From assembly GCF_000017625.1 (NCBI RefSeq), contig NC_009712.1, positions 434,001-498,000 of the forward strand: a stretch of DNA of 64,000 bases, given 5' to 3'. Below are positions 1 through 64,000 of this stretch, piece after piece. Numbering within the stretch: position 1 is the first letter of the stretch; each line of letters begins with the position of its first letter. Origin of the DNA: Methanoregula boonei 6A8 (GTDB lineage Archaea; Halobacteriota; Methanomicrobia; Methanomicrobiales; Methanospirillaceae). Below the pieces are notes generated by a model. The model ran no database searches and was not told where the DNA came from. It saw only the letters and a program-made list of their open reading frames with translations. The position numbers and the translations under genes are program-made.

Positions 1-1
1 A

Positions 2-487
2 GCAAACTTCGACAGCACGCTTTCCGGGGTGCAGGCACTGGGGACGGTCAAATCCATATCCACGCAGGGCCAGGACGTGACCGAAGAGTACGTGGATGTA
101 CAGGCTCAGATCACCGCGTACCAAAACCAGATCGCCCAGTACAATCTCATCATGAAGAATGCCACCAAAGTTGAGGACGTTTTGGCAGTCCAGCAACAGA
201 TTGACCAGGTGCAGACCAGCCTGGACCGGGTGAATGGCCGCATGAAGTACCTCAACAGCCAGGTGGACTACTCAACTATTTCCGTCTCCCTGCAGGAACC
301 GGCACCGGTCGGAGGCACGCAGGGCCATGACTTTGTTGCTGCAATAAACGAGGGCATTGCCGGGTTCTTTGCAGTGATCGACGCGATCATTGTCTTTGTC
401 ATCGCTGTTTTGCCGCTCGCGATTGTCGGTTGTGTGGCGTATGCCGGCTACCGGTTCTGGAAAGGCCGGCGGCCTGCGCAACCGTAA
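2..487 (+). CDS. DUF4349-like exported membrane protein, 3' part
   Basis: The reading frame is already open at the window edge, so the true start lies upstream; 161 residues are visible. The visible part begins with a beta-like stretch, then a glutamine-rich predicted coiled coil (about residues 30-80 of the fragment, with YVDVQAQITAYQNQ and QQIDQVQTSLDRVNGR), the SQVDYSTISVSLQE strand, and a single membrane helix near the C-terminus followed by a basic cytoplasmic tail (RFWKGRRP). This order is typical of DUF4349 proteins, which are usually anchored with most of the chain outside. Function is unknown. The next genes downstream also encode exported proteins. Confidence 0.7.
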   Translation, partial: ANFDSTLSGVQALGTVKSISTQGQDVTEEYVDVQAQITAYQNQIAQYNLIMKNATKVEDVLAVQQQIDQVQTSLDRVNGRMKYLNSQVDYSTISVSLQEPAPVGGTQGHDFVAAINEGIAGFFAVIDAIIVFVIAVLPLAIVGCVAYAGYRFWKGRRPAQP

Positions 488-652
488 TGCGGTGTCGCAG
501 ACCCGCACCCCTTCTTTTGGCTCTGTACAATTCCTGCGGATATTCATTCAAGAGTAAGATGATATAATAATTCATAATAAATATATTAATAATTAAAAAA
601 AGAAGGCCGGGCACATATCACCGAAGAGCCCGGGCAGGCCAGGAGATTTTTC
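488..652. other. AT-rich intergenic spacer
   Basis: The spacer between the DUF4349-like gene and the small ferredoxin-like gene has a very AT-rich core around 555-600 with several TATA-like stretches. These could supply the promoter for the gene starting at 653. I see no conserved structure. Confidence 0.3.
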
Positions 653-895
653 GTGGAGATCAGACCCTCAATCACGGTAGGAAATGAAGTGTGCATTGAC
701 CAGTACCTGTGTCACCGGTCCAGTCACTGTCATACAAAACACCAGTGCATGGATCTCTGCTTGATGGGCGTTTTTGTATTGGTCAAAGGGGATGGCGTGT
801 ACCCGGAGAGGAGCCAGCTCTGCTGCATGTGTTTTTTGTGCCATGAGTTCTGCCCGGTTCAAGCGATTACCGTCCGGTGGACGCTGCGGGCGTGA
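653..895 (+). CDS. Small cysteine-rich 4Fe-4S ferredoxin-like protein
   Basis: 80 residues starting at GTG, with an AGGAGA ribosome-binding sequence about 8 nt upstream. The C-terminal half has a perfect [4Fe-4S] motif: C57-x2-C60-x2-C63-x3-C67-P followed by VQAITV, as in bacterial-type ferredoxins. The N-terminal half has five more cysteines (C14, C20, C26, C32, C36) and several histidines, whose spacing does not match a standard ferredoxin cluster but could bind a second metal site. No partner oxidoreductase is adjacent. I infer electron transfer or metal binding. The clear RBS and the precise motif argue that it is a real gene; I do not recognise the family. Confidence 0.6.
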   Translation: MEIRPSITVGNEVCIDQYLCHRSSHCHTKHQCMDLCLMGVFVLVKGDGVYPERSQLCCMCFLCHEFCPVQAITVRWTLRA

Positions 896-1084
896 GGAAC
901 GGGCGACCGTCAACTCCTTTCTTGGGACCTTCCCGCTCCTGAAGATCCCCGGCCATATACCCTCTAACCTGCAGGTTGGAGCGGACTACTCCGGCTATTT
1001 GTCAAATATATATTACATCCTGCCTCATGGTTGATTGCAAGCCCGAAGAAGGGCATATGTACAAAAAAAAGTGAGGGAAACAAA

Positions 1085-1762
1085 ATGAAAACCCGCATGT
1101 TTGTCATATCCATCATCTGCGCCGTGCTCCTGATTGCACTGGTGCTTCCTGCGAGTGCCGATGACGCCTCGCAGGTGACTGTAACGCCCGCCGCAACCAT
1201 CACAAGTGCCCCGGTCCCGGGCTTTGACCCGCTGGGCTCCTTTGAGAGTATACTTGGCCTGCGCCACCAGGACCAGAACCTCACACAGGACATCCACGCT
1301 AACGACCAGCAGATCCAGTCGAACTGGTGGGACAACCTAAACATCTTCCAGGATATCCTGGGTAACCGTGCCACTGTCCGTTCCGATCAGCAGGCAGATC
1401 TTGAGAACCGCTCGGATAATATCGGGTACCGGGAGGACATCCACGCTGACCGCGAGGATATAAGGAATGATTCGGGCAACCAGACTTCCGAGGAAGAGCA
1501 GATCGCAGATTATCGCTCCGATATCCATCAGGACTGGCAGGGTAATGCCGCAACCCACGAGGAGATCCACGATGAGAGGAACGCAAGCCGCGAAGACTGG
1601 TCGCAGATCAATTCCACCCGCCAGCAGGATATCTCGCTGCGGCAGACAAACGCGGCTGACCGCGAACAGATTCAGGACAACCGCCAGCAGATCCGCGATG
1701 ACCGCGACAACGGTGGATCATCAGGCGGGTCAACCGGGACCGCATCCAGCGGATCCTCATAA
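1085..1762 (+). CDS. Exported protein with charged helical repeats
   Basis: 225 residues. The ATG at 1085 is chosen because GAGGG lies just upstream and the product then starts with a classic signal peptide (MKTRMFVISIICAVLLIALV, predicted cleavage after ASA). After a Thr/Pro-rich stretch, residues 60-210 are extremely hydrophilic. They repeat short units of the type D/N-R-x-D-I-x-x-D with many Gln, Asp, Asn and Arg (NIGYREDIHADREDIRND, QIQDNRQQIRDDRDN), consistent with an extended helical rod. The C-terminus is a Gly/Ser tail. There is no catalytic motif and the function is unknown; an extracellular or envelope structural role is only a guess. A lipoprotein gene follows 22 bases later. Confidence 0.65.
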   Translation: MKTRMFVISIICAVLLIALVLPASADDASQVTVTPAATITSAPVPGFDPLGSFESILGLRHQDQNLTQDIHANDQQIQSNWWDNLNIFQDILGNRATVRSDQQADLENRSDNIGYREDIHADREDIRNDSGNQTSEEEQIADYRSDIHQDWQGNAATHEEIHDERNASREDWSQINSTRQQDISLRQTNAADREQIQDNRQQIRDDRDNGGSSGGSTGTASSGSS

Positions 1763-1784
1763 TTTTTTTCGCAGGAAAAAGAGC

Positions 1785-2126
1785 ATGAAACTGATAAAAA
1801 TCGGCACCGGCATCTGCGCCTTGTGCATTATCGCATTCATCCTGATCGCCGGTTGTACATCTCAGTCGGGGGGATCGGACCAGGGACAAACAACCACTGC
1901 GAGCGCGGCAAACCCGCAGGTGACCACAACCCCCACGGCGGCTTCAACACCAGGGTCGGCTGGTTCAGATAACAGTGCATTCATCTATGATTCCGGAAGT
2001 GCACCCGGTTCCGGGGACCAGAGTCAGGTAACGCTTGCATCTGATACCCCGATTGATACAAGCACCGGGGCGGCGGCACAGAACCTGTCAAGCGACAGCA
2101 CTGACCTGGGGGATATTACCCCATAA
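1785..2126 (+). CDS. Small Thr/Ser-rich lipoprotein
   Basis: 113 residues. The start at 1785 follows GCAGGAAAAAGAGC, which can serve as a ribosome-binding site. The N-terminus (MKLIKIG, a hydrophobic helix, then ILIAGCTS) is a lipobox, so the protein is predicted to be lipid-anchored at the cysteine and exposed outside the membrane. The rest is low-complexity Thr, Ser, Ala, Gly and Pro with no recognisable fold, typical of methanogen surface proteins. It lies 22 nt behind the exported repeat protein in the same direction and is probably co-transcribed with it. Function unknown. Confidence 0.6.
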   Translation: MKLIKIGTGICALCIIAFILIAGCTSQSGGSDQGQTTTASAANPQVTTTPTAASTPGSAGSDNSAFIYDSGSAPGSGDQSQVTLASDTPIDTSTGAAAQNLSSDSTDLGDITP

Positions 2127-2278
2127 GATGCACTTTCTTGTAAAGGGAAAGGAAATGTTCCTTTTTTTGCGAACCGGTTTGCCCGATCCGATCAAGGAAA
2201 TGTGAGCGTATTTTCAGGGGATTTTACAAAAAAAGACACGCGGTCCTGTCACACGTGAGGACAGGATTTCAGTTCGAT

Positions 2279-2686
2279 TCACTTGAGTCCGTTTTCGACA
2301 AAGGTTGCGGAATATTGCTTGTCGGTAGACTTGATGTGGTTGGAGACCCAGTCCCTCAGGAAATTCATCAGTTCGATGGAAAGCCCCAGCCGGTTGGCCT
2401 CGAACTCCTTCTGGAAGTCCGAGACTTTCTTGACAAAGGCATCGTGCTGCGCTTTGTGTGTAGCAAACTGCGGGTAATGGAATTTCTGCATGTATTTTTC
2501 TTCTGTCTGGAAATGGTACACGGTGTATGCTGCAAGCTCCTGGAGGGTGGCTTCAAGAGCCTGCTTTCCCTGCTTTGCCCGCATAGCGTCGTGCAGGTTG
2601 TTCATGAGGCTGATGAGTTTCTTGTGCTGATCGTCAATCTCGTTTACCCTGACGCTCAGTTCATCTGACCATGAGATTAAGGCCAT
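2279..2686 (-). CDS. Bacteriohemerythrin
   Basis: 135 residues from the ATG at 2686 (MALISWSDEL), with GGGA a few bases upstream; a second ATG 21 nt further upstream would add MIGQQGS. All diiron ligands of the hemerythrin four-helix bundle are visible in order: H in EIDDQHKKL, HxxxE in HFQTEEKYM, HxxxH in HKAQHDAF and HxxxxD in HIKSTD. Length and motif match stand-alone bacteriohemerythrins, which bind O2 reversibly and in anaerobes are thought to act in oxygen sensing, scavenging or iron storage. It is a single-gene unit, convergent with the lipoprotein gene and divergent from the pirin gene. Confidence 0.9.
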   Translation of the reverse strand: MALISWSDELSVRVNEIDDQHKKLISLMNNLHDAMRAKQGKQALEATLQELAAYTVYHFQTEEKYMQKFHYPQFATHKAQHDAFVKKVSDFQKEFEANRLGLSIELMNFLRDWVSNHIKSTDKQYSATFVENGLK

Positions 2687-2784
2687 ACTTCCCTGTTGCC
2701 CTATCATATCATTAAAGGTATCCTGTCAGCAGGTCCCCTGGCATCTCCGCCATGTTTATCCTTACGGTCTGCAAAGGCTGGATC

Positions 2785-3642
2785 ATGCCACAGGTGCGAA
2801 AAATTTCCCGGGTATTTGTCTCCCGGGAGACCTTTGAAGGGGCCGGGGTCAGGCTCCACCGTGCGTTTGGCTACTCCCAGATCCCGCTATTTGACCCGTT
2901 TCTCATGCTCGATGATTTTCGGGCCGACCGGCCGGAAGATTACCTCGCGGGTTTTCCCTGGCACCCGCACCGGGGGATCGAGACGGTCACTTATATGCTT
3001 GAAGGAAAGGTCGAGCATGGCGACAGCATGGGGCATGCGGGCAGCGTGGAGGCCGGGGGAGTCCAGTGGATGACCGCGGGCTCCGGGATCGTCCACCAGG
3101 AGATGCCAAAGCCGGTCCATGGCCGGATGGGCGGGTTCCAGCTCTGGGTAAATCTCCCCCGCAGCCACAAGATGACGGATCCGCGTTACCAGGAGATCGG
3201 GCCCATCGATATACCCCGGGCCACGCTGGACAACGGGGCTGAGTTCCGGGTCATCTGCGGGACTATCGGCGGCGTTACCGGCCCTGTGCGCGATATTATC
3301 GCCGAACCGGAATATCTTGACATCACGCTCCCTCCCGGCGTGTTGTTCTCCCACGCGGTGAACCCCGGTTTTGCGGCTGCAGCATATATCACCGGGGGAT
3401 CGGGAAAGTTTGATCCGCAGCAAAACAAGGCAATGGGCAATAGAGCCATGGTCCTGTACGACGATATCGGGACATCGGTAGAGGTACGTGCCGGAAAAGA
3501 GGGTGTCCGGTTTTTGTTCGTCTCGGGAAAGCCTCTCCGCGAACCCATTGCATGGGGCGGCCCCATTGTCATGAACACCGAGGAGGAACTCCAGCGGGCG
3601 TTTGCCGAGTACCAGAACGGGACGTTTATTAAAAAAAGGTAA
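2785..3642 (+). CDS. Pirin family protein
   Basis: 285 residues from the ATG at 2785 (MPQVRKISRVFVSRE). It shows the pirin signatures: HRAFGYSQIPLFDPFLMLDDF, the metal-binding FPWHPHRGIETVTYMLEGKVEHGDSMGH and GVQWMTAGSGIVHQEM. These supply the three histidines and one glutamate that bind iron in the N-terminal cupin. The C-terminal cupin (about 170-270) is complete. Pirins in prokaryotes are variously described as redox-sensitive or quercetinase-like proteins, and the substrate here cannot be told. Several ATGs lie further upstream (for example 2752), but the family begins near the chosen start. Confidence 0.9.
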   Translation: MPQVRKISRVFVSRETFEGAGVRLHRAFGYSQIPLFDPFLMLDDFRADRPEDYLAGFPWHPHRGIETVTYMLEGKVEHGDSMGHAGSVEAGGVQWMTAGSGIVHQEMPKPVHGRMGGFQLWVNLPRSHKMTDPRYQEIGPIDIPRATLDNGAEFRVICGTIGGVTGPVRDIIAEPEYLDITLPPGVLFSHAVNPGFAAAAYITGGSGKFDPQQNKAMGNRAMVLYDDIGTSVEVRAGKEGVRFLFVSGKPLREPIAWGGPIVMNTEEELQRAFAEYQNGTFIKKR

Positions 3643-3659
3643 AAACGTACCCGTCCCGG

Positions 3660-4448
3660 TTATAATGTAATATCGAGGATCACCTGGCTTGTTCCGTCGG
3701 AGAAGAGGCCGGTGACCACGATATGGTTGGACGCTTGCGTGGATGCGGGAACCGTGGTATTCATCCCCACGGGGAGCGAGGTAAGGCCCCTGCCTGCCGG
3801 GATAGTTATCCCGCCAGCCACTGCCCCGTTATCGGTAACGGAGATCGATTGCAGGGAGGCAGCATCCTGTCCACCTTGGTACGTAATAACAATATGGCCT
3901 GCATCCGGCCGGTAGGCAGTCACGGCCACAACCTTGGTATGCTGCACTGAACCGGCCGTGGCAAAGACCATCGTTGCAACAAAAGCTGATACAAAAAGGA
4001 GTACCGGGACAAGGATAATCAGGATTACCGGCAGCCAGAACATACCGCTCTTGCCGGTAAATCCGGTTTCACCCCGGTTAATTTTTTCTGCCATAGTCCA
4101 GGAATCGTACATCCCGTATATCCAGACCCCGAGGAGGACAAGGACCGCGATGAATGCAAGGCCCATTATGCCGGACACCGGGGAGCTTACTATGCTGGTA
4201 AAGGTCAGGGCGAGGGCAAGGATCCCAAGGCCCAGCGAGGCGAGGAAAAATTTCAGTCCCCCTAACGTGCTCCCGTTATACCACTGGCCCCATCCGGCAC
4301 AGAAAAAACTCAGGATGACCGCCACCCAGGGATCGCGGATCTCTGTTTTTTCAGGTACCGGAGGCCGGACAACCGCCCCGCACTCAAGGCAGTTCTGTGC
4401 GTTCTCATCTGGCAGGGGCATCCCGCAGGAAGGACAGAATTTCGGCAT
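3660..4448 (-). CDS. Zinc-ribbon membrane protein with exported C-terminal domain
   Basis: 262 residues. The N-terminus is a zinc ribbon (CPSCGMPLPDENAQNCLECG, residues 5-24). A cluster of hydrophobic helices follows, with a TM2-like motif (VILSFFCAGWGQWYNGSTLGGLKFFLA, about 43-70) and two more helices to about residue 125. A fourth helix lies near 135-165, and the last ~90 residues are predicted outside and beta-rich (IVITYQGGQDAASLQSISVTDNG), resembling the C-terminal half of archaeal type IV pilin-like proteins. Function unknown. It stands alone between the convergent pirin gene and the divergent GTPase gene. A related zinc-ribbon/membrane plan occurs in two proteins of the element at 59-60 kb. 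Confidence 0.65.
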   Translation of the reverse strand: MPKFCPSCGMPLPDENAQNCLECGAVVRPPVPEKTEIRDPWVAVILSFFCAGWGQWYNGSTLGGLKFFLASLGLGILALALTFTSIVSSPVSGIMGLAFIAVLVLLGVWIYGMYDSWTMAEKINRGETGFTGKSGMFWLPVILIILVPVLLFVSAFVATMVFATAGSVQHTKVVAVTAYRPDAGHIVITYQGGQDAASLQSISVTDNGAVAGGITIPAGRGLTSLPVGMNTTVPASTQASNHIVVTGLFSDGTSQVILDITL

Positions 4449-4566
4449 AAGTCCAATTTATTATAATTATAGTTAATATAATCTGTTTCTTTTCCGCGGG
4501 TTTTCTTTCCACAAGGGTAGTTCCTCCTGACCGAAACGATAAACACACCCAATACCCTCCACTTAC

Positions 4567-5073
4567 ATGATGGCAGAGGAAAAGTACAAGATTGTCGTTT
4601 TCGGTGCATTTGGGGCGGGTAAGTCCACGCTAATCCAGACACTTGATCCGCAGGCAAAGCACATCGAGGCTGAGGGCGCCGGTGGCACAACCACGATTGC
4701 GCTCGATTACGGCCGGGTCCAGCTCGGGGAAAAAAGGATCTACCTGTATGGGACACCGGGCCAGGAACGATTTGAGTTTGCCCGGGAGATTATCGGTGCA
4801 GGAATGGACGGCGCCATCCTGCTCGTAGATGCAACGTCCCCGGTTGATGAGTTCGTGGAGCACCTGCACACATCGCTCAAAGAAGAAAAGATCCCCTTTG
4901 TCGTTTTCCTCAACAAATGTAACCAGGTTGGCGCACGACCCGATGCAGCACAGGAGCATTTCGCCGGAGCAGAGACAAAGACCGTTTCAGCAAAAGATCG
5001 GCGCGGGGCACGGGAAGGACTCGAAAAGTTCGTGGGCCGGCTCCGTCCGCACACTGCAGAGAAAAAGGCCTGA
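4567..5073 (+). CDS. Small Ras-like GTP-binding protein
   Basis: 168 residues. The P-loop is GAFGAGKST (13-21), switch II is GTPGQERF (62-69), and the fourth motif reads N116-K117-C118-N119 where nearly all GTPases have NKxD. The overall fold and length fit the archaeal/bacterial MglA-like small GTPases. Two ATGs (4567 and 4570) lie side by side and no ribosome-binding site precedes them, so the mRNA may be leaderless. No roadblock partner gene is adjacent. The partner and pathway are unknown. The NKxN substitution is discussed as a finding because that aspartate contacts the guanine base. Confidence 0.85.
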   Translation: MMAEEKYKIVVFGAFGAGKSTLIQTLDPQAKHIEAEGAGGTTTIALDYGRVQLGEKRIYLYGTPGQERFEFAREIIGAGMDGAILLVDATSPVDEFVEHLHTSLKEEKIPFVVFLNKCNQVGARPDAAQEHFAGAETKTVSAKDRRGAREGLEKFVGRLRPHTAEKKA

Positions 5074-5089
5074 AAAAATGGGGCGGGCC

Positions 5090-5989
5090 TCAGCGGTTGT
5101 GTGCCGCACTCTTCCGGGACCGGCCGGCTCCGTCCTTCAGGGGCACGAACTTTCCTCCCTGCATACGGATACCGGAAACGATCGCATTGCCCGCCGCATG
5201 TGCTTCATCGGTTGTCACAGCCACCACTTCCACGGCGTCCCCAAGCGGCCCGGCCCGTACTTTGGGTGCGAGGATTTCCTGAACCTGGAAGATCCCTGCC
5301 GGGCTTGACATGTGGATAACGAGCGCGATGGGCTTTTCCTCCCCTTTTTTGATCTCCACCTTCTCGATCGACAGGGCCGAAACCGAGTGAATCGTGATGC
5401 TGCCCGATTCGAACGCTACCCGGCCCCTGCCCTTGGTCATATCGGTGGAATCTGCAATGCAGACAAGAGCGGCCTCGATGGTAAGCGGCTTTGGGATCCC
5501 ATGGTGCGAGTATATCGCCGAGAGGACAAACGAGCGGATTGCGATGCGCTGATCGGGGTCGCCGTAGATCTCCGGAAGGATCCGATCGAGGATCGGCAGT
5601 ACGATCACGACGCTCATGTCGGCATGATCTTCGCGGTGGACGGTGTTACCCAGGTCGTGGCAGAGCATGGCGGTCATTACCACGAGCGCCGCATCATCCC
5701 CGGTGCCAAACCCGCCGGTGATGATATCCGGAGTAAAAGAGGATCCTTCCAGCAAATCGAGCATAGTAAGTGCTGACGCAGTGGCGACCGTGGCATGGAT
5801 CCGGCCATGGTCGTTCATCCCCAGTTTTGTAGCGGCAACATAGTTTGCCATCCGCCAGAGCGTCTGCACTTCCGGGTCTTTTGAAAGAAGGGCCCACATC
5901 TTTTTTGCTTTGGGCCTGTGGGCAAGATGCCGGGTGATGATCCCGGTTGCATGTGCTTCAAGATCCGGGTCGGATGCATGTTTTTTCAT
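5090..5989 (-). CDS. HD domain phosphohydrolase-like protein
   Basis: 299 residues. An HD-type metal site is visible: H in NDHGRIHATV (about residue 60-66), the HD pair in AMLCHDLGN (about 110), further histidines in HREDH and SHHG, and the distal aspartate in ADSTDMTKGR (about 185). The last ~100 residues form a beta-rich domain unlike standard HD enzymes (SGSITIHSVSALSIEKVEIKKGEEKP). This arrangement is found in a conserved family of euryarchaeal HD proteins whose substrate is not established, to my knowledge. It is transcribed toward the GTPase gene and ends 16 nt from it, so the two are convergent and not an operon. Confidence 0.75.
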   Translation of the reverse strand: MKKHASDPDLEAHATGIITRHLAHRPKAKKMWALLSKDPEVQTLWRMANYVAATKLGMNDHGRIHATVATASALTMLDLLEGSSFTPDIITGGFGTGDDAALVVMTAMLCHDLGNTVHREDHADMSVVIVLPILDRILPEIYGDPDQRIAIRSFVLSAIYSHHGIPKPLTIEAALVCIADSTDMTKGRGRVAFESGSITIHSVSALSIEKVEIKKGEEKPIALVIHMSSPAGIFQVQEILAPKVRAGPLGDAVEVVAVTTDEAHAAGNAIVSGIRMQGGKFVPLKDGAGRSRKSAAHNR

Positions 5990-6120
5990 GATGGCTCCTG
6001 TACTCGTACAGTCTCACGCGCCCGGGAGATAGGTGTTCCTTTGGGTAAAAGGCGCGTGCAGACACCGACCGTTTTATATTTTCCGTCGATTAATACCCTC
6101 AACAGGGATACAGAGTTGCC

Positions 6121-9100
6121 ATGATCCGCGTCCTTTACGTTGACGACGAGCCAAATCTCCTCGACATAGGCCGGCTTTTCCTCGAGGCGACCGGTGAATT
6201 TTCCCTTGACACTGCGGTCTCGGCACAGGAAGGACTTGCTGCCCTGGAAAAAAAACCGTACGATGCCGTGGTCTCGGACTTCCAGATGCCAGGGATGGAC
6301 GGGATTGAGTTCCTTAAGATGATCCGATCGGGATATGGCCATCTCCCGTTCATCCTTTTTACCGGCCGTGGCCGCGAGGAAGTGGTCATCAAAGCCATAG
6401 ACAGCGGCACGGATTTTTATGTCCAGAAAGGGGGTGACCCCCGGGCCCAGTTTGCTGAGCTCGCCCACAAGATCCGGCAGGCAGTAGGCCGGCGCTCAGC
6501 AGAGATCCTGCGGATCGCCTCCGAGAAGAGGCTTGCCGATATCATCAATTTTCTGCCCGATGCCACATTTGCTATCGATCCGACCGGGACCGTGATTGCA
6601 TGGAACCGCGCCATCGAGGAACTGACCGGCATTCCCTCATCAGATATGGTGGGAAAAGGGAACTATGAGTACTCCCTGCCCCTGTATGGGGAACGCAGAC
6701 CGATCCTCATCGACCTGATCTTCTCTCCTCCCGATGAGATCGGGAAAAAGTATGCCCATATCGTGCGGGACGGGACCATGCTTGCCGCTGAGACCGAACT
6801 TCCTCGTGTGCGGGGGAAACCGCGGATTCTCTGGGGCAAGGCCGGACCACTCTATGATCAGAACGGGCAGGTTACCGGGGCAATCGAATCCATCCGGGAC
6901 ATCACCGATAGAAAAAAGGCCGAGCAGAGGCTTGCGGAGCAGTACCGCATGCTCACTGAAAGCACGTCCCGGCTCCGGCGGGCTGAAGAGGTGGCACGGA
7001 TCGGTCACTGGGAGCTCCACCTCGGGACCGGAACAATGTCGGCCTCAGAAAACGCTGCAGCGATCTATGGTGTGGATACCACCGAGCTGCCGATTGCTTA
7101 TGTCCTGGAAATCCCCCTCCCGGAATACCGGCAGGCACTGAACCAGGCGCTCGATGGACTGGTCAAACGCGGCGAACCTTACAGAATCGATTTTCGGATC
7201 CGGCGCCCGCTTGACGGGACGTTCCGGGATATCCACTCTGTTGCCACATACGACCCCGAAAAGCAGGTAGTCTTTGGCATCATCCAGGACATCACCGAGC
7301 GCAAGAAGATCGAGACCGATCTTGCGGCAACAAATGAACAGCTGGCAGCTGCCGAGGAGGAACTGCGGGGGCAGTACGATACCCTGGTAGAGAACCAGAA
7401 AGCACTTGCAGCCTCAGAAGAGCAGTACCGTGCGATCCTCGATAATATTCAGGATATCTATTACCGCACGGATAAAGATGGCACCCTCATTATGCTCAGC
7501 CCTTCGGGAGCCCTGCTTCTCGGGTACGCAAATACCGGTGAGATGATAGGGAGACCAGCCACGGATTACTATGCAGATCCGGCCCAGCGGGATCTCTTTC
7601 TTACTGCGATAAAAAAAGAGGGAGTGGTCACCAACCAGGAAATTACGCTGAAACGAAAGGACAAAACACCCGTCACCGTCTCCACCAGTTCCCATGCCTA
7701 TCTCGATGCTGCGGGGAGATATGCGGGGGTTGAGGGAATTTTCCGGGATATCTCGGATATCAGGAAAGCCCAGCGGGAGCGTGAGACAGCCTATGAGCAG
7801 CTTGCGGCAGCGGAGGAAGAGTTGCGGGGGCAGTATGAGGAGCTGGCGCGGAGCGAACAGCAGCTTCGCGACGATGCAGAGAACTTCCAGAACCTGGTAA
7901 CTTCTGCTCCCGATGCCATCTACATCTCCATTGGCGAGCGCTTTGTTTACGTTAACCCTGCCATGGTTCGGTTGCTCGGTGCGGTGTCCGCTGACCAGCT
8001 TATCGGCATGTCGCTGTATGACCGCATCGCTCCGCAGTACCGCGCCGGTATCCATGAACGGGCCCGGATCGTGACCGGTGAGCACAAGCCGGTTGGGCTC
8101 AAAGAAACAGTATACCTGAAGATGGACGGAACACCGGTGCCGGTGGAATCGTCCGTTGCACTCTTCCGCTACCGGAACCAGCCTGCAGGACTGGTCATTC
8201 TCCGGGATATCACTGAGTATAAAAAAGCTGAGCGGGCCCGGAGGGAACAGGAGAAGAAGTACCGTGTGGCGCTTGAAACCACCGGGACAGGATTTGTGAT
8301 CCTCGATAGTGCAGGAAAGGTACTCGATGCAAACCAGGAGTATATTCGCCTCACCGGCCACCAGGAACTCGGTGAAATTGCCGGGAGAACGGTGACAGAC
8401 TGGACTGCCGGGTACCATAAAGAGAGAAATGCGGAGGCGGTCCGGCAATGCCTGAAAGATGGTTTTGTCCGCAATATCGAGATCGATTACACCGGTTCAT
8501 CGGGCATAATAATACCGGTTGAGATCAACGCGTCGGTGATCCCTTCCGTTGATGGCATTCAGATACTTGCGCTCTGCCGGGATATCACCGAACGCAGGAA
8601 GGCAGAATCCGCCATCAGGGAAAGTGAGAAAAAGTACCGAGATATGTTTGAGATAAACAACGCCGTGATGTTCATAGTTGATCCGGTGGCCGGCAGGATC
8701 GTGGATGCAAATGCCGCTGCCTGCCGGTACTACGGATATAGCCGGCAGGAATTTGCAGGGCTGGAAATCACAAAGATCAATGTTCAGGATACGGCCAAAA
8801 CAAAAAAAGATATGGCACATGCTCAGGTAGAGCAGGGGGCGGTCTTCCGCTTCAGGCACCTGAAAAAAAGCGGGGAGATCCGGGATGTCGAGGTATACAG
8901 TGCTCCTGTCACGCAGGAAGGCCACCAGTACCTCCATTCCATCATCCAGGATGTGACCAGCCAGCGGCAGGCTGAAGAGGCACTCCGGGAGAGCGAGGAG
9001 AAGTTCCGTGATATCTTCAATAACACTACCGATGCCATCCAGCTCCATGAGATTTTGCCAGACGGTACTCCCGGCAGGTTCACTGACGTTAACGATATTG

Positions 9101-10026
9101 CCTGCCGGATGCTCGGGTATACCCGGGATGAGATACTTGCACGGTCCCCGCAGGATATCACAACGGCAGAGCACAATCCCCCTCGGGAAAAGATCTATGA
9201 GGAGCAGCGTACGCGGGGACAGGCACGATTTGAAACTGAATTCGTGGCAAAGGACGGTACGGTAATCCCTGTCGAGATCAATACCCGTGTGGTTACCCTC
9301 CAGAAAAAAAAGGTAATCCTTGCCATTGCCCGGGATATCACTGAGCGCAAACGGGCAGAAATGGCGATCCGGCAGGCAAACCGGATGCTCAACCTCCTTA
9401 CGGGAATTACCCGCCATGACATAGGAAACCAGCTCACGGCCCTCTTCCAGTACATCGACCTCTCAAAGATGATGGAGCAGAACCCGGAAATAAAATCGAT
9501 GATAGAAAAAGAGGAATTTATTGCCAGAAACATCCGGCGCCAGATTGATTTTACCCGGGAGTATGGCGAGCTCGGAGCCGGCAATCCGGTATGGCAGGAG
9601 GTTTGCGGCTGCGTGGAAAAAGGAATCCAAGGCTTGGATCTGACCGGAAAAGAGATCGAGACCACGGGACTGGTGTCCTTTGAGATCCTTGCCGATCCCC
9701 TTCTCCAGAAAGTGTTCTTCAACCTCGTGGACAATGCGCTGAGGCATGGTGGGCCTGGGCTTGGGCAGATCCGGTTTTCCTCCTACGAAACCGGATCCGG
9801 GCTCATGGTTGTCTGCGAGGATGACGGTACAGGCATCCCACATAACCAGAAGGAACTCATATTCGAGCGCGGGTACGGGAAAAACACCGGCTTTGGCCTG
9901 TTTTTCATCCGCGAGATCCTTGCGATCACGGGCATTACGATCCGGGAGACCGGGGAACCGGGTCGGGGGGCACGTTTTGAGATGCTCGTGCCCCCGGGAG
10001 AGTACCGTAGAGCCGGGCCCTTGTAA
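6121..10026 (+). CDS. Receiver - seven PAS - histidine kinase
   Basis: 1301 residues. Domain order: a CheY-like receiver (1-120) with the acidic pair D8/D9, phospho-acceptor D53 (VVSDFQMPG) and a lysine in FYVQKGG; then seven PAS domains at about 139-265, 284-398, 432-551, 587-705, 714-826, 837-953 and 960-1080, six of them ending in a recognisable PAC signature (RDITERKKAE-like). A dimerisation/phospho-acceptor helix follows with ITRHDIGNQL (H1099), then an HATPase domain at about 1190-1297 with NLVDNALRHGG, EDDGTGIP and YGKNTGFGLFFIRE. No transmembrane helix is seen, so it is a cytoplasmic sensor. The H box and GKNTG(F/L)GLF box closely resemble those of the kinase at 16708-18003, so both belong to the same methanogen kinase family. 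Signals sensed are unknown. Confidence 0.92.
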   Translation: MIRVLYVDDEPNLLDIGRLFLEATGEFSLDTAVSAQEGLAALEKKPYDAVVSDFQMPGMDGIEFLKMIRSGYGHLPFILFTGRGREEVVIKAIDSGTDFYVQKGGDPRAQFAELAHKIRQAVGRRSAEILRIASEKRLADIINFLPDATFAIDPTGTVIAWNRAIEELTGIPSSDMVGKGNYEYSLPLYGERRPILIDLIFSPPDEIGKKYAHIVRDGTMLAAETELPRVRGKPRILWGKAGPLYDQNGQVTGAIESIRDITDRKKAEQRLAEQYRMLTESTSRLRRAEEVARIGHWELHLGTGTMSASENAAAIYGVDTTELPIAYVLEIPLPEYRQALNQALDGLVKRGEPYRIDFRIRRPLDGTFRDIHSVATYDPEKQVVFGIIQDITERKKIETDLAATNEQLAAAEEELRGQYDTLVENQKALAASEEQYRAILDNIQDIYYRTDKDGTLIMLSPSGALLLGYANTGEMIGRPATDYYADPAQRDLFLTAIKKEGVVTNQEITLKRKDKTPVTVSTSSHAYLDAAGRYAGVEGIFRDISDIRKAQRERETAYEQLAAAEEELRGQYEELARSEQQLRDDAENFQNLVTSAPDAIYISIGERFVYVNPAMVRLLGAVSADQLIGMSLYDRIAPQYRAGIHERARIVTGEHKPVGLKETVYLKMDGTPVPVESSVALFRYRNQPAGLVILRDITEYKKAERARREQEKKYRVALETTGTGFVILDSAGKVLDANQEYIRLTGHQELGEIAGRTVTDWTAGYHKERNAEAVRQCLKDGFVRNIEIDYTGSSGIIIPVEINASVIPSVDGIQILALCRDITERRKAESAIRESEKKYRDMFEINNAVMFIVDPVAGRIVDANAAACRYYGYSRQEFAGLEITKINVQDTAKTKKDMAHAQVEQGAVFRFRHLKKSGEIRDVEVYSAPVTQEGHQYLHSIIQDVTSQRQAEEALRESEEKFRDIFNNTTDAIQLHEILPDGTPGRFTDVNDIACRMLGYTRDEILARSPQDITTAEHNPPREKIYEEQRTRGQARFETEFVAKDGTVIPVEINTRVVTLQKKKVILAIARDITERKRAEMAIRQANRMLNLLTGITRHDIGNQLTALFQYIDLSKMMEQNPEIKSMIEKEEFIARNIRRQIDFTREYGELGAGNPVWQEVCGCVEKGIQGLDLTGKEIETTGLVSFEILADPLLQKVFFNLVDNALRHGGPGLGQIRFSSYETGSGLMVVCEDDGTGIPHNQKELIFERGYGKNTGFGLFFIREILAITGITIRETGEPGRGARFEMLVPPGEYRRAGPL

Positions 10027-10075
10027 AACCATATGAAAAAAAAAAGAGGAATGCCAAAAAAAAGAGTGGGATCTG

Positions 10076-10549
10076 TCACTCTACAACGGCGTGGAGGATT
10101 TTTACCGGACTGATGGGCCGGTCACCGGCGTCGGTCTTTGTGGACCCGATTTTGTCTACGATGTCCATGCCCTCTACGACTTTCCCGAAGACCGGGTGTT
10201 TTCCGTCAAGGAAATTGTTGCCGACCAGGTTGATGAAGAACTGTGAGCCGCCGGTGTTGGGGCCGGCGTTTGCCATCGAGAGGGTGCCCCGGTCATTCCG
10301 GTTCTTTGCGGTAAACTCGTCATTGATCACGTAGCCGGGTCCTCCTCTCCCGGTGCCGGTGGGGTCACCACCCTGGATCATGAAGCCGGCAATCACACGG
10401 TGGAAGATGACGCCATCATAGTATCCTTTCTTTGCAAGCGTTTCGAAATTGCCTGCGGTGATCGGCATATCCGGGTCGAGCGCAATGATGATTGTGCCCA
10501 TGTTCGTTTCGAGCCGTACCCTTTTTTCGGGTGCCTGTACGGATGTCAT
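10076..10549 (-). CDS. Cytosolic peptidyl-prolyl cis-trans isomerase (cyclophilin)
   Basis: 158 residues from the ATG at 10549 (MTSVQAPEKRVRLETNMG); an upstream in-frame ATG at 10609 would add 20 residues but overlaps the next gene. Cyclophilin core motifs are present: the catalytic arginine in VIFHRVIAGFMIQGGDPTG, then RGTLSMANAGPNTGGSQFFI and the C-terminal GKVVEGMDIVDKI. There is no signal peptide, so it should act in the cytosol. It sits directly downstream of a close paralogue that carries a lipoprotein signal; the two look like a tandem duplication in which one copy gained or lost an export signal. Confidence 0.93.
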   Translation of the reverse strand: MTSVQAPEKRVRLETNMGTIIIALDPDMPITAGNFETLAKKGYYDGVIFHRVIAGFMIQGGDPTGTGRGGPGYVINDEFTAKNRNDRGTLSMANAGPNTGGSQFFINLVGNNFLDGKHPVFGKVVEGMDIVDKIGSTKTDAGDRPISPVKILHAVVE

Positions 10550-10605
10550 GGTTACTCTAAGAATTATTGTTTCTCTGAGGTATTCTTTCCTGTGTGATTG
10601 TCCTT

Positions 10606-11211
10606 TCAAACCATCTCTGCATGGAGGATCGTTACGTTCGTGATCGGCCGGTTCTTTTCCCCGGTGGGAACCTGCGCGATAGCATCCACCACGTCCATTC
10701 CCGAGGTTACGGTCCCAAAGACCGGGTAGTTGGGATCAAGGTACGTATTGTTGACGAGGTTGATGAAGAATTGTGAGCCTCCCGAATTGGGCTCTCCTGT
10801 GTTAGCCATCGCAACCGTGCCCCGGAGATTATGGTTGTGGCTGGTAAACTCGTCAGGGATGGTGTAGCCGGGTCCTCCTTCACCAGTGCCGGTGGGGTCG
10901 CCACCCTGGATCATGAAGCCGGGGATGACGCGATGGAAAATGACACCATCATAGAACCCGCTTTTTGCCAGTCTTTCGAAATTACCAGCGGTTATCGGCA
11001 TTTCGGGATCAAGTGCGATTGTGATATTTCCCATGCTCGTTTCAAGAAGGACATGATCCCATGCATCTGGGGCAGATATTGAGACGGTACTTTCCGGTGC
11101 TGCAGTGGTTGCGGTCTGTACCGGGGTTGTAGCAGGCTGAGTGCACCCGCAGGAAAAAAGCAGGGCACAGGTAAGAATGCCAAGGACAATAAACAGGTAT
11201 TGCGCCGTCAT
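10606..11211 (-). CDS. Lipoprotein cyclophilin (extracytoplasmic PPIase)
   Basis: 201 residues. The N-terminus is a lipoprotein signal with the lipobox LFSCGC (cysteine near 21-23), then a Thr/Ala-rich linker to about residue 50. The rest is a complete cyclophilin domain (VIFHRVIPGFMIQGGDPTG, NLRGTVAMANTGEPNSGGSQFFI, FGTVTSGMDVVDAI). It is predicted to catalyse prolyl isomerisation outside the membrane and so help fold exported proteins. The stop lies about 57 nt upstream of the preferred start of the second cyclophilin, so the pair is probably one transcript. Confidence 0.93.
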   Translation of the reverse strand: MTAQYLFIVLGILTCALLFSCGCTQPATTPVQTATTAAPESTVSISAPDAWDHVLLETSMGNITIALDPEMPITAGNFERLAKSGFYDGVIFHRVIPGFMIQGGDPTGTGEGGPGYTIPDEFTSHNHNLRGTVAMANTGEPNSGGSQFFINLVNNTYLDPNYPVFGTVTSGMDVVDAIAQVPTGEKNRPITNVTILHAEMV

Positions 11212-11267
11212 GAGGTACCCGTTCTTTTCCGGGCGTAAAAAGAGTTTGGAAAAAGGGGCGTTCCGGT

Positions 11268-11945
11268 CTAAGTCTCATCTGCGGCTGCTTTGCGGCCAAG
11301 AATGAAGATTAACCCAAGAACAACGATAATGGAGATTACACCGGACAGAATAATCCAGGTGTCCTGGTCTGTTACCGAGGTGTACTCATCTGCCGATACA
11401 TCGAGGCCGAGGACCGCATACGTGTTGCCGTTGGAATTCAGGGCAGAGTCATCGATGGGGGCATACGCCGACACAAACGAACCCCACTGATCGGTATACG
11501 GGGCCGGAGACGCGGTCGGGCCCGAGAGTGCCTCAAGGATCTCCCGCTTATCCGGCGGATTGTAGACCTCGCCGATCTTTGCGGATCCTGACGGGTCCAG
11601 CGGGTAGAGATCGTCTACCAGGAACGAGGTTGACATATCCGTTGTGTTCACCTTGAGGATATATGCATTGAGGAGGTGGTCGTCCATACTTCGCATATTC
11701 CTCAGTTTTGCAGCAACAGCCTGGTATTGGGGCGTGTTCTCGTCTCCCGGTTTGAGATCCTGGATCTCGCTTGCGTTGATCTGCGTAGCCATGACGCCGG
11801 CAGTGGATTCAAGGCCCCACTGTGCGGTATTTTTGAGCGTTTCATTTGATTTGTAGTAGGCAAACGCCGTAAGCGCCGAGATTATCACCACCGCAACAAT
11901 GGCAGCAGCGATACATTTTGTTGTTCGTGAGCAGTTTTGTGCCAT
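11268..11945 (-). CDS. Membrane-anchored PDC/Cache-like sensor protein without output domain
   Basis: 225 residues. A transmembrane helix near the start (CIAAAIVAVVIISALTAFAYY, 11-31) and one near the end (about 193-216) bracket an extracellular domain of about 160 residues. That domain has features of Cache/PDC sensors (NAYILKVNTTDMSTSFLVDDLYPLD, and a Y-T-D-Q-W-G-S-F-V-S-A-Y-A-P segment). Only about nine residues follow the second helix, so there is no kinase or methyl-accepting domain. It must signal through a partner or have another role. It ends 55 nt from the lipoprotein cyclophilin and starts right at the end of the PEGA gene (1 nt gap), so it is probably in the same transcript as its neighbours. 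Confidence 0.65.
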   Translation of the reverse strand: MAQNCSRTTKCIAAAIVAVVIISALTAFAYYKSNETLKNTAQWGLESTAGVMATQINASEIQDLKPGDENTPQYQAVAAKLRNMRSMDDHLLNAYILKVNTTDMSTSFLVDDLYPLDPSGSAKIGEVYNPPDKREILEALSGPTASPAPYTDQWGSFVSAYAPIDDSALNSNGNTYAVLGLDVSADEYTSVTDQDTWIILSGVISIIVVLGLIFILGRKAAADET

Positions 11946-11946
11946 A

Positions 11947-13440
11947 TCAGCATCTCCTCCTCATGTACCCGCAGATTCCTGCCAGGGTAGCGAGAATGCA
12001 GAGTACCTGTGCGCTCCCGGGTGCCGGGACTGGAGTCGGAGTTGGGGTGGGGGCAGCGGTCAGCGTGAGCGCAAGCGGCATGAGTTGACCTGCTGTTACT
12101 GTAGTTGTAGTGGTATAATCAACGTAGCCTGATTCCGAGAGCCGGACCAGGTGATCACCCGATGCGAGATCGGTTACGGTGAGCGGGGTGGTACCCCGGT
12201 AGAGATTATCCACGTAGGTTTCCGCACCTGACGGGGACGATGAGATTGCCAGACTCCCTGTTGGCTGGACCGGCGTCGGGGAGACTCCCTGTGGAGTCAG
12301 GGGTGCGGAGATCGTGTTGACCGTGTTTGCCTGGATATAGACGGTATTGAGCCACGTATTGTATCCCGTTGCGGTCACCTTGAAGATGTGGTTGCCCATG
12401 TTGATACCGGCAAGCGTGAGACTCCCGGAGGAACTAATTGTGCCCACTGCGTTGCTGTCAATGTATACCGTCGCACCCGGGATCGACGTGATCACAACGG
12501 TTCCCTGGGTGGCCGTTGACATCGAGACCGGAAGGGCCTGGGTTTGGCCGGCGTAGACAACAACATTTGTAGTATAGTCGTTATATCCTGAATACTTGAG
12601 CACGAATTGGTGGGTACCTGGATAGAGGGTGACCGTAAGCGGAGTCACCCCGTAATACGACCCATCGATGTAGACCGCTGCATGATTAGGTGTTGAGGTC
12701 ACACTAACCGAACCGGTCGGACGGGGCTGGGGCGACTGCTGGAGTGTCGGGTAATAGGGAGCGGTCTGCCCGGCATACACGTTGACCAGCGTTGTATCCG
12801 GGGTATAACCGGATAACGTGGCCTTCATCGAATACGTGCCCGGTCCGAGGTTGGGGATGGTTAGGGGGGAGTACCCATAGAAGTTCCCGTTCATGTAGAT
12901 TGCTGCACCTGCGGGATTTGACTGGGCATAGATCGCGCCGGTCGAAACCGGGGGAACAGTAGTGGGAATTGTAGTGGGGATGGTGGTGAGGGGGTTTATG
13001 GTTGCATAGACCGTGACGTGCCCGCCCGGTGACGGCATGGAGGATGGCCGGCCGGTCCAGGTGGTATACCCGGACTGGGTAACAGTGATCGTTTGGACCG
13101 GGGTTCCCGATACAGACACTTGTACAGACAGGATGCCCCCGGCCGTTGTTCCCTCTAGAATATTGTTAAAATAGACTTGGGACCCGTCGACATTACAGTA
13201 TACATCAATCCAGCCCTGGTCTTGTCCCGGCATACTGGTCGTTTCAACGGTGGTCGGTATGGTTGTTGGTTCCGTGACCGGTGAGGTTACCGTGGGCATA
13301 AACGTGGGTTCTGTGGTAACATCCGTGATCACCGGTGTCAGCGGATAGGTCACGGAAGTGTTGTCCCCGAAAGTAACAGGGACAACAGCAACCAGGCAGA
13401 GCGTGAGCACCAGTATAAGGATAATCTCTTTTGTTTTCAC
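11947..13440 (-). CDS. PEGA-repeat surface protein
   Basis: 497 residues from the GTG at 13440, chosen because GGAAGGG lies about 8 nt upstream and the signal peptide (VKTKEIILILVLTLCLVAVV) then starts at once. After a Thr/Pro-rich linker there are five PEGA-like repeats, at about residues 75-150, 165-230, 240-305, 307-375 and 390-455. Each has the pattern of a beta sandwich with VYIDG-type hairpins (AAVYIDGSYYGVTPLTVTLYPGTH). A Pro/Thr linker, a membrane helix (VLCILATLAGICGY) and an RRRC end follow, so the protein is anchored at the C-terminus outside the cell. PEGA domains are common in archaeal and bacterial envelope proteins with unclear binding roles. Confidence 0.85.
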   Translation of the reverse strand: MKTKEIILILVLTLCLVAVVPVTFGDNTSVTYPLTPVITDVTTEPTFMPTVTSPVTEPTTIPTTVETTSMPGQDQGWIDVYCNVDGSQVYFNNILEGTTAGGILSVQVSVSGTPVQTITVTQSGYTTWTGRPSSMPSPGGHVTVYATINPLTTIPTTIPTTVPPVSTGAIYAQSNPAGAAIYMNGNFYGYSPLTIPNLGPGTYSMKATLSGYTPDTTLVNVYAGQTAPYYPTLQQSPQPRPTGSVSVTSTPNHAAVYIDGSYYGVTPLTVTLYPGTHQFVLKYSGYNDYTTNVVVYAGQTQALPVSMSTATQGTVVITSIPGATVYIDSNAVGTISSSGSLTLAGINMGNHIFKVTATGYNTWLNTVYIQANTVNTISAPLTPQGVSPTPVQPTGSLAISSSPSGAETYVDNLYRGTTPLTVTDLASGDHLVRLSESGYVDYTTTTTVTAGQLMPLALTLTAAPTPTPTPVPAPGSAQVLCILATLAGICGYMRRRC

Positions 13441-13591
13441 CAGTTTCCCTTCCTGTAGTATTACATCTGGCAAATCATGCTATAAATAAAAATAGGATTT
13501 TATGTAGACCGGATACATTCGTTCCGGTCTCACTAGGGCAGGTCAGGGGTCCCTGCCTGATCGAATGGAACTGCCGGGAACCCGGCTGGTG

Positions 13592-14767
13592 TCAGGACAG
13601 CTCACGGATCACCGCGACGAGCCGGTGCATTCCTTCCGCGATCTTTTCCTCGTCAGCGTTTGAGAAGTTGAGCCGGATAGTGTCGGTACCTCCCCCGTCT
13701 ACAAAGAACGGCATCCCGGGCAGCACCGCGACCTTGTGTCGGATTCCCTCATAGAAGACGTCCATCGCGTCCAGATCGTGTGGCAGCGTGGCAGTCAGGA
13801 ACATTCCCCCTTCCGGGGTCGTGTGGGCAAGGGCCGGCATCAGGTCATCGAAGAGCTCGCACATCAACCGGCACTGTCGGCAATAGACTTCAACGATCCT
13901 GTGGATATGGGAGTCAAGATCGTTTGTGGAGAGGTAGCGGTACAGGATCTGCTGGCAGAGGAAATTCGAATGCAGGTCGGCAGCCTGCTTGGCGGTGTTG
14001 AAGGCTGACAGGATCTCCTGCGGGGCGTACAGCCATCCGATCCGCATCCCCGGAGCGATGATCTTGGAAAACGATCCGGCAATAACGGTATTTTCCGGGA
14101 TAAATTTTTTGACCGGGATCCGAGATTTTTTGTCAAAAAAGAGCTCGCCAAACGCGTCATCCTCGTAAAAAACGGTACTGGTTCCTGCGATCATCTCCGC
14201 GATTTCCTTGCGCCGCTCCGGTGAGTACGTGCAGCCGGAGGGGTTCTGGGAGTTAGGGATGCCGTAGAAGAATTTGACCGGTGTATCGTGCATCATCTTT
14301 GCAAATGCTTCCGGTTTCGGACCCTCGCGATCCAGTGGAACTGCAGTAAAGGCCGGTTCATAGAGCGAGAACGCCTCGATAGCCCCGAGATACCCCGGCC
14401 GCTCCATGCCCACGTAGTCCCCCGGATCAAGGAAGATCTTTGCAAAAAGATCGAGGCACTGCTGGGAGCCGTTGGTTATCTGGATCTCATCAGCGGTGGC
14501 CGGGACGCCCAGCCGTGACCCGTACCGTGCTGCGATATACTCCCGCAACGGACGGTAACCGTCCGTGGTCGAGTACTGGAGGGCGGCGCGCGGGTCGGTG
14601 GTAAGCACATCCTGTGCAGCGGTGCGAAGCCCGTCTGTATCTATCAGCGCCGATGAGGGCAGCCCCCCGGCAAACGAGATAATGGACGGATCTGAAGAGA
14701 CCCGGAACAGCTCCCCCAAAAACGATGACGGGGCATGCTGAATGCGTCGGGCAAAGGCAAATGTCAT
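13592..14767 (-). CDS. PLP-dependent aminotransferase, class I/II
   Basis: 391 residues from the ATG at 14767 (MTFAFARRIQHAP), with GGTGAG a few bases upstream. A fold-type I aminotransferase: SFAGGLPSSALID near the start, NGSQQCLDLFAKIFLDPGD for phosphate binding, the IPNSQNPSGCTYS segment, and the Schiff-base lysine in GSFSKIIAPGMRIGW. It is most like the 2-aminoadipate/aromatic aminotransferase (LysN-like) group also found as the catalytic part of MocR proteins, but it has no DNA-binding domain. Its substrate cannot be fixed from sequence; aromatic, branched-chain or alpha-aminoadipate are possible. Divergent from the C_GCAxxG gene. Confidence 0.88.
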   Translation of the reverse strand: MTFAFARRIQHAPSSFLGELFRVSSDPSIISFAGGLPSSALIDTDGLRTAAQDVLTTDPRAALQYSTTDGYRPLREYIAARYGSRLGVPATADEIQITNGSQQCLDLFAKIFLDPGDYVGMERPGYLGAIEAFSLYEPAFTAVPLDREGPKPEAFAKMMHDTPVKFFYGIPNSQNPSGCTYSPERRKEIAEMIAGTSTVFYEDDAFGELFFDKKSRIPVKKFIPENTVIAGSFSKIIAPGMRIGWLYAPQEILSAFNTAKQAADLHSNFLCQQILYRYLSTNDLDSHIHRIVEVYCRQCRLMCELFDDLMPALAHTTPEGGMFLTATLPHDLDAMDVFYEGIRHKVAVLPGMPFFVDGGGTDTIRLNFSNADEEKIAEGMHRLVAVIRELS

Positions 14768-14897
14768 AGTCTCACCGGGCCGGATCATCGGGCGGCATTT
14801 TGTACATGTTTTGGCCGCTTCCCGTACAAATAACGTGTCCCTCCCCAAATATCCCCTCCTCACACGCCTTATTTCCTTTCGGAGACAATTCCTACCC

Positions 14898-15338
14898 ATG
14901 ACCCTGACACGGGCGGACGATGCGGCTGCCCTTTTTACAGCAGGTTACTCCTGTTCACAATCGGTCTCTGCTGCATTTGCGGAGGACTTTGGCATTGATC
15001 GCACAACAGCGCTACGGCTCTCTGGCAGTTTTGGCGGAGGTATGGCGCATACGGACAATTCCTGCGGCGCGGTCACCGGTGCCCTCATGGTGATCGGCAT
15101 GAAGTACGGGATGACGGACGCGGGCAACCCTGCAGGAAAAGAAAAAACCTACGCGGTCGCCCAGGAGTTCATCGCCGAATTCATGCGGCGGGATCACGCT
15201 ATCCGGTGCACGGATCTTCTCGGGTTCAATCTCTCTGATCCAAAGCAGCTTGCCATTGCGCGGAAGAACCACATTTTCCGCACAAAGTGTACACAGTACG
15301 TTCGAGACGCTGCAGAAATACTTGAAAAAGTGCTGTAA
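14898..15338 (+). CDS. C_GCAxxG_C_C family protein
   Basis: 146 residues from the ATG at 14898. The family pattern is present: C in YSCSQSV, the central GGGMAHTDNSCGAVTGALMVIG, and later single cysteines in IRCTDLLGFNL and FRTKCTQYV. These conserved cysteines suggest redox or metal binding and the fold is helical. The function of the family is not established; in bacteria it is often near redox or transport genes. Upstream there is no strong ribosome-binding site. It is divergent from the aminotransferase gene with 130 nt between the starts. Confidence 0.85.
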   Translation: MTLTRADDAAALFTAGYSCSQSVSAAFAEDFGIDRTTALRLSGSFGGGMAHTDNSCGAVTGALMVIGMKYGMTDAGNPAGKEKTYAVAQEFIAEFMRRDHAIRCTDLLGFNLSDPKQLAIARKNHIFRTKCTQYVRDAAEILEKVL

Positions 15339-15376
15339 ATTTTTGCCGGGAAACATCCCGGTACCTGCGCGCCCGT

Positions 15377-15601
15377 TCAGGCAGTCTCAGTGACTTCGAT
15401 CCGTATAATCTCGGAAGAAAGCGACCGGATTGCGTGGTGCAGATCTGTCTTCCAGGTCTGCTGCACCTTCCTGATCGCCTTTTTGAGCCGGGCGAGCGCT
15501 TCTTTTTTGTCTGCACCGTGGCAGACGGTCCCCGGGAGCTCAACGCAACGTGCAGCAATGCCGCCGCTGTCGCCGGGTTCGAGGACGATTGTGTATTGCA
15601 T
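15377..15601 (-). CDS. Solo HicB-like protein
   Basis: 74 residues. The N-terminal part (MQYTIVLEPGDSGGIAARCVELPGT followed by HGADKKEALARLKKAI) matches the partial RNase H-like fold of the HicB antitoxin family. There is no DNA-binding domain after it and no HicA toxin gene on either side. Solo HicB-like proteins are frequent in methanogens and may be unrelated to toxin-antitoxin function. It is a single-gene unit convergent with the C_GCAxxG gene. Confidence 0.75.
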   Translation of the reverse strand: MQYTIVLEPGDSGGIAARCVELPGTVCHGADKKEALARLKKAIRKVQQTWKTDLHHAIRSLSSEIIRIEVTETA

Positions 15602-15866
15602 GATCCTTTATGTTTCCTTTGGGGGTATACAGTCTTTCCTGTCGGCAAAAGATGCCCCCAATGAACCCGGAACGGTAAAATGCACGTTGTACCCTGCCTC
15701 AACGGTGGCATATCCCGGATCGTATCTTCTCTAACCTGCCGGTTCAATGCCACTACCCGGGCAATCGTGGAAATATATACCCGCCACCCGGCAACATCAG
15801 GGGCAGATGCGTCCCTGCGGAAAAATTGCCGGGGGCATCACCAGACAATACCAAGGTGAGAAAGAG

Positions 15867-16658
15867 ATGAACCACACACGAATTTTCCTGATCGGCAGCC
15901 TCTGCATGATCTGCCTTGTTGCGGCAATCATGCCGGTAGCTGCAGACCCCACTACCGGGGAAAACGCTTGGAACACCAATACTGAACACGTTGCAGCAAT
16001 GCAGGCCTTTGTCGCGTACGCCGGCGCAAAGGGCCAGGCCCAGATGGATGGGGCGATCAGCTACATCGGTACCATCAGTAACGGTGCCGGCACCACCCCG
16101 CTCACTTCCATCGAATCGCAGTTTGAAGGTACGGTGACTTCGGTCCAGTCGATGACCTCCGGCACCCAGATCCAGCAGGCGGAGTCACAGCTCAAGACTG
16201 ACCGCACGGACTTTATGTCAACGGCAAAATCCGATCTTAAGGAGTACAATGGAACGGGAAAGGCCTTTGAGCAGAGCATCAATGCATCGGTAATGGCGCA
16301 GGCAACTACCCTCCAGGGACTGGAAAATACCTGGTGGACGGACCGGCAAACCGCCCGCATGGACGAGTTTTCCACAAACGACCAGAAACGAAACGGGGTC
16401 CTTGCGAACCTGACCGCAAAGGGGATCGATGTTTCTGGTGCCCAGGCCGTAGAAAACCAGATTCAGCAGGAAGGAACCGCATTAAATGCCGCACTGACTG
16501 ACCGCGATGAAAGCGCGATCAAGGCTGCAAACCAGGATCTTGCAACCCTCAACAAGCAGTTCGAAAGTATCATCAAGAGTTACCGGTCCGGGCACCGGGC
16601 CAAAGCAACTGCCACCGCTTCACCCACAACCACGATAACCCCGGCCGCTACCCTGTAA
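15867..16658 (+). CDS. Exported helical protein
   Basis: 263 residues from the ATG at 15867, with GGTGAGAAAGAG upstream. A signal peptide (MNHTRIFLIGSLCMICLVAAI, cleaved near VAA-D) is followed by about 210 residues predicted as long helices rich in Gln, Ala, Thr and Asp (IQQAESQLKTDRTDF, ENQIQQEGTALNAAL), with FESIIKSYRSGHRAK near the end and a Thr/Pro tail. No known domain or catalytic motif. A TATA-like stretch (AAATATATAC near 15770) and a long leader of about 70-100 nt precede it. It resembles in style the exported protein at 1085-1762 but I see no direct sequence similarity. Confidence 0.6.
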   Translation: MNHTRIFLIGSLCMICLVAAIMPVAADPTTGENAWNTNTEHVAAMQAFVAYAGAKGQAQMDGAISYIGTISNGAGTTPLTSIESQFEGTVTSVQSMTSGTQIQQAESQLKTDRTDFMSTAKSDLKEYNGTGKAFEQSINASVMAQATTLQGLENTWWTDRQTARMDEFSTNDQKRNGVLANLTAKGIDVSGAQAVENQIQQEGTALNAALTDRDESAIKAANQDLATLNKQFESIIKSYRSGHRAKATATASPTTTITPAATL

Positions 16659-16707
16659 GGGTGCACCGGTTCATTTTTATTTTCCTGCCGGATTCTGCCG
16701 CAGGATA

Positions 16708-18003
16708 TTACTTCGGGGATAACCGGTATTCCCCCCGGGGGACAAGAATCTCGAATTGTGCACCCTTCCCGGTCATGCCTGTCTCGGCAATGCTTATTCC
16801 GGTAGTTGCGAGGATCTCGCGGATCAGAAAAAGGCCAAGGCCGGTGTTTTTCCCATATCCCTTGAGGAAAATCTTTTCTTTCTCCGCGTCCGGGATCCCG
16901 ATGCCATCATCAGTGTACCGGATCACAAGGCCGTTATTTGTCTCATGTGCATCAAAGATGATCGTTTTCACATTCACGCCATGCCTGATGGAGTTCTCGA
17001 TGAGGTTGTAATAGACCTTGCCTATCAGCGGGTCGGTGAAAATATAGATACCTTTTTTCCCCGGGTCAAGCATGACTCCCTCGAGGGGGAGCTGGATAGC
17101 CTGGTCAAGTATCCCCTGGTATACATCGAACCATCCTGCATTTGCTGTCCCCAGTTCCTCGTAATAGCGCGTGAACTCGATCTGGCGGTCGATGGCTTCA
17201 CTGCAGGCCACCAGTTTGCTGATGTATCCCTGCAGGATGGGGTTGTCCGGGACCTCGTTTCTTACCATTTGCAGATAAACGCCAAGGCCGGTAAGCTGGT
17301 TTTTTATGTCATGGCGGGTGACGGAGGAGAGTATCGAGAGTTTCCTGTTGGTCTTCTGGAGAGCGTCCTCCGCAAGTTTGCGGTCATGAATGTCCACAAA
17401 CATCGGGATGAAATAGAGTGGAGCACCTTCCACATCCCGGACAAGACTGACCGAAAGACGCACCCATATCCTGTCGCCATTCTTTTTTACCAGATGCAGG
17501 TCGCGCTCATCGAGATCAGCCCTGCCACACATAAGGGCCTCAGCGCAACCGGCAAGATCTGCACTTTCTTTTTGAACCGTTATGGCAGGGATCGACAGGG
17601 TAAGGAGCTCTTCCGGGGTATATCCCGAAATTGTGCAGAGGGCATTATTTACCCGTATGAACCGGAGATCGGGAGAACAGAGTGCGGCTCCTACTGGTGA
17701 CTGGTCAAAAGTCCGTCGGAGGCGCTCCTCACGCTCCCGCAGGTCCCGTTCCACCCTGTGCCGGTTCTTTATTTCTTCTGCAAGGATACTGACATTCTCA
17801 TAGTACGGGCTGAGGAGGAAGTATGCAAGCATCACCGCAAGTCCACTTGCAAAGAGGCTGATAATCAGGTTCGAGCGCCAGTCCGGCTCGTACGGATAGA
17901 GGTACTGGCCGATAAACTCGAATGCCGTCATCGAGGCAAACGTGACAATGAAGATAAGAAAGAGCCTCTGATCGAATGGAGTTGGATCGGCTTTGGTCCC
18001 CAT
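16708..18003 (-). CDS. Membrane-anchored PAS histidine kinase
   Basis: 431 residues from the ATG at 18003 (a TTG lies one codon upstream). Two transmembrane helices at about 14-34 and 43-66 frame a short loop. A linker helix follows (RHRVERDLREREERL), one PAS/PAC domain at about 93-215, then LSSVTRHDIKNQLTGL carrying the phospho-acceptor histidine and an HATPase domain with NLIENSIRHG, DDGIGIP and YGKNTGLGLFLIRE. No receiver domain is fused and no response regulator is next to it. The kinase core closely resembles that of the large kinase at 6121-10026. The sensed signal is unknown. Confidence 0.9.
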   Translation of the reverse strand: MGTKADPTPFDQRLFLIFIVTFASMTAFEFIGQYLYPYEPDWRSNLIISLFASGLAVMLAYFLLSPYYENVSILAEEIKNRHRVERDLREREERLRRTFDQSPVGAALCSPDLRFIRVNNALCTISGYTPEELLTLSIPAITVQKESADLAGCAEALMCGRADLDERDLHLVKKNGDRIWVRLSVSLVRDVEGAPLYFIPMFVDIHDRKLAEDALQKTNRKLSILSSVTRHDIKNQLTGLGVYLQMVRNEVPDNPILQGYISKLVACSEAIDRQIEFTRYYEELGTANAGWFDVYQGILDQAIQLPLEGVMLDPGKKGIYIFTDPLIGKVYYNLIENSIRHGVNVKTIIFDAHETNNGLVIRYTDDGIGIPDAEKEKIFLKGYGKNTGLGLFLIREILATTGISIAETGMTGKGAQFEILVPRGEYRLSPK

Positions 18004-18149
18004 CAATGTTTATTATATATTCCGGTCATTAAATCCTTCGATTCTATGGGAAGATATACGAAGGCTTCCTTGCTTACCTCAATAGTATACAGGAAATTAT
18101 AGTTTCGGCGCACCTTTTCCTCTCTTCGGAACCAGCACGAAGGGAATCA

Positions 18150-18653
18150 TTATTGTTTTTTTTCGGAAACGTCTGAACCATTTTTTACCGGGGACAGAAG
18201 TGGATTGAGCTCGGAGATCTCATCTATCCACATCAGGTCGTCCAAACCAGCCTGTTGCACTCCTGCTTGTGCATTTGAAATTGCCCTGTCGGGGCTCTTG
18301 GCGGTTATCCCTACCGTTCCCGGCTCCGCACTGAGCTGGCGGGGTGCCGGACGAAGGGCAAAGGAATCCAGATTCCGATCTCCGGAATGAACCGGAGCAG
18401 GTGGAGCATGGGGGATAGTCCCGGTATGCCAGTGCGAGTCATTCCGGTCGAAGTACCAGGATCGTATTCTTGCACGATCTTCAAAGGATGCCCCCCGCTC
18501 GAGAACCTGCGGGATATCGAATTCGGACTGCCGGTACCTTCTTTTAATCTTTGACCGGTTGAGCATCGCAGGGATTATGACAAGGGAAAATTCGAGAACC
18601 ACAAAGAGTGCAAGGAAGAAAAAAATAATTGCATATTCAGAATTTGTGGCCAT
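18150..18653 (-). CDS. Single-pass membrane protein of unknown function
   Basis: 167 residues from the ATG at 18653 (MATNSEYAIIFFFLALF); an ATG at 18674 would add seven residues and neither has a clear ribosome-binding site. One transmembrane helix near the start (YAIIFFFLALFVVLEFSLVIIP) is followed by a basic segment (NRSKIKRRYRQ) and about 120 hydrophilic, Pro- and Ser-containing residues that are probably cytoplasmic. There is no recognisable domain. Codon and amino acid use look coding. I cannot assign a role. Confidence 0.5.
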   Translation of the reverse strand: MATNSEYAIIFFFLALFVVLEFSLVIIPAMLNRSKIKRRYRQSEFDIPQVLERGASFEDRARIRSWYFDRNDSHWHTGTIPHAPPAPVHSGDRNLDSFALRPAPRQLSAEPGTVGITAKSPDRAISNAQAGVQQAGLDDLMWIDEISELNPLLSPVKNGSDVSEKKQ

Positions 18654-18825
18654 GATAATAGTGATATATCTCATGATGTTGTAAGTTTTTTTCGGTGTTC
18701 TCTCTCAATGAGAAATCGAAATGAAAAAGATCAGGATCTTTACTGAAAAGGGTGTGCGGCCTTATTATTCCCTGAGGTATCATATATCTCCCCCGGACCC
18801 GATCTACCATTAGAGACCTGCCCTA

Positions 18826-18850
18826 ATCCGGGCCCGAATTGAGCCCGGAT
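18826..18850. other. Hairpin followed by T run
   Basis: ATCCGGGC (18826-18833) is perfectly complementary to GCCCGGAT (18843-18850), an 8-bp GC-rich stem with a 9-nt loop. The sequence soon runs into TTTTT at 18856-18860. On the + strand this could be a terminator or the 5' part of a structured RNA together with the next hairpin 20 nt further on. Confidence 0.5.
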
Positions 18851-18869
18851 GACCCTTTTTGGATCCCAT

Positions 18870-18890
18870 CGGAGCCCTTATCGGGCTCCG
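18870..18890. other. Second perfect hairpin
   Basis: CGGAGCCC (18870-18877) pairs with GGGCTCCG (18883-18890), an 8-bp stem with the loop TTATC. Its distance of only 20 nt from the hairpin at 18826-18850, in a region without genes, suggests a small structured transcript or a double terminator. Confidence 0.5.
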
Positions 18891-19243
18891 TTTCCCCGCG
18901 TTCCAAAATAAGCCTAATCCTGCCGTATTTTTGCAATCGGACGATTTTAACGAACCTCATAAAGGCCCTTTCCTGCCCTGATCTCATCTCAAACGTTCGG
19001 TCGATCCCACAAACAGAGGCCGTTTTTGGGGCTTCTGTGGCCGATTATGGGCATTATATGGGGCTCAAAATGGGCTTATTTTTTAAAATGAGCAGTTATA
19101 CAGGGTTTTATTTGCGACGAGGACGGAAAGTGGCACCTGTCCGGATTCTAGGGGGTGCTTTTCCTGTAATTTCAAACACGCGATCTTATCCATTTTTCTA
19201 ATCGTAACAAATGTTCCGGTTTTTTTTAAAAAGCTCGGGTCGG

Positions 19244-19595
19244 GAGCTAGAGATTCCGGAAAATATGCGGCTCAGCTGCTGAGGATTTTCAAAAATGTTC
19301 GGTCACGCTGTTGATGATTTTCAAAAAAGAGCAGGTTGGAATCTGAAGATTCTCAGAAAAGATCGATATGGTTTCGCAGCAAAAACAGCCAACCCACTAA
19401 TACTCATCACATTCTCCACCGGAGCCCGTACGCCCCCAGCGATTGTACACAAAAAAATCCGGTGCTGTTGCTGAGGATTTACAAAAAAGAATGACTTATC
19501 AGCCGAAGATTTTGAAAAATGTGCGGGCCCCGCACTAAAGATTCCGGAAAATGCGTTGCTTATCCGCCAAACATTTTAAAAAAATCACTCCATTA
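19244..19595. repeat. Degenerate tandem array with 32-nt period
   Basis: A motif of the form CTGARGATTTTCAAAAAAG recurs at exact multiples of 32 nt. The GATT of each unit starts at 19252, 19284, 19316, 19348, 19476, 19508 and 19540, with a CATT at 19572; the unit expected at 19444 has its GATT at 19441, and two units (19372-19435) are eroded or replaced. The downstream half of each unit is variable. Since 32 is not a multiple of three this is not a coding repeat. It is unlike a CRISPR because the copies are not identical and nearly the whole unit is shared. Function unknown. Confidence 0.7.
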
Positions 19596-19630
19596 CATCA
19601 GCATATACCGGCACGACACACTTGAGTATT

Positions 19631-20401
19631 TTATTTCGTTTCATCCTCCGCGGCGATACGTTTCGCCGCGAGCTCGCAATAGTGCGCATCGATCTCTACC
19701 CCGATTGCCTTGCGGTCGCACCGGGACGCGGCCACGAGCGTGCTGCCGCTTCCCATGAAGGGATCGAGTACGGTGTCGCCGACAAAGGAGAAGAGTTTCA
19801 TACAGCGCAGGGGCAGTTCTACCGGGAAGGGAGCGGGATGACCGATCCGGGTTTTGCGCTCGCCGTTAAACGTCCACAGGCCGTTGGTCCATTCCATGAA
19901 CTCTTCCCGGGTAATGTCGGACTGTCGCGAACCGCTTGTCTTTTTCCACGAATCCTTGTACAGCACAACAATCAGTTCCACCGGTGCAATCACATACGGC
20001 GCCGATGCACTGGCCCACGATCCCCACGCGGTCCGGCGTGAAATATTCCCTTCGTTCCAGATAATCGTTGAATGGTAGGCAAACCCGCACTCTTTTGCGA
20101 TCGCAGTGAGGTCGGCTCCCACGCTCTGCTGGCCCCCTTTGTTCTTGTCAAGCGGGATATTAAGGCAGAACCGTCCGTCAGGCTTGAGCCAGCCAAAACA
20201 GCGCTTCATCCAGCGCTTCGAGAATGCAAGGTACTCATCGTACGTAAGCCCGTCATCGTGCGAGTGGTACCGGATATCGACATTGTAGGGCGGTGAGGTG
20301 ACCACAAGGTCGATCCCCTGCGTCGGGATGGCACGGGTGGAAAAAATATCCCCGTTAATGATTTCGAGGCCATCTGCCCGGTAAAAGGTATCTCGTGCCA
20401 T
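19631..20401 (-). CDS. Orphan DNA methyltransferase (N4-cytosine/N6-adenine)
   Basis: 256 residues. The catalytic motif IV is TSPPYN (residues 35-40) near the N-terminus, and the AdoMet-binding motif I, DPFMGSGST (213-221), is near the C-terminus. This order is that of beta-class amino-methyltransferases, and SPPY favours N4-cytosine methylation. Target recognition would lie in the ~170 residues between. No restriction endonuclease gene is adjacent, so it is probably a solitary methylase acting in gene regulation or DNA marking, or a remnant of a restriction-modification system. It is the first gene after the repeat-bearing 950-bp region. Confidence 0.9.
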   Translation of the reverse strand: MARDTFYRADGLEIINGDIFSTRAIPTQGIDLVVTSPPYNVDIRYHSHDDGLTYDEYLAFSKRWMKRCFGWLKPDGRFCLNIPLDKNKGGQQSVGADLTAIAKECGFAYHSTIIWNEGNISRRTAWGSWASASAPYVIAPVELIVVLYKDSWKKTSGSRQSDITREEFMEWTNGLWTFNGERKTRIGHPAPFPVELPLRCMKLFSFVGDTVLDPFMGSGSTLVAASRCDRKAIGVEIDAHYCELAAKRIAAEDETK

Positions 20402-20496
20402 GCGGTCATTCCTGTATAAGGAGCGTTGATCGTTGTACCTAAAGAAGTTCCCGGGAGAGGATCGCCTTTTTTACCAGACCGCACTGATATTTCTCC

Positions 20497-20997
20497 ATGA
20501 GCGAGAAACCGGAGCCCGTAGACTATACCTATACCCCTATTGGGACGATACATTCCCCATTTAAGGATATTGTCGGTATGCCCATCCAGCCCACCGGTGC
20601 CCGGGGCATTCGGGGCACTATCGAGATCAGGAGCGATCTCAAGGGCGGGCTTGCCGATCTTGAGCGTTTCTCCCGGATCATCCTGCTCTATTCCCTGCAC
20701 CGCTGTACCGGTTACAGCCTGAAAGTCTCGCCATTCCTTGACCCTACACCCCATGGAATCTTTGCTACGCGATCGCCAAAGCGCCCGAATGCGATTGGCT
20801 TTTCCATTGTGCGGCTCGTGGGAATTGACGATTGTACTCTTACCATTGAGGATGTCGATATCCTCGACGGCACACCGCTTCTGGATATCAAGCCGTACGT
20901 GCCGGCGTTCGATTCCTATCCCGATGAACGCAGCGGGTGGCTTGGTGCGGTCGCGCATAATGCACAGCACGCGAAATCCGACGACCGGTTCCAGTGA
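20497..20997 (+). CDS. trmO: tRNA (N6-threonylcarbamoyl-A37) N6-methyltransferase, TrmO/TsaA family
   Basis: 166 residues. TrmO family motifs are clear: YTPIGTIHSPFKDIVGMPIQP at the start, GGLADLERFSRIILLYSLHR, the SFxDPxPHGIFATRSPKRPNAIGFSIVRL block and the LDIKPYVPAFD segment near the end. These beta-barrel proteins use AdoMet to methylate t6A at position 37 of tRNA. The match to family length (about 160) is complete. It begins a + strand run with DUF2124 and the purine genes. Confidence 0.88.
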   Translation: MSEKPEPVDYTYTPIGTIHSPFKDIVGMPIQPTGARGIRGTIEIRSDLKGGLADLERFSRIILLYSLHRCTGYSLKVSPFLDPTPHGIFATRSPKRPNAIGFSIVRLVGIDDCTLTIEDVDILDGTPLLDIKPYVPAFDSYPDERSGWLGAVAHNAQHAKSDDRFQ

Positions 20998-21058
20998 AGA
21001 TACAGAAGGGTGCGGAAGAGAACGCTCCATTGCTTTTGCATCCGATCCCTGATACACT

Positions 21059-21553
21059 ATGACAGAAAGTGAAGCCCTCCGTGGAATTCCCGGTATCCTG
21101 CGTCCGTTCAAGGAATATGTAAAAAGTCTTGGCCTCAACGAGGGTGACCAGATTGTTTACTACGGGTGCGTGGGAACCTGCACACCGTTTGTCGAATTGC
21201 TCGCGGTTGCGATCCGGGGTTTTCACCTTCGGCAGGTGTTCGTACCCCTGCTCGATGAGGCAAAAGCGCACGCGATCCATGATGTTCCCGACGTCGGGAT
21301 GCAGGCCGGGGGAGAACCGGTTGCGGTGACCGGGCCAAAAGTCCTTGTTATCATGGGAGGTCTTGCAATGCCCCTGATGCCGGTGACAAAAGAGCAGGTC
21401 CGCGACCTTGCCGCCCGTCATACCGGGGTAAAAGTGGTCGGGGTCTGTTTCCAGGACATGTTTGCCCGGGCCGGCTGGACCGGGACAGTGCCCTTTGATC
21501 TGGTGATAAGTGCGATGATCGATAAGGTGACCGTCACCCGGTCAGAACAATAA
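21059..21553 (+). CDS. DUF2124 family protein
   Basis: 164 residues. It matches a conserved methanogen family of unknown function (DUF2124): GLNEGDQIVYYGCVGTCTPFVELLAVAIR, FVPLLDEAKAHAI and KVLVIMGGLAMPLMPVT, with a CGTCTP-like cysteine motif (YYGCVGTC). The fold is probably Rossmann-like. It lies about 60 nt after trmO and 80 nt before purL in the same direction. No function can be assigned. Confidence 0.82.
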   Translation: MTESEALRGIPGILRPFKEYVKSLGLNEGDQIVYYGCVGTCTPFVELLAVAIRGFHLRQVFVPLLDEAKAHAIHDVPDVGMQAGGEPVAVTGPKVLVIMGGLAMPLMPVTKEQVRDLAARHTGVKVVGVCFQDMFARAGWTGTVPFDLVISAMIDKVTVTRSEQ

Positions 21554-21632
21554 TCATGTCACCCCATTGGGCCGGCAGACATACCGGCCGGGGACGGTAC
21601 GTATTTTCTTCTTTTACGGTACACCAGTAAGC

Positions 21633-24581
21633 ATGGCTTCTTTTGTCCACCGCATAGAAGTTCACTACTCAAAGGATCCCCGCGAGAAGACCCGGACAGA
21701 AAGGATCCGGGCGCTCGGTTTTGGCATCGATGTACTGCAACTCGTGGACGTGTACACGATCGCTACGGTCAAGCGTGATCTCCTGCCGGCGGAACTCGAT
21801 GAGATTGGCGCCCGGCTCACAAACCCTGTAGTGCAGGACTTCGTGGTGGACGAAGCTACGCATGCCCTTTTCGATTACGCAATCGAGATCGGTTTCCTTC
21901 CCGGCGTGACCGATAACGTGGGCACAACCGCCCGGCAGATGGTCGAGGACTACCTGGGCATCACTTTTGGTGAGGGGGAGATGGTTTCTTTCTCTTCGCT
22001 CTATCTGGTCAGGGGCAGGCTTTCACCTGAGGCCCTTGCCCAACTCCCGGCCACACTTGCAAATCCGCTCATCAACCGCGTAAGTACCAAGACCCGGCAG
22101 GAGTACGGCGAGACAGGTATGGATCGGATCATCCCGGAGGTACGGCTCCACGAGATCCCCGCTGCGGGCATCGTAGATCTCTCCCTCCCGGACGAGGATC
22201 TGCTGAGGCTCGGGAAAGAGGGGATTTCTGATCCGCAGACCGGCCAGCGTCGGGGTCCGCTTGCGCTTGATCTTGCCCAGCTTCACGCGATCCGTAACTA
22301 TTTCGACCGGGCCGGGCGCAAGCCTACAGATGTGGAGATTGAATCCCTTGCCCAGACCTGGAGCGAGCACTGCAAGCACACGATCTTTGCATCGGCCATG
22401 GACGATGATGTCCCAAAAGGCCTGTATAAGTCCTTCATCCAGGCGGCGACAAACGAGATCCGGGCAGAGAAGGGAGACCGCGATATCTGCGTTACGGTTT
22501 TTACCGATAACTCAGGTGCAATTGTCTTTGATGATGAGTATCTTGTGACCCACAAGGTTGAAACCCATAACTCTCCATCCGCACTGGACCCGTTTGGCGG
22601 GGCGCTTACCGGGATTGTTGGCGTGAACCGGGACACGATCGGATTTGGCCTGGGTGCCAAGCCCTGCATTAATGTGTACGGGTTCTGCGTTGGTGACCCA
22701 GCTTCGGAGCCGGCCCTCTACAGGGGCAGGGACCGGAAAAATCCCATTATATCTCCCCGGCAGATTCTCGATGGCGTTGTGCGGGGAGTCGGGGTGGGAG
22801 GCAATTGCTCGGGTATTCCCACACCGCAGGGCTTCTGCTGGTTCGATAACCGGTATGCGGGTAAGCCTCTCGTCTTTGCCGGCACGGTCGGCGTGATGCC
22901 CCGGGAACACAATGGCCAAAACCTCTTCGAGAAAAAGGCAGAACCCGGCGATCTCATCGTGATGATGGGCGGACGGGTGGGAAAGGATGGTATCCACGGC
23001 GCTACGTTCTCGTCAGAGGCCCTTGACCCGAACAGCCCGGTAACCGCAGTGCAGATCGGCGACCCGATCACGCAGAAAAAGTTCTCTGATGTGCTTGTCA
23101 AGGAAGCCCGGGATCTCGGATTGTACCGGAGCATTACGGATAATGGTGCAGGTGGCCTCTCCTGCTCGGTGGCCGAGATGGCAAAGGAATGCAATGGCTG
23201 CCATGTGGAGCTGGACAGGGTTCCCTTAAAGTACCCCGGCATGGCCCCCTGGGAGATCTGGATCTCCGAGTCGCAGGAGCGTATGACGCTTGCGGTCTCC
23301 CCGGAAAAAAGTGCGGAATTGATCGATCTTTGTGCCCGGAGGGGAGTCGAGGCCACTCTTATAGGGAAATTTACCGGTACGGGCCGGTGCGTGGTGGAGT
23401 ATGGCGGGAAGACCGTGATGGACATTGAGCTTGCGTTCCTCCATGATGGCCTGCCCAAAAAGCATCTTGTCACCCGGCAGGCGCCGGTGGCAGAGCCTGC
23501 TGTCGGGCCCCTCCCCCCCTGCCCGGATCAGCTCGGTGATACGCTGGCGGCCATGATCGGGCGCCGGAATATCTGCTCTACCGAATTTGTAACGATCCAG
23601 TACGACCATACAGTGCAGGGTGGCCATGTGCTTGGCCCCGTTCAGGGAAAAGGCCGGGTACAATCGGTGGCCACGCTCACCAAAGTCGTGCCCGGTTCGA
23701 AGAGGGCAGTCGGGCTCTCGCAGGCACTCTTTCCGTCCTATGCAGAGCTCGACCCGTACCGTATGGCCGGTGCTGCCATCGATCTTGCGATACGGGGACT
23801 GGTCGCAACCGGGATCTCCCCTGAGTCGATTGCGCTCCTCGACAATTTCTGCTGGTGCTCATCCGATGAGCCGGAGCGCCTGTGGCAGCTTAAGGAGGCG
23901 GCCCGCGGATGCTATGATTATGCCAAAGCCTTCGGGACACCATTCATCTCCGGCAAGGACAGCATGTTCAATGATTTCTCGGGATACGATGCGGAGAACA
24001 ACCGGGTGAAGATCTCTGTCCCTCCCACCCTGCTCATCTCCTCCATAGGTATCCACAGCGATGTGACCAAAGCGGTCTCGCTTGATGCCAAAATATCCGG
24101 GGATCTTGTGTACGTGATTGGTACTACTGAGGAGGAGCTTGCCGGGTCGGAGTACTTCGCCTTCCTTGGCGCCGGCGGGAGCACGGTGCCCTGTCTCGAT
24201 GCAGCGGCGGCACGGGTACGGTACCTCAGACTTTCTGATGCTATTGCCCATGAACTCGTGTCCTCGGCATATCCCGTTGGCCACGGGGGGATTGGCGTGG
24301 CCCTTGCAAAGGTGGCTATCGCCGGCCGGCTCGGTATGGACATTACCCTTCCCGGTGCCCTGCGCCCGGATATCTTCCTCTTCTCTGAAACGCTTGGCCG
24401 TTTCGTGGTCACGGTGGCACCGGATCACAAGCGTGCGTTCGAGCAGGCGCTCGGTGCCGATGCACTGTTGCTGGGAACAACCGGGGGAAGCCGGCTCCGG
24501 GTCACCGGCCGGACGTTCCTCTTCGAACAGGAGATCGCTACACTGGAAAAGGCGTACAAGTCATCATTTGGGGGGTTTTGA
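21633..24581 (+). CDS. purL: Phosphoribosylformylglycinamidine synthase, PurS-PurL fused subunit
   Basis: 982 residues from the ATG at 21633. The enzyme makes FGAM from FGAR, ATP and glutamine-derived ammonia in purine synthesis. Residues 1-185 look like two PurS-type beta-alpha halves (FVHRIEVHYSKDPREK and SSLYLVRGRLSPEALAQL). A linker follows, then the PurL core: LAQTWSEHCKHTIF at about 243, KVETHNSPSALDPFGGALTG at about 330, GGVGVGGNCSGIPTPQG, GMMGGRVGKDGIHGATFSS-like residues, TDNGAGGLSCSVAEMA and the second AIRS-like half with SGKDSMFNDF. The glutaminase is separate (purQ, 1 nt downstream). Bacillus-type PurL is about 740 residues with a separate PurS, so here PurS-like sequence is built in. 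Confidence 0.93.
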   Translation: MASFVHRIEVHYSKDPREKTRTERIRALGFGIDVLQLVDVYTIATVKRDLLPAELDEIGARLTNPVVQDFVVDEATHALFDYAIEIGFLPGVTDNVGTTARQMVEDYLGITFGEGEMVSFSSLYLVRGRLSPEALAQLPATLANPLINRVSTKTRQEYGETGMDRIIPEVRLHEIPAAGIVDLSLPDEDLLRLGKEGISDPQTGQRRGPLALDLAQLHAIRNYFDRAGRKPTDVEIESLAQTWSEHCKHTIFASAMDDDVPKGLYKSFIQAATNEIRAEKGDRDICVTVFTDNSGAIVFDDEYLVTHKVETHNSPSALDPFGGALTGIVGVNRDTIGFGLGAKPCINVYGFCVGDPASEPALYRGRDRKNPIISPRQILDGVVRGVGVGGNCSGIPTPQGFCWFDNRYAGKPLVFAGTVGVMPREHNGQNLFEKKAEPGDLIVMMGGRVGKDGIHGATFSSEALDPNSPVTAVQIGDPITQKKFSDVLVKEARDLGLYRSITDNGAGGLSCSVAEMAKECNGCHVELDRVPLKYPGMAPWEIWISESQERMTLAVSPEKSAELIDLCARRGVEATLIGKFTGTGRCVVEYGGKTVMDIELAFLHDGLPKKHLVTRQAPVAEPAVGPLPPCPDQLGDTLAAMIGRRNICSTEFVTIQYDHTVQGGHVLGPVQGKGRVQSVATLTKVVPGSKRAVGLSQALFPSYAELDPYRMAGAAIDLAIRGLVATGISPESIALLDNFCWCSSDEPERLWQLKEAARGCYDYAKAFGTPFISGKDSMFNDFSGYDAENNRVKISVPPTLLISSIGIHSDVTKAVSLDAKISGDLVYVIGTTEEELAGSEYFAFLGAGGSTVPCLDAAAARVRYLRLSDAIAHELVSSAYPVGHGGIGVALAKVAIAGRLGMDITLPGALRPDIFLFSETLGRFVVTVAPDHKRAFEQALGADALLLGTTGGSRLRVTGRTFLFEQEIATLEKAYKSSFGGF

Positions 24582-24582
24582 T

Positions 24583-25416
24583 ATGCCATCTGCACATGCA
24601 CCACCTTCACAGCGTCTTATCGGGGAAAAAGCCCTGATCATGAGCGGGTACGGGATCAACTCGGAGATGGAGACACGCGAGGCACTCTTTCGGGCGGGCA
24701 TGGATGCTGAGATTGTGCATATCAACGATCTGATTGCCAAAAGAGTGAGCATCTCCGATTACCGGCTCCTGGTTTTTCCCGGCGGATTTTCCTATGGGGA
24801 TGATACCGGTGCCGGCAATGCGTATGCAAACCGGGTGAGAAACAACCTCTGGGATGATCTCCTGGAATTCCTTGATGGCGATAACCTCGTCCTTGGGATC
24901 TGCAACGGGTTCCAGATCCTCGCAAACCTCGGCCTCGTGCCTGCCTTTGACCGGTCGTACGTACGGGAAATCGCCCTGATGCCCAACCGGAGCGGGCGGC
25001 TCGAGTGCCGGTTTGTCACGATCCGGCCTGCATCAGATACTATCTGGACGCACGGGATTGTGAAGATCTTGTGCCCCGTTTCCCATGGGGAGGGAAATCT
25101 TTCCTGTTCTGCTGAGACCCTGCAGGAAATCAAAAGAAATCGCCAGATCGCATTCACGTACTGCCGGGATGACCTGAGCCCTGCCGGTGGCGAGTATCCC
25201 TACAACCCGAACGGATCCGTGGAGGATATCGCCGGCCTTACCTCAAAAGACGGCAAGGTGCTGGGTATGATGCCGCACCCTGAACGGGCCATGGAGTTTA
25301 CCAATCTTTACGATTGGCCACTCTTAAAGGAGCAGATGCGAAGATCGGGTGAGCGGATCCCGGGAGAATCACTCAACATGGCAATCTTCAAAAATATCGT
25401 CCGGTACTTTGAATAA
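24583..25416 (+). CDS. purQ: Phosphoribosylformylglycinamidine synthase glutaminase subunit PurQ
   Basis: 277 residues from the ATG at 24583, which follows the purL stop after one base, so translation is probably coupled. Class I glutamine amidotransferase: the nucleophile is C107 in LGICNGFQ, the oxyanion segment is FPGGFSYGDD, and the His-Glu pair is in MMPHPERAMEF. It supplies ammonia from glutamine to PurL. The size is larger than Bacillus PurQ (about 227) because of an N-terminal extension and an insertion near 210-230 (DDLSPAGGEYPYNPNGS), as seen in many archaeal PurQ. Confidence 0.95.
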   Translation: MPSAHAPPSQRLIGEKALIMSGYGINSEMETREALFRAGMDAEIVHINDLIAKRVSISDYRLLVFPGGFSYGDDTGAGNAYANRVRNNLWDDLLEFLDGDNLVLGICNGFQILANLGLVPAFDRSYVREIALMPNRSGRLECRFVTIRPASDTIWTHGIVKILCPVSHGEGNLSCSAETLQEIKRNRQIAFTYCRDDLSPAGGEYPYNPNGSVEDIAGLTSKDGKVLGMMPHPERAMEFTNLYDWPLLKEQMRRSGERIPGESLNMAIFKNIVRYFE

Positions 25417-25486
25417 GCCCGGGTGGATTCTGAATTTTTTTTTAAAATTGTTCGATGACCTGGTGGAATGAAATCTTTTCTTACGG

Positions 25487-26206
25487 TTAAAATTTAAACA
25501 GCCCGCCTTTTTTCCCCTGTTTTCCTTTGCGACCGCTGGGTCCCTTGCTCTCCCCGGTGTCGTACGCAGAGCGGCGGCGTTCGGCCTCCTCGCGCAATTC
25601 ATCTGCTACCAGGGGGAGATGGGAATACTTTTTCTGTTGGCCAGAAGAGTGCTGGTCCTCACTCTCCCCTTTGGCCGGTTTGGGGCGGGGGACTCCCGCG
25701 GCAATACGTTCAAGATCGGTGAGCGGCCTCGGTTGCGGCTGAATCGGCAGAGGAGCCGAGACATCATAGAGCGGATCCCCGTCGGTCCACGGGTCCCACT
25801 CCTCAGAAACATCCGCAGGGACAGGACCAGGTTCGGGCTTGTGTCCTTTCCGTGACCTGACCACCACCGGCTCTGGTTCTGGCTCTGCCGCACCGGAAGA
25901 AATCGTACCTGCCCGGCTTTTGACCGGAACTGGCGGCCCAAAGGTTGCACCGCACCGGGTACAGAACTTTGACCGGGAGGACGGGGCTGGAGTTCCGCAC
26001 GAAGGGCAGACCTGTTTTGCCAGAGGAGCTCCACAGATATCGCAGAACTGCGCTTTTTTATCCGAGACAATGGCACCACACGATGGACAGACCGGCAGCC
26101 CCTGCGGTGTTACCGGTTCTTCGATGAGCGGTGCCCCGCACAGATCGCAGAACTTCGAATTGGTTTCCGGGGCGGGTGCTCCGCAGTTCCTGCATTTCCT
26201 GGCCAT
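25487..26206 (-). CDS. Protein with multiple zinc ribbons
   Basis: 239 residues. Three zinc ribbons in tandem: CRNCGAPAP..FCDLCG (5-23), CPSCGAIVS..FCDICG (40-59) and CPSCGTPAP..FCTRCG (67-86). The rest is a Pro/Glu/Lys/Arg-rich low-complexity region that ends in GRKGKQGKKGG. There is no membrane helix. Such ribbon arrays usually mediate nucleic-acid or protein contacts; the role is unknown. Convergent with purQ, 70 nt apart. Confidence 0.75.
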   Translation of the reverse strand: MARKCRNCGAPAPETNSKFCDLCGAPLIEEPVTPQGLPVCPSCGAIVSDKKAQFCDICGAPLAKQVCPSCGTPAPSSRSKFCTRCGATFGPPVPVKSRAGTISSGAAEPEPEPVVVRSRKGHKPEPGPVPADVSEEWDPWTDGDPLYDVSAPLPIQPQPRPLTDLERIAAGVPRPKPAKGESEDQHSSGQQKKYSHLPLVADELREEAERRRSAYDTGESKGPSGRKGKQGKKGGLFKF

Positions 26207-26474
26207 GATCTTCTAAGAAATTACCTGCCGGTTTGCCATAAATACTCTGGTCCAGTCGTGTCCGGTGCAATTGCTGTTTTCAGATTTTGTGACGGTGCAT
26301 TCCCCGTTCTACCAGGGACAGACGCTGGTTACACCAATAGTTATTATAAATCTACCGGCGGTTTATTTTGCGTACGGGCCGGATATCTATCTTCCGGAAA
26401 GTCCTTTGGCAACGGGGCAGTTGAAGTGCAAAAGCAGATCTTTTTTCTCTTTTGGCTGTCCATATGCGAATGTG

Positions 26475-26786
26475 ATGCAGTTACCGGATGACGAATTAAC
26501 CCGGGAATTCTCGGATGTTCTGCATGTGCGCGAGCTTGTTGGAGTCTATGCTCTAGATATAAAGGATGTTGAAGTTCCTCTCAGGATCAAGATCCTGCGC
26601 TCGGGCAGTGTGTATTATGGAATTGCCAGCCTTGCCGTGCGGGAGAAAGGCGCAAACGATTATTATCGTGACTCGGGGACCTATCCTTCAAAAGAAGCCG
26701 CGCTGAATGGCGCTGTTGCGGGATTTTTCCTGCACTTAAAGCCGGGCGCTTCGATCCGGGAGATCAAGAACTGGAGTGTCTTTTGA
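26475..26786 (+). CDS. Unknown small protein
   Basis: 103 residues if translation starts at the ATG at 26475 (MQLPDDELTREF); the frame is open upstream to 26265, where the encoded sequence looks non-coding (GQLKCKSRSFFSFG). The later part (VPLRIKILRSGSVYYGIASLAVREKGANDYY followed by EAALNGAVAGFF) looks like a compact alpha-beta protein. A TATA-like stretch (TTATTATAAAT near 26340) is too far upstream for a leaderless start. I recognise no family. The 268 nt upstream, back to the zinc-ribbon gene, holds nothing else I can name. Confidence 0.5.
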   Translation: MQLPDDELTREFSDVLHVRELVGVYALDIKDVEVPLRIKILRSGSVYYGIASLAVREKGANDYYRDSGTYPSKEAALNGAVAGFFLHLKPGASIREIKNWSVF

Positions 26787-26847
26787 TTCTTTCCTTTTAT
26801 GTATGCCGGCTATTCAGCACGGTTTACCGTTGAACGGATAAAAAAAG

Positions 26848-27774
26848 TTAGATGTAGGGGTTCCGGAGAGCCTTGCCCACACCAAAGGTCTTGCGTGCCT
26901 CGAGCGTGTTCTTGTTCTTTGTGATCTTCTCGTTTGCGAGCTTGGTCACAAGTTCAAGGCCGGGCTTGACCTTCTCGATCGGCTGGGTCTCGAAGACGCC
27001 GTCTGCGATTGCCTTTGCCCAGACTGCCTCACCGATCTTTGACCTGACAAAGATCGTGGACCAGCCGTCGGGGCTGCCGACTGAACCGGTGGAGATGTCG
27101 CCGAGGTTTGCAACGTAGTCGAGGCAAACGTGGCAACCGGGCTGCTCGTACTTGTGGGTCACCTTGAGTGGCAGCTGAACGACCTGTCCGCGCTTGCCGT
27201 AGACCCAGAACTTGCCCTTTCCGATCTCCATCTTCTTGACCGACTCGAGCTTCATTGCCGCGTGGTCTTCCACGAGCTGGAGGATGCTTTGGTACGGGAA
27301 GTTCTCCATGCAGAAGATACCTACTGCAAGGGCAATGCTTGCGCCAACGTCACGCATGCCGACCGGGTACAGCTGGGCTTTGCGGACTGCCTGCATCTGG
27401 CAGGGGGTGCCGACAATACCGATCTTGTCCAGACCGAAGCTGCGGGTTGCTTCCTTTAAGAGCGCAATGTTCGGGCTGATGTTGTACTTGGTTCCGGCCG
27501 CTGCAAGCAGCTCAGCCTTGGTGTTGACGATTGCCGGGATTGGTCTCCAGGGCTCGATCATATCGAGGTTTGAGCTGTCCTGAATACACTTGGACGGGTA
27601 TTTTGCGTAGAATTCCTTGTTTGCCGCAACAATAGCGCCGTCGATAATTCCCGTGTCGAGTGCATAGCCGAACAGGGACGTTACAATGCCGCCATCCTGG
27701 GCGTATTTGAGAACCTCCTTGTCGGTGCTCCGGGCTGAGACGCATGATTTGTATTTACCGAGTTCTGCTCCCAT
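26848..27774 (-). CDS. frhB: F420-reducing hydrogenase subunit beta (FrhB)
   Basis: 308 residues from the ATG at 27774, with AAGGTGA just upstream; a GTG at 27789 overlaps the frhG stop and is less likely. FrhB binds FAD and F420 and transfers electrons from the FeS chain to F420. Family hallmarks: KSCVSARSTD, AQDGGIVTSLFGYALD, GTPCQMQAVRKAQLYP, GIFCMENF and the cluster-binding YEQPGCHVCLDYVANLGDISTGSVGSPDGW. Last gene of frhADGB, 11 nt after frhG. The reduced F420 feeds the CO2-reduction pathway. Confidence 0.96.
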   Translation of the reverse strand: MGAELGKYKSCVSARSTDKEVLKYAQDGGIVTSLFGYALDTGIIDGAIVAANKEFYAKYPSKCIQDSSNLDMIEPWRPIPAIVNTKAELLAAAGTKYNISPNIALLKEATRSFGLDKIGIVGTPCQMQAVRKAQLYPVGMRDVGASIALAVGIFCMENFPYQSILQLVEDHAAMKLESVKKMEIGKGKFWVYGKRGQVVQLPLKVTHKYEQPGCHVCLDYVANLGDISTGSVGSPDGWSTIFVRSKIGEAVWAKAIADGVFETQPIEKVKPGLELVTKLANEKITKNKNTLEARKTFGVGKALRNPYI

Positions 27775-27785
27775 TTCAATCACCT

Positions 27786-28661
27786 TCACTGGAGTGCCGC
27801 CATAATGGCCTCGTTGATCGCCTCGTACTCACTGATAACATCAGTGTTGAAGAACCCTCTCGGGCACTGCGCAGAGCAGGCACCGCACTTAATGCACAGG
27901 TCGCGCTCGAGCTGGGGCTTGCCGTACTCCATGGTAATGGCGTTGACCGGGCAGGCTGCCGCACAGCTGCCGCATCCCATGCAGAGGCCCTGGTTGATCA
28001 CGCTGGTCATGATGTCGCAGGCGCATGCTTCGCAGCCTCCGGCGAGCTTCATGAGCGGGGTCAGGTAGGCAGTTGCGAGGTCTTTTTGTTCTTTGGTTCC
28101 CTTGAGGAGCAGGTATGCCATGACCGCGACGTTCCGGATCATCTGGGGCGTGGGTGCGCATCCGGGGATGAACACATCGACCTTGATCAGGTCGCCGATC
28201 GGCAGGAATGCCTCGTGAGCCGGCTGGTTCTGCTGGCCGCCGCGGCAAAACCGCGTGATGTTGCCATAGCAGGCGCAGCCGCCGAGGGCGACAACCACTG
28301 CGGACTTCTCACGGGTCTCCTTGATCTCTTCTACTGCGAGTTTGTCGTTAATACAGACTGATCCCTCAACGAACGAGACATCAACCTTCTGGATGTGCCT
28401 GACATCTGCAAGGGTCGGCATATATTTCAGGTCGACATATCTGTCGAGGAGTGTTAATAATCCGGCATAGTTGTCTGCGAGTGCCACAGTGCAACCGGTA
28501 CACCCACTCAGGTGTGTGTAACCTACTGTAATCTTATCTGCCACAGGCTTAACCTCCTTTTTGGTTTCTGATGGTTTTGGTACTTCAGCGCTCTTGGTGG
28601 CCACAGGTTTCTGCGGCTCCGCGCTGGCTTCCTTCTTTTTGAAGATTGATAGTAGTCCCAT
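27786..28661 (-). CDS. frhG: F420-reducing hydrogenase subunit gamma (FrhG)
   Basis: 291 residues from the ATG at 28661 (MGLLSIFKKKEAS). A charged, Lys/Glu/Pro-rich extension of about 40 residues precedes the [NiFe] small-subunit core. The proximal-cluster motif is SGCTGC (C54, C57), with other ligands in GGCACYG and IPGCAP. Two ferredoxin clusters follow at the C-terminus (CMGCGSCAAACP and CIKCGACSAQCP). The start overlaps the end of frhD by 77 nt. FrhG carries electrons from the Ni site in FrhA to FAD in FrhB. See findings for the cysteine at the position where the characterised Methanothermobacter enzyme uses aspartate. Confidence 0.95.
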   Translation of the reverse strand: MGLLSIFKKKEASAEPQKPVATKSAEVPKPSETKKEVKPVADKITVGYTHLSGCTGCTVALADNYAGLLTLLDRYVDLKYMPTLADVRHIQKVDVSFVEGSVCINDKLAVEEIKETREKSAVVVALGGCACYGNITRFCRGGQQNQPAHEAFLPIGDLIKVDVFIPGCAPTPQMIRNVAVMAYLLLKGTKEQKDLATAYLTPLMKLAGGCEACACDIMTSVINQGLCMGCGSCAAACPVNAITMEYGKPQLERDLCIKCGACSAQCPRGFFNTDVISEYEAINEAIMAALQ

Positions 28662-29130
28662 AATCCACCCCAATCGTTTCGAGTATAACCTGAATTGCCT
28701 TCGGGATCGCGTTTTTCACATCTTCGGAAAGCCCGATTTCAACATCTGCATCTCCTTTTTTGATAGCCTTTGCCGGCTGGCACATGACAACCGTTGTATC
28801 AATTTTTGCACTGATACGACAGAGCTGATCTACGCCGTCCCATGAATGGGGGTCAATGTATGCACCCGGCTTAAGGGTATCCCCGGAGATTTTCGAGATT
28901 GAACCCGGCTTTGCATTGAAATCTGATATATCAACAACAACGAGTTTCTTTGTCACTTCGGGATCAAGGAAATTAAAAATAAAGTGCGGGGCTCCTGCGC
29001 CACCGTCCTGTATTGTTACATTGTCGGGAAGTATGAGCTTCTCCATTTCCTCAATTACCGCAGGACCAAAACCGTCATCGCCGAACAGGGGATTTCCACA
29101 CCCTACTATGACGATCTCCGACTGCATCAT
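28585..29130 (-). CDS. frhD: F420 hydrogenase maturation endopeptidase (FrhD)
   Basis: 181 residues. HybD/HycI-type hydrogenase maturation protease: VGCGNPLFGDDGFGPAVIEEM with the first metal-binding acid, VVVDISDFNAKPG, and DPHSWDG with the later histidine. It removes the C-terminal tail of FrhA after nickel insertion. The usual family length is about 150-165; here the last 20 or so residues (NLQKEGSQRGAAETCGHQER) run into the start of frhG in another frame. It starts 10 nt after the frhA stop with two adjacent ATGs. Confidence 0.93.
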   Translation of the reverse strand: MMQSEIVIVGCGNPLFGDDGFGPAVIEEMEKLILPDNVTIQDGGAGAPHFIFNFLDPEVTKKLVVVDISDFNAKPGSISKISGDTLKPGAYIDPHSWDGVDQLCRISAKIDTTVVMCQPAKAIKKGDADVEIGLSEDVKNAIPKAIQVILETIGVDYGTTINLQKEGSQRGAAETCGHQER

Positions 29131-29140
29131 CAGGTGACAC

Positions 29141-30508
29141 TCACTGGATGAGCTTCTGAGCCACTACTTTGTTGTCTTCATCCAGTACGATCATGTGGGT
29201 TGCACATGATACACAGGGGTCGTACCCGCGCATGATGACTTCGGCAAGCTGCCAAGGTGCGCCGGTGAGGGCTGCACTGCAGGTTGCAAAGTTCCATGTG
29301 GTCGGTACGAGCATGCTGAAGTACTGGACCTTCCAGTCCTTGACACGGGCAATGTGTGCATCGCAGCCGCGGGGTGCCTCGTTGGTTGCCCAGCCAAGGG
29401 ATCCGTCGCCATCGGGGATAAAGTCTGCAACAACCTTTCCGCAGGTGTCGAGTGCATCGATCTGATCGATCATCTCGTACAGGCTGTCAGTGTACTCCAT
29501 CTCACGGGCAATATTCTGGCCTACTGTGCCCTTCTCATCGTAGTTCTTGTAGGTCGCAAGACGGGCACGCGGACCGACTTCTACCGGCTGGCCATCGTAC
29601 ATCGGGATGCCGGTGCAGGCCTCCATCTGGGGGTTGACCTTGGTGCCAATCTTGGTGGTTCCGCCAACGGGGTACCGTGGCTCTTCGAGCGAAACTTCCA
29701 TCTCGCCCATGTACCAGTCCCATGGCCGGACTTCCTTGAACCGGTTGATGTCCCATGTGGGGCATTCGTCAAGGCTCGAGCTGCCATAGAATGCATGGGT
29801 TGCCATGTAGCCCTGATTATGGTACCCGAGGGTCTTGGGCAGGGGAACCTTCATGCCGCCAACATCGACGGATTCGCGTGCCTGGTAGTTCCTCAGGACT
29901 GCGATCATGAAGTCCATCTGGGCCTTGGCAAGGACAAGTCCTTCCTTGGCGAGGTCGTACATCTTGGTCTTGGCCTGCTCGGAGCAGTTGCGGTACATAC
30001 CACCGATACGGGTGTTTCTCGGGTGGATGCAGTCGCCGCCAGCAATCTGGCCAATGGTCTGTCCGATCTCACGGAGGCGCTGGATGCGCTTTGCAACGGT
30101 GCGCACCGGCTCTTCTGCCGTGAACGGGTTGATCTTGGTCTCGGTACCCGGGATATACAGATCGGGCAGGATCAGGATATCGTGCAGCGCAATGCTGTGC
30201 AGCCGGTTTGCGAGCTGCAGGATATTACGGAGCGCCTTTGCATCCTTGGGGATCTCGCACTTGATCGATGCTTCCATCGCTTCGGTAGCCGCAAGGTTGT
30301 GGGCTATCGGGCAGATACCACAGACACGGGATGCGATCTTCGGCACCTGTTCGGGGGTCTTGCCGACGGCAAGCTTCTCTACGCCCCTCACCGGGGTAAT
30401 GGAACACCAGTTACCCGTCTCAATGATGCCCTGGTCGTTAACCTTCAAGACCATCTTGGAGTGTCCCTCATGTCTTGTGGTTGGGGAAATCTCTACAACT
30501 TTCGACAA
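29141..30508 (-). CDS. frhA: F420-reducing hydrogenase subunit alpha (FrhA)
   Basis: 455 residues. [NiFe]-hydrogenase large subunit: the N-terminal ligands are in RVCGICPIAHN (C63, C66) and the C-terminal ligands in DPCVSCATH (C432, C435, with H438). A tail of 17 residues after H438 is the expected substrate of FrhD. The start is TTG at 30508 with GAGGCGAT about 8 nt upstream; no in-frame ATG or GTG lies near, and the product MSKVVEISPTTRHEGH matches the family start. First gene of the operon. A promoter with two palindromes lies upstream (30574-30637). Confidence 0.96.
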   Translation of the reverse strand: MSKVVEISPTTRHEGHSKMVLKVNDQGIIETGNWCSITPVRGVEKLAVGKTPEQVPKIASRVCGICPIAHNLAATEAMEASIKCEIPKDAKALRNILQLANRLHSIALHDILILPDLYIPGTETKINPFTAEEPVRTVAKRIQRLREIGQTIGQIAGGDCIHPRNTRIGGMYRNCSEQAKTKMYDLAKEGLVLAKAQMDFMIAVLRNYQARESVDVGGMKVPLPKTLGYHNQGYMATHAFYGSSSLDECPTWDINRFKEVRPWDWYMGEMEVSLEEPRYPVGGTTKIGTKVNPQMEACTGIPMYDGQPVEVGPRARLATYKNYDEKGTVGQNIAREMEYTDSLYEMIDQIDALDTCGKVVADFIPDGDGSLGWATNEAPRGCDAHIARVKDWKVQYFSMLVPTTWNFATCSAALTGAPWQLAEVIMRGYDPCVSCATHMIVLDEDNKVVAQKLIQ

Positions 30509-30573
30509 TATTATCGCCTCATGTTATGTTGCGTTGTTCGAATTGCGGTACAAAATTGCTCTATACATCTCTC

Positions 30574-30585
30574 ATCTCTAGAGAT
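30574..30585. promoter_or_regulatory. Perfect 12-bp palindrome in the frh leader
   Basis: ATCTCTAGAGAT is a perfect inverted repeat in the 5' leader of frhA, about 20-30 nt downstream of the predicted transcription start. It could bind a dimeric regulator. Function is inferred only from symmetry and position. Confidence 0.4.
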
Positions 30586-30592
30586 AATTGAC

Positions 30593-30637
30593 CGTACAAA
30601 GTACGTTCAACTGTATCTACAACGAACCATTTTATAA
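30593..30637 (-). promoter_or_regulatory. frh promoter: TATA box and operator-like palindrome at the start site
   Basis: Reading the minus strand, TTATAAAAT (30637-30629) is a good archaeal TATA box with an A-rich BRE-like stretch before it. The start is predicted near 30607, about 100 nt ahead of frhA. The palindrome CGTAC-AAA-GTACG (30593-30605) falls directly on the initially transcribed bases, where a bound repressor would block transcription. The hydrogenase operon is a plausible target of regulation by hydrogen supply. Confidence 0.5.
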
Positions 30638-30639
30638 CG

Positions 30640-30808
30640 TTTTTTGTTTTAATTTCCCGGTACCGAAAACGGAGATCAAAGGGAGAATTGGCAATTAAAA
30701 TAAAAAAGAGACAAAAAATGCCGGTTTTTCTTTGTCGCGCAGGAAGGCCGGGAATATCTGCGATCCTGTTTTATCTCAGGGCCATTTTATTCATTTCTTT
30801 TGTATTTT
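30640..30808. other. Spacer between the frh promoter and the mptA end
   Basis: This part of the 300-nt gap holds A-rich runs and no open frame or hairpin that I can support. It would contain the 3' end of the mptA transcript and the upstream region of the frh promoter. Confidence 0.3.
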
Positions 30809-31789
30809 TCAGCAGGATGTTTTGTGATCGCCGTTGAGTTCATCCTGCAATTCTGCAAGCGTTGCCCTCCGTTCAGCGTACGCGTCATGCTGGTGGATGC
30901 TTTCTTCATTTGTCTGTTTGATGGTGACAACGGCATCTCCCGGCAGGTAATCAAACCCGCTCAGAACTTTCTTTGCCATTTCCCGGACGCAGTCTTCCAC
31001 AAATCGCGGATTTTTGTGCGCGGCAAGCACAACGGCACTTTCATCGCCGCGTTTAAGGAGCTCATAAATGCCGGCGCTCATGGATTCTTTGAGGATCCTG
31101 ATGATCTTTTCAAGGTCCACATGCTGGTCGTCATCGGTCTCGATGCAGAGGAAACCCCGGCCCCGCTGGTTGTGGGTGGCCATGGGAACTTCGGCAAAGA
31201 AGGCATCAATGGTCTTCTGGTCAATACCCAGCCCTTCAAGAACGTGGTTGGCCCGCTCCTTCATGATATTCTGCGCACAGGGGCAGGCGGTCATGCCGGT
31301 AACCTCGGCACCAATGCTCTTTCTTACAATGGGATCGCGGAAAGTTCTCTTTGCAATTGCCCGGGCATGGACCTTGACCACTTCGTGGCATGTTGTGTGG
31401 CTCACCGGTGTCTCGCGCTTGACCATGAACTCGCTGCGCATGAGTACTTCCGTGCGATCCGCATATTCATGCCGGTCAAGCAGCTTGCGTGCCACAGCAC
31501 TGCAAAGGTTCTCGATCTCGTTGACTTCGCCATCAATTGCCTGCTGGAGTACCTCATCGATCACCTCAAAGTTCCGTGAGAGGTTAGCACCTTTGAGGCT
31601 TCCGGGCAGATCCACATAAACATCGAAGTTCGAGATAAAAACAACCGGTCTTTTATCGGGGCGGGTAACCTCGACAAGTTTTTTTACATTTTTCACCCCG
31701 ACCCTGGTCAGGTTAATCCTTACATCGGGGGATGTTGCCTGAACGTCAGGCAGTTTCCCGCTGAACGGCTGTTCCGGGGCCTTATCCAC
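30809..31789 (-). CDS. mptA: GTP cyclohydrolase MptA (FolE2/GCYH-IB family)
   Basis: 326 residues starting at GTG with AGGT 5-6 nt upstream. Family motifs: LPDVQATSPDVRINLTRVGVKNVKK, the catalytic-site glutamate in VNEIENLC, SHTTCHEVV, and GMTACPCAQNIM, which has the cysteine and other metal ligands of the archaeal enzyme. MptA is an Fe(II)-dependent enzyme that converts GTP to 7,8-dihydro-D-neopterin 2',3'-cyclic phosphate, the first step to methanopterin. It is upstream of the frh operon in the same direction but separated by 300 nt and its own promoter. Confidence 0.93.
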   Translation of the reverse strand: MDKAPEQPFSGKLPDVQATSPDVRINLTRVGVKNVKKLVEVTRPDKRPVVFISNFDVYVDLPGSLKGANLSRNFEVIDEVLQQAIDGEVNEIENLCSAVARKLLDRHEYADRTEVLMRSEFMVKRETPVSHTTCHEVVKVHARAIAKRTFRDPIVRKSIGAEVTGMTACPCAQNIMKERANHVLEGLGIDQKTIDAFFAEVPMATHNQRGRGFLCIETDDDQHVDLEKIIRILKESMSAGIYELLKRGDESAVVLAAHKNPRFVEDCVREMAKKVLSGFDYLPGDAVVTIKQTNEESIHQHDAYAERRATLAELQDELNGDHKTSC

Positions 31790-31901
31790 TGTTACCTGAT
31801 TAATAGGTCATCGCATCCCTGCTGGTTTTCGCAAGTGTGCTTCTTTAGTTTTTTCATATAATATTTATGTGCTTTGTTGCTGATATCAAAGGGATAAGCC
31901 T

Positions 31902-32891
31902 ATGATGAAAAAATACTATGAATCCGATGCCGATCTCTCGGTGCTCTCGGGCAAAAAAATTGCAGTGATCGGATACGGGTCACAGGGACGCGGGCAGTCG
32001 CTGAACTTACGGGACAGCGGCCTTGATGTAATCATCGGTCTGCGCAAGGGAAAGAGCTGGGATGCGGCCGCAAAGGACGGCATGAACGTCATGACCGTTG
32101 CCGAAGCGGCAAAGAAAGCAGATATCATCCAAATCCTCCTGCCGGACGAGCTCCAGGCAGCGGTCTACAAAAATGAGATCCTGCCCCACCTCTCCGAGAA
32201 CAAGGTCCTGATGTTCTCCCATGGGTTTAACATCCACTTCGGCCAGATCCAGCCGCCGGGCAATGTGGATGTGATCATGGTGGCCCCCAAGGGCCCCGGC
32301 TTCATGGTGCGCCGGCAGTACGAGGAGGGTAAGGGAGTCCCTGCACTCATCGCCATCCACCAAGACCACACGTGCAAAGCCCACAAGACAGCTCTTGCGT
32401 ATGCAAAGGGTATCGGCGCAACGCGTGCAGTCGTTCTCGAAACTACGTTCCGCGAGGAGACAGAGACCGATCTCTTCGGTGAACAGGCAGTGCTCTGCGG
32501 CGGAACTGCATCGCTTATCAAGGCGGGGTTCGAGACACTGGTCGATGCCGGGTATGCACCTGAGATGGCATATCTCGAAGTCTGCCACGAGCTCAAGCTG
32601 ATCGTTGACCTGATCTATGAGGGCGGGCTCACCAATATGCGCCAGTACGTGAGCAACACGGCGCAGTACGGCGATATGACCCGCGGACCCCGTGTCATCG
32701 GGCCGGAGGCCTACGAGGCAATGGAAGAGATCCTTGCCGAGATCCAGAGCGGCGAGTTTGCCAAGGAATGGATGCTTGAGAATATGGTTAACCGTCCGGT
32801 CTTTAATGCGCTCACGAAGGCTGATGAGGAACACCTCCTTGAGGAGACCGGAAAAGAAGTACGGGCAATGATGCCCCAGTTCAGGAAATAA
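31902..32891 (+). CDS. ilvC: Ketol-acid reductoisomerase (IlvC)
   Basis: 329 residues; the next codon is also ATG. Class I enzyme: NAD(P)-binding [44 protein letters not shown], the [14 protein letters not shown] block and the metal-binding [10 protein letters not shown] and [15 protein letters not shown]. It makes dihydroxy-isovalerate or dihydroxy-methylvalerate in valine and isoleucine synthesis. The other ilv genes are not in the window. Divergent from mptA, with AT-rich sequence (ATATAATATTTATG around 31858) that probably holds its promoter. Confidence 0.96.
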
Positions 32892-33001
32892 ATCCTCATT
32901 TTTCCCGGGTTCACGTTTGGATTTTACCCGACAATCCGTTTCATCCGTGCTGGATATTTGTATGAAAAGTTTTTGGGCATGGGGTACGTTCTATTACTCT
33001 T

Positions 33002-33493
33002 ATGAGGATCTGCATCATCTACCATTCAGAAACGGGCAATACCCGGCATGTGGCGCAGCATATAGCTTCGGTCATCCCGGACAGCCGCCTGGTCGAAGTA
33101 ACGGATCGCGCACAGCACATGGCACTGACCAGGTTTCTTGCGCAGTGCAAGGATGCACGCGGTGAGAATAAAACTGAGATCGAACCGTCCCACCTGAATG
33201 TGAGAGAATACGACCTTCTTGTGTTTGGATCCCCGGTCTGGGCATTCAAGCCAACGCCGGCCATTCATTCCATCATCGATGTGCTTGAGAACTGCGAAAA
33301 AAAACGGGCGGTTGCCTTTGTCACCTGCGGCGGCAGACCCGGCGGAAGCCGTGAGGTTTTCAAAAAATGGATCGAAGCACGGGGAATGAATTTTGCCGGG
33401 TTTACTTCCGTCAATGAGAAGGATATCGAGGACGCTGCTGCAAATGCCGAGCTGATCACTCTGGTCAAATCCGCAGTGCCAAAACTGGACTGA
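33002..33493 (+). CDS. Flavodoxin family protein
   Basis: 163 residues. The FMN phosphate loop is HSETGNTRHVAQHI near the N-terminus and the later loops include VFGSPVWAFKPTPA (about residue 75-88) and FVTCGGRPGGSREVF (about 106-120). The size and motif order match long-chain-like flavodoxins and NAD(P)H oxidoreductase-like flavodoxin folds. The start at 33002 leads directly into the first beta strand (MRICIIYHSETGNT). The electron partner is unknown. Confidence 0.88.
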   Translation: MRICIIYHSETGNTRHVAQHIASVIPDSRLVEVTDRAQHMALTRFLAQCKDARGENKTEIEPSHLNVREYDLLVFGSPVWAFKPTPAIHSIIDVLENCEKKRAVAFVTCGGRPGGSREVFKKWIEARGMNFAGFTSVNEKDIEDAAANAELITLVKSAVPKLD

Positions 33494-33574
33494 CGTACCA
33501 TTCAGGCAAATGCCCCGTTTTTTTGGATGCTGGGAAAGCCTTTTGCACCCTGGCATCCCTTATAATATACTGGT

Positions 33575-34189
33575 ATGACGGACTCCTACGAAAATCTCTT
33601 GAAAAAAGCCTATTCCCACATTTCTGAAAAAAGTGCCTCTTCGGAGCGCTTTGTGGTCCCTGAGGCCAAGGCTTACGTGGAAGGTAAGACCACGATCCTC
33701 GAGAATTTCGCAGAGATCGCTGACACCGTCCGTCGCGACAAGGATCACCTGATGAAGTATATGCTCGGTGAACTGGGAACCTCCGGCAAAATCGAGGGCA
33801 ACCGGGCGATCTTCAACGGGAAGTTCGAGATTTCCCAGATACGGATGATCATCAAGAGTTACGTGGATGATTACGTAATATGCTCTGAATGCGGCAAGCC
33901 GGACACCCGCCTGGTCAAGGACGACCGGGTTCTACTCCTCCGCTGCGATGCCTGCGGCGGTCACCGCCCGGTCCGGAAGCGTAAGGCAAGAACCGAACCG
34001 GCTTCGGAAAACCTTGAAGAGGGACAGGTTTTGGATGTCGAGATCCAGTCGCTCTCCAAGCGCGGCGATGGTGTCGTGAAGATGGGCCGTTACATCATGT
34101 ATGTCTCGAATGCAAAGCCCGGCCAGAGCGTAAAGATCAAGATCTCCCGCATATCTGGATCGATTGTCTTTACCGAAAGAGCGGAATAG
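33575..34189 (+). CDS. eif2b: Translation initiation factor aIF2 subunit beta with C-terminal TRAM domain
   Basis: 204 residues. Residues 1-140 form aIF2 beta: a helical start, the alpha-beta domain ([20 protein letters not shown]), then the zinc domain with CSECG and RCDACGG (about 103-130). Residues 148-202 are a TRAM domain ([34 protein letters not shown]-like sequence and [14 protein letters not shown]). Classic archaeal aIF2 beta is about 140 residues, so this is an extended version; similar fusions are known in methanogens. Part of the heterotrimer that delivers initiator tRNA. Confidence 0.92.
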
Positions 34190-34340
34190 GGCAGTATTCC
34201 TATAACCGGCTTTTTTTTTTAAATTTCTGCCCGGCATCATCCCATTTTTTCGCGAGTCAGAAAAAGATAATCACAGTAATATATCTGCTTGTGCAGACCC
34301 ACTTCTAAAAAAAGTATGGAATGCAGATCTGTTACAGGAT

Positions 34341-34616
34341 CTACTTCTGCTTTGAAAGGTTTTTGAGAAGATCGTCGCAGTTGCTGGAGATCCGTTTGCA
34401 GGCCTTCTTTATGACCGTCAGGGGATTTTTCTTGGCGTTTTTGGTGGTGACCAGCAGTTCGGGGTCGGAGAACTGGAACTCGATAGTGTATTTTGCGACG
34501 TCTACATCCGGGTCGGTCAGGATCTCTTCGACAAGGGCGTTCATGAACGTGTGACCCTCCCCCTGGATAACGAGTCGCGCCTTGTCCTTTTCGAGTTCAA
34601 GTACTTTTACAATCAT
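34341..34616 (-). CDS. rpo11: DNA-directed RNA polymerase subunit L (Rpo11)
   Basis: 91 residues. The motif GEGHTFMNALVEEILTDPDVDVAKYTIEFQFSDPELLVTT is characteristic of the RpoL/Rpb11 family. It pairs with Rpo3 in assembling RNA polymerase. The end (CKRISSNCDDLLKNLSKQK) is typical for length. Stand-alone minus-strand gene, convergent with the aIF2 beta gene. Confidence 0.93.
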   Translation of the reverse strand: MIVKVLELEKDKARLVIQGEGHTFMNALVEEILTDPDVDVAKYTIEFQFSDPELLVTTKNAKKNPLTVIKKACKRISSNCDDLLKNLSKQK

Positions 34617-34691
34617 GCACCTATGTTTGGGAACCTGTGAACTATTAAAGTATGGGTGAGCAGGGAAGGGCAGCGGAGAAAATCTGCCCCA

Positions 34692-35414
34692 TTAGGGAAA
34701 TTCAAAAATGTCGCCATCATGGGCAAGGTGTGGGTATTCCCACGGCATCATATGACTGATATGGATGCAACGGAATGCCTTCGGGTGCAGGCTTTCGGCC
34801 AGCGTGCAGGCATCGAGGTAGTTCATATGCTTGGTAATGGTCATGTGCGAGGGGACGAGTGCATCCACAAGCAGGAGATCGAGATTTTCGAGCAGGTTGA
34901 GACTCTTTTGCGGGATATCCCGGTTGGTGTCCGAGGTGTACCCTACTCTTACACCGCCCCTTTCAAAGACAAACCCGCAGGTGTATGCCGGGGGATGTTT
35001 TACGAGGAATGGCGTGATCGTGATACCAAAAAGTTCGAACGGTACGTACGGCTCCACCGGATTTTGTTCGAACTCAAGGAATCTGAACGTTCCGCCGCAG
35101 TACCGGAGCACCGGCTCCGGGGCATACACCGGGGGACACTTCTGGACCCGGTAAAACTCGCCAAAGCCCATGAAATGGTCGTAGTGCCCGTGGGTCCAGA
35201 CCACGGCATCGATATGGGGTGAACCTGACCTGATCAGCTGCTGGCGGAGATCGGGTGAGGTGTCAACAAGGATATGGCGGCCGTCCTGTTCGATAAGAAG
35301 GGAGGTCCGCAGCCGGCCGATGCCGGTCTTCTGTGCATGCTGGCATTGGGGGCAGTCGCACCCGATCTTGGGTGTGCCTATGGCATCCCCGGTCCCCAGC
35401 AGCTGGACTTTCAT
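34692..35414 (-). CDS. MBL-fold metallohydrolase, PhnP-like
   Basis: 240 residues. The metal site is WTHGHYDHFMGF (HxHxDH with variation), followed by histidines at VKHPPAYTCG, the aspartate in GYTSDTN, and a last histidine in IHISHMM. An additional CxCxxC-like stretch near the start (IGCDCPQCQHAQ) is common in PhnP/phosphodiesterase relatives. Substrate probably a cyclic phosphodiester or RNA-related; not resolved. Its start abuts the AAA ATPase stop (1 nt), so the two are co-transcribed with the ATPase first. Confidence 0.85.
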   Translation of the reverse strand: MKVQLLGTGDAIGTPKIGCDCPQCQHAQKTGIGRLRTSLLIEQDGRHILVDTSPDLRQQLIRSGSPHIDAVVWTHGHYDHFMGFGEFYRVQKCPPVYAPEPVLRYCGGTFRFLEFEQNPVEPYVPFELFGITITPFLVKHPPAYTCGFVFERGGVRVGYTSDTNRDIPQKSLNLLENLDLLLVDALVPSHMTITKHMNYLDACTLAESLHPKAFRCIHISHMMPWEYPHLAHDGDIFEFP

Positions 35415-35415
35415 G

Positions 35416-36690
35416 TTATTTCCAGCTCAGGTTCCGGATCGCGTCGCGGTTCCTGATCATGCGTATGCCTGTTTCCAGGTCCGCGCTGTCGATCTTTTCG
35501 CGCTTGTCCATGAGGGCCGAGAGCAGTGCCTCTTTTACCATTATCCGGATATCCGCTCCGGAGAATCCGTCGGTGAGTGCCGCGAGCTCCTGGTAATCAC
35601 AGGTGCAGGACAGGGATGACGTGCTGCTCTTTATGATCTCCCTGCGCATCTCCTCGTTTGGCAGGGAAAATTCCACTATCTCGTCAAAACGTCTCCATGC
35701 TGCTTCATCGAGCAATTGCGGGTGATTTGTAGCCCCGATCAGGAGGACACCGTTTTTTACCAGGCTGATACGATCGATGTTTTTTAAGAGTGAGTTGACG
35801 GCCCGTTTCATCGCACCATGGTCGTCGGTGACCCGGCTCTTTGCGACAAAATCGAATTCATCGATAAAGAGAATAGATGGGGAAAGTTTCTTTGCAAGTT
35901 CGAAGATCTTGTCGATGTTTTTCGAGGTCTCCCCCAGATACTGGGATGTGATCATCGAAAGCCTGACCTCGAGGACCGGCATGTGCATGGAGTGGGACAT
36001 GGCAAGCGCTAAGGAAGTCTTCCCGGTTCCGGGTGGGCCAACGAACAGGAGTTTTCCCACCTCGTAAATGCGGTGCCGGTTCAGGAAGTCCCGGTGGTGA
36101 AGTGCGTGGTGGATTTTGTGGATAATCGCGGTCTGTTCCGGTGAACAGATGAGATCCTCCATGCGCTGCTCGATCTCTTCGGGCGCGCTCACGATCACCA
36201 GGTCAAGCGCCCCCCGGAGTTTTTCGTCCTCTCCGATCAGCTTGGAGAGTTTGGTGTCAAGGCTTGCCCGCGTATCCTCGTAGGGCGGGTTGGCCTTGCG
36301 CACATCCTGGTACGAAACTCCCGTACCGTTGAACGATTCAAAGAAAAAGGCAAGCGCCGGGTTCTGCCGGATGAGATCTTTTCCCCCTTGGGCAAGGAAC
36401 CATTCTGCCGCCGGCTGGAGTGTTGTTATCTTCAGGCGCTGACCGAACTCCTCGTAGGAGACAAACGGATTTTTAGCGATCTTATCGTGTGCATCCGCAA
36501 TATTGAGCGTGCGCTTCATCAGCCCGTCGCTCACATAGACCGGCCGTTTGATGGATTTGGTATCCCCGGAGCAGAAGATCTCCCGACAGGCCGGCGTCAG
36601 GTCATTGAGATCGAGAGTCGGGTTCTGGTTGAAAATTTCTGCAGTCAGCAGGACTTCCATGATGCGCAGGCTTTCCAAATCTCCGGACAT
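35416..36690 (-). CDS. AAA+ ATPase
   Basis: 424 residues. The N-terminal 200 residues are helical and without recognised motif. The AAA domain has Walker A GPPGTGKTS (about 214-222), Walker B ILFIDEFD (about 272-279), sensor 1 IGATNH and the arginine finger in AAWRRFDEIVEF; the lid helix has GFSGADIRIMVKEAL. It resembles the single-AAA proteins of the CDC48/FtsH-related class with a different N-terminal part, probably a protein-remodelling enzyme. Substrates unknown. In an operon with the MBL hydrolase. Confidence 0.85.
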   Translation of the reverse strand: MSGDLESLRIMEVLLTAEIFNQNPTLDLNDLTPACREIFCSGDTKSIKRPVYVSDGLMKRTLNIADAHDKIAKNPFVSYEEFGQRLKITTLQPAAEWFLAQGGKDLIRQNPALAFFFESFNGTGVSYQDVRKANPPYEDTRASLDTKLSKLIGEDEKLRGALDLVIVSAPEEIEQRMEDLICSPEQTAIIHKIHHALHHRDFLNRHRIYEVGKLLFVGPPGTGKTSLALAMSHSMHMPVLEVRLSMITSQYLGETSKNIDKIFELAKKLSPSILFIDEFDFVAKSRVTDDHGAMKRAVNSLLKNIDRISLVKNGVLLIGATNHPQLLDEAAWRRFDEIVEFSLPNEEMRREIIKSSTSSLSCTCDYQELAALTDGFSGADIRIMVKEALLSALMDKREKIDSADLETGIRMIRNRDAIRNLSWK

Positions 36691-36737
36691 GGCTGTAACC
36701 TTTATTATTTAACGCCTGAATCCTTATACCTATCCCA

Positions 36738-37622
36738 TCAGCGGGTCGTGACTATGCAGCCGTCGGCAGTTACGATCAGGGTATGCTCGTGCTGGGAGAC
36801 AAGCGAGCCCGGGATGTCGGCAAGGACAGGGTACCCGTGGAGGATCCCGGAGCGCACGAGGCCGGGGAGTGCCAGGACCATCTTTTTATCGTCAAGCCAG
36901 CGCCGGGAGAAGGGAAGCCCGTGGCGTTCCCTTACCTTTTCCATGGCCGCGCGGGCAGAGGGGATCCGGACCGGCTTTTCTGCGATCTGGGAATAAATCT
37001 CAATACGGGTCTTTTCCCCAACCCGGCCGCTCCCGGTTGTGGCAAATGGTTCTATTGCAAAAGCCGTACCCTCTTCAAGCACGGAACCGCCGTTGATGGC
37101 GATGTTGGGAATGGTGGGGTCCCGGTGCTGTATATATTGGCCAAGGCCATGGCCGGTGAGGTTGGCGATGGGCCGGTACCCCCGGCTGGTAATCTCTTTT
37201 TCTATGACTGCCCCGATCTCTCCTGCGGTCACTCCCGGCTTCACAATGCGAATTGCTGCTTCGAGGGCCTCGCGGGACGCATCAAGGAGGAGCGCGTTGT
37301 TCCCGAGGTCGACCGTTGTTGCGGTGTCCGCAATGTAACCGTCAATCTGCACCCCGAGATCGAGCTTGATCACCTCCCCTTTGGCAAAGACCCGCTCATC
37401 ACCCGGCGCAGCCGTGTCGTGGGCTGCATCTTCGTTTAAAGAGACATTGAGAGGGAAGGCAAGGTCAGCACCGCTCTCCCGGACCCGGGCCTCCACAGAC
37501 TCGACCAGTTCCAGGAAGGACCCCCCCGCCCTGATCTCACGTGCGCTTTCCCTGAGGATCACAGAGGCAAGTTTCCCTGCTGAAATATACGTATCCAGTA
37601 CATCATCGTTCATCTTTTTCAT
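36738..37622 (-). CDS. map: Methionine aminopeptidase, type II
   Basis: 294 residues. Five metal ligands appear in order: D in IKLDLGVQIDGYIADTA (two aspartates), H in TGHGLGQY, E in AFAIEPFA and E near the C-terminus. The type II insert lies between the last two. It removes initiator methionine from new proteins. Its ATG overlaps the stop of the upstream M24 gene (ATGA), so the two are translated in tandem. Confidence 0.93.
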   Translation of the reverse strand: MKKMNDDVLDTYISAGKLASVILRESAREIRAGGSFLELVESVEARVRESGADLAFPLNVSLNEDAAHDTAAPGDERVFAKGEVIKLDLGVQIDGYIADTATTVDLGNNALLLDASREALEAAIRIVKPGVTAGEIGAVIEKEITSRGYRPIANLTGHGLGQYIQHRDPTIPNIAINGGSVLEEGTAFAIEPFATTGSGRVGEKTRIEIYSQIAEKPVRIPSARAAMEKVRERHGLPFSRRWLDDKKMVLALPGLVRSGILHGYPVLADIPGSLVSQHEHTLIVTADGCIVTTR

Positions 37623-38752
37623 ACGATCAGCGTCTCCTCAAACTGCGTGAAACCGGCAAACTGCCGGGCACGTACTGCGCCCATATCCTCCAGCCGTATG
37701 CCCCCGACGCCGGGATAGTACAAGCCGGGTTCAACCGTGACCACCGACCCGGCTTCGAGTGCGCCTCCTGCGGGTCCGACCGTGGGGAGCTCATGGACCT
37801 GAAGCCCGACGCCGTGCCCGAGATTATGGATAAACCCCCTCGTGTCACTCTCGTATCCTCTGCTTTTGAAATAGTCCACCACGGCGTTATGTACATCTGC
37901 CCCCGACACCCCGGCTTTTATTGTTGCAATACCGATCTGCTGGGCCTCTTTTACTGCCTCGTACATCTCGGTGATCTTCTGGCTGGGCTTTCCTTTCGAG
38001 ACTGTCCGGGTCATATCCGCGTAATACCCCGATGCCTCATCCCGTGGGAACATGTCGATCACGATGGGCTCATGCGGCTTTAGGGCCCCGCTCCCGATAA
38101 TGTGGGGGAAGGCGGTATCCTCTCCGCACGAGATGATGGTCTCCACGGCGCGGCACCCTTCATCCATCAGCTGCTTGTGCATCGCAATACGGACAAGTTC
38201 AGAGGTGAGCGGTGCGCCGTTGTGGTACAGGATGCCTTTTTTTACGGTGGCATGGCTGATGAGGGAGATCCCGAGCGCCATTGCACGCTCGGTCTTCTTC
38301 TGCACAGCCTGCATGAGCCGGATCTCCCCGGGGCTCTTTATTGCCCGGACTCTCTCTACGGTGCCATTGTCAACGATCACATGGCCGTGCTCCTCAAGTG
38401 CGCGCAGGAGCGCGGCGGGAAGCGCAGGAGAAACAAGCAGGTTCTTTCCTGCCTGGCCGGCGATCATCTTTGCTGCGGCCTTCCAGGGATCCTTTTCTTT
38501 TTTGACAATATCGGGGAGCCCTGCCTGGGTGCGCGTCATCACCGAAGTCGTTGATTCCCGTGATGCCCGCTCCGCCTCCATCTGGGGCACGATGATGGTG
38601 CCCGGTTGCCTGCGCCGCTTAAAAAAGACAAAGGGATCATGCATCACGAACCGGGTAAGGTACCGCATGTCCGCCTCTTCACCTGTAGCATAGTGCACAA
38701 AGGCATCCGCCCCGCACTTCTTCATGGCAGCGTCCAGTGGATCCATTGCCAT
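37619..38752 (-). CDS. M24 family aminopeptidase, Xaa-Pro type
   Basis: 377 residues. The N-terminal creatinase-like domain (1-140) is followed by the pita-bread domain with metal ligands in IVIDMFPRDEASGYYADMTRT (two aspartates), NLGHGVGLQVHE, VVTVEPGLY and GIRLEDMG. Likely cleaves N-terminal residues before proline. ATG at 38752 or 38746; no strong ribosome-binding site. First gene of the pair with map. Confidence 0.88.
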   Translation of the reverse strand: MAMDPLDAAMKKCGADAFVHYATGEEADMRYLTRFVMHDPFVFFKRRRQPGTIIVPQMEAERASRESTTSVMTRTQAGLPDIVKKEKDPWKAAAKMIAGQAGKNLLVSPALPAALLRALEEHGHVIVDNGTVERVRAIKSPGEIRLMQAVQKKTERAMALGISLISHATVKKGILYHNGAPLTSELVRIAMHKQLMDEGCRAVETIISCGEDTAFPHIIGSGALKPHEPIVIDMFPRDEASGYYADMTRTVSKGKPSQKITEMYEAVKEAQQIGIATIKAGVSGADVHNAVVDYFKSRGYESDTRGFIHNLGHGVGLQVHELPTVGPAGGALEAGSVVTVEPGLYYPGVGGIRLEDMGAVRARQFAGFTQFEETLIV

Positions 38753-38808
38753 ACATCTACGCGCTGAAACGTCAAGTACTTTTATTCCCGGATTCTAACA
38801 TACGAGTG

Positions 38809-39033
38809 ATGGACGAAACTGCAAAGGAACAGTTCAAGTGGAAATTCTACCGGCTGGCAGTCCAGCTCAATGCCATTATTCTTCTGGTGGCGCTTGCGAT
38901 CCTGTTCTTTTTCCTTGCCCCGGAACCGTACCGCCTCCCTGCACTCATAGTCCTGCTCGCCCTTGCCCTTGTGCTCTCTTGGGATTTTGTGAAGAGCTAC
39001 CGCTTGACCAAGGCATGGCTTGATGAACATTGA
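38809..39033 (+). CDS. Small two-helix membrane protein
   Basis: 74 residues from the ATG at 38809 (MDETAKEQFKWKFYRLAVQL). Two predicted membrane helices (NAIILLVALAILFFFLAP and LPALIVLLALALVLSWDF) joined by a short loop, with charged ends on the cytoplasmic side. The frame is open further upstream, overlapping the divergent M24 gene, but the family-like start is here. Function unknown. Followed 54 nt later by a winged-helix gene. Confidence 0.6.
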   Translation: MDETAKEQFKWKFYRLAVQLNAIILLVALAILFFFLAPEPYRLPALIVLLALALVLSWDFVKSYRLTKAWLDEH

Positions 39034-39087
39034 GATGAAGGTAATACTATAGGGGTAAAGCGGGAGCGTTTCCGCAAGGATTAGGGT

Positions 39088-39372
39088 ATGCTCAAGAAGA
39101 TGAAGGAGGAGATCGAGCTTCTCAGCCGGCACATTGAGGTGGCCCGGACCGTAGCCGAGCACCAGCCGATCGGCATCATGAAACTCTCCGAGATCCTCGA
39201 CCTTCCCTCGCACCGTATCCGGTATTCCCTCCATGTGCTCGAACAGCTGGGCTACATCCGCGCGTCACCGGAAGGGGCAGTCGCAACTGCGCAGACCCGC
39301 GAGCTCTTCGCTCACTTAAACGAGGATCTTGATGATATTATACGCCTTGTGAACGCGATGAAACGACCCTGA
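39088..39372 (+). CDS. Winged-helix regulator-like protein
   Basis: 94 residues. The segment AEHQPIGIMKLSEILDLPSHRIRYSLHVLEQLGYIRASPEGAVAT forms a winged helix: recognition helix HRIRYSLHVLEQ and a wing of GYIRASPEG. The N- and C-termini are helical and may form a dimer. Probably a DNA-binding regulator, target unknown. AGGG lies close to the ATG. The small membrane gene just before it may be its partner or simply its operon neighbour. Confidence 0.65.
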   Translation: MLKKMKEEIELLSRHIEVARTVAEHQPIGIMKLSEILDLPSHRIRYSLHVLEQLGYIRASPEGAVATAQTRELFAHLNEDLDDIIRLVNAMKRP

Positions 39373-39459
39373 CCGGCAATTCCCCCGCAGATTATTGATT
39401 TTGTGCTCACTGCATCACTGCCGATGCCGGTTGATCGGGTCTGATCTGCCCTTCGTTAC

Positions 39460-39468
39460 CTTTAAAAG
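39460..39468 (+). promoter_or_regulatory. TATA box for the tRNA-Asn/tRNA-Met transcript
   Basis: CTTTAAAAG lies 38-46 nt upstream of the tRNA-Asn 5' end, with a purine-rich stretch near 39490. This spacing fits an archaeal promoter with a leader of about 15 nt removed by RNase P. Confidence 0.45.
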
Positions 39469-39505
39469 GGCTCACAAAGAATCTATTAAGGCGCAGGAAA
39501 CTGCT

Positions 39506-39578
39506 GCCGCCATAACTCAGTTGGTAGAGTGGCTGGCTGTTAACCAGCATGTCACAGGTTCGAGTCCTGTTGGCGGCG
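39506..39578 (+). tRNA. tRNA-Asn (GTT)
   Basis: A complete cloverleaf. The acceptor stem is GCCGCCA (39506-39512) with TGGCGGC (39571-39577) and discriminator G. The anticodon stem pairs GCTGG with CCAGC around the loop CTGTTAA, giving anticodon GTT at 39539-39541. The T arm has GGTTCGAGTCC. No CCA end is encoded, and I see no intron. Confidence 0.96.
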
Positions 39579-39583
39579 CTTAT

Positions 39584-39658
39584 GGGCCTGTAGCTCAGTC
39601 CGGTTAGAGCGCCCGGCTCATAACCGGGCGGTCATGCGTTCGAATCGCATCAGGCCCA
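39584..39658 (+). tRNA. tRNA with CAT anticodon, probably elongator tRNA-Met
   Basis: A complete cloverleaf starting 6 nt after tRNA-Asn. The acceptor stem is GGGCCTG (39584-39590) with CAGGCCC (39651-39657) and discriminator A. The anticodon loop CTCATAA gives CAT (39619-39621), with stem CCCGG/CCGGG. The G1-C72 pair argues against initiator tRNA. A tRNA-Ile that reads AUA after modification (CAT) cannot be ruled out from sequence alone. Co-transcribed with tRNA-Asn. Confidence 0.9.
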
Positions 39659-39758
39659 TTGCCCATTTTTATGAGTTTTTCTGACAGGGACCGCAGGTTC
39701 GTTCCGGTATCATTTTCCGTCATGCCGGGTGCAGGTAACCGGGGTAAAAACAAAATAT

Positions 39759-39935
39759 CCCTGCGTGACCCCCCATTATAGTCCTATGCACGAGAAGACC
39801 GATTTCTCTTCTGTAATCTCCATGTTAATTGCACATGTCTTGCCTGATCCTGCATGGGGTCATGTGGTGCAAAAGTGCCGGGATATAAGATTTTTCTTCG
39901 TAACATAGGGAAATACCTGTGGGGGGTCAGGCAGG
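39759..39935. repeat. Nested inverted-repeat element, candidate structured RNA or MITE
   Basis: The outer arms CCCTGC(G)TGACCCCCCA (39759-39775) and TGGGGGGTCA(G)GCAGGG (39919-39935) are complementary over 17 nt with one mismatch. Inside them, CCTATG (39783-39788) pairs with CATAGG (39903-39908), and TTGCACATG (39829-39837) with CATGTG-G-TGCAA (39861-39872). All pairs are nested in order, so the whole could fold into one long stem with internal loops. No transposase gene is present. Confidence 0.5.
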
Positions 39936-39943
39936 GTAAAAGT

Positions 39944-39974
39944 GCGGGGCCAGCAAAAAGCGTCAGCTGGCCCC
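39944..39974. other. Strong 10-bp hairpin
   Basis: CGGGGCCAGC (39944-39953) is fully complementary to GCTGGCCCCG (39965-39974), with an 11-nt loop. It starts only 9 nt after the nested inverted repeat ends, so the two may belong to one RNA. There is no T run after it, so it is not a typical terminator. Confidence 0.55.
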
Positions 39975-40020
39975 GGGCAAATTGACAAAGTATCTATGAT
40001 CGGGCAACAGAGCAACCTTC

Positions 40021-41052
40021 ATGGCCTGTCCCGTGTGTGGCGGTGACTGTGTACGTCCGGCGCAGGAGGTACTTGCAGCACTTCCCACGCTGTTTGTGCC
40101 CTGTCCCTTCTGCCGGATGCAGGTCCTTGACAAACGTGCCCCTCTTCCGGTACTGGACTATCCCGAACCCTGTTCCTGCGGGAGACGATTTATCGATGGC
40201 GTGTTTGCACACCTGTATGTCATCATGTGGGAGGAAGGCGATCTCCTGCCCCATGATCCCTTAATTGCAGTCGGCTCCCCGCTCATCCATCCGGGGCTTG
40301 CCCTGGATCATCCCCCGTTTCTCCCCACAAAATCTCTCCTGCTGCTCTCGGGAAAGGTAACGCAGAAGACTGCCCGCAGGATAGTTGCCGAAGTTCCCGA
40401 AGTAAAAGGCGTTGTGAGAACCATCCCGGGCATCCCGGGTCTCGCATCCCATGAACCGGGTGCCGTCCCTTGCGCCCACACGCTCCTTGCAGGCTGCGAT
40501 GTCCGGGCCGATCTCTTCCCGTTGGGGGAGGGTACCCTTGTCGTGTACAAGCAGCAGTCGGTCATTCATGTCGAGTTTCCTCGCGCCGGCTATCCCAAGG
40601 TACGGGCAGTCGCCGCCCATACGGGAAAACCCCCGGTTCCTCTCTTTATCGATGCCTGTTCGGGGCCCGGGACGCTCGGCCTTGCCGCAGCAGGGCTTGG
40701 AGTCCCGCATGTCATTATGAACGATGCGTGGTATGCCGCTGCGTTCTGGTCTGCCGTCAATATCGGTGTTAACCGTGCCCTTTTTGCTATCGATGACGTG
40801 AAGATCAGTGTGCAGTACGCAGAGATGGCGACCCGTCCGGTTGTGCAGATGCCGGAAAAGATTGCCGAGGCCCGGGGGCAGCAGATCCTTGAGGTGTACC
40901 AGGGAGACTTCCGGCACCTCATGTCAGTGATCCCCCGGGATACGCACCTGGTAACGGCGCTGGACATTTTTGACAAGCAGGATCGGGGCACTGTCGCTGC
41001 CCTTCTTCACGACTGGCAGGACCGGGTGGGCGGCGAGGTCTTTGTTCCCTGA
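40021..41052 (+). CDS. Cysteine-rich protein with AdoMet-methyltransferase-like domain
   Basis: 343 residues. The N-terminus holds CPVCGGDC, CPFC and CSCGRRF (4-54), probably zinc ribbons. The C-terminal 150 residues have a Rossmann start similar to AdoMet-dependent methyltransferases: FIDACSGPGTLGLAAAGLGVPHVIMND (about 210-236), where the glycines and the acid at the end of strand 2 are in the expected places. The middle (about 75-200) is unassigned. I know no characterised relative; it may modify RNA or protein. Stand-alone gene upstream of the SRP RNA. Confidence 0.6.
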   Translation: MACPVCGGDCVRPAQEVLAALPTLFVPCPFCRMQVLDKRAPLPVLDYPEPCSCGRRFIDGVFAHLYVIMWEEGDLLPHDPLIAVGSPLIHPGLALDHPPFLPTKSLLLLSGKVTQKTARRIVAEVPEVKGVVRTIPGIPGLASHEPGAVPCAHTLLAGCDVRADLFPLGEGTLVVYKQQSVIHVEFPRAGYPKVRAVAAHTGKPPVPLFIDACSGPGTLGLAAAGLGVPHVIMNDAWYAAAFWSAVNIGVNRALFAIDDVKISVQYAEMATRPVVQMPEKIAEARGQQILEVYQGDFRHLMSVIPRDTHLVTALDIFDKQDRGTVAALLHDWQDRVGGEVFVP

Positions 41053-41146
41053 AATGTCGGGAGAAACCGGCGGATCTTTGGAGTTATCTGGGAAAAATTC
41101 CCCGCATATTATGCCAAGGATTTATTGACCGGCAGTTCAAGTGATA

Positions 41147-41456
41147 TGGGGACTAGCCCGGGTGGCTCGGCGTCACTTGTTACCCGAAACCGTCGGTACG
41201 CGGGGGGCGAAGTCTGAAGAAGGCTGCAACGATCTCCCGGATCCTGTGTGTCCTGACGTTGAAACCTCGTCCCATGAGGTCGATGGCCAGGGATCAAAAT
41301 TCCGGAGGGAGTGGCGACCTGTCGCTGCGGGAACCGGTTCAGGCCCGGAAGGGAGCAGACTTACCGCAGACATCCGGCGCCCATGGGGTAACGGGGCGGA
41401 GGATGGGTGCTTTGGTGAAAGGAGCAACGTACAGTCGACCGATGACACGTCCCCGT
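41147..41456 (+). ncRNA. ffs: Signal recognition particle RNA (archaeal 7S RNA)
   Basis: The universally conserved helix 8 sequence is present: GTTCAGGCCCGGAAGGGAGCAG near 41337-41358, including the SRP54-binding loop GGAAGGGAGCA. The 5' part (ACTAGCCCGGGTGGCTCGGCGTCAC, then TGTTACCCGAAACCG) matches archaeal helices 2-4 that bind SRP19. The ends close on each other: GGGGAC at 41148-41153 with GTCCCC at 41449-41454. The length of about 307 nt is usual for archaea. A TATA-like TTTATT lies near 41120. Ends are approximate by a few nt. Confidence 0.93.
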
Positions 41457-41469
41457 TTCTTGTGATATT

Positions 41470-42468
41470 ATGTCCAAAGTCACCATCATCGGTGCAACCG
41501 GCAATGTCGGTACCTTTGCTGCCTATGCAGTTTCTGTCGATCCCCATGTTCATGAAATTCTGCTGTACGGCCGTGAAGGGCGCGAAGCCTTCTTAAAAGG
41601 GCTTGCCCAGGATTTTGCCGATTCCTTTGCGGCACGGGGAACCAATATCCGGGTTACCTGGACCACGAGCCTCAAGGATGTGGCCGGTTCGGATATTGTT
41701 GTAATCACAGCGGGTACTCCCCGCGGACCGGGCCAGAATCGTCTTGACCTGGCGCTCGGGAACGCGCGGATCATTGCCCCGATGGCCCGTACGATCGGCA
41801 CGATTGCCCCGGATACCAAGATCATTATGGTGACCAATCCTGTTGACGTGATGACCTGTGTTGCCCTGAAATATTCGGGCCTTAAGCCAAACCAGGTCTT
41901 TGGTCTTGGCACGCACCTGGATTCGATGCGGCTCAAGTCACTTATTGCAAGTTATTTCAAAGTGCATGTCAGCGAGGTCCATACCCGTATCATCGGGGAA
42001 CACGGGGACAGCATGGTGCCACTCTGGTCAGCGACCACGATTGGCGGGATCAAGATCTCCAACCTGCCGGCATTTGCGCATCTGCCGGTGCAGGATTTTA
42101 TCCAGTCTGTAAAGACCAGCGGTGAGCAGATTATCAAGAACAAAGGTTCCACGGTCTATGGCCCCGGTGAGGCTATCGCGACACTGGTTAAAACCATCCT
42201 TGGTGATGAGAACCGGATCCTGACCGTATCTGCATATGTGAAGAGCGAGGTCCATGGGATCGGAGGTGTCTGTATCGGCGTTCCTGCCCGGATCAACAAA
42301 AACGGTGCGTTCCCGGTGACCATCAGGATCGATGAATCCGAGGTTATTGCCTACCGGGAATCGGTTGAGAAGATCCGCGCCACCATCCACCAGATTATCG
42401 GCGAGCTGGAAAACGATAAGGATATAGGACCGGCAGCACCGAAACGGCAGAAAAAAACCCGCGTGTAA
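41470..42468 (+). CDS. mdh: Malate dehydrogenase
   Basis: 332 residues. The N-terminal GATGNVGTFAAY binds the cofactor and the catalytic loop arginine is in TPRGPGQNR. NPVDVMT, THLDSMR and the catalytic histidine in IIGEHGDSMVP follow. The pattern GTHLDSMRLK is close to the malate/lactate dehydrogenases of archaea with oxaloacetate specificity. The tail KKTRV is basic. It interconverts malate and oxaloacetate in the incomplete reductive or oxidative TCA pathway of methanogens. The start follows the SRP RNA by about 14 nt, so it probably has its own overlapping promoter or shares one. Confidence 0.92.
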   Translation: MSKVTIIGATGNVGTFAAYAVSVDPHVHEILLYGREGREAFLKGLAQDFADSFAARGTNIRVTWTTSLKDVAGSDIVVITAGTPRGPGQNRLDLALGNARIIAPMARTIGTIAPDTKIIMVTNPVDVMTCVALKYSGLKPNQVFGLGTHLDSMRLKSLIASYFKVHVSEVHTRIIGEHGDSMVPLWSATTIGGIKISNLPAFAHLPVQDFIQSVKTSGEQIIKNKGSTVYGPGEAIATLVKTILGDENRILTVSAYVKSEVHGIGGVCIGVPARINKNGAFPVTIRIDESEVIAYRESVEKIRATIHQIIGELENDKDIGPAAPKRQKKTRV

Positions 42469-42537
42469 TTATCTGTTTTTAAAGATGGGGTTTGAGAAAA
42501 AAGCCTGGTACCAGGGACGACAGAAAATCCCTGTGCT

Positions 42538-42795
42538 TTAATTCAGCGTTACTTCAATGATCTCTGCTCTCTCGACACCGGGAACCGCGTTGAGTTTTCC
42601 TTCGAGAGCATCGGTCTCGCCGCCGGCGTCGTTGACAATTGCCGCAAGCTTGAGGGCCTTGAGCCCAAAACCGATCGGCTCTTCCTGGATATCCTTGATA
42701 CCGGGCAGCGCATCTTTGAGTGCTTTCTTTAATTTTTCAAGGTCAATGTCCGGGGACTCCGGCATAACCCTGAGAATGGCTACAACGCTTCCCAT
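42538..42795 (-). CDS. ef1b: Elongation factor 1-beta (aEF1B)
   Basis: 85 residues. The small guanine nucleotide exchange factor of archaeal EF1A: MGSVVAILRVMPESPDIDLEKLKKAL, EEPIGFGLKALKLAAIV and the typical end VPGVERAEIIEVTLN. Length and termini are complete. It is the second gene of a pair with the small zinc-finger gene 3 nt upstream, an arrangement that recurs in archaea. Confidence 0.95.
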   Translation of the reverse strand: MGSVVAILRVMPESPDIDLEKLKKALKDALPGIKDIQEEPIGFGLKALKLAAIVNDAGGETDALEGKLNAVPGVERAEIIEVTLN

Positions 42796-42798
42796 GCC

Positions 42799-42960
42799 TT
42801 ACGGTCCCCCGAATCCGCATTTCGGGCAGACGTAGGGAATACTCTGCTCCCTGCACCGGTAGCACCGGGTGATCTCGACACCGCATGCGGGGCACGCGAA
42901 CGCCGTTGAGCCCTCTTCTGCGAGCGGAGCGCTGCAGGATGTACACTTTTTATCGGACAT
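42799..42960 (-). CDS. Small zinc-finger protein, HVO_2753-like
   Basis: 53 residues. It encodes MSDKKCTSCSAPL, then ACPACGVEITRCYRCREQ and ends VCPKCGFGGP: four CxxC knuckles (residues 6-9, 23-26, 33-36 and 45-48) that match the small zinc-finger family found next to EF1-beta in many archaea. The gene ends 3 nt before the aEF1B start and is certainly in its operon. Such proteins have been linked to motility and biofilm in haloarchaea; the function here is open. It is under 60 codons and easy to miss. Confidence 0.88.
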   Translation of the reverse strand: MSDKKCTSCSAPLAEEGSTAFACPACGVEITRCYRCREQSIPYVCPKCGFGGP

Positions 42961-43007
42961 AATATTCTCTCCCTTTATGGATTCCTATACTATCTCTTTT
43001 AGTACCT

Positions 43008-43634
43008 TTAAAAGGTTGTACCAATGCAGGTGCCAGGGACCTTAACCCCGCGAAGCCATCGTTCTATCCGTGCAGGATCGGTTCCATTGAGAATAAAGGT
43101 CCGGATCCGGTGTTCGAGTACATAAGGAATACACTGGGGATCAACAACATCCGTTACCCTGGGCTTATTTATGCGGGGAACCAGTTTCCCTTCATCGGTG
43201 ATGCCGTCAACGGATTTGAGAACAAGGAGATCCCCCCCGAGCCTGCCGGCAACCCATGCCGCGATGGTGTCAGAGGTCACGTCCCACGAATGGGGCAGAG
43301 GATCATGGCGGCGCATTGTACAATAGGGCAGGAGGATACGCGGTCCTGCCGGGCATGCCAGCCTTGATGTTGTTTTTATTCCCTGCGCGGCGAGCATCCA
43401 GCCGTACTGATCCATGGCGGCACATGCCATCCAGTGAGCTGTATCACTGTCGGCTTCCGATTGCCGGACCGCATCGGCAAATACCCCTCCGCCCGGGACG
43501 ATCAGCAAGGGACGCCGGGCAGCGCGAATGACCGGGATAATTTCCCTGGCATGGCGTGCAAGGCTCCCTCCCAGTTTTACGACCGTAAGGTGTGCGCTTC
43601 CCTCTTCTCCCCCGTGTGTGACCTGCGATCTCAT
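43008..43634 (-). CDS. mfnE: Amino acid kinase family protein, probable MfnE
   Basis: 208 residues. Amino-acid-kinase fold: VVKLGGSLARHA with the phosphate-binding glycines, LIVPGGGVFADAV, SWDVTSDTIAAWVAGRLGGDLLVLKSVDG and the late TFILNGTDPARIERWLRG. Length and PHSWDVTSD motif match the methanogen kinase MfnE, which phosphorylates 5-aminomethyl-3-furanmethanol phosphate in methanofuran synthesis. The assignment rests on family memory and genome context (a methanogen), not on adjacent mfn genes, which are not in this window. Confidence 0.7.
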   Translation of the reverse strand: MRSQVTHGGEEGSAHLTVVKLGGSLARHAREIIPVIRAARRPLLIVPGGGVFADAVRQSEADSDTAHWMACAAMDQYGWMLAAQGIKTTSRLACPAGPRILLPYCTMRRHDPLPHSWDVTSDTIAAWVAGRLGGDLLVLKSVDGITDEGKLVPRINKPRVTDVVDPQCIPYVLEHRIRTFILNGTDPARIERWLRGVKVPGTCIGTTF

Positions 43635-43676
43635 CTCCCAACCATTATATCCCCTGCTTATAAAAAGGAAAGTACC

Positions 43677-45347
43677 GTGTCCTTTTCCCGCCTGTCAGCT
43701 GCCTTCCTCTTCTTGTGCTTTTGCGTCGTGACCTGCAGTGCCGTGCAGATCATAGAATTCTGCCCGGACCCCTATCTCCCCGATGATGCAGATGAGTACA
43801 TTGTCCTGTCCGGGGATGGATCCCTTGATGGAGTCGCTGTCTCCGATAATCACGGCGGTTTCCGGTTTCCGCAAGGTACGGTTATCCATGGAACCCTGAC
43901 GATCGCGCGGAATGGTGCGGCCTTTGAAAAGACTCATGGAACCTCTCCGGATTTTGAATGGCAGGATTATTCTCCCAGTGTACCGGATGTTGTCTCCGGT
44001 AACCAGCTTCGACTGGCTAACACCCGTGACGAACTGCTGGTGTACGAGAACAGCCGGCTCGTGCAGAAGATCACCTGGCCCGGTGATGTGAAGCCCCGGG
44101 AAGGCCAGGTGCATTATCTCGAAGAAGGTACCTGGGATCCCCGGCCGCTCATGCTTGGCCAGTCCCGTCTGGCCCTGACGAGCTTTGAAAATGTGACCGT
44201 TACCGCCTTTGTCTCCCCTGATTCTTCCCTTGCGGTCTTTTCCGGTGCTGTTGACTCCGCGCAGCACCGGGTGCTGGCAAATGTCTACGAACTGACCAGC
44301 ACAAATATTACCCATACCCTGACTTATGCCAGGAAACGGGGGGTGGATGTATCTGTTCTTGTCGAGGGTGGACCGGTAGGGGGGATCCCGGCAGCGGAGA
44401 AATCTGCAATTTCTGTGTTGAACCAGAGCGGGATCCCTGTTCTTGCAATGGCCTCATCTGAGGGAGGGCATGTGCCGTACCGGTACGATCATGCAAAATA
44501 CGTGATTATTGATGATCGCGCAGTGCTGGTGACCAGCGAGAACTTCGGGCACAGCGGTTTTCCCCCGGCAGGGGAGACCGGGAACCGGGGATGGGGAGTC
44601 GTGATGGAGGATCCCCGTCTTGCGGCATACTTTGCCGATCTGTACCAGACTGATACATCGGGTTCGGCCATCACTCCGGTATATGGAACAGCGGGACCCG
44701 GGGAAAATTACACCATAATTTCCCGGCCGGTGGTCTTTGAACCTGTGACGTTTACCGGGGCCCGGGTGACCCCGGTCATCGCCCCGGATACAAGCGCCGG
44801 GATCACCGGTCTCCTCAATTCCGCACAGGAAAGTATCGAGATCCAGCAGGCATACATTACCAACGAGTCGAAAACCCGTCTTAACCCATACCTTGCCACA
44901 GCAATCAATGCATCACGGCGCGGGGTTCAGGTGCGGGTGCTCCTTGATTCTTACTGGTATAATACAGAGGACGAGGCTGATAACGATGAGATGGTGGCGC
45001 TCATCAACCGGATCGCCGCAACTGAAAACCTGCCGCTTGAAGCACGCTGTGCAGATCTTGGTGCAACCGGTCTTGAAAAGATCCATAACAAAGGGGTAAT
45101 TGTCGATGGCCGTGCAGTGCTTGTCAGCAGCATTAACTGGAACACAAACTCTCCCGGTTTCAACCGGGAGGCTGGTGTGATTATTGAACAACCGGGGGTG
45201 GCCATGTATTTCCGCGGAGTCTTCGATGCCGACTGGAGTCCTGCGGTGCGTTCTCCGCATCCCCCGACCGATTACCTGAAAATTGCCTGTGTCATTACGG
45301 TCATCGGCCTTCTTATGCTCCTCTATTATTACCGGCATATGCGATAA
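43677..45347 (+). CDS. Exported phospholipase D-like protein
   Basis: 556 residues from the GTG at 43677, which follows AAGGAAAG and starts a signal peptide (VSFSRLSAAFLFLCFCVV). Residues 20-180 form a beta-rich domain (VQIIEFCPDPYLPDDADEYI) typical of lamin-tail-like or archaeal surface modules. Two PLD motifs follow: HAKYVIIDDRAVLVTSENF and HNKGVIVDGRAVLVSSINW, giving the two halves of the active site. A C-terminal membrane helix (IACVITVIGLLMLLYYY) anchors it outside the cell. Substrate unknown; perhaps envelope lipids, nucleic acids or glycans. Confidence 0.88.
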   Translation: MSFSRLSAAFLFLCFCVVTCSAVQIIEFCPDPYLPDDADEYIVLSGDGSLDGVAVSDNHGGFRFPQGTVIHGTLTIARNGAAFEKTHGTSPDFEWQDYSPSVPDVVSGNQLRLANTRDELLVYENSRLVQKITWPGDVKPREGQVHYLEEGTWDPRPLMLGQSRLALTSFENVTVTAFVSPDSSLAVFSGAVDSAQHRVLANVYELTSTNITHTLTYARKRGVDVSVLVEGGPVGGIPAAEKSAISVLNQSGIPVLAMASSEGGHVPYRYDHAKYVIIDDRAVLVTSENFGHSGFPPAGETGNRGWGVVMEDPRLAAYFADLYQTDTSGSAITPVYGTAGPGENYTIISRPVVFEPVTFTGARVTPVIAPDTSAGITGLLNSAQESIEIQQAYITNESKTRLNPYLATAINASRRGVQVRVLLDSYWYNTEDEADNDEMVALINRIAATENLPLEARCADLGATGLEKIHNKGVIVDGRAVLVSSINWNTNSPGFNREAGVIIEQPGVAMYFRGVFDADWSPAVRSPHPPTDYLKIACVITVIGLLMLLYYYRHMR

Positions 45348-45452
45348 GTCTTGAATGAGTGTATTATATGGAGCGCCCGGGCTGGCAGGTGGCTTTGAGC
45401 GAAAACAAAAACAGCAATCGGAACCGCACGATGTGGGATGATGGGATAGATT

Positions 45453-45761
45453 CTATTCTTTCTTAAGTGCGCACTGGCACACATCGCAGAGGTTGATATC
45501 GCTCTCTCCGGTGACCACGGCAAGTGCCCAGCGATCAATCATCGCATCAAGGTCGGAAGAAAGCGCAATCGCACCGTATCCTCTTTTCCTGCTCAGGTAC
45601 TGGGACACTGCAGCCCGCGTAACGCCCAGTCTCTTTGCTGCATCGCTCTGGCTGAGGCCCTGGTTGTTGACAAGCCTGGATACCATCTCCGCCCTCATGG
45701 GTGGCAGGAGGTTACGAACCATGCTGTCGCAGTGCATGAGCGTGCAGGTATGCTTTGTCAT
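45453..45761 (-). CDS. HTH transcriptional regulator with cysteine-rich ends
   Basis: 102 residues. The helix-turn-helix is SQSDAAKRLGVTRAAVSQYLSRKRG (about 37-61), XRE/Cro-like. Cysteines near the N-terminus (HTCTLMHC) and the C-terminus (LCDVCQCALKKE) could bind a metal or sense redox state. The ATG overlaps the stop of the upstream wHTH gene by 4 nt, so the two regulators are coupled and may act together. Target unknown. Confidence 0.8.
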   Translation of the reverse strand: MTKHTCTLMHCDSMVRNLLPPMRAEMVSRLVNNQGLSQSDAAKRLGVTRAAVSQYLSRKRGYGAIALSSDLDAMIDRWALAVVTGESDINLCDVCQCALKKE

Positions 45762-46003
45762 ACAATGGCCGGCTGGGATTCTGAGGTGGTTACGGGCCTG
45801 TTCTGGTAGATAATCTGCCGCGCATCCCGGAAATTGAATTTCTCGATGATAAGGTGGCGTTCCTTGAGTTTCTTTAAGGCATATCTCACGGTCCGCGGGG
45901 CAAGGTGGCTCTTCGTGACCAGATCCTTGTGGGTCATGGCGCCCCCGATGTCCAGGATCTCCAGTACCGTCCGTGATGAGGGGGGTAATGTCTGCTGATA
46001 CAT
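45758..46003 (-). CDS. Small winged-helix regulator
   Basis: 81 residues. SSRTVLEILDIGGAMTHKDLVTKSHLAPRTVRYALKKLKERHLIIEKFN is a winged helix of the MarR/ArsR-like class: helix KDLVTKSHL, recognition helix PRTVRYALKKL, then a wing. The double palindrome at 46012-46028 lies just 8 nt upstream of its ATG, so it is probably autoregulated. It also lies opposite an OB-fold gene that the same operator could control. Confidence 0.82.
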   Translation of the reverse strand: MYQQTLPPSSRTVLEILDIGGAMTHKDLVTKSHLAPRTVRYALKKLKERHLIIEKFNFRDARQIIYQNRPVTTSESQPAIV

Positions 46004-46011
46004 GATCGTAG

Positions 46012-46028
46012 TGTTAACAGTGTTAACA
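46012..46028. promoter_or_regulatory. Operator: two TGTTAACA palindromes
   Basis: TGTTAACA at 46012-46019 and again at 46021-46028 are each perfect palindromes separated by one G. They lie between the divergent starts of the wHTH/HTH pair (minus) and the OB-fold gene (plus), 9 nt before the wHTH ATG and about 17 nt before the TATA box of the plus gene. A dimeric winged-helix protein bound here could block both promoters. Confidence 0.65.
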
Positions 46029-46044
46029 TATCAACCTGTCGGTA

Positions 46045-46052
46045 ATTTATAT
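46045..46052 (+). promoter_or_regulatory. TATA box for the OB-fold gene
   Basis: ATTTATAT is centred about 25 nt ahead of the ATG at 46074, the spacing expected if transcription starts at or next to the start codon (leaderless mRNA). Confidence 0.5.
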
Positions 46053-46073
46053 CCCCGGTTTCAACCATCACCT

Positions 46074-46439
46074 ATGTTCTGTCGCCAGGAAAGGGTCGCA
46101 CTTCTGCTGTTGATCGCCGTGGCACTTGCGGTCGTTCTTGCGCAGGTGGTGCTCTTATCCTTAGGGAAAACACCGTTTGCCACAGTGTATTCCAATGAGG
46201 TGGCAGATGGGACCCTGGTCAGCCTTACGGGCAGCATTGACCAGGTGACCGTACTCTCCAATGGGGGTCACGTGATCCTCACGGTCAACAATACCTCGGT
46301 CTTCATCCCCGCTATCGTTGCGGGTGACCGGGCCTTTGCCAAAGGGACCCCGGTTTTGCTCTACGGGACGGTCCAGACCTACCGAGGCAAGAAAGAGATT
46401 GTCGTTAACTCGGCAGAGGATATTGTGGAAATCCGGTAA
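46074..46439 (+). CDS. Membrane-anchored OB-fold protein
   Basis: 121 residues from the ATG at 46074. A signal-anchor helix (ALLLLIAVALAVVLAQVVLLSL) is followed by a small OB-fold-like domain (LVSLTGSIDQVTVLSNGGHVILTVNNTSVFIPA followed by GTPVLLYGTVQTYRGKKEIVVNSAEDIVEI), oriented outside the cell. The domain resembles tRNA-anti-type OB folds that bind nucleic acids or oligosaccharides. Divergent from the regulator pair and likely controlled by the shared operator. Ligand unknown. Confidence 0.7.
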   Translation: MFCRQERVALLLLIAVALAVVLAQVVLLSLGKTPFATVYSNEVADGTLVSLTGSIDQVTVLSNGGHVILTVNNTSVFIPAIVAGDRAFAKGTPVLLYGTVQTYRGKKEIVVNSAEDIVEIR

Positions 46440-46529
46440 ATTCCGTTGTAGTGTACCTGGTTTCAGGTTCGTCCTGGGAGATGATCCCGCCAAATACGCC
46501 GAATTTGCAGTGTCCAGCACAAAAAAAGA

Positions 46530-47360
46530 TTATTTCCGGATTTCCAGTGTTACCGAAAAATTCCTGACGGTGTGGGTGAGTGCCCCAAGACTGATGAGAT
46601 CTGCACCTGTCTGTGCATAATCACGAATCGTTCCTGCGGTGATACCTCCCGAAAGCTCGATGGTGACCCGGTCACGGAGACCCACAGATTCGAGATTGCC
46701 AATGGTATCCCGGATACTGTCCGGAGACATGTTGTCGAGAAGCAGGATATCCGCGCCTGCGCGGGCAGCGGTGACAGCATCGTGGGCAGACTCTGTCTCG
46801 ATCTCGATCTTACGGTAGGCACTTGCGGCCCTGGCACGGGCGATTGCCTCGCTGATGGAGACGAGGGCCAGATGATTGTCCTTGATAAGGATGCCATCAC
46901 TCAGGCATGTCCTGTGGGGATCACCCCCGCCAAGCACGATCGCCTTTTTGTCCAGCGCGCGCAGCCCCGGGCAGGTCTTGCGCGTCCCGGCCACCCGGCA
47001 GCGGGGGTTTTCCGCCTTCACCGTATCTGCCATGGCTTTTGTCTGCGTGGCAATCCCGCTCATCCTGCCAATGATGTTGAGCGCGGTGCGTTCCACAAGC
47101 AGGATCTTCTTTGCCGGGCCAGACAGCGTGAGAAGAACCTCCCCGGCCTTAACGGTTGAACCGTCCCTGGTCTCCGGCCGCGCCTCCACGCCGAAATGAG
47201 AAAAAAGCGTCCCGGCCTCTTCAAGACCTGCAGCAACACCTTCCTGCTCTGCCCGGATCACTGCATGACAGGTTATCTCGGGAATAATGGCATCCGAAGT
47301 CACATCGCCGGACGGCGCATCCTCATCAATAAATTTCAGCAGGTATTCCAGCGAAACCAT
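46530..47360 (-). CDS. nadC: Nicotinate-nucleotide pyrophosphorylase (NadC)
   Basis: 276 residues. Type II phosphoribosyltransferase: EDAPSGDVTSDAI, LVERTALNIIGRMSGIATQT, AGTRKTCPGLRALDKKAIVLGGGDPHRTCLSDGILIKDNH, then EIETESAHDAV and DILLLDNMSPDSI. It converts quinolinate and PRPP to nicotinate mononucleotide in NAD synthesis. Downstream of nadX with 18 nt between the genes, so the two form an operon. Confidence 0.95.
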   Translation of the reverse strand: MVSLEYLLKFIDEDAPSGDVTSDAIIPEITCHAVIRAEQEGVAAGLEEAGTLFSHFGVEARPETRDGSTVKAGEVLLTLSGPAKKILLVERTALNIIGRMSGIATQTKAMADTVKAENPRCRVAGTRKTCPGLRALDKKAIVLGGGDPHRTCLSDGILIKDNHLALVSISEAIARARAASAYRKIEIETESAHDAVTAARAGADILLLDNMSPDSIRDTIGNLESVGLRDRVTIELSGGITAGTIRDYAQTGADLISLGALTHTVRNFSVTLEIRK

Positions 47361-47378
47361 AGCGGATCGTTTCCTCTC

Positions 47379-48137
47379 TTATGTCCCGATGACCAGCGGG
47401 CTGTCAAGGTTTTTTAAGAGCGAGAGGATGGAGAGTGCCGCAAGGTAACTTGTTGCCGGGTTCTCGGGGCTGGGCACATTGGTCACCCGGATGTAGGTCT
47501 CGCCAAAGTCTCCCTCAATGAAGAGCTCATGGATATTCTTGTCTGCCGCCGGATCCACCCAGAGTTCCACGTCCGCATCCTGGCCGGCTGCAAGACCCAT
47601 GGCAACTGAGACATTCACGTTCTTGGGATACAATTTGATGCACTCATGTGCCTTGCCGGAGAAGATCCGCCGGCGGATTGGTGCATCGAGGCCAAGGGAT
47701 TGCGGGCTCTTGGTGGTCTTTAAGAGCAGCTTCGAGATGGGGGAGATCTGCCCTATCTTTACGTTGTCCAGCCCGAAAATCGCTCCGCTCGGGACATAGA
47801 TCTTTGTCCCGGTCTGCCGTGCCACAGCCACAAGGCCCTCCCTGAGTTCCTGATCGGTAAGCGCTCCCACGCTCATAATAACGAGGTTCTTTTTGTGTTC
47901 GAGAACTTCCTGTGCGTGCGCCCGCGCCGCACCCACCGAAGCGGCCTCAACCACGATATCGGTGTCTGCTTCGAGGAACGCTGCAAAGTCCCCGTATGCT
48001 TTCCCGTTGCAGAGATCTGCGATCTCTTTTGCCCGTTCAGGTTTGGTGTCGTAGACTGCCGGGATCGTGAACCCTTCCGCGTGCCGGGCGATGATATGCC
48101 CGATATTGCCGCAGCCCAAAAGCCCGATCCGCATCAT
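47379..48137 (-). CDS. nadX: L-aspartate dehydrogenase (NadX)
   Basis: 252 residues. Rossmann start IGLLGCGNIGHIIARHA, EAASVGAARAHAQEVL, then IYVPSGAIFGLDNVK and the catalytic histidine in SGKAHECIKLYPKNVNVSVAMGLAA. Converts aspartate to iminoaspartate with NAD(P), the first step of de novo NAD synthesis. nadA, the next step, is not in this window; in many archaea it sits in the same operon. The first codon may be 48137 or 48134. Confidence 0.93.
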   Translation of the reverse strand: MMRIGLLGCGNIGHIIARHAEGFTIPAVYDTKPERAKEIADLCNGKAYGDFAAFLEADTDIVVEAASVGAARAHAQEVLEHKKNLVIMSVGALTDQELREGLVAVARQTGTKIYVPSGAIFGLDNVKIGQISPISKLLLKTTKSPQSLGLDAPIRRRIFSGKAHECIKLYPKNVNVSVAMGLAAGQDADVELWVDPAADKNIHELFIEGDFGETYIRVTNVPSPENPATSYLAALSILSLLKNLDSPLVIGT

Positions 48138-48242
48138 AGTAAACAGGTTATGGGTGTCATGGATTAATGGTTATCCTCCTTAAAAAATTCAAAGGAAAAC
48201 GACTTTTAACTGCTCCGGGCCCAAAACGATCCGGGGAAGCAG

Positions 48243-49535
48243 ATGGACGGGAACCGATCTACGCGTGGCAGCCCTGATCCGGGCGATCTGTTTGCCGGTC
48301 TTGCCGGCAAACGGGTGTATATCGAGACCTACGGGTGCCGCTATAACTTCGGCGACACGGCGAATCTGGTTGCCGTCCTTAAGCACTACGGAAGTACCGT
48401 TGTCCCTGCCCCGGAAGACGCGGATGCGGTCGTGGTCAATACCTGCACGGTGGTCGGTCCTACGGAACGGCGCATGCTCCGCCGCCTTTCTGCATTGCAG
48501 GAGAAACCGCTTTTTGTTACCGGCTGCATGCCGCTTGTCCAGCGCGAAGCGATCCTTGCGGTCTGTTCACCGGTTATTATTCATCCGGATACGATCCGCG
48601 AAGCCTCCCGGGCCCTTATGACCGTTGGCTCCGAAAGCGTAGGGATCGTCCAGATTGCCCAGGGCTGCCTTGGGCGGTGCACCTACTGCATCACGCGCAG
48701 GGCCCGGGGGCCTCTCAGGAGTTTCCCTGTCCAGGAGATCCGAAATAAAATCGAAGAATATGTCAGGGCTGGCGCATACGAGATCCAGCTGACCGCACAG
48801 GATACCAGCGCATGGGGACGGGATACGGGGCAGCGCCTGCCGGATCTGCTTACCGCTCTCTCTTCCATCCCGGGAAATTTCCGGCTCCGGGTCGGAATGA
48901 TGAACCCGGCTACTACCCTGGGTATCCTTGACGATCTGATCGATGCCTTTGCCAGCGATCGGCTCTTCCGGTTCGTGCACCTGCCGGTCCAGTCGGGATC
49001 CGATCGCATTCTCGAACAGATGGGGCGGGGCTATACGGTCCGGGAATTCGAGGAGATCGTCTCTGCATTCCGCGGGCGATACCCGGATATCTCCATTGCA
49101 ACCGATTTCATCGTAGGGTTCCCGGGGGAGACCGAAGAGGACTTCTCCCGATCCCTTGAGCTGATCGGGCGGATCCGGCCCGCCAAGGTTAATGTGACAC
49201 GATATTCGCCGCGGCCGTTCACCGGGCCGTTTGAGGAAAAGGACTTTCCGGATGCAGTAAAAAAAGATCGCTCCCGTATTCTGAACGCGTACGCGGAGGA
49301 GCAGTATGTCGCACTCAACCGTCCTCTTCTCGGGACTATGGTCTTCTGCGTAGTCACCGAGAAGATCCGGCCCGGCTCGGTCATGGCCCGGACCGCCTCG
49401 TACCAGGGCCTCGTCATCGGTGAGGAGCTGTCTGTCGGGACTGCTGCAGTTGTCCGGCTCAAAAAAGACCGGAAGTACTTCTTTATGGGGGATCTCCTCT
49501 CCCGGGATCCATCTCATATGCGGGGGGTCGATTAA
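48243..49535 (+). CDS. tRNA t6A37 methylthiotransferase, MiaB-like archaeal group
   Basis: 430 residues. The N-terminal UPF0004 domain has cysteines in ETYGCRYNFGD, VVNTCTVV and VTGCMP, which bind one [4Fe-4S] cluster. The radical-SAM motif is CLGRCTYC (about residue 141-148), followed by AYEIQLTAQDTSAWG and HLPVQSGSDRILEQMGRGYT. A C-terminal TRAM domain runs from about 370 to 425. The pattern (GCRYNFGD) fits the CDKAL1/e-MtaB group that makes ms2t6A in tRNAs reading ANN codons. The start at 48243 avoids longer alternatives. Confidence 0.9.
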   Translation: MDGNRSTRGSPDPGDLFAGLAGKRVYIETYGCRYNFGDTANLVAVLKHYGSTVVPAPEDADAVVVNTCTVVGPTERRMLRRLSALQEKPLFVTGCMPLVQREAILAVCSPVIIHPDTIREASRALMTVGSESVGIVQIAQGCLGRCTYCITRRARGPLRSFPVQEIRNKIEEYVRAGAYEIQLTAQDTSAWGRDTGQRLPDLLTALSSIPGNFRLRVGMMNPATTLGILDDLIDAFASDRLFRFVHLPVQSGSDRILEQMGRGYTVREFEEIVSAFRGRYPDISIATDFIVGFPGETEEDFSRSLELIGRIRPAKVNVTRYSPRPFTGPFEEKDFPDAVKKDRSRILNAYAEEQYVALNRPLLGTMVFCVVTEKIRPGSVMARTASYQGLVIGEELSVGTAAVVRLKKDRKYFFMGDLLSRDPSHMRGVD

Positions 49536-49611
49536 GACGAGTGATTTTATAGCCGGAACAAAAAACTACACTCTTGTTTTACGCTCATGTGGCATTCGAA
49601 GGTGATATGAT

Positions 49612-50148
49612 ATGGACGAGATTGAGGCCGGCTTTACGAAAATGACCAAAATGATCGAGGAACTAAAAAAGACTGAGGGCCAAATGTCCGAGGAGATCCG
49701 GGCCAACGACGGGGAACTCCTCAGGCGCATGACCGTGCTTGCAAAACCGGTGGTCAAATCGGTCGGTCTCAACCTGCTCAAGATCGGCAAGCAGGACACC
49801 AAGGGTGAGCTCTACGATCCTAATTATTTCACAGAGAAGATGATCATTCTGGGTAAGTGCGACCCGGCGCCGTTTCGTCCTGATGACCCGGCAAAGACGA
49901 TCACTGACCAGTTCTGCGTCCTCTCTGAGCGGGGCAGGTTGTACGAACTGATGTACAGCAACGATGGTTTTCTTACTGATTCGTACCTCAACCAGATCGA
50001 GCCGAAGGCAGCCATTGAGCGGTACGGTTATGATGTCCTGTTCATGCTGTACCAGGGCATGCACGAGTATCTCAAGACCGAGCAGGAGCTTGTTGCCGCT
50101 CTCGAAAAGGTCATCGGTTTTGTTTTTGCCTCGAAACCCCGGGCCTGA
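49612..50148 (+). CDS. Conserved methanogen protein of unknown function
   Basis: 178 residues, with AAGGTGAT 6-8 nt before the ATG. The N-terminal 60 residues are helical and charged (EIEAGFTKMTKMIEELKKTEGQMSEEI). The remainder is compact with DPNYFTEKMIILGKCDPAPFRPDDP and YDVLFMLYQGMHEYLKTEQEL. No membrane segment and no motif that I can name. Ribosome-binding site and codon use support a real gene. It is followed by the minus-strand tRNA-Ile. Confidence 0.65.
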   Translation: MDEIEAGFTKMTKMIEELKKTEGQMSEEIRANDGELLRRMTVLAKPVVKSVGLNLLKIGKQDTKGELYDPNYFTEKMIILGKCDPAPFRPDDPAKTITDQFCVLSERGRLYELMYSNDGFLTDSYLNQIEPKAAIERYGYDVLFMLYQGMHEYLKTEQELVAALEKVIGFVFASKPRA

Positions 50149-50247
50149 CCGGGGAACCTTTTTTGGAATCTTTCTCGTAAAAGTTTTGCATAAAATCCTG
50201 GCACAGCCCGTGCTCTTTTATCGAAAAAACAGATTAAAACAAGGATA

Positions 50248-50321
50248 TGGGCCCGATGCGATTCGAACGCATGACCTCCCGGTTATCAGCCGGGCGCACC
50301 ACCGGGCTATGCTACGGGCCC
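50248..50321 (-). tRNA. tRNA-Ile (GAT)
   Basis: A complete cloverleaf on the minus strand. The acceptor stem is GGGCCCG (complement of 50315-50321) with CGGGCCC (complement of 50249-50255) and discriminator A at 50248. The anticodon loop is CTGATAA, giving GAT (complement of 50285-50287). The T arm has the expected GTTCGAATC. No CCA is encoded. Confidence 0.95.
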
Positions 50322-50454
50322 AAAAGGATTGCCTGAAATTTACCTTATTAGATATTCCATCAGAGTTTTTATAGGTTGTGAATGGCCGGGCGGACAGGAT
50401 AATGCTATAGGGCTTTGTGCCAAAAATTACGTAATCTTGAACGGATCTGGGATC

Positions 50455-52227
50455 ATGGAACGACACTATCTTCTCGGGAATGAAGCCATAGCCCACGCCT
50501 GTCTTGAATCGGGCATCGGGTTTGTAAGCGGGTACCCCGGCACCCCGTCATCGGAAGTGGTCGATGTGCTCCGTGCGCAGAAAGACCCGCCCTTTTATCT
50601 CGAATGGTCGGTAAACGAGAAAGTTGCCCTTGAAAATGCTCTCGCTGCCGCGTGGTGCGGGCTGCGGGCGATCTGCACGATGAAGCACGTAGGCCTTAAC
50701 GTTGCCGCTGATCCGCTGATGACCAGCGCCTATACCGGGGTAACCGGTGGCCTTGTGATCCTGAGTGCCGATGATCCGTTCGCACACAGTTCCCAGAACG
50801 AACAGGATACGCGGTGCTATGCCCATTTTGCCCGGCTCCCCTGCCTCGATCCCGCAGGTGTGCAGGAGGCACACGATATGGTCGGTACCGCGTTTGCCCT
50901 TTCCGAGGAGTTTCGCCTGCCGGTGCTGTTCCGTCCCACCACCCGGATCTGCCACTCCAAAGGTGATGTGGCGCTGGGCGCTGTTGTACCGAATGAGCGA
51001 AAAGGTGAGTTCCATAAGGATCCCCGGCAATATGTCGTGATTCCGGCCCACACGCGGATCCTGCACAAGAAACTCAACGAAAAGCAGCCCGCTCTCAAAA
51101 AACGCCTTGTCGAACTGGGGCTCAACGCGTACACCATCAGCGGAAAGACCGCTGTCATCGCGAGCGGGATCGGGGCAGCCTACGTTCAGGAGCTCCTCCC
51201 TCCCAACGTTTCGTTCATGAAGATCGGGGCATACCCCATTGATGAGGCTTGGTTGGGGGAATTTGCCAAAAAGCACGAGAAGATCCTGGTCATCGAGGAA
51301 CTTGCCCCGGTGGTCGAGGAGGCTGTCCGGCAGGTTGCCGGGTGTGTTCCGGTCTTTGGGAAGATCAACGGGTACGCGCCGTACGAAGGGGAACTTTCGC
51401 CGGGCGTGGTCGCCGGGATCATGGTAAAGGCCGGGTTTTTGGAGAAAAACCCGTTTGCCGCTCCCATCCCTGTTCCGGACCTTCCCCTGCGCCCCCCCAT
51501 CCTCTGCGCCGGCTGCCACCACCGCGCGGCGTTCTATGCGGCAAAGAAGGTCTTTGGCCCGACCGCAGTCTACCCAAGCGACATCGGATGCTACACGCTG
51601 GGGCTCCAGCTGGGCGCAGTGGACACCACGATCTGTATGGGTGCATCCATCACGGTCGGGAGCGGGATCGCGCATTCCGATCCGTTGCGTGATGTGGTCT
51701 GCACAATCGGCGATTCGACGTTCCTGCACACGGGTATCCAGGGGCTGATGAATGCGGTGTACAACGGTGCAAACATGACCGTGATCATCCTCGACAACCG
51801 GATCACCGCGATGACCGGCCACCAGCCCAACCCGAATACCGGGGTAACCGCTACCGGTGTGGAGACTCCTCCGGTCTCCCTTGATGCGGTTTGCCGCGCC
51901 TGTGGGGCGACCTTTGTCGAAACGGTCGATCCCTACGACATGACCGGCATGCTCCGGGTGCTTGAGGATGCAAAGGCCAAAAAGGGCGTTAAGGTGATCA
52001 TCGCAAAACAGATGTGCGTGATCGTGGCCCGACGCACCGGGGTAAAACGGGGCCGCTATGCCGTCAACCCGGAGATCTGTACCGGCTGCGGCACCTGCGT
52101 GCGCTTTGGCTGCCCGGCAATCGAGCTTGTGGACAAGAAGGCCCGGATCAACGAGCTCTGCAGCGGGTGTGCGGTCTGTGCCCGGCTCTGTCCTGTCGGG
52201 GCGATATCCCTGGAGGTGCGGAGATGA
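50455..52227 (+). CDS. iorA: Indolepyruvate ferredoxin oxidoreductase subunit alpha (IorA)
   Basis: 590 residues from the ATG at 50455. Pyruvate:ferredoxin oxidoreductase domains: FVSGYPGTPSSEVVDVL at the start, KVALENALAAAWCGLRAICTMKHVGLN, the TPP-binding half with CAGCHHRAAFYAAKK, DIGCYTLGLQLGAVDTTICMGASITVGSG and CTIGDSTFLHTGIQGLMNAVYN. The C-terminus has two [4Fe-4S] ferredoxin motifs (CTGCGTCVRFGCP and CSGCAVCARLCP). The enzyme oxidises aryl pyruvates to aryl acetyl-CoA with ferredoxin, or runs in reverse to make aromatic amino acids. The end overlaps iorB by 4 nt (ATGA). Confidence 0.95.
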   Translation: MERHYLLGNEAIAHACLESGIGFVSGYPGTPSSEVVDVLRAQKDPPFYLEWSVNEKVALENALAAAWCGLRAICTMKHVGLNVAADPLMTSAYTGVTGGLVILSADDPFAHSSQNEQDTRCYAHFARLPCLDPAGVQEAHDMVGTAFALSEEFRLPVLFRPTTRICHSKGDVALGAVVPNERKGEFHKDPRQYVVIPAHTRILHKKLNEKQPALKKRLVELGLNAYTISGKTAVIASGIGAAYVQELLPPNVSFMKIGAYPIDEAWLGEFAKKHEKILVIEELAPVVEEAVRQVAGCVPVFGKINGYAPYEGELSPGVVAGIMVKAGFLEKNPFAAPIPVPDLPLRPPILCAGCHHRAAFYAAKKVFGPTAVYPSDIGCYTLGLQLGAVDTTICMGASITVGSGIAHSDPLRDVVCTIGDSTFLHTGIQGLMNAVYNGANMTVIILDNRITAMTGHQPNPNTGVTATGVETPPVSLDAVCRACGATFVETVDPYDMTGMLRVLEDAKAKKGVKVIIAKQMCVIVARRTGVKRGRYAVNPEICTGCGTCVRFGCPAIELVDKKARINELCSGCAVCARLCPVGAISLEVRR

Positions 52228-52808
52228 GCGCGGGTTTCGATATCCTGATCGTCGGGATCGGAGGGCAGGGGACCATACTTGCGTCCAACATCCTGGGCGA
52301 GGCCTGCCTCCGCGAGGGCCGGCCCGTAAAAGGGGCAGAGACGCATGGCATGGCGCAGCGCGGGGGATCGGTTGAGACCCATATACGGATCGACGGGCAG
52401 TACGGCCCGCTGATCGTGCCCGGCACTGCCGATCTCCTGATCTCATTTGACCTGCTCGAGGCGCTGCGGTACTCCCACTATCTCAAGGCCGGCGGAAAAA
52501 TGGTAGTTAACCGGCATATGGTCCTTCCTACTTCGGTCTTTACCCAGAAGGCCCCGGTGCTGACAGAAGACGAGATCGTCGGGCAGCTCGCGCGCTTTGA
52601 TCCCTGCCTGATCGATGCGGACCGGATTGCGGCAGAGTCAGGCAGCATCCTTGCCCAGAACGTGGTGATTCTCGGTGTGGCCTCGTGGTCGATCCCCTTA
52701 AAGCCAGAATCCCTGCTTGGAGCGGTAAAAAAACTGGTCCCGCCAAAGACCATCGAGGCGAATACCCGGGCCTTCGAAATGGGGCGGGCGGCCGGCAGGA
52801 AGAACTGA
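52224..52808 (+). CDS. iorB: Indolepyruvate ferredoxin oxidoreductase subunit beta (IorB)
   Basis: 194 residues. POR-gamma-type fold: DILIVGIGGQGTILASNILGEACLREG, KGAETHGMAQRGGSVETHIRI and ILGVASWSIPLKPESLL. Forms the active complex with IorA. The ATG at 52224 overlaps the iorA stop. The stop (TGA at 52806-52808) overlaps the ATG of the next gene, a DNA methyltransferase, so all three are translationally coupled. Confidence 0.95.
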   Translation: MSAGFDILIVGIGGQGTILASNILGEACLREGRPVKGAETHGMAQRGGSVETHIRIDGQYGPLIVPGTADLLISFDLLEALRYSHYLKAGGKMVVNRHMVLPTSVFTQKAPVLTEDEIVGQLARFDPCLIDADRIAAESGSILAQNVVILGVASWSIPLKPESLLGAVKKLVPPKTIEANTRAFEMGRAAGRKN

Positions 52809-53527
52809 TGGGATTGCTTGGCACGTTCGAGCCCGATACCCTATACGAGGGAGATGCCTGTGCTCTCTTGAAGAAGCTCCCGGCGGGATCCGTGGATCTC
52901 ATCGTGACTGATCCCCCGTTTGCCATCGATTTTACCGCGCAAAGGCTCAACTACAACCGGACCGGGGGCAACGTGATCGAAGGCTACCGGGAGATCCCGG
53001 CAGCGGAGTATGGGAAATTCACGCGCCGGTGGATAAAACAGGCGACGCGGGCCCTCTCGCCCTCCGGGAGCATGTATGTGTTTTCCGGCTGGAACCGGCT
53101 CCGCGATATTCTTGAAGGCATTGATGCGGCAGGTCTGGTCACGATCAACCATCTGATCTGGAAGTACCAGTTCGGGGTGTTTACCAAAAACAAGTACGTC
53201 ACCAGCCACTACCACATCCTCTTTGTGGTAAAAGACAGGAAGCGCTACACCTTCAATAAACTCGACCATTATCCCGAGGATGTCTGGGTGATCAACCGGG
53301 AATACTGGAAGGGAAAGAAGAAGACCCCGACAAAGCTCCCCAAAGAGCTGGTGCAGAAGATTATCCGGTATTCCAGTAATCCCGGCGATCTGGTTCTCGA
53401 TCCATTCCTTGGTTCCGGGACGGTTGCGGTAGTGGCCCGCAACGAATGCCGGCACTTCCTTGGCTTTGAGGTAGTTCCGGAATATGTCTCGTTTGCCCGG
53501 GATGCCCTGAGGGCGGGCCGTACCTGA
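52808..53527 (+). CDS. DNA methyltransferase coupled to iorAB
   Basis: 239 residues. Catalytic motif DPPF (35-38, in VDLIVTDPPFAIDF) at the N-terminus and motif I DPFLGSGT (198-205) at the C-terminus: a beta-class amino-methyltransferase; DPPF favours N6-adenine. Between them lies a recognition region (about 60-190) with lysine-rich KKKTPTKLPKELVQKIIRYSSNP. The start overlaps the iorB stop by one base (TGATG), an unusual partnership. No restriction enzyme is next to it. Its target is unknown. Confidence 0.88.
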   Translation: MGLLGTFEPDTLYEGDACALLKKLPAGSVDLIVTDPPFAIDFTAQRLNYNRTGGNVIEGYREIPAAEYGKFTRRWIKQATRALSPSGSMYVFSGWNRLRDILEGIDAAGLVTINHLIWKYQFGVFTKNKYVTSHYHILFVVKDRKRYTFNKLDHYPEDVWVINREYWKGKKKTPTKLPKELVQKIIRYSSNPGDLVLDPFLGSGTVAVVARNECRHFLGFEVVPEYVSFARDALRAGRT

Positions 53528-53887
53528 TCCAGGTTTTGTTTTTCGGCGCGGGGGGGAGGTCTCATTAGCATCTAACGGGCCCCCCTCAACCCCACCCACC
53601 CCCCCGTGCCATCAGAATACAGGGGGTGTCCCCTCTACCGTTTTTGGGATCCCCGGGTGATTTTGTGAAAAATTTGACGATACTGTGGTTTCCTGAAAAG
53701 AAGAGATAGGTGGGGGGGAGGGGTGTGTGATCTTGTCCCATGGGGAGGGTGGGTGCCCCCCACCCCCTCCCCCCAGTACGGGATAAGGGACGCCCGGGCC
53801 GGGAAGGAATGGAAGAGAGTGATCCTCCTGGCCGATGCCAGAAACCAAAAGAGGGGATGTCTGCAGGAAACAGAGCAAAACAGCGGT
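53528..53887. other. Gene-free spacer with G- and C-rich runs
   Basis: No convincing gene. The stretch holds homopolymeric G runs (53709-53721 and 53742-53754) and C runs (53755-53775), which account for several overlapping open frames on the minus strand that look non-coding. The left junction of the element follows at 53888. Confidence 0.5.
53742..53775. other. G-rich/C-rich inverted repeat
   Basis: GGGGAGGGTGGGTG (53742-53755) faces CCCCCCACCCCCTCCCC (about 53756-53772), which can fold into a GC-rich hairpin with small mismatches. The G run just before it (TGGGGGGGAGGGG, 53711-53723) also fits a G-quadruplex pattern. It lies about 115 nt outside the left att repeat. Function unknown. Confidence 0.4.
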
Positions 53888-53899
53888 ACGCTGAGGGGG
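53888..53899. other. Candidate left attachment site (attL core)
   Basis: ACGCTGAGGGGG matches exactly the 3' end of the tRNA-Ser gene at 60552-60563, in the same orientation. It lies 68 nt ahead of the integrase start. The 12-nt identity ends on both sides, as expected of a recombination core. Confidence 0.6.
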
Positions 53900-53935
53900 A
53901 GCATATGATCACACGGTTATGTTCTAACGGGGCAG

Positions 53936-53943
53936 TTTATATA
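53936..53943 (+). promoter_or_regulatory. TATA box for the integrase
   Basis: TTTATATA is centred about 27 nt ahead of the ATG at 53967, so transcription should start at or next to the start codon and the mRNA is probably leaderless. Confidence 0.55.
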
Positions 53944-53966
53944 GTTGCTTGGACATAGTATCTTTT

Positions 53967-55241
53967 ATGACTACGCCAACCAGTCATGACGGTATTAGCC
54001 GTTTTCACACTTCCGAAGCAAAATACCGGGAGTATTCATCCAGCGCCTTAACGAAGGCTATAGACCTCAAGAGGATCTCCCAGGATGATGCAGATCTCAT
54101 CCTTGAATTTGTGCAGGAAGCTAAGGCCACCGGCAAGAAGATCACCACTGCACGATATTTTAAGATCATCTCAGTTCTGATTCGCTTGAGAGAGTTTTTC
54201 CCGAAGCCGTTCCGGGAGAGCGTCATCAAGGATGTCTATGCAGCCCGAGATCGGATTGAGCAGGCCAAAACCGCACGCGGCACACCGTTCAAACAAAATA
54301 CCGTCGCCGATTTTATCCGATTCATGAAACGATTTTTCATGTGGTTGTCGGAGAACGGAAAGTCTGAGATCCCAGAGAAGAAACTGAGGGACATTAAACC
54401 ACCCAACTACGTGTATGATACCAAGACAGCAGACATGATCTTCACGAAAGAGGATATCTTCGGAATGCTAAAAGCCTGCCAGACCAGCAGGGACAGGGCG
54501 ATTATCGCCGTTCTGTACGATGGAGCACTTCGCTGTGGTGAACTGGGTACACTCCGGTGGAATCAGGTGGTGTTCACCGATGTCGACGCCACTATCACGG
54601 TCAAATTCAAGACGGAGAAAACCCGGCTGATCCCGTTGTTCATGGCGAGGGAATACCTTGCACAATGGCGCAACGATTATCCAGGCGAACCGATAGGAGA
54701 AAACTTTGTGTTCTTGACATCCGGTGGTGGTCGCAATCGTACTGGTCGCAACCAGCTCCAGTATTCAGGCATCGCCAAGCAGATCCGGAATATCGCCGAG
54801 CGCGCCGGTATTAAGAAGCATATCACTCCTCACCTGTTCCGCCACAGCAAGATAACTCATCTTATCCAAGACGGATGCCAGGAATCGATGATCAAGCTCC
54901 TTGGCTGGGGTCATACCAGCACTGATATGATGGACAAATGCTACGGGCATGTCGGGCCGTCAGATGTCAAGAAAGAGATGGCAAGACTCGCCGGTGTGCA
55001 GATTGACGACAAGCCCCGGTCAAAGGTTCTGGAGCCCCGGCAGTGTCCTCGCTGCGGCACTATCGCAGGCCCGACCCAGCAATGGTGCCCGGTGTGTTCA
55101 TGTGCATTGACACCAGAAGCAGCGGAGAAGGTCAAGACGGCGACCCAACAGGCTGAGCAGCTGCCGGAATTTGCTATGATGCAGAAACAGATCAAAGATC
55201 TTCAGGAGCAGATCATCGCAATGCAGAAAGGATCAGCCTGA
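53967..55241 (+). CDS. Tyrosine recombinase (integrase) with C-terminal zinc ribbon
   Basis: 424 residues from the ATG at 53967; a TTG 18 nt upstream is less likely given the TATA box position. The N-terminal SAM-like core-binding domain spans about 20-140. Catalytic residues: R189 (ALRCGELGTLRW), a lysine in KFKTEKTRLIPL (about 215-218), H289 and R292 (HLFRHS), H316 (GWGHTSTDMM) and nucleophile Y326 (DKCYGHV). A zinc ribbon (CPRCGTIAG..WCPVC) and a Gln-rich coiled coil follow, an extension found in several archaeal integrases. It faces away from the left att repeat. The gene is intact, so the element may still excise. Confidence 0.93.
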   Translation: MTTPTSHDGISRFHTSEAKYREYSSSALTKAIDLKRISQDDADLILEFVQEAKATGKKITTARYFKIISVLIRLREFFPKPFRESVIKDVYAARDRIEQAKTARGTPFKQNTVADFIRFMKRFFMWLSENGKSEIPEKKLRDIKPPNYVYDTKTADMIFTKEDIFGMLKACQTSRDRAIIAVLYDGALRCGELGTLRWNQVVFTDVDATITVKFKTEKTRLIPLFMAREYLAQWRNDYPGEPIGENFVFLTSGGGRNRTGRNQLQYSGIAKQIRNIAERAGIKKHITPHLFRHSKITHLIQDGCQESMIKLLGWGHTSTDMMDKCYGHVGPSDVKKEMARLAGVQIDDKPRSKVLEPRQCPRCGTIAGPTQQWCPVCSCALTPEAAEKVKTATQQAEQLPEFAMMQKQIKDLQEQIIAMQKGSA

Positions 55242-55365
55242 TTTTATTTTCTATGATGTGCCACACGGTATTACAATTTGCACAGTGCTGGGGTTTCTCA
55301 ATGTTTGACAGGTTCAAGGCAGAACTATTGCAGATGCAGGCAAAGAGACCGGGAAATTAATTATT

Positions 55366-56007
55366 TTACTCCTGTTTTTTGTCGATCAGTTGTTTTGCAA
55401 TCTGTCTCACGGTTTCTGGCTTTATTCCCTTTTCTTGCAGTATACAATTTATTATTTCAGAATCGCTCTTTCCGGTATCAAGTTTTATTTGATCTAGCCC
55501 CCTCCTCAGTTTTGGGGGTAGATTCTTGATAAATTCGTCTAGGTCAAAACTTTTTTTCAATTCACGATCTTCGGTTAACAATCTGCGATAAGCATTCATG
55601 TAACCCTTATCGGTCTTTTGGTTCAATTCGGCGTAAATAGCCCACCTATAATAAGGCCGTTTCCGAAAACAAGTCCCTTCCTTGTCTTTGTATGATACCT
55701 TATCATTTTTAGCCATTTTTTCTATGAGATGTGCTTCCTGCATGTCCTTCAACATCGCCTCTATCCACTCATCAGTGACATCGTTAGACTTTTTAACATG
55801 TTCTCTTATATCTGCGAACGAAACCCACTCCCAACCAAACCGCGTTTCACTCTTGTTAAGAAGATCACGTATTTCTTCAGCTAATTTCCGTCCATTACGC
55901 CGAGAATTAATAAAAAGTTCCCATTTATTGATCTCTTCCGGTAATTCTATCGGAGGATTGGAACGATGTTTCAGAAACTTCGGGTGGCTTTTCTCTGTGC
56001 TTCCCAT
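55366..56007 (-). CDS. Element protein of unknown function
   Basis: 213 residues, Lys- and Glu-rich and AT-rich in codon use compared with the flanking chromosome. The middle (WVSFADIREHVKKSNDVTDEWIEAMLKDMQEAHLIEKMA) looks like a winged-helix domain, and the rest is helical with a region near the end (LPPKLRRGLDQIKLDTGKSDSEIINCILQEKGIKPETV) that could be a second small helix bundle. No catalytic motif. The only gene in the left half of the element on the minus strand. I do not recognise the family; DNA binding is a guess. Confidence 0.55.
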   Translation of the reverse strand: MGSTEKSHPKFLKHRSNPPIELPEEINKWELFINSRRNGRKLAEEIRDLLNKSETRFGWEWVSFADIREHVKKSNDVTDEWIEAMLKDMQEAHLIEKMAKNDKVSYKDKEGTCFRKRPYYRWAIYAELNQKTDKGYMNAYRRLLTEDRELKKSFDLDEFIKNLPPKLRRGLDQIKLDTGKSDSEIINCILQEKGIKPETVRQIAKQLIDKKQE

Positions 56008-56096
56008 CTAACACATCATCTCTTGGATGGAAGTGTTACCCCTTTCCTAAATATAATACATATCACAGTGGTTTGAGTGTTCCACAGGGTAGAGAA

Positions 56097-56402
56097 ATGG
56101 TAACGGTAACAATCGGAAAAGACGGGATAGAATACATCCATACGAACGTGAGTATTCCCCGGCAGCTTAGGGACCTCGCAAAGGAGCTGGGTGTATCAAT
56201 GTCTCAAGAGCTGAGAACGGCACTTGAAAAGAAAGTTAAAGAAGGCTATGCACGGGGCCAAAATGCTCCCATCACCGAGACAACGGCATGCCTATCTAGC
56301 ACTGACAATCAGGTGGAACAAGAATGCAGCGGGGTTGAACAAGCGCCAACCAGTCAGCCCGCTGCACCGTCCAGTACACCACGAAGGAGTAAGGGACAAT
56401 GA
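56097..56402 (+). CDS. Ribbon-helix-helix-like regulator of the element
   Basis: 101 residues from the ATG at 56097, with AGGGTAGAG just upstream and a TATA-like AAATATAATA about 45 nt before it. Residues 15-50 (YIHTNVSIPRQLRDLAKELGVSMSQELRTALEKKVKEG) look like a ribbon-helix-helix DNA-binding unit of the CcdA/CopG kind. A Ser/Thr/Gln/Pro-rich tail follows. No toxin gene is adjacent. Its TGA overlaps the ATG of the next small gene (ATGA). Probably a transcription regulator of the operon that starts here. Confidence 0.6.
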   Translation: MVTVTIGKDGIEYIHTNVSIPRQLRDLAKELGVSMSQELRTALEKKVKEGYARGQNAPITETTACLSSTDNQVEQECSGVEQAPTSQPAAPSSTPRRSKGQ

Positions 56403-56572
56403 AGAATGCTTCTTCTGAATCAATAAATACACCGCCAAAACCCCGGCCAATTGTTGGATTCACCATCGACCGAGAAACATTGGAACATCTCCCAGAACTC
56501 CATCGTGCAGCAGCAGAGATCGCCATCAGGACCGGTCGGTGGAGACTGATAGAGAATTTTGCTTCGGATTGA
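56399..56572 (+). CDS. 57-residue element protein
   Basis: It starts at an ATG that overlaps the stop of the ribbon-helix-helix gene and ends at 56572, 4 nt before the next start. The product is MKNASSESINTPPKPRP followed by a small amphipathic core (GFTIDRETLEHLPELHRAAAEIAIRTGRWRLIENF). Tight coupling on both sides supports translation. No known domain. It may be a small partner of the DNA-binding proteins around it. Confidence 0.5.
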   Translation: MKNASSESINTPPKPRPIVGFTIDRETLEHLPELHRAAAEIAIRTGRWRLIENFASD

Positions 56573-56576
56573 GGAC

Positions 56577-57635
56577 ATGGTGGAATCACTTCCCGCATCC
56601 CCTACAACATCACCAAAGGACATGGAAGGGGACGAAAAAGGGGCACTCAAAAGCGGAAAAAGGGGACTGTCCCTTTCACAGTGTATTGTGGAGGTTCTCC
56701 GAGCGGAGCCGGAACGCGCCTATGTGATCAGGGATCTGGTTGAACAGACAGGGGGATGCTATAACTCAGTCAAACGCACCTTATTGCGCCTATCATCATC
56801 TAGAAAAGGATCTGGTCCGGTGCGAAAAGTCGGACACGGATTGTACCAGTATGACCCGTGCAAAGAGCAGGACAGTTTACAAGCATTGGTTCGATCCGGC
56901 AACTGGAAAATTGAAAACCTAACGTTTGTCTCTTTGGGGGCACAGGGGGGGGCAGTGTCCCTTTCTGAAATAGCACTCGGACAGACAAAAGGGACACCCC
57001 CGGACCTATCGCAACCAACACCCCACCCCAACGTACCCTTTCCTTGGAAGACAGAAACCGGGCATCTGGTAACATGGGACGATTACCAGAACGGCACTCA
57101 GGTTATCCGCATATCGGCAAATGGCGCACCTCCCATCAGCCCGGACGCGGCTATTCTGCTTATCGGCAATCTGAAGAATTTTGGCATGGATAATACTTGG
57201 ATATGCAAGTCTTTGGAGCTAAACATAGATAGCTACAGGCACCGGATAGATTCAAGTTATTCCCTTCAGTTCATCGAAGGCTTACTCCTGAAAGCGTACC
57301 AGCACGGGTATTACACCAGGGTGGAGATAGCAGACAGGCGGGAAGTACCACTTAGGGAGGTAACGGAGCTCTTCCATGCCCTAGCCGGGGGTCTTGTGGG
57401 GTTGGAAGCACTCAAAGAGATCCAGGGGATGAAGGAACGGTTGACAAGGTGCGAGAAAAAAACAGACCTCGCATACACGAAAGCGGCAAAGGTCTGGGAT
57501 GGAAAGCAGCAAACCAGCACCACGACCGGCACAAAGAAAGCGAAGAGTGCCCCTGTATCATCCTTCAGGACCGGGACAGAGATCAAGCAGGAGCAGGGAC
57601 CGGCACCGGCAACCGCATCAGGAGCGATTCAATGA
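56577..57635 (+). CDS. Winged-helix protein of the element
   Basis: 352 residues from the ATG at 56577 with GAGG about 5 nt upstream. The N-terminal 100 residues hold a winged helix (LSQCIVEVLRAEPERAYVIRDLVEQTGGCYNSVKRTLLRL, with a wing at VGHGLYQYD). The centre (about 165-285) is a mixed region with PDAAILLIGNLKNFGMDNTWICKSL and YSLQFIEGLLLKAYQHGYYTRVEI. The last 80 residues are a charged coiled coil and Thr/Gly tail. I cannot match it to a replication initiator, though its size and wHTH would suit one. Third gene in a coupled series. Confidence 0.55.
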   Translation: MVESLPASPTTSPKDMEGDEKGALKSGKRGLSLSQCIVEVLRAEPERAYVIRDLVEQTGGCYNSVKRTLLRLSSSRKGSGPVRKVGHGLYQYDPCKEQDSLQALVRSGNWKIENLTFVSLGAQGGAVSLSEIALGQTKGTPPDLSQPTPHPNVPFPWKTETGHLVTWDDYQNGTQVIRISANGAPPISPDAAILLIGNLKNFGMDNTWICKSLELNIDSYRHRIDSSYSLQFIEGLLLKAYQHGYYTRVEIADRREVPLREVTELFHALAGGLVGLEALKEIQGMKERLTRCEKKTDLAYTKAAKVWDGKQQTSTTTGTKKAKSAPVSSFRTGTEIKQEQGPAPATASGAIQ

Positions 57636-57802
57636 ACAGCTATTCACGTCTCATGAATCGAACCATATCGAACCATTTTAAAACACTTCAGTCGGAGCGG
57701 TGCGAAATGAGGATCGAAATAAACACATTTTTACGTCTGATGATTCGCGGAATATCGCGGTATTTCGGGACAGTTTCAAAGGAGGTAACAAATGGCAGGT
57801 AA
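57632..57802 (+). CDS. 56-residue element peptide with internal duplication
   Basis: Starts at an ATG overlapping the stop of the wHTH gene (ATGA) and ends inside the next gene start (11-nt overlap). The product shows two similar halves: SRLMNRTISNHFKT and LRLMIRGISRYFGT, about 30 residues apart. The duplication is also visible in DNA, and related sequence continues in the non-coding stretch after 58130. Whether it is translated is uncertain; it may be repeats that happen to be open. Confidence 0.35.
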   Translation: MNSYSRLMNRTISNHFKTLQSERCEMRIEINTFLRLMIRGISRYFGTVSKEVTNGR

Positions 57803-58130
57803 GAGCCAAACGACAGAGGTAAAAACGCAGGTATTAGACGCAATTCTAGAAACAAGACCCTCGGAGGTAATTTCTGGCAGGAAAAAATTATTGGAACTGA
57901 CAGATGATCTTATCGAAGAGACGTATAACCGGGTATCCGGTGAACGGTTCAGGGTTCGGGAGGGAGACAGGGAGCGGCTTGCATATCTGCGCACTCTCGT
58001 TAGTCTCATCGCGCTCCATGATTCCCTTCTGAAAGGGAGCAGCGCACCATCGCTAGAGAGCTTAGATCCCGCATCAATTCGGGCAAAGATCGCAGAAGAA
58101 AAAAGACTTCATGATATGTTTACCTTCTGA
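57792..58130 (+). CDS. Small helical element protein
   Basis: 112 residues with a near-perfect AAAGGAGGT ribosome-binding site 6-7 nt before the ATG. All-helical and charged (KTQVLDAILETRPSEVISGRKKLLELTDDLIEETYNRVSGERFRV), with an aliphatic centre (LRTLVSLIALHDSLL). No DNA-binding motif. The strong RBS suggests it is well made. Family unknown. Confidence 0.6.
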   Translation: MAGKSQTTEVKTQVLDAILETRPSEVISGRKKLLELTDDLIEETYNRVSGERFRVREGDRERLAYLRTLVSLIALHDSLLKGSSAPSLESLDPASIRAKIAEEKRLHDMFTF

Positions 58131-58705
58131 CAACAATCCCGAAATATCATTCAGTATCGTTCAATAACGCGACATATCGCGACAACTTATCCGGCGTATG
58201 AAGCGCGCAATAGCGCGCAATTTCCCGAATTACCGAGTGCCATAAAAAGAATCTTGGAACGGTAAACCATTGATGTTACAGACGAGGAACGTGCAGTATT
58301 TCGCGGTATCTTATCCCGAATTTATACGGCACCATAAAAAAAGTAAGGCCGGATTGGAACCGCGCAACGGTGTGCAATAGCGGTACACTGTCCCTATGAA
58401 GTCCCCATTTAATATACAGAAAGTAGCGATTATCAGGATATTTTTTGGGGGAGCATGGTTCGATTCATTCCACTCCAGAAAATACCCTGAATATCGATCG
58501 ATAGCGCTACACTTGTACTACCCTGAGTTTTTGCGGGTACATAAAAAAGGAAACACAGAAATGCAGACCGTCAATGTTACAGGACGAAATCGTGGCATAG
58601 CACTGCATTATGTTGAGCAATTTTGTTTGTTAGTGTACTTTATGTTCGGTGCGATAGATCAGTCCTAGATTTGAATCATGTATGGTTCCATGAATGAAAA
58701 CGGGG
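58131..58705. repeat. Repeat-rich non-coding stretch of the element, candidate origin or control region
   Basis: About 570 nt without a convincing gene. It has a perfect 10-bp tandem repeat (AGCGCGCAAT at 58202-58211 and 58212-58221), three blocks ending in CATAAAAA (58241, about 58333, about 58539), a repeated GATGTTACAG/AATGTTACAGG box near 58272 and 58573, and many short palindromes such as ATATCGCG and CGATCGATAGCG. Related sequence begins at 57650-57770. This looks like diverged iterons or regulator sites, possibly an origin. Confidence 0.45.
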
Positions 58706-58969
58706 TTATTCTTTCTTATTTTGATCTATTTGGCCAACGATATCCGCTATGAATTTACGCCCATCTTTTGATGCGAGAAATAGTTTTATTTCATCTTTTG
58801 TGTTTTTGTTTCGATTATCAAAGTAAAAACGGAGGGACGTTGTGATAACATCCGCGCGGGTATCAAACTCTCCACTTTCAATAAGTTGGTTCATCTTTTT
58901 TTCAATGTCTGGCGGAATCCGATAACCCGTTGAAGTCCTTGATTTTTCATTGGACATCTTGCGGCTCAT
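58706..58969 (-). CDS. Ribbon-helix-helix antitoxin-like protein
   Basis: 87 residues (a second ATG at 58957 is possible). The central segment STGYRIPPDIEKKMNQLIESGEFDTRADVITTSLRFYFDN matches the ribbon-helix-helix fold of ParD/CopG-type regulators, with a helical C-terminus (EIKLFLASKDGRKFIADIVGQI). No toxin-like gene follows. It probably binds DNA as a dimer, perhaps at the repeats just upstream of its start or downstream of its end. Confidence 0.65.
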   Translation of the reverse strand: MSRKMSNEKSRTSTGYRIPPDIEKKMNQLIESGEFDTRADVITTSLRFYFDNRNKNTKDEIKLFLASKDGRKFIADIVGQIDQNKKE

Positions 58970-59089
58970 TTGTACAACACAGGCAGTACAACATAATCAC
59001 CATAAGTTTCGCTTAAGTAACTAACATGAGTTACATTAATATTTTCCGAGGGTGATTCTCAATCAGGCAAATTTATTCATCGAGGAAAT

Positions 59090-59425
59090 ATGTTCTGTCA
59101 GAAATGTGGGGCACAAAATGCCGATGATGCTGCTTTTTGTAATTCGTGCGGAACACAAATCGTAAGATTAGGCGAATCACCAAAAGACAAAGTTATCCAA
59201 GCTAAAATTCAGACAAAACGCGACCAGATAGCGGGAATCAGCCAGACTGGTCCGATCCTTTTATGCCTGCTCGGTCTCCCATGCTTACTTCTTTACATTA
59301 TACCCGGTGCGATTATGATCGGAGTGGCTATCTGGTGGAGTTCCAGCCGGGAAAACGAGAAAAAGAAACTGGAGAATGAGATCAAGGAGCTCCAGGCCGA
59401 AATAGCTGCAATAGGTGGGAAATAA
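59090..59425 (+). CDS. Zinc-ribbon membrane protein A of the element
   Basis: 111 residues with GAGG five bases before the ATG. A zinc ribbon at the start (MFCQKCGAQNADDAAFCNSCG, cysteines 3, 6, 17 and 20) is followed by a linker, one long hydrophobic segment (ILLCLLGLPCLLLYIIPGAIMIGVAIWW) and a coiled coil (ENEKKKLENEIKELQAEIAAI). Likely membrane bound with the ribbon inside. It shares its first 20 residues, with few changes, with the next gene, which starts at the overlapping TAATG. Function unknown. Confidence 0.65.
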   Translation: MFCQKCGAQNADDAAFCNSCGTQIVRLGESPKDKVIQAKIQTKRDQIAGISQTGPILLCLLGLPCLLLYIIPGAIMIGVAIWWSSSRENEKKKLENEIKELQAEIAAIGGK

Positions 59426-60294
59426 TGTTCTGTCAGAAATGCGGAAAGGAGAATCCTGACAACGCCGCGTTTTGTAATTCCTGCGGTGCGGATCTCCGTT
59501 CGGCACCGGTTGCACCAATCCCCCAACCAGAAACGATCATATCGTCATGTTCTGCCGGAAAAAGACGGAAAATTATATTATATGGGGTAATTGTTTGTAT
59601 CGTCGTCGTTATACTAATTGCGGGCGCAATATCTCTCTGGAATAACCAAGATTGGAATTCATATTGTTCCAAGAATTATCCCGGTAGCACGTACAATTCC
59701 ACAACTAACACTTGCGAAAACCCGGCGGCATCAACGATACCATCACCCGCACAAATTGGGCCGCATGCAGCTCCAATATACCAAAGAGGGGATATAGTTT
59801 CGACTGATAATGAGGGCGGGGGCGGAACTCTTATCGAGGGATATAATCCAGCAAACGATACTTACGTTGTTACATGGGTGGATCAGAGTTTAGATGGGAC
59901 TTGGTATCACGGGACAGATCCGACTATTTATGCGGTTGATTCATGGGATAGGGTAGATCTTGAAAACAAAAACCCTTATAAAATCGGTACGGTAGATCCA
60001 AACAATTTGCCATCCTACGCCTCAAGTGCTCCCCTAGTTCTGACCGGGAATGGAGACAACATTACGGAATTTGGCACGCCGCAGTCGGGAGCGTATATAT
60101 TTACAAGCACATATTCGGGACAGGGAAATTTCGTAGTTTGGATTAAGGATAGTAATGGATATGAGGTTGGTTTAGCTGCAAATACTGTCGATGCGAGTAC
60201 TGATTCGAAAATGGTGCATCTGGATACCGATACATATTACGCAGAAGTAACTGCAAACGGCCCATGGACTTTAACAATAACACCACCATCATAA
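59425..60294 (+). CDS. Zinc-ribbon membrane protein B with exported beta domain
   Basis: 289 residues. Zinc ribbon MFCQKCGKENPDNAAFCNSCG at the start, a membrane helix (IILYGVIVCIVVVILIAGAISLW, about 49-71), then about 210 exported residues. These include a tyrosine- and tryptophan-rich segment (GGGGTLIEGYNPANDTYVVTWVDQSLDGTWYHG) that looks like a small SH3-like barrel, and a final beta sandwich (GQGNFVVWIKDSNGYEVGLAANTVD). Exposed outside the cell. The domain plan resembles the core protein at 3660-4448, which suggests recruitment of a host-type surface protein. The first codon overlaps the previous stop. Confidence 0.7.
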   Translation: MFCQKCGKENPDNAAFCNSCGADLRSAPVAPIPQPETIISSCSAGKRRKIILYGVIVCIVVVILIAGAISLWNNQDWNSYCSKNYPGSTYNSTTNTCENPAASTIPSPAQIGPHAAPIYQRGDIVSTDNEGGGGTLIEGYNPANDTYVVTWVDQSLDGTWYHGTDPTIYAVDSWDRVDLENKNPYKIGTVDPNNLPSYASSAPLVLTGNGDNITEFGTPQSGAYIFTSTYSGQGNFVVWIKDSNGYEVGLAANTVDASTDSKMVHLDTDTYYAEVTANGPWTLTITPPS

Positions 60295-60551
60295 CATCTC
60301 GTTTCTTTTTGGTGGGTGCCATACAATCCGCAGAAGATCCCCGCCATGCGGTTCTGTGGGCGTTTCTCCGCATTGATGAGAAAAAATGCCTAGAATGAAG
60401 CAACCACTCTTTAGGGTTTATACTGTCAGAAGATAAAACGCGCTAGATGATCAGAGGCGTATCTCTGATCATTTTTATGCACATAAATTTAAAATAAAAA
60501 TAAAAGCAAATTAAGCCCAAAATTGAGATTAGAACTCAACCCAGTGTCAGA
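60295..60551. other. Right-end spacer of the element
   Basis: No gene is seen in these 257 nt. An AT-rich region and a strong hairpin terminator (60447-60477) are present. The right att repeat follows at 60552. Confidence 0.5.
60447..60477 (+). terminator. Hairpin terminator-like structure
   Basis: ATGATCAGAG (60447-60456) pairs perfectly with CTCTGATCAT (60463-60472) around the 6-nt loop GCGTAT, followed by TTTT. It could end the transcript of the zinc-ribbon pair. Confidence 0.6.
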
Positions 60552-60563
60552 ACGCTGAGGGGG
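60552..60563. other. Candidate right attachment site (attR core) in tRNA-Ser
   Basis: ACGCTGAGGGGG covers one base beyond the tRNA 3' end, the discriminator base and the start of the T arm side of the acceptor stem. It is identical to 53888-53899. The tRNA gene itself is complete, as usual when an element carries a copy of the tRNA end. Confidence 0.6.
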
Positions 60564-60636
60564 GGAATTGAACCCCCGAGGCACTTTCGCACCACAGGCT
60601 TTCCAGGCCTGCGCCCTACCGCTAGACTACCTCAGC
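60553..60636 (-). tRNA. tRNA-Ser (GGA)
   Basis: A class II tRNA on the minus strand, with acceptor stem GCTGAGG (complement of 60630-60636) and CCTCAGC (complement of 60554-60560), discriminator G at 60553, and an extra variable arm (GTGCGAAAGTGC-like) after the anticodon arm. The anticodon stem CAGGC/GCCTG encloses CTGGAAA, giving GGA (complement of 60602-60604). It is the integration target of the element to the left. Confidence 0.95.
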
Positions 60637-60677
60637 AAAAAGTGTATCCCATGTATTTGCCGGGTATTTTTTTAATG

Positions 60678-61646
60678 CTATCCTTTCGCAGGGGCAGAAC
60701 CGGCCTGTTCCGGCCTGCTGTGTTTCTTCCAGCCCCGGGGATAGGTGCCCGGCGCCATAAAAACCGTGGTCATGGCAACGACAAGGCCGGGTGTCCCCGG
60801 TTTCCACGCGGCGGACGGGGCGAGTGATTTACCAAGGCCGATAAATTCCCGTTTCTGGGAGAGGACAGCGACGATTTGATCTTTCCTGAACTCGTCGCAA
60901 TCTATAACTCCCACCCCTGCAAGCGCTGCCCCATGGCAGAGCGCATCGATTGCGGTATCGCGCACGGTAACCGCCGGGAGATCGGGGACTGCGGCATCGA
61001 CTGAGACGATCATCGAGTCCAGTGCGACCCGGTCCCCGGCGGCCGCAGCACAGCAGGCATCCTGCAGCGCGTGAAGCGTGTGCATGCACTGCTCGTCAAA
61101 GGCTCCCGAACGTGTCCGGCGCAGTTCCTGCATATGCGCACCGGTGCCAAGGGCAAGGCCCATGTGGTGGCAGAGCGAGCGGATGTAGGTGCCCGCATCG
61201 CACTCCACCTTGAAGAGCACCAGCCGGCCCTGAACGTCGAGGATCTCCAGTTTTTTGATGGTACGGATGCGCAGGAGGCGCTTGACCGCGCTTCTCCTTG
61301 GGGGGCGCTGGTAGATCCGGCCGGAAAATTCCTCTGCCATCGCATCGATGCGCTGCCGGTCAACCTCTTTATGCAGCCGCATCAGGCAGATGTACTCCTT
61401 GTCGTGTTTTAAGAGCAGCGGCGCAAGGCGCACGGCGTTACCGAGCATGACAAGGAGGATGCCCGAAACCTGGGGGTCGAGTGTGCCCGCGTGGCCCACC
61501 GGGCAGCCGAGCATCGTTCCCACCCACGCTGCAACCTGGTGGCTCGAAGGGCCCCGGGGCTTATCGATCACGATGATGCCTGCGCCATGCCGGAGCGGCA
61601 TGGCAGGCTTTTTTTCTGCTTTTTCGCAGTCTCCCGTTGTGGTCAT
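60678..61646 (-). CDS. cbf5: tRNA/rRNA pseudouridine synthase, TruB/Cbf5 family
   Basis: 322 residues. Catalytic aspartate D57 in GHAGTLDPQVSGIL, then EYICLMRLHKEVD, FSGRIYQRPPRRSAVKR, VECDAGTYIRSLCHHMGLALG and LRRTRSGAF. A PUA domain occupies about 235-305. In archaea Cbf5 works with L7Ae, Nop10 and Gar1 in H/ACA RNPs and also modifies tRNA U55. The ATG overlaps the HemD stop (ATGA). Confidence 0.93.
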   Translation of the reverse strand: MTTTGDCEKAEKKPAMPLRHGAGIIVIDKPRGPSSHQVAAWVGTMLGCPVGHAGTLDPQVSGILLVMLGNAVRLAPLLLKHDKEYICLMRLHKEVDRQRIDAMAEEFSGRIYQRPPRRSAVKRLLRIRTIKKLEILDVQGRLVLFKVECDAGTYIRSLCHHMGLALGTGAHMQELRRTRSGAFDEQCMHTLHALQDACCAAAAGDRVALDSMIVSVDAAVPDLPAVTVRDTAIDALCHGAALAGVGVIDCDEFRKDQIVAVLSQKREFIGLGKSLAPSAAWKPGTPGLVVAMTTVFMAPGTYPRGWKKHSRPEQAGSAPAKG

Positions 61647-62335
61647 CGTATGATCCTGGTCCTCCCGCAGTACTCGTTCAATGCCGTAAGTGTCCCTTCA
61701 AGCGAGCCATCCCCCACGATGGTCGGGAATGTTCCCCCGCATCTCATCGCATCTGCAGTAATTTCCCCTATTGCCATTACCAGCAGGTCTGGCCGCGGCG
61801 TCCAGACTGCACTGGTATACGACATTGCGCTTGTAAAAAGTACGGCTTCTGCAGGGTGCAGGTCAAGCGACTCGTTGGTGGGCACAAGCCGGTAGCAGCG
61901 AAACTCCCGTGGTATCCCCCCTGCCTTTGCGATTGCATCGATAAGGGGGGCATTGGGGACATCGGCCCGGGGGAGACCGATCTTTTTCCCTTTGATCCAT
62001 TCACCCAGGTACGGGACAAAATCCCGGGAATAGAACCCGGGCAGGGTCTCGCAGGCAATGCTGCACTGCGTCAGCTCCCTTGCAGTCTCGGGGCCGATCG
62101 CGATGATCCGGGGGGTCTTTTCAAGCCGCGGGGCAAGGATCTTTGCCGGCAGTGCACTCGTAAAGAATATGCAGTCGAACTCCCCGCGGTCGGTAGCGTC
62201 GGCAAATGCCGCAACAACATCCTCCCGTATCTCTGATCGAAGGGGATGGATGCTGTAGCACGCATGCCCGAATGCTGCGCACCGGGCCACATCCCGGCCC
62301 TCCTTTCCTGCAAGACGGGTGACTGCGATCTTCAT
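61643..62335 (-). CDS. hemD: Uroporphyrinogen-III synthase (HemD)
   Basis: 230 residues. Two-domain HemD fold: the start MKIAVTRLAGKEGRDVARCAAFGHACYSI, then FDCIFFTSALPAKIL, the second-domain CYRLVPTNESLDLHPAEAVLFTSAMSYTSAVW and a final IGEITADAMRCGG. HemD sequences vary greatly; this fits family length and layout. It closes hydroxymethylbilane into uroporphyrinogen III, the precursor of F430, cobamides and siroheme in methanogens. Coupled to the Cbf5-type gene. Confidence 0.85.
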   Translation of the reverse strand: MKIAVTRLAGKEGRDVARCAAFGHACYSIHPLRSEIREDVVAAFADATDRGEFDCIFFTSALPAKILAPRLEKTPRIIAIGPETARELTQCSIACETLPGFYSRDFVPYLGEWIKGKKIGLPRADVPNAPLIDAIAKAGGIPREFRCYRLVPTNESLDLHPAEAVLFTSAMSYTSAVWTPRPDLLVMAIGEITADAMRCGGTFPTIVGDGSLEGTLTALNEYCGRTRIIR

Positions 62336-62415
62336 TTACGGATTCTTCACCCCGGAACGATATGAGGATATGCATTTCGGTTGATTTATGTCCCTTCTCC
62401 CGTACCTTCTGGATA

Positions 62416-63630
62416 ATGATCGAGATCGTGATCGGGACGCTTTTGGGAGTCCTCCTTGGTACCATAAGCGGACTCATCCCCGGGGTGCATGTCAATACCC
62501 TGGCCGGTACCCTTCTCGGTGCGCAGGTCCTCCTCCTTGACGTACTGGGACCGCTCGCCCTTGCCGGGACGCTCTTTGCCGCCCTGATCACGCACACGTT
62601 TGTTGAGAGCGTCCCCTCCACGTTCCTGGGGATTCCCGACGCTGATACCTCACTCTCCGTCCTCCCGGCCCATGCTCTCTGCCTGGAAGGAAACGGCGAG
62701 GAAGCGGTCCGGACCGCGGCGCTCGGGAGCGCTTGCGCCATGGTTATTGCAGTCCCCCTCTCCGTTCTTTGTTTCCTGTTCCTTCCCGCACTCCAGCCGT
62801 TCTTTGACTGGGGCATTGGAATCCTGATCATTGCCGTTATCGGGTACATGATCGTGATGAGTGAATCCCCCGGGTGGGCGCTTGCGATCTTTTCCGTCTC
62901 CGGCCTGCTGGGTGCTTTCACCCTCCATTACGCGTTCCTCGGCTGGCACACGATAGGGGGGGAGACGGCTGTGCTCATGCCGCTCCTGACCGGCCTTTTT
63001 GGGATCTCGGTCCTGCTTGTTGCCGCGCAGGGGGCGCTCCCGGCCCAGCACTTCCTAGGCCTCCGGGTGGATGCAAAAACCATTGCAAAAAGTTCGGCCC
63101 TTGGTACGCTGGCCGGCATTGCGGTTGGCTGGCTTCCCGGGCTCTCGACTGCCACCGCGAACGGTGCTCTGGCATCCATCATCGGGTACGAGAAAGATCG
63201 CCGTGCCTACATCCTTGCGACCAGCGCTGCAAATACGGCCAACGCCTTTATCGGTCTTGCCGCGCTCTTTGCCCTTTCCCGGATGAGAAATGGCGTGATG
63301 GTTGCCCTTGCGGAACTGCCCCTCCCTTCCATGAGCGAACTGGCGGTCGCCGGGGTCCTTGCTGCCTGCCTTGCCTATATCGTCACCGTGGGGCTCTCCC
63401 GTTCTGCCGGGCGGCTCAATGGGATTAATGGCCGGCTGCTCAATCGTGCTGTGATCCTTTTTGTGGTGGGCCTCTGCATTGTCCTCACCGGACCGTTCGG
63501 GCTTGTTGTCCTTATCCTTGCAACGATCCTCGGGCTCGTGCCGCATCTTGCGAATGTTTCGCGGGTCTACTGCATGGGGGCCATCATGGTACCGGTAATC
63601 TTGTACTCGTTTGGGATTGCCTGGGTCTGA
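62416..63630 (+). CDS. TctA/DUF112-family multispan membrane protein
   Basis: 404 residues from the ATG at 62416 (MIEIVIGTLLGVLLGTISGLIPGVHVNT); upstream in-frame ATGs exist but this is where the hydrophobic core begins. About ten predicted membrane helices. Signatures of the tripartite tricarboxylate transporter large subunit family: GLIPGVHVNTLAGTLL, VPSTFLGIPDADTSLSVLPAH, and the repeat motif GWLPGLSTATANGALASII in the second half. Archaeal DUF112 proteins lack known substrate-binding partners here (no tctB or tctC nearby). Substrate unknown. Confidence 0.8.
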   Translation: MIEIVIGTLLGVLLGTISGLIPGVHVNTLAGTLLGAQVLLLDVLGPLALAGTLFAALITHTFVESVPSTFLGIPDADTSLSVLPAHALCLEGNGEEAVRTAALGSACAMVIAVPLSVLCFLFLPALQPFFDWGIGILIIAVIGYMIVMSESPGWALAIFSVSGLLGAFTLHYAFLGWHTIGGETAVLMPLLTGLFGISVLLVAAQGALPAQHFLGLRVDAKTIAKSSALGTLAGIAVGWLPGLSTATANGALASIIGYEKDRRAYILATSAANTANAFIGLAALFALSRMRNGVMVALAELPLPSMSELAVAGVLAACLAYIVTVGLSRSAGRLNGINGRLLNRAVILFVVGLCIVLTGPFGLVVLILATILGLVPHLANVSRVYCMGAIMVPVILYSFGIAWV

Positions 63631-63706
63631 TTCCCGGTGTGCAGGGTCCATCCCCTGATATTCGTGAGCCATTCTTTTTTTAGCCGGACGCCCCTTAGTC
63701 TGTATC

Positions 63707-64000
63707 ATGCAGTCCTGCTGGTTTGGTGATATCGATGCAGGGAAATGCACCCCGTTTACCGGTGATGCCGCCGCATACGCCCGCCGTGTCCAAGAGCTCC
63801 GGGCCAGCACGGATGCCATTGTACCCATTGACTGGCAGCAGGCCGTGGTCTGCGGGATCTGCCGTGACCGTGCTGAATACCTTATCCTGCTCCAGAAGGT
63901 CTGTATTGCAGGATCGGAGCAGGCGGTAAAAGAGCAGTACGCGGCAAAGGATGTGGAGCTGCTCCAGATGGTGCGGACCCTGGACGAGATGGACACGGTC
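63707..64000 (+). CDS. Nop5/Nop56-58-like protein, 5' part
   Basis: The frame is open to the window end; 98 residues are visible. Starts MQSCWFGDIDAGKCTPFTGDAAAYARRVQELR, followed by IDWQQAVVCGICRDRAEYLILLQKVCIAGSEQAVKEQ and VELLQMVRTLDEMDTV. This resembles the N-terminal and start of the coiled coil of a Nop5-like protein of methanogens, which with fibrillarin forms C/D-box RNPs. The identification rests on limited sequence; the Nop domain lies beyond the edge. Confidence 0.5.
   Translation, partial: MQSCWFGDIDAGKCTPFTGDAAAYARRVQELRASTDAIVPIDWQQAVVCGICRDRAEYLILLQKVCIAGSEQAVKEQYAAKDVELLQMVRTLDEMDTV

Follow-up and report, generated by a model that had tools for sequence, protein, structure and literature searches.

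A dispersed family of three-box intergenic DNA elements in Methanoregula, with one copy 3' of a tRNA pair in Methanoregula boonei 6A8

The window analyzed here, a 64,000-nucleotide stretch of the Methanoregula boonei 6A8 genome, carries a group of nested inverted repeats 3' of a tRNA pair, in the spacer between tRNA-Met and a coding sequence. A gene for a 343-aa protein lies between this feature and the SRP RNA gene; it occurs in 33 of the 39 genus genomes, and its product has no match in Pfam or NCBIfam. An earlier note, based on the letters of the sequence, had described outer arms, an inner 6-bp pair, a further inner pair and a separate 10-bp hairpin, and had read the nested pairs as one long fold, possibly that of a structured RNA not yet described, or else a MITE. 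All four pairs are present (Table 1), with the small correction that the 17-nt outer arms, which contain one mismatch, are separated by 144 rather than 143 nt. When folded, the region was far below dinucleotide shuffles on both the plus strand (z -5.85) and the minus strand (z -5.79), and 0 of 200 shuffles were as good as the native fold energy. Near-equal fold strength on both strands is what would be expected of a DNA inverted repeat of any kind.

Overlooked in the earlier note was that a single box of ~24 bp, with the core GGGGGTC, occurs three times here, as the two outer arms and as the CATGTGGTGCAA segment. We scanned ~128,000 window positions with a matrix that excluded the window, its nine boxes being taken from three loci elsewhere in the genome, and the left, right and middle boxes came out at ranks 1, 2 and 3, with scores of 23.9, 21.5 and 21.4 as compared with 10.9 for the next best position. 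A matrix of 230 boxes that left out this genome placed the right box at rank 1, the left at rank 3 and the middle at rank 11 of the ~128,000. The left-to-middle distance of 98 bp is a canonical spacing of the family, for which ~0.0008 would be expected by chance in a 9-bp range, and the right box is the sole match to GGGGGGTCRGGCRGKGTA (≤1 mismatch) in the 2.54-Mb genome. By box sequence, the window feature is thus a member of a three-box Methanoregula family. It is a slightly atypical member, as the boxes run in the order - + + with a last step of 67 bp and the right box is missing in the ortholog; the 98-bp step from - to + is in keeping with the family. One more candidate box, near 39675-39700, had a poor score and is not claimed.

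Table 1. Coordinates of the features at the locus and of the other three-box loci of M. boonei 6A8 (window positions unless a locus is named).
Feature	Position	Strand	Remarks
Sequence common to window and G032	39687-39981	.	25 other genus members lack it in their tRNA-Met/CDS spacer; borders approximate, from alignment
Left box GGGGGTCACGCAGGGATATTTTGT (left outer arm)	39750-39773	-	Kept in G032
Middle box TGGGGTCATGTGGTGCAAAAGTGC, overlaps CATGTGGTGCAA	39855-39878	+	Kept in G032
Right box GGGGGTCAGGCAGGGTAAAAGTGC (right outer arm)	39922-39945	+	Not conserved in G032
Outer arms, 17 nt	39759-39775 / 39920-39936		One mismatch
6-bp inner pair, left half (CCTATG)	39783-39788	+	Partner CATAGG at 39904-39909; not conserved in G032
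Further inner pair TTGCACATG / CATGTGGTGCAA	39829-39837 / 39861-39872
Spacer motif TTTTTCTTCGTAA	39891-39903	+	Related to family motif TTNCGWCGNAA; G032 has TTTTCGTCGTAA
Separate 10-bp hairpin CGGGGCCAGC / GCTGGCCCCG	39945-39975	+	Arms 39945-39954 / 39966-39975; absent from G032
343-aa protein gene	40021-41052	+
Three-box loci elsewhere in the genome	L347:1228-1523, L351:1289-1524, L353:1500-1753		Near 2,254, 2,297 and 2,321.6 kb

We compared 30 genus loci. The tRNA-Met/CDS spacer is empty in 25 of them (88–130 nt), whereas it measures 383 and 378 nt in the pair formed by the window genome and G032; G003 and G010 hold other sequence at this site, and the contig of G011 stops too early. The best explanation is that the element was already in this spacer in the common ancestor of M. 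boonei 6A8 and G032. At the G032 site the left and middle boxes are present while the right box and the final hairpin are absent, which places the 10-bp hairpin outside the shared element. The long left-right pairing is not kept in this sole ortholog, and on the best explanation the hairpin fold would be a by-product of the opposing boxes. The spacer of G003 (L033) is filled by an inverted repeat of another kind, GC-rich and dispersed (CCGCCGCCCCCGAAGGGGC...), which is also found at L013 (G021).

A search for further copies, which the earlier note had suggested, gave a divided answer: the 2,542,943-bp single-contig genome has no second full-length copy, but fragments of the right arm recur in relatives and boxes occur at three loci of the same genome. 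These loci are three-box elements in a local dialect, GGGGGTCA..., and some of their flanks resemble element flanks in other species. With three same-dialect loci found in its own genome, the window copy was no longer considered a decayed relic. Matches to GGGGGGTCRGGCRGKGTA (≤1 mismatch) occur in 22 of the 39 Methanoregula genomes, compared with none for a reversed control, and heavy carriers have >10 boxes each. By this pattern the box is absent from the other 17 genomes, where either it has diverged or whatever function it may have can be done without. A scan for paired-box hairpins in the genomes of 84,980 species returned mainly Methanoregula and Methanomicrobiales records; its bacterial matches were isolated single occurrences that we treated as chance. 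Within the order, 25 of 199 genomes have a match and 18 of these belong to Methanoregula; outside the genus, six genomes have one or two one-mismatch matches each, and G208, of the same family, has three. The box family is thus nearly restricted to the genus. We found no description of three-box repeats in a literature search that was largely without subscription papers, and this family of intergenic elements is apparently new to description.

The architecture of the family is regular. Among 103 distinct clusters, at most three of which are affected by the inclusion of three bacterial chance records (L267-L269), there are 54 +-+ triplets, 25 -+ pairs, 17 single boxes, 4 +- pairs and 3 other layouts. 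First spacings cluster at 104–110, about 150–165 and 218–246 bp and second spacings at 95–103 and 116–122 bp, with outliers in both. The near-palindromic TTNCGWCGNAA is found, mostly near the midpoint, in 10 of 61 and 13 of 81 spacers as compared with ~0.8 in shuffles, an enrichment that is optimistic since the motif was picked after viewing the spacers. An association with tRNA genes was discarded (a tRNA gene lay no farther than 500 nt away for 6 of 78 elements, 3.8 being expected), as was a viral origin: IMG/VR gave a single match, and neither the genes nor the remaining boxes of the matching contig fit. Invertible DNA was likewise rejected: spacers at shared positions match forward and not reversed, no spacer inversion was seen in oriented triplets, and the minus-strand spacer matches stem from two-box copies of arbitrary orientation plus one unflipped four-box copy.

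We then asked how boxes and spacers fare at locus pairs that share flanks between genomes; 16 pairs were submitted, one was missing from the set and 15 were compared. As the loci were collected via intact boxes, box identities at shared positions are biased upward, and they should be read with this in mind: in 10 of the 15 pairs the boxes are 92–100% identical and the spacers only 43–79% (for example, 98 versus 45% and 94 versus 43%). In the other five, box identity is 58, 60, 78, 88 and 90%, and some of these set different classes, or a triplet and a two-box copy, side by side. Box spacing in shared triplets is kept to about 2–3 bp, and neutral decay does not easily account for triplets that hold almost the same spacing while their spacers can barely be aligned.

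Box sequences fall into several dialects, and the boxes of any one element are fairly uniform in this respect; averaged over 57 triplets, boxes of the same element differ at 1.3 of 10 outer positions, versus 2.7 for boxes of different elements. Complete triplets beside one gene family in six genomes (L347, L234, L229, L263, L232 and L273) all lie the same way round toward the gene and use three dialects, each nearly uniform per element apart from one deviant box in L263. L184 fits this gene-adjoining pattern except that it has no third box under the strict core used, and L158 consists of two boxes. Genome G060 has two copies of the same gene family, one with dialect C (L229) and one with dialect A (L158), and the two dialects are found together in each of the single genomes G030, G060 and G061. 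This coexistence indicates that dialect tracks element lineage and not species, and the notion of species-specific dialects was withdrawn on the same grounds. Shared positions occupied by different dialects could represent independent insertions beside the same gene family.

These properties bear on what kind of element the family is. That the window copy folds strongly, and that the other copies in its own genome also fold (z -4.7, -2.4 and -3.8 against mononucleotide shuffles), would agree with a structured non-coding RNA or an RNA regulatory element, a reading that we nevertheless regard as very improbable. The fold is equally strong on the opposite strand, the long left-right pairing of the window is not conserved in G032, and the orientation of triplets to neighboring genes is random (12, 12, 9 and 8 by simple ORF calls). 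Within the window, Rfam at gathering score recovers only tRNAs and the SRP RNA, and nothing at the element. The primary sequence is conserved with almost no covariation, a double change being seen in only 1 of 24 and 1 of 17 pairs predicted by the consensus folds; this is the outcome that the earlier note had named as counting against a structured RNA, and that half of its proposal is not supported. Complementarity between partner boxes does not exceed that of same-class shuffled partners (permutation p 0.22 for middle and 0.94 for last boxes, with a weaker first-middle trend at p 0.05–0.16), and mismatches are uncompensated. A further rival reading, that of dispersed replication-related sites, is also very improbable, if marginally less so. 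It holds that one box class carries dyads like those of Orc1/Cdc6 origin recognition boxes (ORB) and would be origin-like or would titrate the initiator. The third box of the GGGGGGTCGGGCAGGGG class is often preceded by TCCANNGGAA at the box spacing of the genus oriC, and the best cases of this class exceed the 99.9th percentile of background, with one perfect match; the other main class does not rise above background, nor does any of the three window boxes, and >10 boxes per genome in heavy carriers also argue against origins. The family thus resembles archaeal ORBs in its G-string core and in having one class fused to an ORB-like dyad, and differs from them in its many copies per genome and in that the window boxes and the commonest class have no dyad. 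Window boxes as origin boxes were rejected on this point, as they lack the TCCANNGGAA dyad upstream of the G-string, which only the GGGGGGTCGGGCAGGGG class has. Dyad-bearing copies of that class include L177:320-438, L233:3578-3696 and L192:6825-6943, among others, and have a second, inverted dyad in the same hairpin.

A more serious rival to a protein-binding model is a MITE family mobilized in trans, in which the boxes would be sites for the transposase, internal or subterminal, and the window copy would be an old fixed insertion without host function; we see this as a real possibility, albeit one that we would bet against. The MITE suggestion of the earlier note is borne out in part, by the site that is empty in 25 relatives, by the dispersed, multicopy nature of the family, and by four box-bearing units of 332–336 bp (~334 bp; L156, L185, L213 and L240) whose ends are of the TGCTCTGTAGAAA type and whose 8-bp target duplications are perfect, from which it follows that part of the family has transposed. 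Dialects coexisting in one genome fit separate element lineages, and the same spacer in G003 is occupied by another dispersed repeat. What does not fit is that the terminal inverted repeats (TIRs) of the four units lie outside the boxes (TIRs in this position are present in some class A copies), that most copies are without recognized TGCTCTGTAGAAA-type ends, and that boxes outlast spacers at many shared positions. At the window copy no TIR was recognized, and no target duplication was identified at its approximate borders. Neither the Y1 nor the IS1595 family yielded a partner transposase for the box units across the genus: PF01797 (Y1_Tnp) is found in 5 of 39 genomes, which do not include the heaviest carriers G030, G060 and G061 or G000, and the IS1595-type transposase genes of the genus are not flanked by TGCTCTGTAGAAA-type ends, for which reason IS1595 was dismissed as the partner. 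Like MITEs, which are known in archaea such as Staphylothermus marinus (PMC2678158), the family is short, non-coding and dispersed and has inverted repeats, to which a subset adds TIRs and target duplications of 8 bp. Unlike MITEs, it has three boxes in place of two ends, boxes that lie inside the TIRs where TIRs exist, and boxes that survive at many shared positions while spacers diverge. With bacterial REPINs (PMC3116915) and BIMEs it has in common units that alternate in orientation, preferred spacings and many intergenic copies, but its box is not itself palindromic, with pairing running between boxes, and triplets dominate; a REPIN with its RAYT was set aside, as the RAYT-type (Y1) transposase is missing from the main carriers. 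Boxless ~230-bp units with TGCTCTGTAGAAA-type ends also occur (L149:829-1061, L199:5944-6172 and L214:810-1041), which suggests a second MITE family in the genus.

Taken together, the family looks more like protein-binding sites, partly carried by mobile elements, than like structured RNA. We put about even confidence in the reading that the window feature is one copy of a Methanoregula-specific dispersed three-box family that acts as protein-bound double-stranded DNA, with some copies spread by MITEs. The family would most likely work as double-stranded DNA, and a putative sequence-specific protein, whose binding we infer from the conservation of the boxes, would occupy them. Bound boxes would probably be brought together into a looped complex, which may serve chromosome organization, replication control or local transcription. 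Some copies have spread inside MITE-like units. A narrower version of the protein-bound element, which we advance tentatively and consider rather doubtful as a whole, is a lineage-specific nucleoprotein element with three boxes at set spacings, recognized by one putative protein or a few paralogues, each of which would have its own dialect, so that every box of an element would be of one dialect. Such elements would persist in place across species and would spread, in part, by hitchhiking in MITEs.

In several genomes a ~175-aa protein (L347:1561-2085; homologues in L234, L229, L232, L273, L125 and L263) adjoins a box element. No Pfam family scored above cut-off for this protein. Its AlphaFold model has a mean pLDDT of 82.6 and a pTM of 0.77, and a search of the model against the PDB gave a single match at E < 0.001, which was thiamine triphosphatase at a TM-score of ~0.3. 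With no Pfam family and no convincing PDB match (best TM-scores near 0.3), the protein is not identified as DNA-binding, and it was rejected as the box binder.

More generally, nested inverted repeats that fold strongly on two strands can be caused by opposed DNA boxes rather than by RNA. Multicopy, spaced boxes that outlast their surroundings and share a dialect within each element are the expected trace of a sequence-specific DNA-binding protein, and identifying the binder would offer a route into how the environmental methanogens of the genus Methanoregula organize their chromosomes or control their genes.
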